Origin: Candidatus Omnitrophota bacterium
GTDB lineage: Bacteria > CG03
Reading direction: 5' to 3'
NCBI GenBank assembly: GCA_013791745.1
Contig: VMTH01000161.1
Span: forward strand, 1-36,959
DNA length: 36,959 bases
Part shown: piece after piece, positions 1-36,959 of the stretch
How positions within the stretch are numbered: position 1 is the first letter of the stretch
Layout: each line of letters starts with the position of its first letter
Position numbers and translations under genes: made by a program
The notes under the pieces: generated by a model
The model's input: the letters and a program-made list of their open reading frames with translations, nothing else
Told to the model about the DNA's origin: nothing
Database searches by the model: none

Positions 1-186
1 ATCCACATCGGTGTCTCCGGCTGCCTTCACAACAAGGCCGAAGCCGCCGTGATAAGCGAAGAGCTCAAGCATGTGATTCAAAAAGCCGACCGGCGTTTTC
101 ACGCTGCTCTTACCGGAGGGGCCGGACGAAAAATCAACGCTCACGGATGTTTCCTTCGTCTTTCTTATAATTTTTGATTTTTTCAT
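1..186 (-). CDS. hisB: Imidazoleglycerol-phosphate dehydratase, N-terminal part (HisB)
   Basis: Only the first 62 codons are in the window; the gene continues past position 1. HisB dehydrates imidazole glycerol phosphate in histidine synthesis, in the cytoplasm. The visible protein begins MKKSKIIRKTKETSVSVDF and then shows GFLNHMLELFAYHGGF and KAAGDTDVD, which match the conserved first metal-binding segment of the family (GFFDHML...HGG...GD.HVD). The usual FFDH is FLNH here, so the Asp of that segment is Asn. The ATG overlaps the hisD stop as ATGA, which fixes the start and suggests coupled translation. This is the dehydratase domain alone at its N-terminus, with no HisB phosphatase domain ahead of it. 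The family call is secure; the length is unknown. Confidence 0.9.
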   Translation of the reverse strand, partial: MKKSKIIRKTKETSVSVDFSSGPSGKSSVKTPVGFLNHMLELFAYHGGFGLVVKAAGDTDVD

Positions 187-1349
187 ATTCCTACCTTCCT
201 TATCTCTATGGATTTTTTGTGGTTATCCATGCCCTCAGCTCCGGCGATCACTCCGGCAGCGCCGCTGTCGGACTCAAAGCCGGCCTTGCCGTAACTTATC
301 TCGGCGTAACTCCTCAGAAAAGAACCCGCGTTCAGCCCGGAAGAAAAAACCGCGCCCCTTCCCGTGGGCAGCGTGTGCGACGGCCCCGCGACATAATCTC
401 CCATGGCCACGGGCGAATATTTCCCCAGGAACACAGCGCCCGCGTTTTTAAAACAGCCCGCATAGGATGCGGCATTTTTCATCAAAACGGTCAGATGTTC
501 GGGGGCTATCTCATCGGCTTTTGCGATCTGTCTTTTTTTATCTTTTATACGGAACACCCTCACTTTTTTACCGAAAACGGAAACAATAAAATCCGCGAGC
601 TTTTTTGACGGTGTTACCAGAGACGCCTCCGCGTCGGGCGCGTGTTCGAGCTGCGCGGCGATATCGGCAAGTACCCATTCATTGGGCACACTATCGTCGG
701 CGATCACAAGCACTTCGCTGGGGCCGGCGAGAAGATCGATACCTGTTTCGCCGAAAAGCTGCCTTTTGGCTTCCGTCACGTATTTGTTTCCCGGACCCGC
801 TATAAAATCAACCTTCGGTACGGATTCCGTTCCCAGTGCGAACGCGGCGATGGCCTGCGCGCCAGATATTCTGAATAAGGCCTTCACGCCCGAAAGGGCG
901 CAGGAAGCCAGCACCTCGTCGGAAACAGCGCAGCTTGCGGCGTATATCTCGCACACACCGGCGGCTTTGGCCGGAATGGCGTTCATAAGAACGGATGAAG
1001 GATAAAAATATCTTCCTCCCGGCACATAAACGGCAGCGCTGGAAACAGCACGGAAACGATGGATCAGCCCAACACCCGCCCTGCCGGCATTTATGTCCTT
1101 ATACAACGCCCTGATTTTTTTCTGATAAGAGAATATGTTTTTAGCGGCCTTTTCAATGCCATTCCTTGACGAAGAGGGGAGCCTTTTGAGAGCCGCGTCA
1201 AAATCCTTTTTGATGAATTTCAGGTTTTTTCCGCTCAGCCGCACTCCGTTGAATTTGTTCTCAAAGGAGAAAAGAGCCCTGTCCCCGCCGCGGCGGACCT
1301 TCGCTATTACATCTGAAACGGTTTTTTGTACACTGCTGCGCTTTTTCAT
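183..1349 (-). CDS. hisD: Histidinol dehydrogenase (HisD)
   Basis: HisD oxidises L-histidinol to L-histidine in two NAD-dependent steps, using a catalytic zinc. The 388-residue protein is about 40 residues shorter than E. coli HisD, mostly at the N-terminus. Visible active-site elements are Gln233 and His236 (in AAQLEHAPDAE), Glu284-His285 (in IAPEHL), Asp318 (in MGDYVAGPSHTLPTG) and His377 (in AEGMDNHKK). They correspond to the zinc ligands and catalytic pair known in E. coli HisD. The NAD-binding landmarks VPGG (109-112), AGPGNKYV (184-191) and AGPSEVLV (208-215) are present. The ATG overlaps the murA stop as ATGA, and the stop overlaps the hisB start the same way. The gene is therefore embedded in the murA operon. 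Function is confident; co-regulation with cell-wall genes is inferred from position. Confidence 0.95.
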   Translation of the reverse strand: MKKRSSVQKTVSDVIAKVRRGGDRALFSFENKFNGVRLSGKNLKFIKKDFDAALKRLPSSSRNGIEKAAKNIFSYQKKIRALYKDINAGRAGVGLIHRFRAVSSAAVYVPGGRYFYPSSVLMNAIPAKAAGVCEIYAASCAVSDEVLASCALSGVKALFRISGAQAIAAFALGTESVPKVDFIAGPGNKYVTEAKRQLFGETGIDLLAGPSEVLVIADDSVPNEWVLADIAAQLEHAPDAEASLVTPSKKLADFIVSVFGKKVRVFRIKDKKRQIAKADEIAPEHLTVLMKNAASYAGCFKNAGAVFLGKYSPVAMGDYVAGPSHTLPTGRGAVFSSGLNAGSFLRSYAEISYGKAGFESDSGAAGVIAGAEGMDNHKKSIEIRKVGI

Positions 1350-2599
1350 TTTTCCTCTTTCAGTTGCTCCATTGAAACATTTGCGCCGAGCTTTCGCAAC
1401 TTGATGAAAAAATTTTCATAGCCCCTGAACAAATGCCTGAGCTCATAAACGCGGGTTTCGCCCTCCGCCATGAGGCCGGCGATGATCATGGCCGCGGCCG
1501 CCCTCAGATCGCAGGCGTAAATATTCGTCCCCGAAAGACGGGATCTGTTTATCATGAGCACCGCGTTTTTCAGCACCATTGACGCTCCCAGCCTTTTGAG
1601 TTCGTCAACATACATAAAACGTGCCGGAAAGATCCTATCCTTTATACTGCTCCGTCCGGAAGCGCGCAGCATATACACCGCCCACAGCGGCTGAAGATCC
1701 GTGGGGAAAGCGGGATAAGGCCCCGTGACAATATTGACCGGTTTTATTATTTTCGGCGAATGGACCGTCAGGGAATTTCCCTTTTTGCTTATTTTCACAC
1801 CCGTTGCCCTGAGTTTTGTCAAAAGCGCGCCCAGGTGAGCGGGGCAGGCGGAATCCACCCGCACACGGCCTCCGACGGAAGCGGCGGCGAGAAGAAAAGT
1901 CCCTGCCTCTATCCTGTCGGGCATAACGGTAAAATCAGCGCCGCCGAGGCATGCCCTGCCTTTTACAGTATAAGATGAGCCTTTTCTTGTTATCTCCGCG
2001 CCCATCGCCCTGAGGAAAAGGCAAAGATCTCCTATCTCCGGCTCCACCGACGCGTTTTCAATAACGGTCACTCCTCCGGCGCAGGACGAGGCCATAAGCA
2101 GATTTTCCGTGGCTCCCACCGAAGGAAAAGAGAATTTTATATGCGCTCCCTTAAGGGCCTGCCTCCTGAAAATCATGCGACCGCGCAAAATAGAATATGA
2201 CGCGCCCATGGCCTTCAACCCGCTCAGGTGTATGTCTATCGGCCTTTCACCGAGAGCGCAGCCGCCGGGCAGGGCGAAGGAGCCTTCTCCCAATCTCGCC
2301 AGCACCGGACCCATAACCAGAACAGAAGCTCTCAGTTTCCTCACAAGTTTTTCCGGCAACGAGCCGCTTCGCAGATGGCCCGACACCTGCGCGATGTTTT
2401 TTTCAAACTTTATCGTCTTGCCCATTTTTCTCAAGAGCGCGAACAGAACGCGCACATCTTCCAGGTCGGGAACATTTCTGATGACGCATTTTTCATCCGT
2501 CAAAAGACAGGCGCTCAATATGGGGAGAGCCGCGTTCTTCGAACCACTCACCTCAAGGGTGCCTTCTAGTTTTTCCGTCCGGCGGCAAAGGCCTAACAT
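1346..2599 (-). CDS. murA: UDP-N-acetylglucosamine 1-carboxyvinyltransferase (MurA)
   Basis: MurA transfers enolpyruvate from PEP to UDP-GlcNAc, the first committed step of peptidoglycan synthesis, in the cytoplasm. At 417 residues it has normal family length. The SGSKNAALPIL motif near residue 19 holds the substrate-binding Lys21-Asn22. The active-site loop GGCALGERPIDIHLSGLKAMGA contains Cys114, the residue that fosfomycin alkylates in typical MurA, so the enzyme should belong to the fosfomycin-sensitive type. The AFPTDLQ segment supplies the conserved catalytic Asp. The start overlaps the end of prmC by a few bases, and the stop overlaps hisD. The prfA-prmC-murA order is common in bacteria; hisD and hisB following murA is less usual. 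Confidence 0.96.
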   Translation of the reverse strand: MLGLCRRTEKLEGTLEVSGSKNAALPILSACLLTDEKCVIRNVPDLEDVRVLFALLRKMGKTIKFEKNIAQVSGHLRSGSLPEKLVRKLRASVLVMGPVLARLGEGSFALPGGCALGERPIDIHLSGLKAMGASYSILRGRMIFRRQALKGAHIKFSFPSVGATENLLMASSCAGGVTVIENASVEPEIGDLCLFLRAMGAEITRKGSSYTVKGRACLGGADFTVMPDRIEAGTFLLAAASVGGRVRVDSACPAHLGALLTKLRATGVKISKKGNSLTVHSPKIIKPVNIVTGPYPAFPTDLQPLWAVYMLRASGRSSIKDRIFPARFMYVDELKRLGASMVLKNAVLMINRSRLSGTNIYACDLRAAAAMIIAGLMAEGETRVYELRHLFRGYENFFIKLRKLGANVSMEQLKEEK

Positions 2600-3414
2600 G
2601 ACGCCTCCGCCACCCTCATAATACCGGAAAGGTCTTTATAAAAATTCACATTTTTCCATCCCCCGGCATTCAGTATATCGGCAACGGCCCTTTCCTGGAG
2701 CGCTCCGATCTCTATCAAAAGATATCCGCCGTCATTCAAATAATCACGGGAGCGCACGGCGAGCTTTCTTATACAGTAAAGGCCGTCCGCGCCGGAAAAA
2801 AGCGCTTCAGCCGGCTGGCTCAACACGGCTTCATCCAGTGTTTCGCCTGACGGAATATAGGGCGGATTGCTAGCGATAATATCAAATCTGCCTTTTACAT
2901 CAGCGAAAAGATCACTTCGCAGAATTTTTATATTTTCCCCCAGCTTTCCGGCGTTTTTTCGCGTGAGTCGGAGCGCGGCAGGGTTGATGTCGCAGGCTGT
3001 CACGGATAATTTGCCCAATTTTGAAGCGGCGATGGATATGTTTCCGCTGCCGCAGCCCATATCTATCAGCGTCATGCCGGCGGAAGATCTTTCAAGCAGC
3101 CGTTCCACAAGCGTCTCAGTGCTGTTTTTCGGTATAAAAACTCCCTCTTCCATTTCAAGCGTCAGACCCATGAATTCAACCGAGCCCGTAATATATTCCA
3201 CCGCGGTGCCCGCAGCCCGGCGCAAAAAATTATCAGTCAGCTTTTTCCTCAACACCGGGTTTATCTTTTTATCCGAAAAAGCCGCTTCTCCGTAAGACAG
3301 TGACAGCGACGCGTTGAACAGCGTGTCAAATTCCTCGCCTGACAGCCGCGGATAATCCCCACGCATAGCCTTATAAAGCTCTCCGGCACAAACAGCTATG
3401 ACGGTATCTCTCAT
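2593..3414 (-). CDS. prmC: Peptide chain release factor glutamine methyltransferase (PrmC/HemK)
   Basis: PrmC N5-methylates the Gln of the GGQ motif in release factors, using S-adenosylmethionine. The 273-residue protein has an N-terminal helical domain (about 1-85) and a Rossmann-type methyltransferase domain. The latter shows the SAM motif GCGSGN (120-125) and the signature NPPYIP (183-188), which binds the substrate glutamine. The ATG overlaps the prfA stop (ATGA), placing the modifying enzyme directly behind its substrate gene as in many bacteria. This context separates it from the ribosomal protein L3 paralogue PrmB. The C-terminus is complete. Confidence 0.94.
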   Translation of the reverse strand: MRDTVIAVCAGELYKAMRGDYPRLSGEEFDTLFNASLSLSYGEAAFSDKKINPVLRKKLTDNFLRRAAGTAVEYITGSVEFMGLTLEMEEGVFIPKNSTETLVERLLERSSAGMTLIDMGCGSGNISIAASKLGKLSVTACDINPAALRLTRKNAGKLGENIKILRSDLFADVKGRFDIIASNPPYIPSGETLDEAVLSQPAEALFSGADGLYCIRKLAVRSRDYLNDGGYLLIEIGALQERAVADILNAGGWKNVNFYKDLSGIMRVAEASC

Positions 3415-4433
3415 TTTCCGGCAAGCTCCTCATTCAGTTTTTCCGTCATAGCCGATATCCTGCCTTCCATGAATTCGGTAAGATTGTAAATGGTGAATTT
3501 TATCCTGTGATCCGTCACCCTGTTCTGCGGAAAATTATATGTCCTTATCTTTTCGCTCCTGTCGGCGCTGCCGACCTGATTGCGCACAATATCGGCGGTG
3601 CTTTCGGCGGCATCTGAAGCCCGCTGCTCATAGATCTTCGCCTTTAACATGGTCATCACCTTGGCCTTGTTCTGAAACTGGCTCCGTTCGTTCTGGCATG
3701 AGGCCACGGCGCCTGTGGGAATATGCGTTATCCTGACGGCCGAATCCGTTTTGTTCACATGCTGACCGCCCTTGCCCGAAGACCTGTATGTGTCTATCCT
3801 CAGGTCGGCGGGTTCTATTTTTAGATCCACTTCCTCCGGCTCCGGATAAACGGCGACGGAAGCCGCTGATGTGTGTATCCTGCCGCCCGATTCGGTGGCG
3901 GGGATCCGCTGCACCCTGTGGACGCCGGCTTCAAACCTGAAATATGAATAGGCATTCTCTCCCGACACCTCAAAAACCGCTTCCTTGACTCCGCCCATTG
4001 GCGTTGAGTGGATTGAGAATATCTTGAGTTTCAGTCCGTAGATTTCAGCGGCCTTCTGATACATCTTAAAAAGATCACCCGCGAACAGTCCAGCCTCAAG
4101 GCCGCCAGTGCCAGCCCTGACCTCCACAATAACAGGTTTGCCCTCAAAAGGGCTTTTGGAAAGCAGCGCGGCAAGCTCGCCTCTGACCTTTTTATACTCG
4201 GCCTTGAGCGCGTTTTTTTCCTCCTCGTAAAGAAGCGACATTTCCTCATCATCTTTCATGGCATCGAGCCCCCCGAGGTCCTTTTCTATTTGAACAAGAC
4301 GCGCGGCGGACGGATAAAAAGGCTTGAGTTTTTTGTAGCGGCCGTGGATTTCCGGATCAAAAGCGGTCGACTCGGCCAGACTCTTTTCCAGTTCCTCAAA
4401 ATCCCTGACTATCTTAAGGTGTTTTTGCTCCAA
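3411..4433 (-). CDS. prfA: Peptide chain release factor 1 (RF1)
   Basis: RF1 recognises UAA and UAG in the ribosomal A site and triggers peptidyl-tRNA hydrolysis. The decisive features are the GGQ motif at 222-224 (in SSGKGGQHVNKTDSAVR) and the codon-reading PAT tripeptide at 178-180, which marks RF1 rather than RF2 (SPF). The RAGTGGLEAGLFAGDLF segment and the C-terminal NFPQNRVTDHRI are standard for the family. The start appears to be TTG at 4433 with only a weak AGGT upstream. The next in-frame ATG lies deep in the conserved N-terminal coiled region, so the TTG is preferred; the resulting 340 residues are slightly short for the family. The gene lies 12 nt behind rpmE and overlaps prmC. Confidence 0.95.
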   Translation of the reverse strand: MEQKHLKIVRDFEELEKSLAESTAFDPEIHGRYKKLKPFYPSAARLVQIEKDLGGLDAMKDDEEMSLLYEEEKNALKAEYKKVRGELAALLSKSPFEGKPVIVEVRAGTGGLEAGLFAGDLFKMYQKAAEIYGLKLKIFSIHSTPMGGVKEAVFEVSGENAYSYFRFEAGVHRVQRIPATESGGRIHTSAASVAVYPEPEEVDLKIEPADLRIDTYRSSGKGGQHVNKTDSAVRITHIPTGAVASCQNERSQFQNKAKVMTMLKAKIYEQRASDAAESTADIVRNQVGSADRSEKIRTYNFPQNRVTDHRIKFTIYNLTEFMEGRISAMTEKLNEELAGK

Positions 4434-4445
4434 GGTGACCTGACA

Positions 4446-4754
4446 CTATTCTTCGTCGGGGGAAATTTTCTTTTTTGGGGCGAGTTTTGTTTTTTTGACC
4501 GCGGTTTTTTTCTTCACCGCTTTTTTGGGTTTCACCCTGACCGTTTGCCCGGCGGTTTTTTTGTATCTCTTCTCGAACTTGCTGAGGCTGCCCACGGAAT
4601 CGATAAGTTTCTGTTTCCCCGTGAAAAAAGGATGGCAGGCCGAACATATCTCCAGCCTTATATCCGTTCCCATAGTGGACCGCACCTCAAAGGTGTTCCC
4701 GCAAGTGCATATAACCTTCACCGGCTTGTAGTCCGGATGTATTTTGTCTTTCAT
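4446..4754 (-). CDS. rpmE: Ribosomal protein bL31, zinc-binding type, with basic C-terminal tail
   Basis: bL31 is a large-subunit protein bridging the central protuberance to the small subunit. The protein begins MKDKIHPDYKPV and carries two cysteine pairs (CTC and CSAC, the latter in EICSACHPFFTGKQK), so it is the zinc-containing form. I place the start at 4754 because a clear AGGAGA lies just upstream, inside a longer open frame. Canonical bL31 is about 66-70 residues; this one has 102. The extra C-terminal part is a lysine/proline/alanine-rich tail (KPKKAVKKKTAVKKTKL...) ending SPDEE. Such a tail probably binds rRNA or is disordered. It sits directly upstream of prfA. Confidence 0.95.
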   Translation of the reverse strand: MKDKIHPDYKPVKVICTCGNTFEVRSTMGTDIRLEICSACHPFFTGKQKLIDSVGSLSKFEKRYKKTAGQTVRVKPKKAVKKKTAVKKTKLAPKKKISPDEE

Positions 4755-4774
4755 ATTATTATGTCTCCTAAACA

Positions 4775-4790
4775 CGGGGTTAAAACCCCG
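4775..4790 (-). promoter_or_regulatory. Short GC-rich hairpin in the rpmE leader
   Basis: Six-base arms (cggggt / accccg) flank a 4-base loop, 20 nt upstream of the rpmE start and just ahead of its Shine-Dalgarno sequence. No T-run follows, so it is not a clear terminator. It could be a leader structure controlling rpmE, or a small dispersed palindrome; the sequence alone does not decide. Confidence 0.3.
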
Positions 4791-4851
4791 CCTACAACAC
4801 AGTTATTCAGAGTGGATTGTCGCAAAAAATCAATTTCCTGTCAAACGGCGG

Positions 4852-5733
4852 CTAACCTTTAAAAATGACGGGACGGGAGCCTTCGGGAACCTGGCACACG
4901 CCCCTTATGCTGCCGCCCAGGCGCACGGTGACGGCAAAACCGCTGTCTGTTTTTGTTTTTTCCAGGATCTCGACGGGCAGCGTTTCCGATTTCGTCACGC
5001 CTATAAACCTCATCAGATAATCCGCCACCTCTCTGTCGTCGGTTATCCGCACGAAAATAATCGTACCCGGATCCACACGATCTATCTTAGGCGCGAGAAA
5101 GAACAAAAAACTCTTTGGCGCCTCTACCATCTCAACCCTCAACTCGATCTTGGATTCTTCCTTTCCTGCGGGATTTTTGGCGGACTCAACGCCCACACGG
5201 TGAAAATCAAAAACAGACAGCCGTTCTTTCATGAACTTGAAAAAAATATCCTCATTGAGTATTTTCCTGAGTATTGTTTCTATCAGACCTCCGGTCTTTT
5301 TATAATCAACGCCGTCAAAGATCCCATAGAAAGATTCGTTATCCTTGTCCTGCAGAAAAACCCTCAGGGCCTGCGTCACCGAAAGAGTCTTATCACGGAC
5401 TATCTCATCCGACAGCCTCTTGGTGTATATCGTGTTTTCAAACTCGTGCCAGGGCATGTTCAAATCCAGCGAAAAAGTGTATGGATTCTTACTGATGGAA
5501 ACAGCGTACCTCAAAACGGATTTTTTCTCCGACGATAAGGCCACAAATATTAATCCGCAGTTATAGCTGCTTTTCGCGGCGAATTTTATCTTCAGAACCG
5601 TGATATTCCTGTGCCTGGAAGCAAGATGCCGGTACGCGAGGTTGAGATCCCCGCCGTAAAGAGCGAATACCCTCTCAGCTGCGCGCTCGGAGCAGCCCAA
5701 TTCTTCAACGAGTATCCCTGCTTCTTCCGTCAT
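4852..5733 (-). CDS. Unknown protein with UBA-like N-terminal domain
   Basis: I do not recognise the full-length family. The start is taken at 5733 because the ATG overlaps the cinA stop as ATGA; this gives 293 residues. Residues about 3-38 (ILVEELGCSERAAERVFALY followed by GGDLNLAYRHLAS) resemble the UBA-like three-helix fold seen at the N-terminus of elongation factor Ts and in NAC: a helix, a small turn, then a GD followed by a helix. The remainder is mixed alpha/beta with no transmembrane segment or catalytic motif that I can name. No signal peptide is visible, so it should be cytoplasmic. It sits between cinA and the rpmE-prfA-prmC translation genes, which hints at a role near ribosomes or nascent chains, but that is inference only. 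Confidence 0.75.
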   Translation of the reverse strand: MTEEAGILVEELGCSERAAERVFALYGGDLNLAYRHLASRHRNITVLKIKFAAKSSYNCGLIFVALSSEKKSVLRYAVSISKNPYTFSLDLNMPWHEFENTIYTKRLSDEIVRDKTLSVTQALRVFLQDKDNESFYGIFDGVDYKKTGGLIETILRKILNEDIFFKFMKERLSVFDFHRVGVESAKNPAGKEESKIELRVEMVEAPKSFLFFLAPKIDRVDPGTIIFVRITDDREVADYLMRFIGVTKSETLPVEILEKTKTDSGFAVTVRLGGSIRGVCQVPEGSRPVIFKG

Positions 5734-6977
5734 ACGCTCAGGAGCTCCCTTCTGACTATATCCAGCGCTTTGACGGCGGCTCTTTTCTTCACGGCGAGCC
5801 TGTGACCCGGGAAAGCACATTTGACGCATTTCGTGGCTGCGCCGAGCGATGCCAGGGCTATAAAAACGGTCCCCTGCCTCACCCCGCCTGACGGGCCGGG
5901 GCCCGCAACGCCCGTTGTCGCTACGCCGTAATATGATCCCGACAATTTCAAGAGCGCTTCGGCCATCATAACCGCCGTTTCTTCGCTGACAACTCCCGCT
6001 TTTTTAATACTCTCTTCCGGGATACCCAGAAGAATGCTCTTGGATTTTTCCGTGTATGTCACCAGCCCCATATCAAAAAAAGCGGACGCGCCTTTTACAT
6101 TCGTTATCTGATTCGCGATTTCTCCGCCCGTGCATGATTCGGCCGCCGAAAGAGTCCTGCGTTTTTTACTAAGGAGCTTCACCACCGCCTGCGAAATGCT
6201 CTGCGTGTCCTGGCCGTATATACTGTCGCCGAAAATATCCCTGAACTCTTTTTCAAGTCGCCGGGCGCTATCTTCCACCAGGAGCTCGTTGCCTCCCTTG
6301 AGCGTAAATTCCACGGCGACCGACGCTATTGACGGCACAAGCTCAAAGTGCAGATCAAGGCCGGAAAAATGCTCGATATCCATGACCGTCTTGATCTTTT
6401 GATCTATCTCAGAAGCTTCCATGCCCGTTATATGAAGTTTTTTTCTTCTGAAAAATAAAGGCGTGAATTTTTTTGACAGAAACGGATGAACGCTCCGGGC
6501 GAAAACGTTTCTGAGCTCCGCATGCTTCCCCGGAAGCATTATCATTATTTTCTCTCTATACTTTATCATCTGCGGAACGGATATGCCCTCAGGGTTAGGA
6601 TAAATTGTCGCCCCGTCCAGCACATAGGCCGCCCTGTCGGCCGACTTGGGCATATCCTGTCCCTTGTTTATAAAAATTTCCGCTTTTGCCCTGAGCGCTT
6701 CCCTGCTGAGAGTCAACTTTTTGCCCGTGAAAGAACTCAGGGCGGAAGCTGTTTTATCATCCGGCTCAACGCCTAAACCCCCAACACTTATTATCAGATC
6801 CGCGCGGGGAAAAATGAATTCCAGCAGATCTTTTATCCCATCTTCACCGCTTTCCGCGGTGTGGAATTCCACCTCACACCCCAGATCGTTTAATTCAGCG
6901 TCCAGATAGGAAACATCCTTGCCTGAGCGGGCGCGGACAAGCTCACTGCCCATAAATATAACTGCCGCTTTTTTCAT
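5730..6977 (-). CDS. cinA: CinA family protein (nicotinamide-nucleotide amidase type)
   Basis: CinA proteins combine an N-terminal MoaB-like domain (ADP-ribose pyrophosphatase in characterised members) with a C-terminal NMN deamidase domain that recycles pyridine nucleotides. The start is set at 6977, where AAGGAG precedes the ATG, giving 415 residues. The N-terminal domain shows GGLGVEPDDKTA in place of the usual GGLGPTxDDxT, so its catalytic loop is somewhat altered. The C-terminal domain has the signature SAAESCTGG, then GVVSEETA and GVAGPGPSGG, all typical of PncC-like domains. The gene is 41 nt downstream of the AsmA-like gene and overlaps the following unknown gene. Confidence is high for the family and lower for activity of the N-terminal half. 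Confidence 0.93.
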   Translation of the reverse strand: MKKAAVIFMGSELVRARSGKDVSYLDAELNDLGCEVEFHTAESGEDGIKDLLEFIFPRADLIISVGGLGVEPDDKTASALSSFTGKKLTLSREALRAKAEIFINKGQDMPKSADRAAYVLDGATIYPNPEGISVPQMIKYREKIMIMLPGKHAELRNVFARSVHPFLSKKFTPLFFRRKKLHITGMEASEIDQKIKTVMDIEHFSGLDLHFELVPSIASVAVEFTLKGGNELLVEDSARRLEKEFRDIFGDSIYGQDTQSISQAVVKLLSKKRRTLSAAESCTGGEIANQITNVKGASAFFDMGLVTYTEKSKSILLGIPEESIKKAGVVSEETAVMMAEALLKLSGSYYGVATTGVAGPGPSGGVRQGTVFIALASLGAATKCVKCAFPGHRLAVKKRAAVKALDIVRRELLSV

Positions 6978-7018
6978 ATTATATTTCTCCTTTCGGGGCG
7001 GAACGGATCCGGCCCCGG

Positions 7019-8596
7019 TCAATTATCTTTTTTACTTTCAACAAAAACGCGGAAAGGTATTTTAAAAATTCTCTCCACAATACCGGTCAGCGGCCCCGTT
7101 ATCGTCTTGGCCGGCATCACGCTGGTGCGCGGCGAGGAAAGGGGGCCTTTCACTTTCACAAAGACCGGCAGAAGCGACTTTTTCTCGCCCAGCAGCACAT
7201 AACCCACAAGAGGTATTTTTGAGATCACATCGTTAACGAACCTCTGCGCCTGAAAACCGACAACAATATCAATCGTATTTTTGTCTATATCAACATCCCC
7301 GTAAACGCTGGTGCGGGAATGTTCGTTTTCTATGAGTACATCGTTCGCGTGTATAACAGCGCCCTTCTTCACTATTTCGCCGCGTACGGATTTCACCGGA
7401 AAACTCCCCGAATACGAGGGGAAACGGCCGGTCAGATACTTAAAGACATCCATTGTCTGAAGAATATTATAAAGCAATGAGAGTTTGGAGAATTCACCGC
7501 TGCCTTCTGTCAGCAGAACCCGCGCGTTGCAGGATTTGAGACGGCTGAATTCGCCGTCACATTCGACATTCCCCGCGAGAACCCCCTTAAACAGCTTTTC
7601 ATTTATCCTGAAACCCGCGACCTGGCCTTTCATCCGGAAATCCCTGAGTGTCAGGCGCCCGGAGGCTTCAACCGCAACAGAGGGATGTTGTATAAATATG
7701 TTTTCCAGCCTCAGTCCCCCTTCATCGAGTGAGCCGGCGGCGGAGAAGCGCGTGTTTTGCCCTTTGATTTCGGCGAAAAACCTGTTCACGTCAAAATATA
7801 TCTGCCCCGTGCCGCCGAAGCCGCCGTAAAACGCATCACGCAGAAAGAGATTCCCCCGCAGGCTGTTCCTGTCGGCGAAATTTCCCTCATACACGATATC
7901 AGAGCCGAGGTGTCCGCCAGCCTCCCCTTTAACGCCCAAAATACTCAAAACATCCCCCGCGGGGAGTTCGCTGTTTTTAGCGGCGATTTTCCAGCCGTTC
8001 AGATAACGCGCGTGAGCCGTAAAAGGACGCGCACCAAAACCCGAGATCAGAGTTATTGCCGTGCCTTCTCCGCTTAAATTTATCACGAGCGAGGCGTTGG
8101 AAAACCGGAACATTCTCCCTGAATCTTCATCAAAGAAAGACGCCTTGCCGTAATTGAAACCTATATGGCCGACGGAAAATTTGTATCTGTCCTTGGCCGG
8201 GGCGCGCGGCGCGGTCACGGATTTTATCAGCGCTCTTATGTTAAAACCTTTCTTACCCCGGGCAATCCTGATATCGGGGCCGTTGAAGACGATTTCGCTG
8301 AAAAAAATCCTCTTGTCCCGTATTTCCGAAACATCGCATTTGATGACAGCGTTATCGGCGCTGAGAAATTCTCCCGACCCAGACGAAGCGCTCGGCGCGA
8401 TACAGACTATCCTGCCCGCCGGAGTTATATAAATGAAAGCGGTTTTCACGTCACTCGCCAGATATGCTGAAAGCGCGCGCAGAACATAAGGCTTTAAAGT
8501 CAGATTCAGCAGAACCATCGCCAGTGATAAAAAAAGCACAGCGGCGCCTATGAGTGTGGCTATGAAATCAAGCAGTCTTTTAAAAGTGATTTTCAA
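7019..8596 (-). CDS. AsmA-like/DUF3971-type envelope protein
   Basis: A single N-terminal transmembrane segment ([20 protein letters not shown]) is followed by a long beta-rich periplasmic region. The C-terminal part, with phrases such as [18 protein letters not shown] and [15 protein letters not shown], resembles the repeating beta-groove region of AsmA/YhdP/TamB relatives. These proteins are thought to help move lipids between the inner and outer membranes. The start is uncertain. A TTG at 8596 overlaps the rnfB stop as TTGA and has GGAAAG upstream, giving 525 residues. A GTG at 8629 would add 11 residues. Its place between rnfB and cinA in the lgt-rnf operon gives no functional hint beyond the envelope. 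The match is to a broad, divergent superfamily, so the call is at family level only. Confidence 0.72.
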
Positions 8597-9399
8597 AAAT
8601 TTATTTCTTTCCAGGCTTGAACCGGGCACTTGCTTCCGGCGGTTAAAAGCTGAGCGGGATCTTTCAGTATATCTTCTATCACCACCGGCAGATTCTCTTT
8701 TATTTCCACAACGCCGTCGGGATTGAATTTTTTAGCCGCGCAGATACCGCAGGCAAAACAGCCGTTTTTACAGTAATTCCGCACTTCCGCTTTCTCGGTG
8801 CTGCTGCATGAGACATAATATCTGCGGGCGGCCGGTATCAGCTCGATCAGTCCTCTGGGGCAGGCTTTAACGCACAAGCCGCAGCCGGTGCATTTTGAAT
8901 GATCCACCTCGGCAATACCCTTTGAGCCGACCTTGATTGCCCCCTGTGGACAAGCCTTTTCGCAATCGCCCAAGCCGAGGCAGCCCCATGAACATTCCAG
9001 GAAACCCCCTGTCACAAGCGAGGCGGCTTCGCAGGTGGGCACCCCTTTATACGGGAATTTAACAGCACTGCCGCCGGCACATCTGATGACGGCGACTTTT
9101 TTCTCAGGAGACGAGACAGATGAAAAAATAGTCTTCAAAAATTTTATGCTCTCTTCATCCGCCGAAGAACATTTGCCTACAGGAGCCGCGCCTTCCACAA
9201 CAGCCTTAGCGTAGGCGGCGCAGGAAGAAAATCCGCAGGCGCCGCAATTCAATCCCGGCAGGGCCTTTTCCACCAGCGCGACTTTAGGATCCTCTTTCAC
9301 CTCGAGCAACATATCGGAAACGGCTAAAAACAAAGCGAATGCGAAGCCTGCGGCACCGAGTAAAACAGGCGCCGCGAAAATTCCCTCAGTTATAATCAT
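8593..9399 (-). CDS. rnfB: Rnf complex subunit RnfB (Fe-S ferredoxin-type)
   Basis: RnfB passes electrons from ferredoxin into the membrane Rnf complex, which couples ferredoxin:NAD redox chemistry to ion pumping. The start is placed at 9399, where ATG overlaps the rnfA stop as ATGA; this gives 268 residues. It begins with one membrane helix (about 5-30). Next comes the cysteine motif [18 protein letters not shown] of the RnfB/CO-dehydrogenase Fe-S domain with a further Cys downstream (GKC). Several CxxCxxC clusters of ferredoxin type follow ([42 protein letters not shown]). These ferredoxin repeats identify the complex as Rnf rather than Na+-NQR, which has no RnfB. Confidence 0.95.
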
Positions 9400-9971
9400 T
9401 TCATCATTCCCGAAAACCCCATAAAGACAAGAGCCAGGCACCCTGCGGTTATAAGCGCTATGCCGGCCCCCCTGAATGGCGCCGGTATATCGGCGCTGTC
9501 CAGCCGCACCCTGATCCCCGCCATTATCAGAAGGGCCATCAAAAATCCGGTTCCCGCGCCGACGGCGTAAAAAAGGCTTTCTATAAAATCATAATCCTTT
9601 ATCACCATAAACAGCGTCAACCCGAGGATGGCGCAGTTGGTAGTGATCAGCGGAAGATAAATACCAAGCCCTTGATAGAGAGGGGGAATGAATTTCTTCA
9701 GAAACATTTCAACAAACTGCACAAGGCTGGCTATAACGAGTATGAAGGCCACATTCTGAAGATATTGCAGATTGTAGGGCATAAGTATTTTATGATAGAT
9801 CCCCCATGTCGCCGCTGAGGCCAGGACCATAACGAAAATCACGGCGAAACCCATTCCCGAAGCTTTTTTCAGATCCGTCGAAACGCCGAGGAAAGGGCAG
9901 ATACCGAGAAAATAACTGAGGATAAAATTGTTGACTACCGCCGCGCCGATGAAAATCAGTATATAATTCAT
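9396..9971 (-). CDS. rnfA: Rnf complex membrane subunit RnfA
   Basis: RnfA is a six-helix inner-membrane protein; with RnfE it forms a pseudo-symmetric pair holding a [2Fe-2S] cluster inside the membrane. The 191-residue protein has the conserved cysteines of that cluster in [18 protein letters not shown] and in [12 protein letters not shown]. It also has the charged segment [24 protein letters not shown] typical of RnfA/NqrE. No Shine-Dalgarno sequence is visible close to the ATG at 9971. Unlike its neighbours it is separated from the upstream gene (rnfE) by 198 bases that contain palindromic repeats. It overlaps rnfB by 4 bases. Confidence 0.95.
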
Positions 9972-9995
9972 TGTGAAATGGTGCCAGGGGTTGGA

Positions 9996-10153
9996 CCGCC
10001 TTCGCGGCGGACATTCTGCCCCGCACCGGCGGATGCTGAAAGCGCTTCGTCTGCCGCTGAAAGTCTGCCGTGGCGGATGGCGGATGCGCCGTGGCGTGAA
10101 ACATTTCGATACTTATCGCGCCTGAGTGATTTATCAGATGACATATTCAGGCG
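9996..10153 (-). repeat. Palindromic repeat cluster between rnfE and rnfA
   Basis: This spacer holds a hairpin at 9996-10010 (ccgcc/ggcgg arms). A GC-rich element at 10056-10100 closely matches one inside the receptor gene at 16399-16443. An inverted repeat also pairs cgcctga at 10119-10125 with tcaggcg at 10147-10153. An open frame spans the spacer on the minus strand, but it lacks the look of a real gene: its sequence is explained by the repeat and it has no recognisable domain. The cluster separates two genes that are normally adjacent in this operon. Confidence 0.6.
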
Positions 10154-10169
10154 GAACAAATTCTTTTTT

Positions 10170-10763
10170 TTATCGTTTTTCATTTTTTGATATTTTAATG
10201 GCCTGATGCGCTCCGACCAGAAGGCCCAGTGTTATAAAAGCCCCCGCCGGCAGTATCATAACAAGGAACTGCGGGAAGAATCCGGGCACGGCCTTGGCCC
10301 CTAAAAAAGTGCCGGAACCCAGGATCTCCCTGATCGCGCCCATGACGCACAGAACCAGAGTAAAACCCGTTCCCATACCCAGCGCGTCCAGCATGGATCG
10401 GACAAGGCCGTGACGCGAAGCAAAAGCTTCAGCGCGGCCGAGTATTATGCAGTTGACGACGATGAGAGGAATGAAGGGACCAAGCTCACGGCTCATTTCA
10501 AAGAAATTGGCTTTGAGAAAAATATCGGCGATGGTAACGAATGTCGCGATCACCACTATGTAAGAGGCTATCCTCACCTGATGGGGCACGGCTTTTCTTA
10601 TGAGTGAGATTATGACATTACTGAAGAAAAGCACGAATATAACGCTCAAGCCCATGGTGAGGGCATTGATAACATTCGTCGTCACCGCGAGCGTCGGGCA
10701 CAAACCGAGCAGATAACAGAGTATCGGGTTTTTCTCGAATATGCCTTTTAAAAAATCTTTCAT
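10170..10763 (-). CDS. rnfE: Rnf complex membrane subunit RnfE
   Basis: RnfE pairs with RnfA in the inner membrane to hold the intramembrane [2Fe-2S] cluster. The 197-residue protein has about six helices. It has the two conserved Cys-containing segments NPILCYLLGLCPTLAVTT and PLIVVNCIILGRAEAFA, both hallmarks of RnfE/NqrD. Its ATG overlaps the rnfG stop by one base (TGATG). The tail is charged and lysine-rich (KISKNEKR). RnfA and RnfE are homologous; this one is called RnfE from the GRAEAFA segment and from its position after rnfG, matching the usual rnfD-G-E-A-B order. Confidence 0.95.
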   Translation of the reverse strand: MKDFLKGIFEKNPILCYLLGLCPTLAVTTNVINALTMGLSVIFVLFFSNVIISLIRKAVPHQVRIASYIVVIATFVTIADIFLKANFFEMSRELGPFIPLIVVNCIILGRAEAFASRHGLVRSMLDALGMGTGFTLVLCVMGAIREILGSGTFLGAKAVPGFFPQFLVMILPAGAFITLGLLVGAHQAIKISKNEKR

Positions 10764-11287
10764 CAGCGGATCACCGCCTTCATTTTCATCATCTTTTCAT
10801 TTATCATTTTTACAACAGCGCGGGAAGATATGGTCGCTCCGGTGACGGCCTGTATGTCGTATTTTTCACGCGGAGCCGTCTTCACAATGCTGAACGGGGC
10901 ATTTTTCCCGTTAAACTGTTTTAAGAATTTATCTTTTGTCACTTCCGCGCCGAGCCCCGGGGTCTCCAGGCATTTCAGTATTATTATCCCCTTGATGCGA
11001 TCCATGTTTTTGCCCACGCCCACGACGGCCCTGATCTCGTCCTGAAAACCCATGATGGACGCCTCAAAGGCATATCCGGCCGAGCCGGCCTGCCAATATT
11101 CTTCACCGTCGAGCGAAAGAGCGCTTATCTCTTCTCCCGGAAAAAGCTCTTCAACGGCTTCTGTTTTAGCGCGTTTTTCATTTTCGTCAATCTTTTTTGA
11201 CGATTTTTCCCACACGAATGAGAGGATGAGGCCGCTGGCGAAACACAGGCAGAGAAGGAACAAACTTATTTTTACGATTTTTTTCAT
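10763..11287 (-). CDS. rnfG: Rnf complex FMN-binding subunit RnfG
   Basis: RnfG is anchored by one N-terminal helix (about 4-25) and carries a covalently bound FMN in an FMN-binding domain outside the cytoplasm. The flavinylation motif is visible as TGATISS near residue 149; the second Thr is the residue modified by ApbE in characterised homologues. The LKCLETPGLGAEVTKDKFLKQF segment is the conserved beta-strand/loop of the FMN-binding domain. At 174 residues it is slightly short for the family but complete. Its ATG overlaps the rnfD stop (ATGA) and its stop overlaps rnfE. No apbE flavin transferase is seen in the window. Confidence 0.94.
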   Translation of the reverse strand: MKKIVKISLFLLCLCFASGLILSFVWEKSSKKIDENEKRAKTEAVEELFPGEEISALSLDGEEYWQAGSAGYAFEASIMGFQDEIRAVVGVGKNMDRIKGIIILKCLETPGLGAEVTKDKFLKQFNGKNAPFSIVKTAPREKYDIQAVTGATISSRAVVKMINEKMMKMKAVIR

Positions 11288-12240
11288 CTATTCCTCTCCC
11301 TCTTTACGGAATTATTTTCGCCGAAGGACTCTTTCGCCGGAATTTTTTCAAGCAGCGGCGCGAGCGCGTTCATAATGAGCACGGAAAACATAACGCCTTC
11401 GGGGAAACCGCTGAAATATCTCAGGAGCATCGTGAAAAATCCGCAGCCGGCGCCGAAAATAACCCTCCCCCTGAAATTGGCCGGCATCGTCACCGGATCC
11501 GTAGCCATGAAAAAAGCCCCCAGCATCAGGCCGCCCGAAAATAAATGAAAAACAGGACTGCCGTAGGATTCGCCAGCGAAAAAATAAAACAAAGAGGAAA
11601 TAGACCCCACCGCCGCAAGGTAAAACAGCGGCACCCTGTAATCAATGATTTTTCGGATGAGAAGATATGCTCCCCCCAGCAGCAGAAGGACAGCGGATGT
11701 TTCGCCCACACTGCCCGGGCAGTTACCCATCAGGATCTTTCCGGTCTCCCATATTTCTCCCGAAAATTTCCATGCGCCCAGAGGCGTCGCCGTCGTGAGA
11801 GCATCCAGCGGGGATATCCAGGAGGTCATGGCGGCGGGAAAAGCGGCCATGAGAAAGGCCCTGCCGAGAAGCGCGGGATTGAAAATGTTCGCCCCCAGAC
11901 CGCCGTAAAAATGTTTGCCGAACACCATGCCGAAGATAATGCCGTACGCGGCGTAGGAAAGAGGTAGCGACGGGGGTAAAGTCATGGCGAAAAGAAGGCC
12001 TGACACAAGGGCGCTTCCGTCATTTATGAAAGTTTTTTTGCGTATCCTGATAAAGGCATATTCCGACGCGTAGGCGAAAAAAATAGAGACGGTATAAAGA
12101 AGAGCGGCTCTTTTGCCCCAAAGATAGAAGGAGTAGGCCATGGCCGGGGCGAGGGCGATAACAACATTCCGCATAACGGAGGGCACATCAGTAGCGGAAA
12201 AATCATGCGGTGAGAGCGATACTTTAAATTCTCTTTTCAT
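11284..12240 (-). CDS. rnfD: Rnf complex membrane subunit RnfD
   Basis: RnfD is a multi-span inner-membrane subunit with a covalently bound FMN and is thought to take part in ion translocation. The 318-residue protein begins with the family opening KVSLSPH. It contains FGKHFYGGLGANIFNPALLGRAF and the flavinylation motif SPLDALTTATPLGAW; the Thr in TTAT is the expected FMN site. Near the C-terminus are FFMATDPVTMP and SGFPEGVMFSVLIMNALAPL, both typical. The gene start overlaps the end of lgt by 17 bases. RnfC normally lies just upstream in rnf operons, but lgt is there instead. Confidence 0.95.
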   Translation of the reverse strand: MKREFKVSLSPHDFSATDVPSVMRNVVIALAPAMAYSFYLWGKRAALLYTVSIFFAYASEYAFIRIRKKTFINDGSALVSGLLFAMTLPPSLPLSYAAYGIIFGMVFGKHFYGGLGANIFNPALLGRAFLMAAFPAAMTSWISPLDALTTATPLGAWKFSGEIWETGKILMGNCPGSVGETSAVLLLLGGAYLLIRKIIDYRVPLFYLAAVGSISSLFYFFAGESYGSPVFHLFSGGLMLGAFFMATDPVTMPANFRGRVIFGAGCGFFTMLLRYFSGFPEGVMFSVLIMNALAPLLEKIPAKESFGENNSVKRERNR

Positions 12241-12988
12241 TTTTTGCCTTTTGAGACACAGCGGTCAGATAAAGCCCGGCTGATATCACGAGGATGATAG
12301 CAATAATCTGCATTATTGTTAAACCCGAAAAAGCGGTGATCGAGTCCCCTCTGATGAATTCCATGAAAAATCTTGTTATGCCGTAACCCGCCAGATAGGC
12401 CGCGCCGCGCAGGCCTGTTTTCTTCAGCGGCAGTCTGATTATAAGGAGAAAGAGCAGGAAATTGAGCAAACTCTCATAGATCTGGACGGGATGAAGGCCC
12501 GCGCCCAGCGGCGCCAGTGACGCGGGATCTGTGAAAGTGACGCCCGGCAGAGTCCCGCAGGAACTGCCGTAACAGCATCCGGCCAGAAAACAGCCAATCC
12601 TGCCTATGGCCTGGCCCAGGATCATGGGCGCGGCGAAATAATCGCAGAACTCGGCAAAAGGTATTTTTTCTTTCCGCGAAAAATAAAAGAGCGCCAGAAA
12701 ACCGCCGATGATCCCGCCTCCCACGGCGAGCCCCCCGTGCCAGACATAAAAAAATTCAAGGGGATTGTCCGCCAGAGCCCCGAAATCCCAGAAAACAAAA
12801 TGAAACAAACGCGCCATGACAAAACCGCAAAGCAGCGAATAAAAAACAATATCCTCAAGACGCCGCGCGGCAATACGGCCGGCGAATTCTTTTTTGAGCA
12901 CGAACCACGCCGCCACAACTGCGATAAAAACCATCAGCCCGTAAGAATGCAGCGTAACGGGACCTATGCTCAGTATGCGGGGAAACAC
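12224..12988 (-). CDS. lgt: Prolipoprotein diacylglyceryl transferase (Lgt)
   Basis: Lgt transfers diacylglycerol from phosphatidylglycerol to the lipobox cysteine of prolipoproteins, the first step of lipoprotein maturation in the inner membrane. The 254-residue, seven-helix protein has YVWHGGLAVGGGIIGG, the signature GRIGCFLAGCCYG with the essential Arg, then HPVQIYE and the C-terminal FFMEFIRGD. The start is GTG at 12988 with GGAG just upstream, giving the normal N-terminus (ILSIGPVTLHSYGLM). It heads the rnf operon and overlaps rnfD. A 14-codon ATG frame starting at 13014, only 6 bases after a -10 box, overlaps the lgt start out of frame and may couple or attenuate translation. Confidence 0.95.
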   Translation of the reverse strand: MFPRILSIGPVTLHSYGLMVFIAVVAAWFVLKKEFAGRIAARRLEDIVFYSLLCGFVMARLFHFVFWDFGALADNPLEFFYVWHGGLAVGGGIIGGFLALFYFSRKEKIPFAEFCDYFAAPMILGQAIGRIGCFLAGCCYGSSCGTLPGVTFTDPASLAPLGAGLHPVQIYESLLNFLLFLLIIRLPLKKTGLRGAAYLAGYGITRFFMEFIRGDSITAFSGLTIMQIIAIILVISAGLYLTAVSQKAKNEKRI

Positions 12989-13014
12989 AGGAGCTCCGGA
13001 AAAGATTTTTTCAT
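12970..13014 (-). other. Possible leaderless 14-codon leader frame upstream of lgt
   Basis: The frame encodes MKKSFPELLCFPAY and stop. Its ATG lies 6 bases downstream of a TATATT -10 box, the spacing expected for a leaderless mRNA, and the frame ends 19 bases inside lgt. It may be translated to load ribosomes onto lgt, or the ATG may be coincidental. There is no homology evidence. Confidence 0.3.
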
Positions 13015-13020
13015 GGATTT

Positions 13021-13030
13021 AATATAACAT
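13021..13030 (-). promoter_or_regulatory. Candidate promoter (-10) for the lgt-rnf operon
   Basis: On the minus strand TATATT (13026 to 13021) is preceded by TG plus one base, an extended -10 element. A -35 region of T-rich sequence 17 bases upstream is weak. It lies 32 bases from the lgt GTG and precedes the whole lgt-to-hisB gene run. Confidence 0.45.
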
Positions 13031-13184
13031 ATTCCCGCTCAATAAATAAAGCCTTAAACACGGGGGCAGGCTGATTTTTGTCTTGTAAAAACTGTCCGTC
13101 CCTTTTAGGCCCTGGCTACCGCAAAACCTCAGCATGCCAATTCAAAACCTGACTTCGAATTAGCAATTTAAAACCGGGAAGCTA

Positions 13185-13499
13185 TTATAAAAGCGAATCT
13201 ATTTTTGCCGTCAGCGCTTCTTTGGGGACAGCCCCTATAAGCTGGTCAACCAGTTCGCCGTTTTTGAAAAAACCTATAAAGGGTATGCTGCTGACACGGT
13301 ATTTCGCGGCCGTCTGGCCGGCTTCGTCAACATTGAGTTTACAGACCTTGACCCTGCCCTCATATTCACCCGAGACCTCTTCAACGACCGGAGCTATCAT
13401 CCTGCACGGGCCGCACCAGTCAGCGTAAAAATCCACCATAACCGGTATATCCGCTTTAACAACTTCCTGCTCAAAATTAGAATCATTCACAATGATCAT
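13185..13499 (-). CDS. trxA: Thioredoxin
   Basis: A small cytoplasmic disulfide reductase of 104 residues, normal for thioredoxin 1. The active site DFYADWCGPCR has Trp28-Cys29-Gly-Pro-Cys32, and the cis-proline loop is SSIPFIGFFKNG. The start is set at 13499 by a strong AGGAGGT seven bases upstream; a longer open frame (to 13574) merely reads through the leader. It stands 125 bases downstream of recR and 196 bases upstream of lgt, so it may be its own transcription unit. A downstream hairpin with a T-run is not obvious. Confidence 0.97.
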   Translation of the reverse strand: MIIVNDSNFEQEVVKADIPVMVDFYADWCGPCRMIAPVVEEVSGEYEGRVKVCKLNVDEAGQTAAKYRVSSIPFIGFFKNGELVDQLIGAVPKEALTAKIDSLL

Positions 13500-13624
13500 A
13501 ACTATTACCTCCTGATAGAATCCCCCAACCACATTATTTAACCCGATGCTGGTTTTGATGCTCTCTGAACACAAAAGGATTCAGCCGTTAAAGAACAGGA
13601 CGCGCGCTGAAACTCAAAACAGCC

Positions 13625-14230
13625 TTACTCAAAAGAGCGCCGGCCCTCCAGCGCTTCTTTCAGCGTGTGGGCATTGACATAGATTATCTCCGACCCCTCC
13701 GACAGGCCGTGGGCGGGATGACTGATCTTGATATCTCCAAAACGCCGGGCGATCTCGTTGTATATGTACCGGGCTGTGGCAATGCCTTTCCTGTTGAGAT
13801 TTGTCGCCAGTATCACTTCTTTTACCGCGCCCGATTCCAGTCTTTTAAAAAGAGACTCTATGTTTAAATTTTCCGGAAGGATTTTGTTGAGAGGATCTAT
13901 TCTGCCACCGAGTATGTGATACATCCCGTTAAAACCGGCGTCTTCAACCACAGACACATCCATCACTTCCTCAACAACGCAAATAATGGAAGTGTCTCTT
14001 TCCTTATCCGCGCATATATCGCAGACATCTTCAGATGAATAGTTGCCGCAGACAGAACAGACCCTGATCGATTCTTCTGCTTCCCTGAGTTCGTCAAGCA
14101 GTTTTTTTCTTGATTCGGGGGGAAGTTTTATAAAATCCGAGGCTAATTTGGCCGCGAATTTAGGGGTGACCGAGGGGAGCGCGTAAAAGGCCTCTTTAAG
14201 CCTTTCCACGCAGAAATAAAAATTACTCAT
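13625..14230 (-). CDS. recR: Recombination mediator protein RecR
   Basis: RecR works with RecO (and RecF) to load RecA on SSB-coated gapped DNA. The 201-residue protein has the zinc finger Cys58, Cys61, Cys70, Cys73. A Toprim domain follows, beginning ICVVEEVMDVSVVEDAG and continuing through YHILGGRIDPL and VILATNLNRKGIATARYI. The C-terminal Walker-like segment HPAHGLSEGSEIIYVNAHTL aligns with the usual ARGLPxGxELEYADxxTL. The N-terminal helix-hairpin-helix reads ALPSVTPKFAAKLA where most relatives have LPGIGxKSAxRLA, so this DNA-binding loop is divergent. It overlaps dnaX by 8 bases, the usual dnaX-recR pairing. recO is also present, at 18,200. Confidence 0.94.
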   Translation of the reverse strand: MSNFYFCVERLKEAFYALPSVTPKFAAKLASDFIKLPPESRKKLLDELREAEESIRVCSVCGNYSSEDVCDICADKERDTSIICVVEEVMDVSVVEDAGFNGMYHILGGRIDPLNKILPENLNIESLFKRLESGAVKEVILATNLNRKGIATARYIYNEIARRFGDIKISHPAHGLSEGSEIIYVNAHTLKEALEGRRSFE

Positions 14231-15749
14231 CCTCCCGGCCTTCCAGCTCGCCTCCGGCCAGCGTGTGCAGCTTGGCTATGATAGGCTCCTCTATTTCAAG
14301 CTGCTTGGCCTCTGTGATCTTTTCTTCCGGGGTGGCAGGATCTTCCTTTTCGTTCATGACAATGGTCACGTCTATGCTCATACCTTTGTGTCCCTTCGCG
14401 GCAAGCGCCTCTTCCATAACTTCGCTGTTGGCCAGCAGGCGTTTCGCGTGCACCTCGTTTTCGCCGGAAAAACGGCAGCAGAGTTTTCTGCCGTCAACGA
14501 TGATTTCCTCTGCAAAATCAAATATCTTTCCCGCAGGGCCACACTCTCCTTTCAGCAGCTTGACCAGATCCGCGGCGCTCTTGTCAGATGGGGGGAGAGA
14601 GACCGCCGGTTTAGTGGCAGCCGCCAGTGTTTTTACGCTCGTTGCCGCGGGAGATTCAGGATCCCCGCCGGAAGAGGTTGCCAGCTCTATAACTTTGCCT
14701 ATGGGCACAAAATCCGAGGTTATCTTATAAAAAGCCAGCTCCAGCAGAATTTTCGGATACTCTGACCATTTCATTTTCTGCTCGGCGGAGCACAGGCTTT
14801 CAAGCATCCAGTAAACACGGTCCGGATCTTTAAAGCCGTCACCGGCCCGGCCGCTCAAAAGCTCCGCCAGAACCCTGCGCAGGGCCGTTATGAGCTGCCT
14901 TGTGAACTGCTGAAGGCTGAAGCCCTTGCTGTAAATCTCGCCTACCAGCGCGAAGGCCGACTTTGTGTCGCCGGACGCTATAGCCGAAAGAGTTTCTTTT
15001 ATTTTCGCGCTTTCCACAAGACCGAGGATGAATTCCACATCTTCCCTTTCTATTGTTTTTCCTGAAGCGGAGGAGATAACCTGCTCAAGAATACTCTCGG
15101 CGTCTCTTATGGAGCCGCCCGCCTCCTCGCATATGGCTTCCAGAGCGCCGTCGGAAACCGGCACTTTTTCGCTGACGCATATTTTTTTGAGGACACCCAT
15201 CACCTCGGCCTGATTCACAAGAACGAATTTAAAATGCTGGCATCTCGAAAGAATCGTCACGGGAAGTTTTTCCGGCTCGGTTGTGGCAAGAACGAAAATG
15301 ATATAGGGCGGCGGCTCTTCCAGCGTTTTCAGGAACGCGTTAAAAGCGTCTTTTGTTATCTGATGCGCCTCGTCGATAACATAAACTTTGTAGCGCGATG
15401 ATGACGGGGCAAAAGCGGCGTTCTCGCGGAGCTCTCTTATATTCTCAATGCCCCTGTTGGAAGCCGCGTCTATCTCTATGATATCCATTGAATTCCCGGC
15501 CTGAATCGCTTTGCATGAAACGCATTTATTACAGGGTTCGCTCGAGGGATACTCCGCGCAGTTAACCGCCTTGGCGAGGATCCGCGCGGCGGTTGTCTTC
15601 CCCACTCCGCGGGGGCCGGAAAAAACATAGGCGTGCGCCAGCTTTTCTTTGATGATGGCGTTTCCGAGCGTCACCGTCACCTGCCCCTGGCCTATGATCT
15701 CAGAGAATTTCGCCGGACGGTATTTTCTCGCGATAACTAAATGTGCCAT
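14223..15749 (-). CDS. dnaX: DNA polymerase III subunit gamma/tau
   Basis: DnaX is the ATPase core of the clamp loader. The 508-residue protein has Walker A GPRGVGKT (45-52), a zinc module with Cys64, Cys73, Cys76 and Cys79, and Walker B DEAH (126-129). The sensor 1 region is ILSRCQHFKF and the sensor 2 region is GGSIRDAESILEQ. The C-terminal third is linker-like and then acidic, and is shorter than in E. coli tau. I did not find an obvious programmed frameshift slippery site followed by a hairpin, but did not search exhaustively. A consensus-like promoter lies immediately upstream with the ATG only 5 bases from the -10, so the mRNA is probably leaderless. Confidence 0.96.
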   Translation of the reverse strand: MAHLVIARKYRPAKFSEIIGQGQVTVTLGNAIIKEKLAHAYVFSGPRGVGKTTAARILAKAVNCAEYPSSEPCNKCVSCKAIQAGNSMDIIEIDAASNRGIENIRELRENAAFAPSSSRYKVYVIDEAHQITKDAFNAFLKTLEEPPPYIIFVLATTEPEKLPVTILSRCQHFKFVLVNQAEVMGVLKKICVSEKVPVSDGALEAICEEAGGSIRDAESILEQVISSASGKTIEREDVEFILGLVESAKIKETLSAIASGDTKSAFALVGEIYSKGFSLQQFTRQLITALRRVLAELLSGRAGDGFKDPDRVYWMLESLCSAEQKMKWSEYPKILLELAFYKITSDFVPIGKVIELATSSGGDPESPAATSVKTLAAATKPAVSLPPSDKSAADLVKLLKGECGPAGKIFDFAEEIIVDGRKLCCRFSGENEVHAKRLLANSEVMEEALAAKGHKGMSIDVTIVMNEKEDPATPEEKITEAKQLEIEEPIIAKLHTLAGGELEGREDE

Positions 15750-15754
15750 GATGT

Positions 15755-15783
15755 ATTCTAATTTAATTGAAAAACGATGTCAA
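15755..15783 (-). promoter_or_regulatory. Sigma-70-type promoter of dnaX-recR, probably leaderless
   Basis: On the minus strand a perfect -35 TTGACA (15783 to 15778) is separated by 17 bases from TAGAAT (15760 to 15755). The dnaX ATG begins 5 bases later, so transcription should start at or very near the A of ATG. There is no Shine-Dalgarno sequence. Confidence 0.8.
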
Positions 15784-15785
15784 AA

Positions 15786-16166
15786 TCATCTTTCGATTTT
15801 CCTCATTTCCTCCGGCAGACGCATAGGCTTCATATCCTTCCCGACGCACACAAGCAGCGTTTTGCCTTTGACAATGCTTCTGAGCGACGCTTTTTCCTTT
15901 ATTTCATATAACAGCTCTATTGATGCACCCGTCGATTTGCCGGCTTGCACTTCAACAATGACAGTCTCTCCGTAGCGCGCGGGGCTTATATAATCTATCT
16001 CGGCGCGGCGGACAAGAAAAAAGATACCGCGCTCCATGAGCTCACCGATGTCGGCTCCGCGCTCCCGCAGAAACTCGGTGCGCGCCCGCTCAAAGTAAGT
16101 GAGATAATTCGCGTAGTAAACAACCCCGCCGCAGTCCGTATCCTGATAATAGATCTTAATTTCCAT
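15786..16166 (-). CDS. ybgC: YbgC-like acyl-CoA thioesterase
   Basis: A single hotdog-fold domain of 126 residues. The signature YYQDTDCGGVVYYANY, with the catalytic Asp of the TDxGG motif (Asp11), is followed by YFERARTEFL, which is diagnostic for the YbgC/4-hydroxybenzoyl-CoA thioesterase family. In proteobacteria ybgC sits with tol-pal; here it lies between the TonB receptor and dnaX. A GGAGAG sequence precedes the ATG. The substrate cannot be told from the sequence; acyl-CoA hydrolysis in phospholipid metabolism is the usual assignment. Confidence 0.9.
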   Translation of the reverse strand: MEIKIYYQDTDCGGVVYYANYLTYFERARTEFLRERGADIGELMERGIFFLVRRAEIDYISPARYGETVIVEVQAGKSTGASIELLYEIKEKASLRSIVKGKTLLVCVGKDMKPMRLPEEMRKIER

Positions 16167-16202
16167 AAATGCTCTCCAAAGTATAAAAAATAGCCCGTGA
16201 AA

Positions 16203-17999
16203 TTACAAACCGGCAGTGATACCCACTCCCGCCCATCTGCCGTGAGCGGGCACGGGCGGCTGAGACTGGAATTTCCTGTTGAACAAATTAGCCGCTTCCA
16301 GAAACAGGCTGTAATTGCCGAATCTCTTTTCTATTCTGGCGTCCATCACAAAATATCCCGCCTCAGAGCGCCTCTTCAAATAAGAGCCCGACACCGCGGC
16401 TGAAAGTCCGCCGTGGCGGGCTGAAAGTGCGCCGGCGCGTGATGAAGCTCTTGGAAACAGATGCCCTTTGAGCCGAAGAGAAAATTTATGAGCGGGATAC
16501 CTTAACGCGTATTTTGAGTCATAAATACCTCCGGGCGCGGATGCCTTGAGAAAAGTGTAGCCGGCCTGGCCGCCTATCGCGCGGAAAGAGAAAAAATATT
16601 TCAAACGCGCGCCCTTCGTGTCAAATTCCGGGATATTCCACGCATGGAAAGTGTCCGTTGAATTGAATTTCACCCAGTCTATGATATCTCTGCCGGAACG
16701 CAGAAAAACCGCCGCCGAAAAAGCCCCGGCCGTCATGCCCGTTTCGTAATATCTGCTTTTTTCAAGATGAAGAGCCGTGTCGCCCTCATTCGCCGGATCC
16801 CAATAATGCAATTCCGTATAAGAGGGCGGCCTGAAAGCCGAAGCGTAAAGAATATGTACGCGCAAGCGGTTCAGCGTGATTTCTTCTCCCATGGAAATCG
16901 AGTTTATCTTATCCCAGCGGCCGCTGCGGTCCGTCCTCAAATTAAGATTGAATTCGGATATCCCTTTTTTACGGCGGAAGCGCTCAAAAAATGACACCGC
17001 GCGCGTATGCTCGTTTTTCAGAACATTGCTTGTTATTTCTTCCCGCGAATACTCCGCCCCACACGAAAAAGAGTTATAACCTGAAACGAAATGCAAAACA
17101 GCTTCATTCCCACTCCGTATATTCTGATGGCTGTTGCCGTACAAATTCCCGCCCCACAAATATTCGAATTTATCCCCGTGCCGTCTGACAAATGTTTTAT
17201 TGCTCAGAAAAAACGACCGGCTGAACGGAACCCTGAATTCAAGATTGGCGAATTCAAGGCAGGTCTCCTCCCTTTCACCCGAAGTGCCGGTGCCGTAAAA
17301 ATGATACGCCCCGAAATCCTTGTCCTGCCTTCCGGCGCTCAGGCTCACGCTGTTTTTCCCGGGTAAAAACACCCTGCCGAAATAGTCGTTCACGGCAAAA
17401 TCCCTCCCGGGGAAATAGCCGGGAGATCTCTTTCTTGAGGCCGAAAGCAGCATATTCCCGCCCTTCATCGGCGGCGAAAAACTTATCCTGCCGCTGAAAG
17501 TATTTTTTTCATAAAAAGCCAGCTCGGCGCCCACGGATTTTTTGTGCGATTTTTTGGTGATGATATTGACCGCTCCCGAAAAAGCTCCGGCGCCGTAAAC
17601 GGATGAGGCGGGGGCGGAAATTATCTCGATTCTCTCAATATCGTTTTTGGACACCGGTATATTCATCTGGTGATGTCCGGTCTGCAGATCGCTCATTCTC
17701 ACCCCGTCAAGGAGCACCAGAACCTGCTCAAAAGAACCGCCTGAAACAGAAAGGTCGTTCTGAACGCCGAAGCCTCCGCGCCCCCTGACGTCTATTCCGG
17801 CCGATAATCTCAAAACATCCTCCAGCGAATCGGCCGGCAGGAGCGCGAGATCTTCGGCTGTTATTATCTCACTGCCCGGGGAAAAGATCCGTTCACCGTA
17901 AACGACTATTTCCTCAATGTTTTCGCTGCCGGAGGAAGCACTGTTCAAAAAACACAGCGCGCAGCCAAACAAAATCACCGAAGCGGAAATTTTAAACAT
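16203..17999 (-). CDS. TonB-dependent outer-membrane receptor (BtuB-like)
   Basis: A gated outer-membrane beta-barrel that imports a scarce ligand using TonB energy. The start at 17999 gives a clean signal peptide (MFKISASVILFGCALCFLNS) after GAAGGAGG; the length is then 598 residues, close to BtuB. The probable TonB box is IEEIVVYGE right after the signal peptide. The plug domain follows, with VLRLSAGIDVRGRGG, VLVLLDGVRM and SVYGAGAFSGAVNIIT. The rest is 20-odd amphipathic strands, with the terminal strand GVGITAGL. Residues about 520-534 (ALSARHGGLSAAV) are encoded by a palindromic repeat that also occurs elsewhere in the window. The ligand is not inferable; cobalamin or siderophore are the usual possibilities. 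No TonB, ExbBD or ABC transporter genes are adjacent. Confidence 0.9.
   Translation of the reverse strand: MFKISASVILFGCALCFLNSASSGSENIEEIVVYGERIFSPGSEIITAEDLALLPADSLEDVLRLSAGIDVRGRGGFGVQNDLSVSGGSFEQVLVLLDGVRMSDLQTGHHQMNIPVSKNDIERIEIISAPASSVYGAGAFSGAVNIITKKSHKKSVGAELAFYEKNTFSGRISFSPPMKGGNMLLSASRKRSPGYFPGRDFAVNDYFGRVFLPGKNSVSLSAGRQDKDFGAYHFYGTGTSGEREETCLEFANLEFRVPFSRSFFLSNKTFVRRHGDKFEYLWGGNLYGNSHQNIRSGNEAVLHFVSGYNSFSCGAEYSREEITSNVLKNEHTRAVSFFERFRRKKGISEFNLNLRTDRSGRWDKINSISMGEEITLNRLRVHILYASAFRPPSYTELHYWDPANEGDTALHLEKSRYYETGMTAGAFSAAVFLRSGRDIIDWVKFNSTDTFHAWNIPEFDTKGARLKYFFSFRAIGGQAGYTFLKASAPGGIYDSKYALRYPAHKFSLRLKGHLFPRASSRAGALSARHGGLSAAVSGSYLKRRSEAGYFVMDARIEKRFGNYSLFLEAANLFNRKFQSQPPVPAHGRWAGVGITAGL
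16399..16443 (-). repeat. Palindromic repeat copy inside the TonB receptor gene
   Basis: About 45 bases align with 10056-10100: both share gctgaaagt, then ccgtggcgg, and a second g(t/c)gcgcc block with the same 8-base spacing. The reading frame is kept, and the encoded peptide (LSARHGGLSAA) resembles the one read from the other copy (SAIRHGRLSAA). Confidence 0.6.
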
Positions 18000-18103
18000 C
18001 CGGCATGCGCCTCCTTCACGAAACAACATTATAATGAGCGGCGGACGGTGTCCGACGGGGCTCTATGAGCAAGGGGTTTGCATAGTGCCCAAAGCTGAGC
18101 CTT

Positions 18104-18130
18104 GCGAAGTCCGCCCGTGGCGGGCGAATG
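18104..18130. repeat. Third copy of the palindromic repeat, upstream of the TonB receptor
   Basis: The core agtccgcccgtggcggg matches the core of the copies at 10056 and 16399 apart from one extra base. It lies in the 200-base gap between recO and the receptor gene, which also holds other short inverted repeats and no credible gene. Confidence 0.5.
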
Positions 18131-18199
18131 AGAGCGAACCACATACGTGAGCGTCCCTCGACGCGGCACCTCCGGCGCGAAACAATATTATATGCGCGC

Positions 18200-18802
18200 T
18201 TATTGCGCCGGAGAAAGGGATGCTTTCTTGAAGAAATCATAACTTTTTAGAGGATATCCTGTAAAATTCTGTATAAAATCCACTTCTCTTTTCAGCAATC
18301 TCGCCAGCTCTTCCGGCGAACTTTTTTCAAGATTTTTCTCAAAATTGTTCTCCAGCGCCGAAATGATCATCTTGTCGGAAAAATCCAGAAAACCTCCCTG
18401 ATAGATAAGCCGCGCCAGATAGGCATACACCTTCCTGATCCTGAACGGCCTGAGGCACCAGACGAGCCACTTGAAGAGCCCCTGCTCGGGATCGTGCACC
18501 GGCACGATCTCATTGGTGGCATCCAGGACCAGCTCTCTGGCGGCAAAATCCATAACGCTTGCCTCCTGCGGCGAATAGATCATTTCCCAGCCGGTGATCG
18601 TGTAAAAAGAGCTCTTTTTCAGAAAACTCAATTCAAGGATATTGCCGCCCTCAAAAGCGCCGCCCCAGTGATTAACCGGCTTTCCGTACCCGGCCACCGC
18701 CGTGATAATCTTCCCGTATTGTTCGGTAAAAACCACCACTCTGTTTTTATTATCGCAGACACGCCGGTTATCCAGGATCACGGCTTTTGTCTTAGCCGTC
18801 AT
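18200..18802 (-). CDS. recO: DNA repair protein RecO
   Basis: RecO anneals DNA strands and, with RecR, loads RecA at gaps. The N-terminal OB-fold is recognisable: KTKAVILDNRRV...NRVVVFTEQYGKIITAVAGYGKP matches the family pattern of an LD...DK...VVFT...GKI.AVAKGARKP strand order. The remainder is helical. At 200 residues it is shorter than E. coli RecO (242), and no C-terminal zinc-binding cysteine cluster is present. The ATG overlaps the upstream CNNM gene stop (ATGA). Location downstream of the ybeY-CNNM block is a common setting for recO. The family is divergent, so I am moderately confident. Confidence 0.78.
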   Translation of the reverse strand: MTAKTKAVILDNRRVCDNKNRVVVFTEQYGKIITAVAGYGKPVNHWGGAFEGGNILELSFLKKSSFYTITGWEMIYSPQEASVMDFAARELVLDATNEIVPVHDPEQGLFKWLVWCLRPFRIRKVYAYLARLIYQGGFLDFSDKMIISALENNFEKNLEKSSPEELARLLKREVDFIQNFTGYPLKSYDFFKKASLSPAQ

Positions 18803-20046
18803 AGTTCCGGGATACGGATACGGACGCTCGTGATCTTCTGCCGGTCGGCGCTGTGCACCTCGATCACGACACCGTCTATTTCCACTGACTCGCCCTTGCG
18901 GGGCACATAATCGAGCTGCTCAAGTATCAGCCCCCCGATGGATGAGGCGGGATGCTCCGGCAGAGAAAGAGAAAGTTTGCTGTTGACCCTGTCCACATCC
19001 TCCGAAGCCGGAACGATATAGGACCCGTCTTTCTCTTTTTTATACACCACCTCTTTATCGAATTCATCAAAAATATCCCCTGTTATCTCCTCAAGCACAT
19101 CTTCCAGCGTTATGAGCCCCGTCACTTTGCCGTATTCGTCCACAACGATAGAAAGATGCTGGCGGCCGTTGCTGAAATTCTTGAGGAGGGTTTTCACCGG
19201 AGCTGTCTCGGGCACGAATGTCGGCGCCCTCATGATATCCTGGACTATCAGCAGAGTGCCCATATTGAGTACGCCTAAAATATCCTTGGTGTATATCACG
19301 CCCACAATATTATCCAGCGAACCCGAATAAACGGGGATGCGCGAATGGCCGGACAGCGCCAGCTCCCTGAAAATCCGGGCTTTCCCCCAGTTTATATCCA
19401 CAGCCTTTATATCAACCTCCGGCACCATTACCTGGCGCACCTCTTTCTCCGGGAATTCCAGAATACCCTTGAGCATTGTTTTTTCCTCATGGCTTATTTT
19501 CCCTGACACATAAGCCAACTCCGAAGCCTCCGCCAGATCCTGAGAGCTAGTCCGCGGCAGAGTTTTGGAAAGTTTTACTCCCAGCAATTCAGATAAAAAC
19601 CTGCTCATCGCAAAGAGCAATCTTGCCAGGGGGCTGAGAAAAAAAACCACTTTCGGCAAAAAAGGCAAAGCCGCGGCGGCGAAACTTCTGGGATGTTTTT
19701 TCGCGAGTGTTTTCGCGAGTATATCGCCGAACATAACAACAAACGCGAAGAGAACAACGCTCGCGGCAAAGGAAGTGCGCTCGATGGACATACTGAAACG
19801 CGAAGAAATATCCCGCGCGAGGAGCTGAGTCAGGACGCTGGATGCGACAACGGACAGCGCATTACCTATAAGTATGGAGGTCAGTATCCTGTGAGGGGTA
19901 TTCAGGAATCTCCTCAAGGCCGTGGCGGCCGACGGCGGCCCTGCCAGGATTGACTGCTTCTGAAAAGGAGAAAGAGAGCATATCGCTGTCTCGGTGCCGG
20001 CAAAATAAAACATACACAGAAAACTGATTATCAAAAGGAATATCAT
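18799..20046 (-). CDS. CNNM/CBS-domain transporter-like protein (CorC/HlyC family), full length
   Basis: Inner-membrane protein with an N-terminal DUF21/CNNM transmembrane domain (about 1-160). Two CBS domains follow (about 200-320; landmarks MVPEVDIKAVD, SRIPVYSGSLDNIVGVIYTKDIL, SIVVDEYGKVTGLITLEDVLEEITGDI). A C-terminal CorC_HlyC domain completes it (about 335-415; IGGLILEQLDYVPRKGESVEIDG). Homologues mediate Mg2+ or other divalent cation efflux; older annotations say hemolysin. It is one of two tandem paralogues, overlapping the upstream one by 4 bases. This copy keeps the C-terminal domain that its partner lacks. Confidence 0.92.
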   Translation of the reverse strand: MIFLLIISFLCMFYFAGTETAICSLSPFQKQSILAGPPSAATALRRFLNTPHRILTSILIGNALSVVASSVLTQLLARDISSRFSMSIERTSFAASVVLFAFVVMFGDILAKTLAKKHPRSFAAAALPFLPKVVFFLSPLARLLFAMSRFLSELLGVKLSKTLPRTSSQDLAEASELAYVSGKISHEEKTMLKGILEFPEKEVRQVMVPEVDIKAVDINWGKARIFRELALSGHSRIPVYSGSLDNIVGVIYTKDILGVLNMGTLLIVQDIMRAPTFVPETAPVKTLLKNFSNGRQHLSIVVDEYGKVTGLITLEDVLEEITGDIFDEFDKEVVYKKEKDGSYIVPASEDVDRVNSKLSLSLPEHPASSIGGLILEQLDYVPRKGESVEIDGVVIEVHSADRQKITSVRIRIPEL

Positions 20047-21035
20047 TTCTCCGCGCCGCTCCTCTTCAGGTCATATTCGTCCAGGATATTCCCGAATATC
20101 TCTTCCAGAAGATCCTCCATTGTGACGATTCCCGTTATCGTTCCCGAGGAATCCGTCACAAGCGCTATGTGCACCCTCTTGTTGATAAGCTGTCTGTAAG
20201 CTCCCAGCACCGTGACGGCCTCGTCTATAAAAAGAGGCCGGCGGGCATATTGTTTGATATCGGCCTTCCCTTCCAGAATACGCGCTTTGACAATTTCCCT
20301 CGCATAGACAATGCCCGCTATCCTGTCCAGAGAACCGTAATAAACAGGGAAGCGCGATATACCCGAATCTATTATCAGCTCCTCCATGGATTCTTCGGAC
20401 GAATTAAGGTCTATCCCCACTATTTTTTCGCGGGGGGTCATCACCTCAAAAAGCTTTTTCTGGTTGAGCGACAGCACCTTGGATATTATCTTGGAGAAAC
20501 TCTCCCTGTCCTCAAGATTTTCCGAAATCTCCCCTATGTCCCCCCTGCTTACGTGCAAATCCGAGGATTCCGCTGCGCTCCCTGAGATCAGTTCGGAAAA
20601 ATAAGTGGTGAAATTGCTGAGCGGCCTGAAAATATAAGATACAAAATTGAGAAAACTCCCGAACGCCCCGCTGACCTTTTGCGGATAAGTGGTGGCTATG
20701 TTCTTCGGCATTATCTCGCCGAAAAAAAGAAGAAGCGCTGAGGTGACAAACAAAGCCACGGCCGAGGACGCGACGGCCGTAAAGCCGCGGGATAAGGCCG
20801 CGCCGATTATGACATATGATAGAATAGAGCTGAAAGCGATATTAACAAAATTATTCCCTATGAGTATGGTGGAGAGCACCGACCCCGGCCTCAACAGCCA
20901 GTCGCTGAAGATCCGCAGTTTCGTCTGATTGAAAAGCGCCTTTATCCGGGCGCGGTTAAGCGTCGCCAGGGATGTTTCCATTGATGAGAAAACTCCCGAA
21001 AAAACAAGAAGAGCCGCAAGAAATATAAAAATCAT
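20043..21035 (-). CDS. CNNM/CBS-domain protein, short paralogue lacking CorC_HlyC domain
   Basis: The 330-residue protein has the same layout as its downstream neighbour: CNNM membrane domain (about 1-155, containing FFGEIMPKNIATTYP) and paired CBS domains (MTPREKIVGIDL, SRFPVYYGSLDRIAGIVYAREIV, IALVTDSSGTITGIVTMEDLLEEIFGNI). It ends shortly after the second CBS domain, with no CorC_HlyC region. The two genes may encode a heteromeric membrane complex; this is inference from tandem arrangement and overlap. It starts 4 bases inside the ybeY stop. The probable role is divalent cation transport or its regulation. Confidence 0.9.
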   Translation of the reverse strand: MIFIFLAALLVFSGVFSSMETSLATLNRARIKALFNQTKLRIFSDWLLRPGSVLSTILIGNNFVNIAFSSILSYVIIGAALSRGFTAVASSAVALFVTSALLLFFGEIMPKNIATTYPQKVSGAFGSFLNFVSYIFRPLSNFTTYFSELISGSAAESSDLHVSRGDIGEISENLEDRESFSKIISKVLSLNQKKLFEVMTPREKIVGIDLNSSEESMEELIIDSGISRFPVYYGSLDRIAGIVYAREIVKARILEGKADIKQYARRPLFIDEAVTVLGAYRQLINKRVHIALVTDSSGTITGIVTMEDLLEEIFGNILDEYDLKRSGAEK

Positions 21036-21460
21036 CTTTCCAGTTTATTCACCAGCTCATCCCCTGCCTCCAGCATTTTATTTTTAGCCGAGGGGGAGAG
21101 ATCATCCATTCCGGATAAATGCAGCAGGCCGTGGACGATTAAAATCCGCAATTCTTTTCCTATGCCGTGCCCTAAACGCAAAGCGGCTTTCCGCGCCTCG
21201 GAGAGGCACACATAGATTTCGCAGAATTTCCCGCCGACCGGCAATGGGGGCCGGCCGAGATCAAAAGCCATAACATCCGTCACCCCGGTTTTTGAAAAAA
21301 AACGGCGGTTCAGCTTTTTTATGCCCTGTGATCCGGTCAGCACGACATTGACGGGGCATTGAAGAGAGAGCTCTCCGGCGGCGCGGGATGTAAAATTTCT
21401 CAGTTTTCTGATATTCAGCCCCCGCACAGGCTCTTCGCTGAAAAACTCCACGCGGGGCAT
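21032..21460 (-). CDS. ybeY: Endoribonuclease YbeY
   Basis: YbeY is a metal-dependent RNase needed for 16S rRNA 3' maturation and ribosome quality control. The 142-residue protein has the preceding strand TDVMAFDLG (usually TDVLSFP) and the metal motif HGLLHLSGMDD: His110, His114 and then Asp120 where E. coli has His124. Asp at this place is a conservative metal ligand and is seen in some other phyla. It directly follows the 7TM-HD gene (adjacent bases) and overlaps the short CNNM gene. The phoH/7TM-HD/ybeY/CNNM order is widespread in bacteria and supports the call. Confidence 0.92.
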   Translation of the reverse strand: MPRVEFFSEEPVRGLNIRKLRNFTSRAAGELSLQCPVNVVLTGSQGIKKLNRRFFSKTGVTDVMAFDLGRPPLPVGGKFCEIYVCLSEARKAALRLGHGIGKELRILIVHGLLHLSGMDDLSPSAKNKMLEAGDELVNKLER

Positions 21461-22909
21461 TTACTGCTGTTTTTCCGCGGACGGCTTATCCGCGTCGGAA
21501 TAATCAAGCCTTATGTGATGTATGGAAATCAGAGTTTTTGTAAAAACATCGCCTATCTTCTGTATATTTTTGAGCGTTATGGGACATTCATTGAGCTGGC
21601 CGGAGGCGAAATAATTGTTGATTATCTTGTGAACGGTGTCTTTGATATTCTCGAAACTCGGATCCTCTATGGAGCGGCAGGCGGCCTCTACGCTGTCGGC
21701 GAGCATAACTATGGCCGTCTCTCTGGTCTGGGGCAGGGGCCCGGGATACCTGTAAACGGTTTCGTCGCTGGCTCCTCCGGAAACAGCGGCTTTCCTGAAA
21801 AAATACTGCACTATGGTGGTGCCGTGATGCTGCGCTATGAAATCAAGCACGCACTCATCCACCCCGGCTTCGGCGGCGAGCTTGACGCCCTCTTTAACAT
21901 GGGAAAGGATCACAAGGGCGCTCATTTCCGGTTTCAGCGTTTCATGCACATTCCCCTCAAGCTGGTTCTCGATGAAATACTGCGCCTTGCCTATTTTCCC
22001 GACATCATGATAATATGCCCCCACACGCGCCAGCAGGCTGTTGCATTTTATGGATACGGCCGCGGCCTCGGCCAGGGCCGCTACCATAAGGCTGTGGTGA
22101 TATGTTCCGGGGGCTTCTATCATAAGTTTTTTCAGAAGCGGGTGGTTGAAATCCCCGAGCTCTATCAGCCTCACATCCGAGGTCAGATTTAAAACCCACT
22201 CAAAAAGGGGAAAGAAGCTGATGATAAAAATAAAAGTTAGCGACGAGACAAGGAACGGCGACCTTATACCGTCATAGATAAGATTGCCGCTGTGTATACC
22301 CAGCAGCTGCAGCGCGAAATTCGCCGCGAGGAGAAACACGAATATGGACAGAGCGTTTAAAAATATATCAGAGCGTTTTATGATTCTCCTGGGGAAAGCT
22401 ATCGCCCCCAGTCCGCCGACGAAAGAAATAAAAAACACCTCGAAATTGCCGAGATATATGAACGACACTATCAAACTTATCAGCAGCGCTGCATTCTCCG
22501 CCACCCGGCGCGAGACAAGAAAATTAAGAAGGCTTGCCGCAGCCGGGGTAAAGACGAAATACATGCTGATCTCTCTGGATTTCGCGAACTGCGTCATAAG
22601 CACCGCTGAGACAATAACAAGCCCTGACAAAAGGATCTTCGACGGGTTCATTTCTTTCTCAGTTTTAATGAACGAGAAAGCGGCGTATATCCATATAATC
22701 ACAAAGAGCCCGGACCCGGCGATGAAATTTTTTTCAAAACCGAATTCCGCCGATAGCGCCATCAGCACGCTCAATGAGATCAGGACACCGAGCAGCCATG
22801 CCGGAAAAGGAATGTCTTTTTTCAGAATATTTTTATTCTTTGAGGGCTTATCCAGCGCCTCGGCCCAACTTTGGAAAATACGCGAAAAAAAACTTTTAAC
22901 TCTGCCCAT
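21461..22909 (-). CDS. 7TM-HD family phosphohydrolase (PgpH-like)
   Basis: An integral membrane protein with about six to seven helices (35-240) followed by a cytoplasmic HD domain. Metal-binding residues are visible at His271-His272 (TYHHSLMVA), His301-Asp302 (AYYHDVGKI), the HVKEG segment and HH in FIAQHHGTTI. The closing AIVMLADSVEAA carries the last Asp. PgpH relatives hydrolyse cyclic di-AMP. This one has 482 residues and lacks the large extracytoplasmic 7TMR-HDED region of the roughly 700-residue Firmicutes PgpH, so ligand sensing may differ. It lies 9 bases downstream of phoH and abuts ybeY. Cyclic-dinucleotide activity is by analogy. K+ uptake (KtrAB) is a known c-di-AMP target and is also in this window. 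Confidence 0.88.
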   Translation of the reverse strand: MGRVKSFFSRIFQSWAEALDKPSKNKNILKKDIPFPAWLLGVLISLSVLMALSAEFGFEKNFIAGSGLFVIIWIYAAFSFIKTEKEMNPSKILLSGLVIVSAVLMTQFAKSREISMYFVFTPAAASLLNFLVSRRVAENAALLISLIVSFIYLGNFEVFFISFVGGLGAIAFPRRIIKRSDIFLNALSIFVFLLAANFALQLLGIHSGNLIYDGIRSPFLVSSLTFIFIISFFPLFEWVLNLTSDVRLIELGDFNHPLLKKLMIEAPGTYHHSLMVAALAEAAAVSIKCNSLLARVGAYYHDVGKIGKAQYFIENQLEGNVHETLKPEMSALVILSHVKEGVKLAAEAGVDECVLDFIAQHHGTTIVQYFFRKAAVSGGASDETVYRYPGPLPQTRETAIVMLADSVEAACRSIEDPSFENIKDTVHKIINNYFASGQLNECPITLKNIQKIGDVFTKTLISIHHIRLDYSDADKPSAEKQQ

Positions 22910-22918
22910 GATTATCCT

Positions 22919-23821
22919 TTATTTTTTAACGGCTCCGTATGCCGCCACTATTTTCTTAACGAGCGGATGCCTGACAACATCCCTCTTACTGAACTTAATG
23001 AATTTGATACCCCTGATGCCCGCAAGCACCTCGTGCGCGTTGACAAGGCCGGACTTCACCCCTCTTTCAAGATCTATCTGCGTTTCATCGCCGTTGATAC
23101 ATATCGCCCCTTTGGGCCCCAGCCTGGTCAGGATCATTTTCATCTGAAGGGCCGTTGTGTTCTGAGCCTCATCAAGAATGACAAAGGCGTCGTCCAACGT
23201 CCTTCCTCTCATATAGGCCAGCGGAACGATCTCTATAACACCGGCGGCTTTCTGCCTCCCGTAATATCTTTCGCCCGCCAGCGTTATAAAAGCGCTGTTG
23301 AGCGGAGCAAGATAGGGGCTCACTTTTTCCTCAAAGTCCCCGGGAAGATAGCCCAGCCGCTCGCCGGCCTCCACAATGGGCCGGGAAAGTATAATTTTGG
23401 AAAATCTCCCTTCCTCAAGAAAGCTGAGAGCGCACAGGACTGCCAGAAAAGTTTTCCCCGTCCCCGCCGGGCCCGTGGCAATCGTGACGGGGTTTTTCAG
23501 CATTGATTCCATATACTTTTTCTGCGCGGGAGAAGACGGAGAAATCTTACGGCCGCCGCGGAATGTAAGAGGCGGCTGGGCGGAAGGAACAATATCGGCC
23601 CCGGTGCGCTTGTCCGTAAGAACGCCCCCTCTGCGGAGATTCTCAATTTCTTTAGCGGCCTCGTCCAGATCGCGCGCTTTTCCGCGCAGGACAATGCTGT
23701 TCGCCCTGACGCTCACGCCCACATCAAACATTTGATTGATCTTTTTGATGTTGCTGTCGTAGGGCCCGAATATATCGGACAATTCGCCCTGATTTCTGAT
23801 ATGGATAATTTTTGTTATCAA
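22919..23821 (-). CDS. phoH: PhoH-like ATPase
   Basis: A cytoplasmic P-loop NTPase linked to RNA metabolism and often found with ybeY. The 300-residue protein has an N-terminal KH-like region (about 1-70; GVSVRANSIVLRGKARDLDEA), Walker A GPAGTGKT at 117-124 and Walker B VILDEAQN with TTALQMKMILTRLG following. Further typical segments are SRPIVEAGERLGYLPGD and PLAYMRGRTLDDAF. The start is TTG at 23821, three bases after the stop of the LysM gene, without a clear Shine-Dalgarno sequence, so translation is probably coupled. Confidence 0.94.
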   Translation of the reverse strand: MITKIIHIRNQGELSDIFGPYDSNIKKINQMFDVGVSVRANSIVLRGKARDLDEAAKEIENLRRGGVLTDKRTGADIVPSAQPPLTFRGGRKISPSSPAQKKYMESMLKNPVTIATGPAGTGKTFLAVLCALSFLEEGRFSKIILSRPIVEAGERLGYLPGDFEEKVSPYLAPLNSAFITLAGERYYGRQKAAGVIEIVPLAYMRGRTLDDAFVILDEAQNTTALQMKMILTRLGPKGAICINGDETQIDLERGVKSGLVNAHEVLAGIRGIKFIKFSKRDVVRHPLVKKIVAAYGAVKK

Positions 23822-23824
23822 ATT

Positions 23825-24340
23825 TTAACGCGGAATTTTAAAAACCTGTCCTTTGTAGATGAGGTCGGGATCTTTTATCTGGTCCTTGTTAGCCATGTAT
23901 ATTTTTTTCCACTGCCACGGATCATTGTATATCCGGCTCTGTTTGGCTATGTTCCAGAGACAATCCCGCGTTTCAGCCCAGCTCCTGACAGTATAAGAAT
24001 CAGCCCTTTCTGCGTCAAACTCTTTCCTCGCCTCTCTAAGAGCCTTTTCCCTTGCCTCGCGCGCGTCATCCAACGCTTTTTTCGCCAGAGAATATGAAGC
24101 GTCCGCCTTTTCCTTCGCGGGGAGATAATCGCCGCCCTCAAGGGCCTGCTTCGCCTCGTTCAGAAGTTTTTCTGCGTCAGGCACGGGCACTTCCTCCTGG
24201 GCGCACACAGCTATAATTTTTTCGGCTCTGATGATGGCATCCCTCGCGTTCAAGCGGGCTTCTTGTTCAGCCGTCATCGCTTTCTTGCCGCCGCAGGCGG
24301 CCAAAAAACCGCAAAGAACAATCACCATAATTTTTTTCAT
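23825..24340 (-). CDS. LysM-domain lipoprotein
   Basis: The start at 24340 follows AAGGAG and yields a lipoprotein signal MKKIMVIVLCGFLAAC whose Cys16 would be lipidated by Lgt and the general lipoprotein pathway. Residues about 25-115 form an alanine-, lysine- and glutamate-rich helical region likely to be a coiled hairpin (DUF4398-like). The C-terminal 55 residues, from SYTVRSWAETRDCLWNIAKQ to IYKGQVFKIP, are a LysM domain that binds peptidoglycan. The protein should tether membrane to cell wall. A promoter lies 46 bases upstream. A GTG at 24379, 6 bases after the -10, would extend the frame by 13 residues, but the Shine-Dalgarno sequence favours the ATG. Confidence 0.88.
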   Translation of the reverse strand: MKKIMVIVLCGFLAACGGKKAMTAEQEARLNARDAIIRAEKIIAVCAQEEVPVPDAEKLLNEAKQALEGGDYLPAKEKADASYSLAKKALDDAREAREKALREARKEFDAERADSYTVRSWAETRDCLWNIAKQSRIYNDPWQWKKIYMANKDQIKDPDLIYKGQVFKIPR

Positions 24341-24385
24341 ACCTTTAAATTCTCCTTGATCTCTAAACACTTCTATCACCGTTGA

Positions 24386-24415
24386 ATTTTACCAATAAGG
24401 CCGCTTTAAGGTCAA
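24386..24415 (-). promoter_or_regulatory. Promoter of the LysM-phoH-ybeY gene run
   Basis: On the minus strand -35 TTGACC (24415 to 24410), an 18-base spacer and -10 TAAAAT (24391 to 24386). It faces left into the LysM gene and is divergent from the CCA-adding enzyme promoter. Confidence 0.7.
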
Positions 24416-24466
24416 TAGTCAATAAGCGGCATCTGCGGCGTATTTTATCAGACGCGGAAAATTTGG

Positions 24467-24472
24467 TAGAAT
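24467..24472 (+). promoter_or_regulatory. -10 element of the CCA-adding enzyme gene
   Basis: TAGAAT preceded by TTGG; the -35 (TTTATC, 17 bases upstream) is weak. The ATG at 24483 is only 10 bases further on and a TTG at 24477 only 4, so the mRNA would have almost no leader. No Shine-Dalgarno sequence is present. Confidence 0.5.
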
Positions 24473-24482
24473 CACTTTGCAA

Positions 24483-25769
24483 ATGGCGATAAAAATAAAA
24501 TCAGGTTTCCCGCGCCTGCTGTCAGCTTTGACATCGGCGGAGCGGAATATAATAAAAGGCATCTCGGCTCTCGCGGCAAAACGGGGAGAGCGCGCTTACA
24601 TCGTGGGCGGCTTCGCGCGCGACATACTGCTGGGCTTTCCCAACCTTGATATAGACTGCGTCGTGGAGGGTGACGCATGCTCTCTCGCCGAAGATATTGT
24701 CTCTGAACTCGGCGGCGCGGCCTCCCTGAACAGAAAATTCAACACGGCCAAAATAAAAACAGGAGACCTTACAATTGACATCGCCTCCGCCAGAGAGGAA
24801 CACTACGCCGCCGCGGGGGAACTTCCCAGCGTCAGGCTCTCAACAATAAAACAGGATGCCCTGAGAAGAGATTTCACCGTCAACGCTCTTTATATTTCCA
24901 TTAACCCTCATGATTTCGGCAAACTCTGCTCGGCGGAATCGCACCTCAATGATCTGAAAAAAGGCGTTATCCGCGTTTTTCATGACGGCAGCTTTGAGGA
25001 CGATCCCACGCGCATATTCAGAGCCGTGCGTTTCGCCGCCCGGTTCGGCTTCCGCATAGAACCCCGCACAAAAGGCCTGATACTAAAGGCGCTTAAAGAC
25101 GGTATGCTCAAAAACATCTCGCCGTTCCGCGCTAAAAGAGAACTGATGCTGCTCCTCAACGAAATCAACGCCCCTGAAGCTATGAAAACAGCTCTTTCGC
25201 TGGGCCTGGCGGGAAAAATTCTGCCGGATGTGAAAAAAAACGCTGTGCGGGATTTAAAAACAGGCCGGCTCATATGGCTGGATTTTTTCATTTACCTCGG
25301 CGGACAATTCAGTCTTCCGCTTTACATGCTCCTCATACTGCTTAAAGATGTTTCCCCCGGGCGGCAAAAAACATTCGTTCAAAATCTTAACTTCGGAAAA
25401 AAAGACACCGCAGCTATTTTGTTCCCCAGAAAAAATATAAATAAAATACTGCGTGAAATAATCAAAAACGATCCGGCCTGGCGCGTCGAGGCTGATGCCC
25501 TTCGTGACGAACAGCTTTTATTTATAGTCCTGATAGCCGCCTCGGATAATCCCGCGAATTTCCAGAAAACGGAAAAAAGGGTCATGGATTATCTTCTGCA
25601 CCTGAAAAGAAAAAAACCCTTTCACAGCAGCGCGGAACTGATAAGGATGGGCTTTCCCGCCGAAACTCTGGGAACGCTCGCGAAAGAGATCACCCGGGGC
25701 AGGAGGGGCGGGGAAATCCTCTCAAAATCACAGGAATACAGTTTCCTTGTAAGAAAGCTGAAAAAGTGA
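24483..25769 (+). CDS. cca: CCA-adding enzyme / tRNA nucleotidyltransferase family (class II)
   Basis: Adds or repairs the 3' CCA of tRNAs. Visible class II motifs: GGFARDILLGFPNLDIDCVV with the nucleotidyl-transfer carboxylates in DID; the RRDFTVNAL segment; and DDPTRIFRAVRFAARFGF, followed by a helical C-terminal half. The start is taken as ATG 24483; an in-frame TTG at 24477 is an alternative that adds two residues. The protein is about 428 residues, normal length, and has no HD domain signature that I can see. Class II enzymes include CCA-, A- and CC-adding forms and poly(A) polymerase, so the exact activity is not certain. It is the first plus-strand gene after the divergent promoter region. 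Confidence 0.88.
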   Translation: MAIKIKSGFPRLLSALTSAERNIIKGISALAAKRGERAYIVGGFARDILLGFPNLDIDCVVEGDACSLAEDIVSELGGAASLNRKFNTAKIKTGDLTIDIASAREEHYAAAGELPSVRLSTIKQDALRRDFTVNALYISINPHDFGKLCSAESHLNDLKKGVIRVFHDGSFEDDPTRIFRAVRFAARFGFRIEPRTKGLILKALKDGMLKNISPFRAKRELMLLLNEINAPEAMKTALSLGLAGKILPDVKKNAVRDLKTGRLIWLDFFIYLGGQFSLPLYMLLILLKDVSPGRQKTFVQNLNFGKKDTAAILFPRKNINKILREIIKNDPAWRVEADALRDEQLLFIVLIAASDNPANFQKTEKRVMDYLLHLKRKKPFHSSAELIRMGFPAETLGTLAKEITRGRRGGEILSKSQEYSFLVRKLKK

Positions 25770-25858
25770 TAAAATTTTCCGGTGGCGGCGGCACGCACGC
25801 GGGCAATGCGAAAGAAAAACCGGGACCCGGCGGCGTTTGTATTTGGAGGAAAAGAAAA

Positions 25859-27787
25859 ATGAAAAAAATACTTTTGGTCATGGCCTTCTGCTCTTCTGTT
25901 TTTGCCCAGGAAGCTTTCGTTCTGAAAATTTCCGGCAGAGCCCACCTCAACAGCGGGGGGGTATGGGAAATCCTGAAAAAAGACATGCGCGTTTCGGCCG
26001 GCGATTCAATAACAACCGAAGCCGGAGCCGAGGTCAGCCTCAAGTTATCAGACGGACACAGCGTGGATATCATGGGGGATTCCATATTCTCGCTGAAAGA
26101 AAACAGTGAAGACCTGAAGGAAATGGACATCTGGCTCGGAAGGATCTACGCGAAAGTAGAGAAACTCCCCCCTTCCAAAAAATTCACCGTCAGGACGCCG
26201 GCGGCCGTTTGCGCCGTCAGAGGCACAAAATTCACGGTTGATGTGGACGAGAGCAAAAAAACCGATGTCTATGTGGACGAGGGTATTGTCGGGGTGATGG
26301 ATTCATCCGGAGCCGGCGAAGAGGTTTTCGTGGAAAAAGGCATGATGTCTTCGGTGAAAGAAGGCGAAGCGGCATCCCCGCCCGCGAAAGCCCAAACCCC
26401 GCCTCAAAAAGCCGAGGAAAAAGCGGAGAAAGCAAAAAAAAGCGCCGCTCCCAAAAGCGCGCCAGTTGCGAGCGCTTCGGCCCAGGCGCCGCGCGAGCAA
26501 AGCGCCGAAAGCGGCCAGACCGCGGCCGCGTCGGGGAATGTTGCCATGAACGGCTCCATCGGAGCTGTCGCCCTCACCCGCGACGGAGTGACAAAAGTTT
26601 ATTACGAATTCAGCATGTATCCCGAACTGACCTTCGGTAAACTCGGCATAGGCCTTGAGCTTGTCGTGCATTTTGATGAGAATAATCAGATACTGAAAGA
26701 TGAGTGGACTAAAGAGCGCTACCCCGAGAAAATAGATTACATACGATGGGGGCACAAGCACCAGGATCCTTTTTATTTTCTCATCGGCAGGTTCAGAAGG
26801 CCGGTCTCTATCGGACACGGTTTCATAGTGAACAATTACTCCAACATGGCCCGCTATCCCAATGTCAAGAAAATAGGACTTGAATTCGATCTGGACAGGA
26901 ACAAATGGGGGATTGAAGCCATGACGGACGATGTGACAAGAGCGGATATCATAGGCGGCAGATTCTATGCGCGGCCGCTCTTGGAGACAGGTATCCCGCT
27001 GCTGAGAAATTTGAAGATCGCGGCGTCGGCCGGCACGGACAAAGATCCCGACTCCGATTCCGAAACCAAAAACGACGCCGTCACGATAATAGGCGCCGAT
27101 GTGGAACTGCCTCTGCTCAACTTCAAATATTTCAACGCGTCAATTTACGGCGATATAGCAAAAATGCAGATGGGTGACACTTACGATTCCTTCAACACCT
27201 CTTCAACAACTAATCTTGTTGACGGAGGAATCGGCAAGAGCGCCGGAATAAGCGGCAAGATGTTTTTCCTCAATTTCCGCGGTGAATACAGGATTGTGGA
27301 GGACAATTTTATCCCCGGCTACTTTGACGGCCATTACGACCTGAGCCGCTGGCAGAGATTCAACGTGACGAATTCATCAACGACAAAAGCCGTAAGGCAG
27401 CTCTGGGGCAGAACAAAAGATCCCGTAAAAGTCGGCCCTTACATAGAGGCATGGTTCTCGTTTTTCAGGATAATAGATTTCCGCGCGTCTTATGAAGATT
27501 ACAACACCGTAAAACGTGATGACCCCTTTTATCCGCACCTCATAGCCTCGGCTTCAATGGCGCAACTGCCGTTCCTAGCCAACTATACGCTGGAAGCCGA
27601 TTACGATAAAAAGGGCGCGCACACGTGGAACGATATAAAAAAAGTGGATGAAAACGCCATACTGGCGCTGAAAGTGGGATACCGCGTCGCGCCGAATGTC
27701 ACCATGCTCATCGTCACCAGGCGCAATTATGACAGTGAGGGGAATCCCACAAAAACAACGACGGCCGAAACACGCATACGTTTCTGA
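25859..27787 (+). CDS. FecR-domain protein fused to an outer-membrane beta-barrel
   Basis: The start at 25859 follows GGAGG and gives a signal peptide (MKKILLVMAFCSSVFA, cut before QEAF). Residues about 24-165 are a FecR domain; the key strand TVRTPAAVCAVRGTKFTVDV is nearly canonical. Residues about 168-225 form a proline/alanine/lysine-rich linker. Residues about 226-642 alternate polar and hydrophobic, are rich in aromatics and end in RIRF with a terminal Phe, as expected of an outer-membrane barrel recognised by the Bam complex. FecR domains normally sense or transduce periplasmic signals from TonB transducers. Here the domain would lie in the periplasm tethered to a barrel. The gene is followed 22 bases later by the GDP-mannose enzyme. 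The function is unknown; a porin or surface-polysaccharide role is guesswork. Confidence 0.82.
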   Translation: MKKILLVMAFCSSVFAQEAFVLKISGRAHLNSGGVWEILKKDMRVSAGDSITTEAGAEVSLKLSDGHSVDIMGDSIFSLKENSEDLKEMDIWLGRIYAKVEKLPPSKKFTVRTPAAVCAVRGTKFTVDVDESKKTDVYVDEGIVGVMDSSGAGEEVFVEKGMMSSVKEGEAASPPAKAQTPPQKAEEKAEKAKKSAAPKSAPVASASAQAPREQSAESGQTAAASGNVAMNGSIGAVALTRDGVTKVYYEFSMYPELTFGKLGIGLELVVHFDENNQILKDEWTKERYPEKIDYIRWGHKHQDPFYFLIGRFRRPVSIGHGFIVNNYSNMARYPNVKKIGLEFDLDRNKWGIEAMTDDVTRADIIGGRFYARPLLETGIPLLRNLKIAASAGTDKDPDSDSETKNDAVTIIGADVELPLLNFKYFNASIYGDIAKMQMGDTYDSFNTSSTTNLVDGGIGKSAGISGKMFFLNFRGEYRIVEDNFIPGYFDGHYDLSRWQRFNVTNSSTTKAVRQLWGRTKDPVKVGPYIEAWFSFFRIIDFRASYEDYNTVKRDDPFYPHLIASASMAQLPFLANYTLEADYDKKGAHTWNDIKKVDENAILALKVGYRVAPNVTMLIVTRRNYDSEGNPTKTTTAETRIRF

Positions 27788-27809
27788 TATAAATCAGCGG
27801 AGGTAAATC

Positions 27810-30308
27810 ATGCAGTCAATAATTCTCGCGGGCGGCTTCGGCACGAGGCTCAGACCCCTGACCATCGCCAAACCGAAACCCATGATAGACGTCGCCAACG
27901 CTCCCATAATGGAGCATGTTGTCAATCTGCTGAAAAAAAACGACTTCACCGATATAACATCCCTGCTCTACTATCAGCCCGACATAATAAAGAATCATTT
28001 CGCCGACGGGAGGAAATTCGGCGTAAACATGAGCTATGTCAAAACCGGAGCGGACCTCGGCACAGCGGGGGCCACCGGGACATGCCGCGAAAAAATGAAA
28101 GGCACTTTCCTGGTGATAAGCGGCGATGTCATCTGCGATTTTGACCTCAAGAAAGCCGTGGCCTTCCATAAAAAAAGAAAGGCCATCGCCACCATCATCC
28201 TCACGCGCGTCCCGGATCCTCTTGAGTATGGGATCGTGATAACAAAAAAAGACGGCAGGATATCCAGTTTTCTCGAAAAACCGACATGGGGCGAAGTGTT
28301 TTCCGACACCATCAACACCGGCACATATATTTTTGAGCCCGAGATCTTCAAATACCTTCCCGAGGGCCGCGAAATGGATTTTTCCAAAAATCTGTTCCCC
28401 CTGCTTCTTGAAAATAAAGAACGCTTTTTCGGCCACATCTGCCCCGGCTACTGGAAAGACGTAGGGAATCTCGACGAATACCTCAACAGCCATTACGACG
28501 CGATGACCGGAAAAATCAAACTCAGCATAAAATCGCGTAAGACTGTCAGAGACGGTTTCCCCGTCTGGGCGGGTAAAAACACCGTGATACCCGAAAAGAT
28601 CAGATTTGACGGCCCCGCCATCTTCGGAGATAATGTCACGATTGAAGACGGCGCTACGATAGGCGACTCCTGTTTCGGCGACGGCTGCCGCATAGGCAAA
28701 CACTCCAAAATATCCCGGAGCGTCATGCAGGCAGATTCCGGCTGCGGCCATCACTGCGACATAAAAGAAACGATAGTGGGCTTCGGGACGAATATCTCGG
28801 AGAATGTAAAGAGTTCGCCGGGAGCCGTCATAGGCAATGACTGCGAAATAGGCGCGGGAGCGACGCTGAAAGCCCACATAAAAGTCTGGCCGCAAAAAAC
28901 AGTGGAGGCGGGAGCTTTTGTGAACAGCTCGGTGATCTGGTCCGACAGGTTTTCCAGGAATCTTTTCGGCAGCCACGGCATAAACGGCCTCGCGAACATA
29001 GAGATCACTCCCGAATTCGCCACGCGCATCGGAGCGGCGCTGGGCGATAAAATAGGCAAAGGCAATTATGTCCTGACATCCCGCGACGCCAATCAGAATT
29101 CAAGGATGATCAAAAGATCCATCATAGCGGGATTGATATCCACAGGCGTAAAAGTCGGCGACCTCAGGACCATGCCTATCCCCGTGGTGAGATACGAGAG
29201 CGGAAAGGAGGGCGAAGCCGGCGGCATCCATGTGCGCATGTCGCCCTTTGACCCGCGCATAATAGATATACTGTTCTTTGACGAGAGCGGCTGCGAGATA
29301 TCTCCCGCGAAACAAAAAGCCATAGAGCAGACCTTTTTTAAAGACGACATAAGCCGCGCCGGAATTGATGAGGTGGGTGAGATAATGCTGCCTCCGCGGG
29401 CATCCGAATATTATAGGGAAGGTTTTCTGAGCAGCCTCAACGAGAGCGTTATCCGAAAGAAAAGCGTTAAAATAATCTGTGATTATGCCTTCTCGCCCGC
29501 CTCGCTCATTTTCCCCTCTATACTCGGACGGCTAAAAATAGAAACAATCTCCTTAAACGGCGTTCTCCATCCGCAGCGCACGAGCAAAACCCACGAAGAA
29601 TTCGTGCAATCCATAGACACCGTGGCCAATGTCGTGAAATCGGTGAAAGCGGATCTGGGCGTGATGTTTGACGTGGGAGGAGAAAAAATATTTCTTGTGG
29701 ACGGAAAAGGAAGGCGTATCCATTCCCAGAAAGCCCTCCTTGTGGTCCTATCGCTCATCGGAATGTCAAAAAAGAAAGGGAAAATATGCCTGCCGGTCAA
29801 CTGTACCATAGAGGCAAAAAAAATAGCAGGGAAATACGGCCTTGAAGCCCTGTCCTCCGGAGCGACACCCCAGAGGCTGATGAGCGCCTGCAAGCAAAAA
29901 GACATAATCTTCGGCGCCGACGGCAAAGGCGGTTTTATTTTTCCGGAATTCCAGCCGAGTTTTGACGGGATGTTCAGCGTCTGCAAGATCATTGAATTGT
30001 GCTCGGAGCTCGGCGTGAGCCTTGCCGAAATCGCGTCAAAAATAAAAGACCCCGAAATATCCGGGCGGTCCATTTACTGCCCCTGGGAGAAAAAGGGCCT
30101 TCTGATGAGGAAACTCTCGGAAGCTTTTCCCGCGGCGAAAACCGAACTTGTGGACGGGATAAAAGTGATAGAAAAAAACTCATGGATCCTTTTTATGCCC
30201 TCATCCGACAGGGCCGCCTTTACTCTCTCCTGCGAAGCCCCGTCAAAAAAAGAAGCCCTGAAAATCATTGCAAAACACGCCGCGACAATAAAAAAGTGGC
30301 TTAAATAA
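27810..30308 (+). CDS. Mannose-1-phosphate guanylyltransferase-type enzyme with degenerate phosphomannomutase domain
   Basis: An 832-residue three-part protein. Residues 1-235 are an NDP-sugar pyrophosphorylase: the nucleotide loop LAGGFGTRLRPLT, KPKPMIDV, SGDVICDFDL, FLEKPTWGEVFSDTINTGTYIF and the metal site CPGYWKDVG. Residues about 250-375 are left-handed beta-helix hexapeptide repeats. Residues about 385-832 are a phosphohexomutase-like region. There the usual TASHNP phosphoserine loop reads HVRMSPFDP and the metal loop DGDGDR reads DVGGEK, so mutase activity is doubtful. The same architecture occurs in cyanobacterial Mpg-type enzymes. The likely product is GDP-mannose (or another NDP-hexose) for surface glycans, in keeping with the O-antigen ligase gene 3 bases downstream. 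The ATG has GGAGG upstream. Confidence 0.88.
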   Translation: MQSIILAGGFGTRLRPLTIAKPKPMIDVANAPIMEHVVNLLKKNDFTDITSLLYYQPDIIKNHFADGRKFGVNMSYVKTGADLGTAGATGTCREKMKGTFLVISGDVICDFDLKKAVAFHKKRKAIATIILTRVPDPLEYGIVITKKDGRISSFLEKPTWGEVFSDTINTGTYIFEPEIFKYLPEGREMDFSKNLFPLLLENKERFFGHICPGYWKDVGNLDEYLNSHYDAMTGKIKLSIKSRKTVRDGFPVWAGKNTVIPEKIRFDGPAIFGDNVTIEDGATIGDSCFGDGCRIGKHSKISRSVMQADSGCGHHCDIKETIVGFGTNISENVKSSPGAVIGNDCEIGAGATLKAHIKVWPQKTVEAGAFVNSSVIWSDRFSRNLFGSHGINGLANIEITPEFATRIGAALGDKIGKGNYVLTSRDANQNSRMIKRSIIAGLISTGVKVGDLRTMPIPVVRYESGKEGEAGGIHVRMSPFDPRIIDILFFDESGCEISPAKQKAIEQTFFKDDISRAGIDEVGEIMLPPRASEYYREGFLSSLNESVIRKKSVKIICDYAFSPASLIFPSILGRLKIETISLNGVLHPQRTSKTHEEFVQSIDTVANVVKSVKADLGVMFDVGGEKIFLVDGKGRRIHSQKALLVVLSLIGMSKKKGKICLPVNCTIEAKKIAGKYGLEALSSGATPQRLMSACKQKDIIFGADGKGGFIFPEFQPSFDGMFSVCKIIELCSELGVSLAEIASKIKDPEISGRSIYCPWEKKGLLMRKLSEAFPAAKTELVDGIKVIEKNSWILFMPSSDRAAFTLSCEAPSKKEALKIIAKHAATIKKWLK

Positions 30309-30311
30309 AAT

Positions 30312-31817
30312 TTGATACCCTTACTCTTTCTGCTCGTGCCTCTTGCGGTCAACCCATGGGGATTGGACCCTTATCTTATTAAAAATCTGCTCGTGTGCCT
30401 GACCCTCTGTTATATTTCCCTCAAAACGCTCTACGGCGCCGGGGGAACGCGGCGCGGACATCTTTCCGTACAGATCTCGGTTTTTCTCGCCATTATCTTT
30501 CTTTCCCTCGCCGCGAGCTCCAATCTCAGCGTCTCCGCCCTGAAACTAGCCGGGACGGCAAGCATTCTTCTTCTTTATTTCTTCATAGACGACAGCGGCA
30601 GGGAAAAGGCCCTGGATTTTACAGCATACGCGATAATCATCGTGTGCGCCGCGGCCATCGGCCAGAAAAGCGCTTTCCTCATGTTTTCTTTTACTACGGG
30701 TTTCGCGGGAAGAGTCTCATCCACCCTTGGCAACCCCAATTTCCTTTCAAGTTATCTCCTGATCAGTTTCCCGCTTTTTATATACTGGGCGAAAAAGAAA
30801 AACAAGCAATATCTGACGGCGCTTCCTTATATAGCAATACTGCCCAGCGAAACCGCCGGCAGCATCCTCGCGCTGCTGCCTGTACTGGCGCTCTTTTTCT
30901 TCGGCAAAAAAAACAAGTTTTCGCTCCCGGGAATTCTTTTCCCCGCGCATTTGCTGGTCATTATCGTTGCCATTTTCGCGACAGATATCTCATCAAAACA
31001 AATGTCTGTCAAAGAGCGTTTTTTTAAATGGAAAGTCGGCGTTGAAATACTGAAAAAACAACCCGTCCTCGGGGCCGGCTGGGGAGGCGTAAAAAGCAAT
31101 TTCGCTCTTTACCAGAATAAGGTCAAACGGGATTGGACGCTCAAGTCCACTTCTGAAAGCAAAATACACAACGACTATATACAAATAGCGGCCGAATCCG
31201 GCATTGCGGGAGCGCTGGCCTATGCCTGGCTTTTAATTTCGGCGCTGATATTGCTGCGTAAAAAAAACTTCTACGCTTTCGCGGCTTTGATCGCCTTTAT
31301 GCTTGATTCCATCACAAATTTTCCGGGAGAACTTCCCTCCTCGCTCATGCTCCTTCCTCTCATACTTTCTTTTGACGGCGGGGATGAAAAACTGAAACAG
31401 GGCAAAGCGCCCGGCATCGTCATCGCGCTCATTGCCGTTACCTCTCTGTTCATCATAGGCAAAGATTTTGCCGCGGATATTTCGAGAAAAAAAGGATATG
31501 ACAGCTACGCGGCCGGAGATTTCAAAAAAGCCGAATCCTCATGGCTTCGCGCGCACAGGCTCTCGCCCACATCCGGCAAATCCGCCTATGCCCTCGGCAT
31601 GCTGTATGTGAACACAAAAAATTACACCGGGGCTATAAATAAATTCCTTGACTCCATCAGGATCAGACAATACGGCGAAGTCTATAATAATCTCGGCAAC
31701 GCCCTTTATCTCAGCGGCAATATCCCAGCGGCGCTGAAAGCGTGGGAAAAGGCCGTTGAACTTGAATGCCCCGAAAAAGAAAACATCCAAAAAAATATAC
31801 AGCTCTTGGGCCGTTAA
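30312..31817 (+). CDS. O-antigen ligase/polymerase-like membrane protein with C-terminal TPR
   Basis: About 11-12 hydrophobic helices, with the Wzy_C/O-antigen ligase core visible in the segment GRVSSTLGNPNFLSSYLL and in the periplasmic loop region KKQPVLGAGWGGVKSNF...ESKIHNDYIQIAAESGIAG. The His-Asn-Asp there is the hallmark of the family. After the last helix, residues about 395-500 form two to three TPR repeats (YAAGDFKKAESSWLRAHRL, YALGMLYVNTKNYTGAINKF, YNNLGNALYLSGNIPAALKAW). It would join or polymerise undecaprenyl-linked glycans on the periplasmic face, or glycosylate proteins as PglL/PilO relatives do. The start is a TTG at 30312 without a good Shine-Dalgarno sequence, 3 bases after the preceding stop, probably by coupling. 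Confidence 0.85.
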   Translation: MIPLLFLLVPLAVNPWGLDPYLIKNLLVCLTLCYISLKTLYGAGGTRRGHLSVQISVFLAIIFLSLAASSNLSVSALKLAGTASILLLYFFIDDSGREKALDFTAYAIIIVCAAAIGQKSAFLMFSFTTGFAGRVSSTLGNPNFLSSYLLISFPLFIYWAKKKNKQYLTALPYIAILPSETAGSILALLPVLALFFFGKKNKFSLPGILFPAHLLVIIVAIFATDISSKQMSVKERFFKWKVGVEILKKQPVLGAGWGGVKSNFALYQNKVKRDWTLKSTSESKIHNDYIQIAAESGIAGALAYAWLLISALILLRKKNFYAFAALIAFMLDSITNFPGELPSSLMLLPLILSFDGGDEKLKQGKAPGIVIALIAVTSLFIIGKDFAADISRKKGYDSYAAGDFKKAESSWLRAHRLSPTSGKSAYALGMLYVNTKNYTGAINKFLDSIRIRQYGEVYNNLGNALYLSGNIPAALKAWEKAVELECPEKENIQKNIQLLGR

Positions 31818-31821
31818 GCTC

Positions 31822-31850
31822 TTGTTTTATGCTTTCCCTTATTGTAAAAT
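31822..31850 (+). promoter_or_regulatory. Promoter of ktrB, probably leaderless
   Basis: TTGTTT (31822-31827), a 17-base spacer and TAAAAT (31845-31850). The ktrB ATG begins 6 bases after the -10 and there is no Shine-Dalgarno sequence. Confidence 0.65.
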
Positions 31851-31856
31851 TCGGCT

Positions 31857-33179
31857 ATGATATTTTTCGCAAAAAGGCCCGCTCTTGCCCTGATAATGAG
31901 TTTCGCCGGCGCGATTGCTGTCGGCACTTTTCTGCTCATGCTGCCCATTTCCACCCCTGTTGGGCAGGGCATCTCTTTTATTGACTCCCTTTTTACGGCC
32001 ACCTCCGCCACCTGCGTGACGGGCCTTATAGTAAGAAGCACAGCGACGGGTTTTACTCTTTTCGGTAAAACCGTCATCCTTCTGCTGATACAGCTCGGCG
32101 GCCTCGGACTTATGACATTTTCCGTATCTCTTTTTCTCGCTCTGGGAAAAAAAATATCAAAAACGCAGGAAGTGCTGCTTCAGGACGCCCTCAACGAAGA
32201 CAGCATCCGCAGCGCGCGGGAAATACTCAATTTTCTGCTTCTTGCCACTTTCGGGGCCGAAATAATAGGCGCGGGTTTCCTCTTTTTCAGTTTCAGGCAG
32301 TTTTACGCGGCGGGCGAAGCCCTTAAGATGGCGGTATTCCATTCGGTGTCGGCTTTCTGCAACGCCGGATTTTCACTCATTGATTCAAGCGTGGTTCTCT
32401 TTGCCGGAAGTCCGGGGGCGATCATGGTTTTCTCGCTGCTGATCATCATGGGGGGAATGGGTTTCGTCGTAATGCTTGATGTGTTCAACCGCCTGTCCGG
32501 AAAAAAAAGAAGAGTGAAAATACACACGCGTCTTGCCGTAGGCCTCACGGCGGCGCTTCTTTTGTGCGGAACGCTGTTTTTTTATGCCGGCGAGAGGAAC
32601 AACACCATGAAAGATATGAGCGCCGGGAATAAATGGCTGAACGCTTTCTTTCTTTCCGTCACATCCAGGACGGCGGGATTCAATTCCGTTGACACGGCTT
32701 CCCTTAAACCCTTCAGCAAATTCACGGCAATAGGCCTTATGTTCATAGGCGCCTCTCCCGGCGGCACGGGAGGCGGGGTAAAAACCGTCACCTTCGCGAT
32801 CATACTGCTTGTGGCCGTCACTCATATCAGGCGCCGGAGCGAAATAACGGTCGCCGGGCGCGCCATACCGCCGTTTTTCGAGCGGCGGGCTGTCGCTATA
32901 ATTATTTATGCTTTTATCATCATTATGTCCGCCGGGGGAATCATGCTCTACGCGGAAAATCTTCCCTTTGAAGATATTGTTTTTGAAGCGGTATCCGCTT
33001 TCGGCACGGTGGGGCTTTCAGCGGGTATAACCGCGCAACTTTCGGAAGTCTCAAAATATGTGATCATTGCCGTTATGTTTATGGGACGGCTCGGGCCTCT
33101 GACCATAGCCCTGGCGACCATGGGGCATAAACAGCGTCTTGATATCTCTTACGCGAGCGAAAGAGTTCTGCTGGGCTAA
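31857..33179 (+). CDS. ktrB: K+ uptake transporter membrane subunit (KtrB/TrkH family)
   Basis: Four concatenated M-P-M units of the SKT superfamily. Each pore loop keeps the selectivity glycine: TSATCVTGL, SAFCNAGFS, SRTAGFNSV and SAFGTVGLSAG. The third-unit gate region GASPGGTGGGVKT is also clear. At 440 residues it is KtrB-sized; TrkH is about 480. It pairs with the KtrA-type regulator 81 bases downstream. A promoter directly abuts its ATG. Ktr systems are Na+- or H+-coupled K+ importers. In several phyla they respond to c-di-AMP, and a possible c-di-AMP phosphodiesterase is encoded at 21.5 kb. Confidence 0.95.
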   Translation: MIFFAKRPALALIMSFAGAIAVGTFLLMLPISTPVGQGISFIDSLFTATSATCVTGLIVRSTATGFTLFGKTVILLLIQLGGLGLMTFSVSLFLALGKKISKTQEVLLQDALNEDSIRSAREILNFLLLATFGAEIIGAGFLFFSFRQFYAAGEALKMAVFHSVSAFCNAGFSLIDSSVVLFAGSPGAIMVFSLLIIMGGMGFVVMLDVFNRLSGKKRRVKIHTRLAVGLTAALLLCGTLFFYAGERNNTMKDMSAGNKWLNAFFLSVTSRTAGFNSVDTASLKPFSKFTAIGLMFIGASPGGTGGGVKTVTFAIILLVAVTHIRRRSEITVAGRAIPPFFERRAVAIIIYAFIIIMSAGGIMLYAENLPFEDIVFEAVSAFGTVGLSAGITAQLSEVSKYVIIAVMFMGRLGPLTIALATMGHKQRLDISYASERVLLG

Positions 33180-33202
33180 ATGGAAAAAGCGAATTTTTTG
33201 TA

Positions 33203-33231
33203 TTGGCAATTTGCGTTTTGATTTATAGAAT
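33203..33231 (+). promoter_or_regulatory. Promoter of ktrA
   Basis: TTGGCA (33203-33208), a 17-base spacer and TAGAAT (33226-33231), followed by a 29-base leader containing GGAGGG before the ATG at 33261. It allows ktrA and the PAS gene to be transcribed independently of ktrB. Confidence 0.75.
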
Positions 33232-33260
33232 ATAGGAAGAAATCCGGAGGGAATAAACAA

Positions 33261-33941
33261 ATGAGACAGATAGCGATTATAGGGTTGGGAAGTTTCGGGA
33301 ACGCTCTCGCCAAGGCGCTGGCGTCAAGCGGCGTTGAGGTCATAGCCATTGACCGCGACAAAGACCGCATAGAAGAGCTGAAAGAATATGTCACTGTCGC
33401 CGTTGCCTGTGACGCCACCGATGAAAAAACGCTGAAAAACATAGGGCTTGGCGACGTCGATCTGGCCGTGGTGGCCATCGGCGAGGATGTTGAAGCGTGT
33501 CTTCTGACCTCCATACTGCTCAAGAAACTCGGTGTTCCCTCAATTTTCAGCAGGGCTGTCACGCCGACACAGAAAGAAATACTGAAAGCCATAGGCGTTA
33601 CCCGGATTATTGAAATTGAAAATGAAATGGGGAAAGAAATCGCAAACGCCATTATCGCCCCCCGCATCCTCAAAAGGGTGTCGCTGGGTGAAAATCATTC
33701 CATGGCCGAGATAAAAGTTCCTACGCAATTTGTGGGAAAAAGGATTTCGGAACTTAATCTGCGGCAGAAAAACAGAATAAACATAGTCGCCATAAAAAGA
33801 AACATACCTGATATTGACAAAGCGACCGGCAGCAAAACAACAAAGGAAGAAATAGACACCGTGCCCGATCCCGAAACTTATTTTGACGAGAATGACATAA
33901 TTATCGTCGCCGGAACAGACAAAGATATCAAAAACATCTAA
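33261..33941 (+). CDS. ktrA: K+ uptake regulatory subunit (KtrA/TrkA, single RCK)
   Basis: Cytoplasmic nucleotide-binding gating subunit. The N-terminal RCK_N Rossmann fold has GLGSFGNALA (about 8-17), the acidic end of strand 2 VIAIDRD, then VACDATDEKTL and VVAIGEDVEA. The C-terminal RCK_C domain begins near residue 140 (HSMAEIKVPTQFVGKRISELNLRQK) and ends FDENDIIIVAGTDKDI. At 226 residues it is a single-RCK KtrA, not a duplicated TrkA (about 458). The stretch RNIPDIDKATGSKTTKEEIDTVPDPETYF inserts an unusually polar loop in RCK_C. It partners ktrB upstream; the PAS gene starts 7 bases after its stop. Confidence 0.95.
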   Translation: MRQIAIIGLGSFGNALAKALASSGVEVIAIDRDKDRIEELKEYVTVAVACDATDEKTLKNIGLGDVDLAVVAIGEDVEACLLTSILLKKLGVPSIFSRAVTPTQKEILKAIGVTRIIEIENEMGKEIANAIIAPRILKRVSLGENHSMAEIKVPTQFVGKRISELNLRQKNRINIVAIKRNIPDIDKATGSKTTKEEIDTVPDPETYFDENDIIIVAGTDKDIKNI

Positions 33942-33948
33942 CACGAAA

Positions 33949-34641
33949 ATGAAAAATCTCTACCGCAACACGATGTTCATCCTTATATTTATCTGCTTTT
34001 TATCCATGGCCGGCAGCATCTTTTTTTCAAACGAGACAACCGTACGCATCTTTGTGACGATCTCAGACGTAATAATCGCGGCCGGCCTGATTTTTCTGGT
34101 TTTCTCATTTTCAAAAAAACTTTCAAAAATAAACAATCAGCTTCAGATAGTGTCATCCGGCTCCTTTACCACGGATTTTCCCGAAAAAATAAATAACGAA
34201 CTGGATATGCTGACACTCAAACTCAGCAAACTGTTCAACAATATGAATAATTACGACAGGCTCCGCGCAAAAAATGTGGCGAAATCCGCGAAAGCGTATA
34301 TGACTATCAGTATAAATGTCTCCGATGCCGTTATAATGGTCGACTTTGACGAAAACACAGCTTCTCTCAATCCCTCCGCGCAAAAAATATGGAACCTTGA
34401 AACACGATCCTTTCCGCTGGATGTCGTAACAAAGCACGCCCAGAATACGGAGTTTAGAAAATTTCTTGATCGGGTCGCGGTCTCCGGAGAGGAACAGGCC
34501 AAGGTTTCCGTGTATTTCCCATCGGCCTCACGCAGAGAAGTCTCTGTCAAAGCCGTCCCCATAAAAACAATTGACGAAAAAACAACGCTCATACTGCTCT
34601 TTGTCACCACCGTGGACGGCAAAAAGGAAAACGGCAAATAA
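33949..34641 (+). CDS. Membrane protein with HAMP-like and PAS domains, no output domain
   Basis: The 230-residue protein has two transmembrane helices (about 7-26 and 33-54) with only a few residues between them. A HAMP-like helical linker follows (about 55-105; FSKKLSKINNQLQIVSSG, then NELDMLTLKLSKLFNNM). A PAS domain comes next (about 118-220; ISINVSDAVIMVDFDENTASLNPSAQKIWNLE), ending VPIKTIDEKTTLILLFVTTVDG. This is the front half of a PhoR/WalK-type sensor kinase, but the frame ends after PAS with no HisKA or ATPase domain. It follows ktrA by 7 bases, so it may sense a condition relevant to K+ transport. Alternatively it is a kinase gene cut short when the A+T-rich DNA to its right was gained. 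Confidence 0.75.
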   Translation: MKNLYRNTMFILIFICFLSMAGSIFFSNETTVRIFVTISDVIIAAGLIFLVFSFSKKLSKINNQLQIVSSGSFTTDFPEKINNELDMLTLKLSKLFNNMNNYDRLRAKNVAKSAKAYMTISINVSDAVIMVDFDENTASLNPSAQKIWNLETRSFPLDVVTKHAQNTEFRKFLDRVAVSGEEQAKVSVYFPSASRREVSVKAVPIKTIDEKTTLILLFVTTVDGKKENGK

Positions 34642-34723
34642 TTCAGCAACTATAAATTATCCTCCCCCAGGGTTTGGCAAGTATCCTGTTAGAATGCTTG
34701 CATTTTCAAAATCCAAAATATAC

Positions 34724-34753
34724 TTGCAGGTTTCAACAGAAATATGGTATAGT
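34724..34753 (+). promoter_or_regulatory. Candidate promoter of the methyltransferase gene
   Basis: TTGCAG (34724-34729), an 18-base spacer and TATAGT (34748-34753). A second option, TTGGCA (34765-34770) with 16 bases to TAGTAT (34787-34792), would put the start of transcription at the ATG. The region is A+T-rich, so chance matches are likely. Confidence 0.4.
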
Positions 34754-34796
34754 TTAGCTGGAAATTGGCAGCAAATAAAATTTACATAGTATATTT

Positions 34797-35480
34797 ATGA
34801 AGAAACAACATATTTCGGTTAAAAAAGCTTATGATTTCTGGGCTGAACAATATGAATCAGATGGAAATTCAATGATGGCTTTGGAAGATAGCGTATTTAA
34901 TAAAGAATTTACATCATCATTAAATGATAAAAAAATTTTAGATTTGGGCTGTGGTACAGGAAGACATACCTCAAAATTTATTGAATTAAATGCGAAAGTA
35001 ACAGGAGTTGATTTTTCTACCAACATGCTGAAAAAAGCAAAAGAAAATAATAGATCTAAGAACGTAAGATTCATTCAGCATGATATCTCTAAGAGACTTC
35101 CATTTAAAAATAAATATTTTGATATTGTCTCTTGTTCTCTAGTTTTAGAACATATAAAAAAATTGGATGAAGCATTTTCTGAAATGAAAAGGGTTTGTAA
35201 ACAAGATGGGTATATTTTTATAACAGAAATGCATCCTGATATGAGATTAAAAGGTAAGCAAGCTTCATTCTGCGATAGCAAGGGTAAAAGATACTATCCC
35301 AAAAGTTATCCTCATAAACTTGATGATTTTAAATATCACATTAAGGCTTCTCAGTTAAAGATTGCGAAACTAAAAGCATATCGAGGAACAAAAGCTTTGG
35401 CTAAACAAACTGAGAGAGCAGTTCAATATATAGGATATCCAATGTTGTTAGAATTTAAACTGATTCCTGTGGAGACTTAA
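34797..35480 (+). CDS. Class I SAM-dependent methyltransferase, A+T-rich, probably acquired
   Basis: A 227-residue UbiE/Methyltransf_11-type enzyme. Motif I is ILDLGCGTGRHTSKF, followed by VTGVDFSTNMLKKAKE (motif II region with the ribose-binding Asp), FIQHDISKRLPF and FDIVSCSLVLEHIKKLDEAF, then the EMKRVCKQDGYIFITEMHPDM strand. The substrate is unknown; small-molecule or quinone-type methylation is typical of the family. The codon usage is strikingly A/T-ending (for example many AAA, ATT, TTT, GAA), unlike every other gene here. No Shine-Dalgarno sequence precedes the ATG. It sits alone between the ktr genes and the rRNA operon, a common landing site for foreign DNA. Confidence 0.88.
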   Translation: MKKQHISVKKAYDFWAEQYESDGNSMMALEDSVFNKEFTSSLNDKKILDLGCGTGRHTSKFIELNAKVTGVDFSTNMLKKAKENNRSKNVRFIQHDISKRLPFKNKYFDIVSCSLVLEHIKKLDEAFSEMKRVCKQDGYIFITEMHPDMRLKGKQASFCDSKGKRYYPKSYPHKLDDFKYHIKASQLKIAKLKAYRGTKALAKQTERAVQYIGYPMLLEFKLIPVET

Positions 35481-35788
35481 TATCGTTTAAATTTAAGCAA
35501 ACAGTTCCAATAATTCTTTCTGTTCAAAACTGTAACAATAATTCCACTATAAAAAAGCTATCTACCTTGGAGATAGATAGTATTTCTATTGAAATCTGCA
35601 AAAATAATTTCACCATCAAAAAACTAACATTCGTGTAGTAATATAGTCAAAATCTCCTCATATTTTATAGTGTCAGTATTTTGAGGGCAAAACGAAATAT
35701 TCTTGATGTTTGAGAAAAGAAAAGTTTAGATAAATTCTGTTTTAAACAGTTCTTTGAAATGAATCAAGAGGATGTGTGGTTTTAATTT
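35481..35788. other. A+T-rich intergenic region between methyltransferase and 5S rRNA
   Basis: No credible gene on either strand. It holds two copies of an imperfect 30-base direct repeat (35530-35559 and 35596-35625; 24 of 30 positions match). A 6-bp-stem hairpin (35558-35576) lies between them. A short palindrome ctgttttaaacag lies at about 35737. Transcription from both sides would converge here, but I see no classical GC-rich hairpin with T-run. Confidence 0.6.
35530..35625. repeat. Imperfect 30-base direct repeat pair flanking a hairpin
   Basis: Both copies read ctg(t/c)aa(c/a)aataatt(c/t)cac(t/c)at followed by an A-run and ct. The hairpin ctatct/agatag at 35558-35576 sits in the spacer. 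Possibly a remnant of a mobile or integrated element; there is no open frame. Confidence 0.45.
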
Positions 35789-35898
35789 TGGCGCCGCCCT
35801 ACTTTCCCGTGCGTAAACACAGTATCATCGGCACTGAAGGTCTTAACGGCCGTGTTCGGAATGGGAACGGGTGTTGCCCCTTCGCTATAGGCGCCAAA
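35789..35898 (-). rRNA. rrf: 5S ribosomal RNA
   Basis: The minus-strand sequence closes with terminal arms TTGGCGCC and GGCGCCAA. It contains the conserved loop segments CACCCGTTCCCATTCCGAACACGG and the 3' GGGAAAGTAGGGCG. About 110 nt, normal for bacterial 5S, and it follows 23S in the usual order. The ends are set from helix I and may be off by one or two bases. Confidence 0.95.
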
Positions 35899-35920
35899 AA
35901 AGAATTTTGAAGTTCGTCAG

Positions 35921-35947
35921 AGATAAAACACCTCAGGTGTTCTATCT
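35921..35947 (-). other. Hairpin in the 23S-5S spacer
   Basis: Twelve-base arms (11 pair) around a 3-base loop, centred on aacacc/ggtgtt, between 23S and 5S. Probably a processing stem of the precursor rRNA. A further inverted repeat, gaccgtat (35950-35957) with atacggtc (35973-35980), brackets the mature 23S 3' end. Confidence 0.6.
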
Positions 35948-36197
35948 TCGACCGTATGAACAAGACTGAATAATACGGTCAAGTCGTTCGGTCTATTAGT
36001 ATGGCTCAGCTCATTACCTCCTCACTCAAACCGAAGTCTAAACTCGTGGGTAATGGTCTCAATGCCCGAGGGCATCTCAACCGGCGATTACTCGCCTTAC
36101 ACCTGCCACCTATCAAACTGGTAGTCTTCCAGTGACCTTATTGCCTTGATCCTTAACCCGAAGGCTAAAGACCTGGACAGGGAAATCTTATCTTGGA

Positions 36198-36233
<36 letters not shown>

Positions 36234-36468
36234 TTGCCAAACGTAGCTACCCAGCGATGCTCCTGGCGGAACAACTGGTACACCAGAGGTTTGTCCATCT
36301 CGGTCCTCTCGTACTAGAGACAGCTCTCCTCAAATTTCCTACGCCCGTACCAGATAGGGACCGTACTGTCTCACGACGTACTGAACCCAGCTCACGTACC
36401 ACTTTAATTGGCGAACAGCCAAACGCTTGGGAGCTTCTCCACCCCCGCGCTGTGATGAGCCGACATCG

Positions 36469-36763
36469 CTATTGTGTTTTCTCTTATTTCTAAGAGTATC
36501 GGACTATATCTTCATCCCGCCTTTCGCGGGAGTTGACGTTTTATGGAAAATAAATTTTCCATCTGCTCTTTCCCTATCAAATTATAGAGCAAGTCTCTAC
36601 GGGGTGAAGCACATAAATTTTATGTGCTCACTTCCCACGGTATTTCCTTTTGTTTTTCTTTCACAAAACAATTAAGGGTTTACCGTTATAAGTCAATTTT
36701 TTCTTGCAAAATTTTTGCAAGTAACAGGTAACAGCATTACTGCTGATGCACCCCGATATGTTA
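36469..36763 (-). ncRNA. Group I intron in 23S rRNA at position 2500
   Basis: A 295-nt insertion splits 23S between E. coli U2500 and C2501. The 5' exon end GCACCU pairs with the internal guide GGGUGC (P1, with the required U-G at the splice site). The 3' exon CGAUG pairs with UAUCG just before the guide (P10). The intron ends in G. Core elements: the P4 arms ACGGUA/UACCGU, a P6 stem (GCACAUAAA/UUUAUGUGC), P7 GACU with the S-element AAGAUAUAGUCC, and a P9 hairpin CUCUUA-GAAA-UAAGAG. There is no homing endonuclease ORF, and it is too short to hold one. The boundaries are firm because P1, P10 and the exon match to E. coli agree. Confidence 0.93.
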
Positions 36764-36814
36764 AGGTGCCGAACAGAGCCGTTGATGTGAACTCGCGGGC
36801 TCTACTAGCCTGTT

Positions 36815-36959
36815 CAATCACTGAACTTTAGCTATAGCTAAAGTGAAAGTTATGATTAGACTATATCTTCATCCACCGAGCTTTCGCACAGCGAAAGCGA
36901 AGGTCAAGAAGAAGCGTAGCTTCTTCGAGCCAACTTCGGTGGAGACGGCGAGTTCACAT
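36815..36959 (-). ncRNA. Group I intron in 23S rRNA at position 2449, 3' part
   Basis: The 3' exon resumes at AACAGGCT (E. coli A2450) and the insertion ends in G, so the site is after 2449. The visible 145 nt contain the S-element AAGAUAUAGUCU (P7 3' strand). Before it is a large P8 arm closed by CCACCGA/UCGGUGG, which carries two sub-hairpins. After it is a strong P9 stem (ACUUUAGCU/AGCUAAAGU). The P1-P6 half and the P7 5' strand lie beyond the window edge, so an internal ORF cannot be ruled out. Confidence 0.88.

Follow-up and report, generated by a model that had tools for sequence, protein, structure and literature searches.

Rickettsia palindromic elements are 105–150 bp long and carry terminal inverted repeats (PMC2229807); some of their families (RPE-4/6 type) bear a CGTC tag at one end (PMC3733652), and in R. 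conorii roughly half of them have been reported to lie in frame in genes (PMC10969869). REPs measure 20–40 bp, carry GTAG or CGTC tags and are mostly intergenic, although O. terrae, Thauera and R. conorii have intragenic palindromic repeats (PMC3733652). MITEs exceed 100 bp and have both terminal inverted repeats and target duplications (PMC2229807). Here we describe, from a 36,959-nucleotide stretch of DNA (the window; contig 161 of a 2.0-Mb MAG, G000) and its relatives, a palindromic repeat with a unit of 21 bp, GCTGAAAGTCCGCCGTGGCGG, which very probably represents a non-autonomous mobile family that inserts in frame in genes and belongs, among the genomes compared, to a single Elusimicrobiota genus. 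The family behaves like the Rickettsia palindromic elements and the intragenic REPs, yet it is separate from them and much smaller than the Rickettsia elements.

The unit consists of an 8-nt unpaired head, GCTGAAAG, and a short hairpin, and its last bases are GGCGG. It is conserved across four genomes and is then followed by A or G, while the flanks are unrelated, which gives the 21 bp sharp edges. We show that the unit contains a hairpin: in 51 distinct units 95.3 % of the cells of a 5-bp stem are paired, as against 85.8 % in shuffles (kinship among the copies can inflate this figure), sliding the hairpin along the unit leaves at most 62.7 % paired, and column pair 10–21 varies in a compensatory manner (CG/GU/GC/AU). 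Five of the six reading frames are free of stops and the sixth has a TGA; the possible readings are AESPPWR, LKVRRGG, RHGGLSA, ATADFQ and PPRRTFS. Because 21 nt is a whole number of codons (seven) and only one of the six frames has a stop, most insertions into a gene add seven residues and cause no break.

Searches for the conserved core with up to three mismatches gave 24 matches in G000 against three for the reversed pattern; a loose pattern, CCGCCNNTGGCGG, was narrowed because most of its matches were ordinary GC-rich coding sequence. With two mismatches, the four genomes of the genus held 12, 4, 19 and 18 matches, the reversed controls were all zero, and there were no matches in three other genera of the family. 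A second pattern found 18, 6, 23 and 18 near copies in the four genomes; twelve further genomes from the phylum had none. Exact matches occur in the records named Elusimicrobia bacterium HGW-Elusimicrobia-2 (assigned to phylum Elusimicrobiota), Elusimicrobia bacterium CG03_land 50_18 and ‘bacterium isolate 01_128’, at coordinates that are those of G003, G002 and G004, respectively. Across 84,980 genomes an exact 19-mer had single matches only outside the genus (Auribacterota, Nitrospina, Candidatus Sulfopaludibacter, Betaproteobacteria); we rejected these as a sign of wider spread, single matches being close to chance expectation in 257 Gb. The repeat is restricted to one Elusimicrobiota genus among the genomes compared. 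All of these genomes are draft MAGs, those of the genus coming from uncultured bacteria. The G000 contigs C83 and C111 match G004 contigs letter for letter in the stretches compared, a hint of cross-contamination, so that G004 cannot everywhere count as independent evidence; the case for the main empty sites is built on G000 versus G003, and on Pth in six genomes.

Within the window (Table 1) there are seven matches to the repeat, compared with 1.4 in shuffles. The first-pass annotation had drawn attention to a small palindromic family here, with two copies of about 45 bases. Both lie where it placed them and are related (77 % identity over 47 bp, 10053–10099 against 16396–16442), but the true unit is 21 bp, the receptor gene holding two in tandem and the rnf gap one that follows a related unit. 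It had further proposed that the two copies encode similar peptides. This applies to the receptor copy, which is in frame in its gene; the rnf copy is intergenic and its peptide reading only formal. The orthologous gap in G003 and G002 is without the block 9994–10103 and reads GGGGTTGA-CTTTCGATACTTA.

Table 1. Repeat units and associated features in the window
Feature	Position	Strand	Remarks
110-bp composite, nested short palindromic units	9994..10103	+	Missing from orthologous gap in G003 and G002
Related 21-bp unit, GCTGAAAGCGCTTCGTCTGCC	10035..10055	+	One G002 gene has a similar unit as 21 extra bp in frame
21-bp element between two Rnf-Nqr genes	10056..10076	+	Intergenic
TonB-dependent receptor gene, 608 aa, Plug domain	16203..18029	-	Insertion near residue 528
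21-bp element, consensus copy	16399..16419	+	In receptor gene (gene on -); read RHGGLSA; exact core also in G003 orthologue
Second, diverged 21-bp unit in tandem	16420..16440	+	With the 16399..16419 unit, 42 bp / 14 residues
Degenerate match to longer dispersed repeat (about 130 bp)	18044..18115	+	Matches copy at G000:C43
Sister short repeat (GCGAAGTCCGCCCGTGGCGGGC), different sub-family	18104..18126	+	Sequence also given as GCGAAGTCCGCCCGTGGCGG

In the receptor gene the double unit lies on the strand opposite to the gene and is read as ALSARHGGLSAA. Residues of the type SSRAGALSARHGGLSA are found at this point in the window protein and in its G003 orthologue, and are missing from a 37 %-identical paralogue of the same genome and from the other receptors aligned, so that an in-frame insertion, as initially proposed, is upheld; the orthologue that retains the segment comes from a genome that also carries the repeat. 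The predicted structure of the receptor (pLDDT 28.5) was set aside. The third site, at 18104, had been taken for a shorter copy and turns out to be a sister repeat (GCGAAGTCCGCCYGTGGCGG), of which few copies were found, beside the match to the longer dispersed repeat. The latter repeat, of about 130 bp, frequently hosts short elements.

Alignment of orthologous sites with and without the unit between the sister genomes shows that the unit moves, and does so with precision. Five single sites gain exactly 21 bp (G003 C85:4158, G003 C57, G003 C72, G000 C17 and G000 C43); at the first of these ATGAGTGATATGAA is followed by the inserted GCTGAAAGCCCGTCGTGGCGG and then by GCTGATAAAC, and the empty site of G000 reads ATGAGTGATATGAAGCTTATAA. 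A gene for a Gfo/Idh/MocA-type oxidoreductase in G003 (C78) has received 69 bp (24+24+21) at GGAA^GGCG (TTAATGGAA^GGCGTGGAG) and shows no other break relative to G000 over the stretch aligned, and a response regulator gene of the same genome (C53) carries a 51-bp insertion relative to its empty orthologue. The Pth gene of G002 has gained exactly 21 bp, giving GLGNP-[LRHGGLS]-ASYNGTRHN (residues spanning the insert, LRHGGLSASYNGTR); the Pth proteins of five other genomes and the Pth structures in the PDB lack the seven residues between GLGNP and YNGTRHN, and in the predicted model these occupy a low-confidence loop from strand 1 to helix 1. The copy in LpxD is supported by homologue comparison. 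No target duplication was found at the precise insertion sites.

We also show a target preference: of 73 copies, 57 have G at position -3 (17.8 expected, p=7e-22), 15 have GAA immediately before the unit (1.7 expected), and 51 have G four bases past it. Units insert, in addition, beside or within earlier units, and tandem arrays and sites already holding a related repeat (C20, C43, C17) undergo repeated gain and loss. Such behaviour could also be produced by local slippage or recombination between neighbouring repeats with no movement of the unit; we regard this as very unlikely, given that sites previously free of repeats (Pth, Gfo/Idh/MocA, a RibF-like gene and G003 C85) have gained exactly one unit or the 69-bp block.

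Among 70 non-redundant copies a codon-usage test assigned 19 clearly to gene interiors and a further 14 to the ends of genes, a strict assignment in that Pth, LpxD, the receptor and the Gfo gene score as ‘unclear’ despite family or orthologue support. Under the same rule 69 % of random positions are internal; copies in genes are therefore depleted about two-fold or somewhat more, and not excluded. About 20 copies lie in the genome of the window and three sister species also carry the repeat, many of the copies being in frame in genes, an outcome that bears out the first-pass annotation, which had called for such a count. Copies are found in about 28 open frames that belong to recognised families, essential genes among them. 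These include IF-2, a DnaA-type ATPase, Pth, ProS (alignment ambiguous at the element), L25, a RimM-type PRC protein (no PDB match for the latter), LpxD, a radical-SAM methylthiotransferase-like protein, EndoV, a ThiM-like kinase, HcyBio, a tyrosine recombinase, a histidine kinase, response regulators, CvpA-like and AllH proteins, a DksA/TraR-like zinc finger protein and others. A few of the gene copies lie at the N-terminus of frames whose start codon is doubtful.

AESPPWR is the commonest reading of the internal copies, as might be expected if the heptapeptide were a functional motif that arose by convergence or selection and not by insertion of DNA. This is extremely unlikely: the same DNA is read in several frames to give unrelated peptides, a mixture that contradicts such a motif, it is also found between genes, and the empty sites differ by exactly 21 bp. 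Mitochondrial bypassing elements are skipped during translation, and a hairpin within a coding sequence might be treated likewise. Skipping would, however, lift the constraint on frame and stops, so that this constraint counts against it: the inserts come in multiples of three, a stop occurs in one frame out of six, no gene copy among the 70 uses that frame with its stop, and the one well-supported copy in the TGA phase, in an MtaB-like methylthiotransferase-like gene (G004 C163), has TGC in place of TGA. We consider skipping most unlikely. On the reading that we prefer, a mobile family inserting in frame, the copies would be translated and tolerated, forming short loops, linkers or terminal tails; selection would then purge fewer of them than of ordinary insertions, and the elements may be selfish or near-neutral rather than adaptive.

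With regard to affiliation, the likeness to Rickettsia palindromic elements suggested in the first-pass annotation is sound as an analogy and fails as membership. Like those elements and their Wolbachia equivalents, the repeat is palindromic and lies in frame in many unrelated protein genes as well as between genes; unlike them, it measures 21 bp and not 105–150 bp, has one short hairpin in place of terminal inverted repeats, lacks a CGTC tag at either end (GCTGAAAG.../...GGCGG), and belongs to another phylum, Elusimicrobiota. MITEs such as ERIC and Correia/NEMIS resemble it in being non-autonomous and in forming some in-frame fusions, and differ in the terminal inverted repeats and target duplication, neither of which is seen here. 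Cyanobacterial small dispersed repeats, whose units of about 21–27 bp are mobile and nest within other repeats, are similar by description in unit size and nesting; coding insertions are not known as a hallmark of theirs.

A closer rival holds that the units are ordinary REPs, moved by a RAYT and spilling into genes. The size within 20–40 bp, the GC-rich hairpin, the head-to-tail and nested arrays and a Y1 transposase in the genome all accord with it, and intragenic REPs have been reported in several species (PMC3733652). We nevertheless think it rather unlikely: no GTAG adjoins the hairpin in the consensus or its complement and the unit has the 8-nt head and neither a GTAG nor a CGTC tag, the Y1 genes are without flanking copies, empty sites differ by precisely 21 bp, and the intragenic share is large for elements that are mostly intergenic, Pfam and orthologue evidence adding to the internal and gene-end copies counted above. 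As to the REP-associated transposase that the earlier reading had suggested looking for, a Y1 gene is present but unlinked to the repeat: none of ten Y1 genes has a 21-bp unit within 1.5 kb, and we rejected the gene as part of a REPtron for want of flanking copies.

For the mobile family that we favour, the likeliest mobiliser to be named is a Y1/HUH transposase, a tentative choice of rather low probability, named because such enzymes insert without target duplication beside a short fixed sequence, the pattern observed here; a single-strand enzyme of this kind would act in trans on the hairpin. IS200/IS605-type TnpA transposition has these features in common with the repeat, hairpin recognition included, and differs in its paired end hairpins and linked tnpA. 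G000 has one Y1_Tnp gene, coding for 321 aa with a Bac_DnaA_C tail, whose orthologues in G003 and G004 are 74–96 % identical; G002 carries the repeat yet is without this orthologue, and has other Y1 genes. Y1 proteins with a Bac_DnaA_C tail belong to a subclass for which terminal repeats of the GGGG type have been reported (PMC6006769). Since repeats of this type, GGGGACTGTCCCC, are present in these genomes, the 321-aa protein may serve another family.

A further sister element, with a 30-bp unit, opens about eight unrelated genes as ATG-TTGAACAAAGNGAAATCCGCCTGCGGCGGA-AAA and gives their products a shared N-terminus, MLNK(E/A/V)KSACGGK or a close variant; two of the genes also have orthologous copies in G002. 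The genes encode a GDP-mannose dehydratase (GMD), MTA phosphorylase, glutamate 5-kinase, HisB, a response regulator, an Ldh_2 dehydrogenase, a methyltransferase and an outer-membrane protein. An empty site is seen for the response regulator, whose G000 orthologue reads GGGGAAATG-AAAAAAATACTT (ATG^AAAAAAATACTT), a separate G004 contig (C7) being empty too; the other genes rest on homologue alignment, and solved structures of GMD, MTA phosphorylase and glutamate 5-kinase do not begin to align before about residue 10–14. We put the chances at about even that this member of the palindrome family targets the start codons of ATG AAA genes and installs a common N-terminus; it may instead only survive at starts.

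Elusimicrobiota thereby join the small set of bacteria with proteins lengthened by mobile palindromes, the unit here being far smaller than the Rickettsia elements and the empty sites in sister species clean. How an insertion element can persist inside genes finds a simple answer in a unit of 21 nt with stops in just one frame. Essential enzymes have thereby come to offer a natural series of loop insertions seven residues long, the GLGNP/TRHN site of peptidyl-tRNA hydrolase included, and the repeat shows that when genes from metagenomes contain short repeats, these can be true insertions and not assembly errors. Finally, the start-codon sister, if the proposal is true, would be a mobile element that gives unrelated proteins one N-terminal tag.

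The N-terminus of about eight unrelated proteins reads MLNK(E/A/V)KSACGGK or a close variant, and the coding DNA of this tag is a short palindromic repeat lying immediately 3' of the start codon. Ribosomal protein L25 of G002 (one of the four draft genomes) closes its C-terminus with a tandem array of three or four units (AEGAPRRAESAPKRAEGAQGRA) that have diverged; this gene end lies directly upstream of pth, which likewise carries a unit.

Two further dispersed repeats were noted. One, of about 130 bp with the ends GCTATCCG...CGGATAGC, has many copies in G000 (the genome of the window) and G003 and is a frequent host of the short units. The second, GGTGCCAGKGGTTGAC...TTTCGATACTTA, occurs at at least 10 places and is the ground on which the rnf composite, the block of nested palindromic units between the two Rnf-Nqr genes, has landed.

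Two pairs of contigs, G000:C83/G004:C76 and G000:C111/G004:C232, are 100% identical over the 600 bases compared; these MAGs are assigned to different species, and the identity suggests cross-binning. Separately, the end of the contig carries an interrupted 23S rRNA gene, in which a group I intron-like match separates the LSU matches; near 36858 lies a comparable motif, perhaps a second intron.

Finally, we observed ATTACGGACGAA...TCGTAG blocks bordered by GGGGACTGTCCCC inverted repeats; these repeats resemble the ones described at the termini in reports on Y1 transposases that carry a DnaA-type tail.

Repeats and rRNA features, with their places in the window or at loci (L) of the four genomes
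Feature	Place	Strand	Remark
MLNK(E/A/V)KSACGGK tag	L253, L254, L255, L256, L259, L162, L163, L287, L290, L295
L25 C-terminal tandem units	L194:373-1137		G002
~130-bp repeat	window 18044-18115; L136, L139, L247		many more places
GGTGCCAGKGGTTGAC...TTTCGATACTTA repeat	window ~9980-10125; L145, L172, L246
Interrupted 23S rRNA gene	window 36062-36809	(-)
LSU match, first piece	window 36062-36552	(-)
LSU match, second piece	window 36768-36809	(-)
Group I intron-like match	window 36480-36773		E 2e-8, under gathering score
GGGGACTGTCCCC inverted repeats with ATTACGGACGAA...TCGTAG blocks	L141, L147, L170, L204

Follow-up and report, generated by a model that had tools for sequence, protein, structure and literature searches.

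In CPR bacteria, as reported by Tsurumaki et al. (2024, PMC11270868), group I introns of the 23S rRNA gene are common and cluster in domain V, near the peptidyl transferase centre; 222 of these introns are ORF-less, and others carry LAGLIDADG genes, decayed copies included. The intron described here likewise lies in the peptidyl transferase centre but is found on a contig from a different phylum. The archaeal IA3 introns at LSU/2500 (IA3.2 and IA3.3; Nawrocki et al. 2018, PMC6125680) share both the site and the group I class, but reside in archaeal hosts and measure ~800 nt from their listed coordinates, whereas the present intron is an ORF-less element of 295 nt; the same study also removed a bacterial LSU contig that had been mis-binned into a Lokiarchaeota assembly. 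The cyanobacterial L2593 introns (Haugen et al. 2007, PMC1995217) have in common with it a short P5, a short P2 and the P7.1/P7.2 extension, but occupy another site and carry a LAGLIDADG gene. Finally, the introns of the Nealsonbacteria L034, L045 and L103 occupy site 2500, are identical to ours over the first 16 intron bases and possess a similar core; the difference lies in the P6 region, where the LAGLIDADG_2 gene is intact in L034 and decaying in L045 and L103, and where our intron has a short hairpin.

The stretch that we analysed (the window) is a contig of 36,959 nt assigned to a Candidatus Omnitrophota bacterium, hereafter the host. Its 23S rRNA gene contains, from 36763 to 36469 on the minus strand, a 295-nt insertion. 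The exons read GGCACCU/CGAUGUC, which in E. coli numbering (ACCU/CGAUGUC) places the insertion between the residues that correspond to U2500 and C2501. The covariance search suggested as a check by the first-pass annotation gave a match to Intron_gpI (RF00028) at 36773–36480 on the minus strand, covering the full model (positions 1–253, cmscan) with 39.6 bits and an E-value of 1e-7, a score that falls short of the gathering score of 50 yet is far from chance. In addition, the folding energy of the intron RNA lies 7 SD under dinucleotide shuffles, and the longest open frame within it spans 35 aa, so that the intron is counted as ORF-less. The insertion is confirmed as a genuine group I intron with these exact coordinates, as the first-pass annotation had proposed, and is of an already known kind. 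Its main elements are as follows:

36469–36763, minus strand: the ORF-less group I intron of 295 nt at site 2500 of the 23S, IA3-like in its short P5 and P7.1/P7.2-type extension, identified from RF00028, structure, covariation and same-site homologs
36748–36769, minus strand: P1, exon GCACCU (36769–36764) with intron GGGUGC (36753–36748), ending in U·G
36754–36759, minus strand: intron side of P10, AUAUCG, pairing with 3' exon CGAUGU (36468–36463)
36502–36595, minus strand: P7 (36595–36592 with 36505–36502), enclosing the P7.1/P7.2 hairpins, the 3' strand of P3, and P8
36677–36674 with 36649–36646: P5, assigned by eye, CCUU with AAGG

The core helices P2, P3, P4, P7, P8 and P9 are all present. 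The splicing elements read earlier from the sequence hold up as well: the P1 guide helix, formed by exon GGCACCU and intron GGGUGC, ends in U·G, P10 comprises 6 bp, one being G·U (five to six had been proposed), and P9 is a GAAA-capped hairpin (CUCUUA-GAAA-UAAGAG), with G as the last intron base. Across 36 site-2500 introns aligned with MAFFT (P5 was left out of the count), paired cells amounted to 100% in P7 and P9, 99% in P3 and P4, 96% in P2, 92% in P10 and 88% in P8, and slid controls for P2, P3, P4, P7, P8 and P9 reached at most 68%. The U·G pair of P1 at the 5' splice site occurs in 36/36 sequences, and double (compensatory) changes were found in 5/5 pairs of P2, 5/5 of P3, 5/6 of P8 and 5/6 of P9, as well as in P4. 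The P7.1 and P7.2 hairpins can be folded in the 295-nt intron but are only 32–45% paired across the alignment, which lends no support to their conservation. Since the cyanobacterial L2593 introns have the same layout of P7.1/P7.2 and short P5, the intron would likely belong to subgroup IA3.

Within the host genus, G003 is the sole reference (G001 and G002 gave no 23S match), and comparison with it and with Patescibacteria divides the rRNA region of the window into the following segments:

35786–35898, minus strand: 5S rRNA, native (RF00001, 88 bits; 99.1% identical to G003)
35990–36393, minus strand: native 3' end of the host 23S rRNA, near identity to G003
36364–36393, minus strand: proposed chimera junction, 30 bases, GAGCTGGGTTCAGTACGTCGTGAGACAGTA, common to the host genus and Patescibacteria L152/L153
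36394–36468, minus strand: 23S exon directly 3' of the intron, Patescibacterial type (71/75 with L071, 56/75 with G003; at most 95% to Patescibacteria)
36764–36814, minus strand: 23S exon from site 2449 to site 2500, Patescibacterial type (98% to several members of a single Patescibacteria order; 15/51 differ from G003)
36815–36959, minus strand: another group I intron, at site 2449 of the 23S, of which the contig end leaves the 3' part, with a GGATGAAGATATAGTC core and a terminal G ahead of A2450

In G003 site 2500 is uninterrupted and without an intron (GGCACCTCGATGTC). From 36393 downward, the contig has no mismatch to G003 in the first 94 positions and 6 in the first 275, besides one 41-base gap further on, against 34 of 126 in the two exons that flank the intron (15/51 plus 19/75; Fisher p = 2e-13 for 34/126 versus 6/275). 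The question of whether the flanking exons match the host lineage was thus answered against a native intron, the match being to Patescibacteria instead. The best exon identities among 247 genomes of one Patescibacteria order were 98% for the 5' exon and 95% for the 3' exon, with no exact donor of the foreign segment found in this set, and L118 (Patescibacteria) shows one difference over the ~70 bases ahead of its N run. The 5' half of the intron, taken together with the adjoining exon, shares 83% identity with Nealsonbacteria RBG_13_42_11 (L034), and 84 bases of the site-2449 piece are 89% identical to an intron of Nealsonbacteria L103; site-2449 introns are found in other Patescibacteria too. 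The host lies outside the Patescibacteria order searched, its phylum having yielded just 15 other genomes, in which (many of them without a 23S match) the junction pattern of the intron had no match. When the bin was searched with the 23S of G003 for a second, native fragment, it returned the window piece only; an LSU model search of the whole bin matched no 23S, and because it overlooked even the piece in the window, its negative outcome was not used. These comparisons do not support the idea that the intron is the host's own: the sequence of intron-free G003 matches that of the contig only on the downstream side of 36394, and the exons are foreign.

The 30-base stretch shared with Patescibacteria, which belongs to a conserved part of the 23S, sits exactly where host-type sequence changes to Patescibacterial. 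Contigs of the same-family genomes G004 and G005 stop at this stretch or no more than ~15 bases away, G004 running 12 bases beyond and showing host-type AAAACGGCACGC there, and Patescibacteria L118 becomes N at this stretch. Judged from the sequences, the shared stretch and the contig ends at it have the look expected of an assembly-graph branch point. Since the contig is collinear with G003 upstream of the rRNA genes, the foreign part is limited to its final ~565 bases, and the contig ends 565 bases beyond the switch, inside another Patescibacteria-like intron. At this very end, 36939–36959 forms a 21-base inverted match (86%) with exon positions 36785–36805, a possible fold-back artefact of assembly. 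The AT-rich stretch at 34607–35742 was also considered as a chimera boundary and rejected, the spacer and the 5S beyond it being native; this stretch, which separates the rRNA genes from the operon upstream of them and includes a class I methyltransferase gene (34797–35480), is missing at this position in G003.

Intron structure, foreign exons, an abrupt switch and an intron-free 23S in the same genus can all be read from the sequences, and an assembly chimera appears to be the best explanation for the contig end. Our preferred reading, to which we assign a probability of roughly 0.8, is that the insertion is a genuine, ORF-less group I ribozyme of Patescibacterial origin that was joined to the host contig by the assembler. 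We infer that the join is artificial: a metagenome assembler would have connected the fragment to the host contig at the ~30-base 23S stretch common to both, and the true owner would most likely be a Patescibacterium from the order to which Nealsonbacteria belong.

Alternatively, the contig could be correct, the host having gained the 2500 and 2449 introns from a Patescibacterium by homing, with co-conversion replacing ~130 exon bases. Homing is known to co-convert flanking sequence, related introns encode homing endonucleases, H89 and H90–92 remain paired although they lie inside the foreign segment, and the collinearity with G003 upstream extends as far as the rRNA genes. Nevertheless, we consider this history unlikely: it requires recombination across phyla at ~70–75% exon identity, the switch falls on the shared stretch where other assemblies break, the foreign segment is confined to the contig end, and no other genome checked from the same phylum shows it. 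A real mosaic would be a naturally hybrid catalytic centre, in which two introns and ~130 Patescibacterial exon bases had moved into the peptidyl-transferase region of a bacterium from another phylum.

Scanning GTDB genomes for the 3' junction pattern (G then CGATGTCGGCTC) gave at least 117 records, and from these and related loci at least 101 other site-2500 introns of 251–1292 nt could be extracted, most of them bacterial. Together with the published archaeal LSU/2500 introns (PMC6125680), this count does not bear out the earlier impression that site 2500 is occupied mainly outside bacteria. The records listed come from Patescibacteria, Omnitrophota (chromosome-level records included), Chloroflexi, Actinomycetota, Acidobacteria, Elusimicrobia, a tick Coxiella endosymbiont and Thaumarchaeota. 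Group I introns at site 2500 in Thaumarchaeota / Nitrososphaerales are represented by L029, L040, L058, L084, L094, L099, L110 and L112; the site-2500 junction pattern also occurs in L007 and L106, whose sources are Coxiella endosymbionts of Ornithodoros ticks, the L007 intron measuring 832 nt with a longest frame of 68 aa; and L119:1-8000, a contig in a Lokiarchaeota bin, combines a site-2500 intron with a bacterial-looking 23S exon and may be a mis-binned bacterial contig. A few other pattern matches were set aside as not being introns, for example L064 and L077, in which position 2500 is just a G, and L018, L028 and L073, which lack an intron end. The 3' junction pattern was unmatched in viral contigs, and a literature search under the name 'L2500' found nothing. 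Since most of the records are metagenome bins, some of them may suffer from the same misattribution.

Of the 102 site-2500 introns listed, ours among them, 25 contain an open frame of 150 aa or more. L034 has a 230-aa frame that passes through the P6 region and encodes LAGLIDADG_2 (E = 1.5e-39), and L103 retains only a LAGLIDADG_2 remnant (E = 3.8e-6); the 295-nt intron encodes no homing endonuclease and has only the short P6 hairpin in this region. Most simply, it would be an ORF-less derivative of these LAGLIDADG_2-carrying relatives, from a mobile site-2500 family that would have been spread by LAGLIDADG_2 homing endonucleases.

In the true owner, the intron is predicted to splice itself out of the 23S precursor. 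In the first step, exogenous guanosine would attack the bond between U2500 and the intron, held by P1; U2500 would then attack behind the terminal G, while P10 positions C2501, and GGCACCU-CGAUGU would be restored. Should the element instead have decayed and lost the ability to splice, it would be retained or be excised as a spacer that leaves a fragmented 23S rRNA; its score below the Rfam gathering threshold is compatible with this, and the title of Everett et al. (1999) names an unspliced bacterial 23S group I intron. Yet every core helix, the U·G of P1, P10 and the terminal G are intact, and an insert retained at U2500/C2501 would be expected to disable the ribosome, which makes decay highly improbable. 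That a native intron is merely flanked by exons evolving fast within the genus, as assignment of the contig to the host bin and its native remainder might suggest, is next to inconceivable given the excess of differences over the adjoining 275 positions, their match to one Patescibacteria order and the host-type sequence at this position in same-family G004.

The intron is therefore real but has probably been assigned to the wrong organism. Of the earlier reading, the ORF-less site-2500 group I intron with its splicing anatomy is supported, but not the statement that this organism's ribosome relies on self-splicing; because intron and exons look Patescibacterial, the intron says little about the host's own ribosome. 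Correcting the attribution means that an rRNA fragment at a contig end is not to be taken as the host's own, a point that Rfam, or any reading of the intron alone, would overlook, and the first-pass annotation did not mention the exon mismatch. For the family, introns at site 2500 turn up in many bacterial phyla and in some archaea, in forms ranging from an intact endonuclease gene through to ORF-less, although the exons of every metagenomic case call for the same check.
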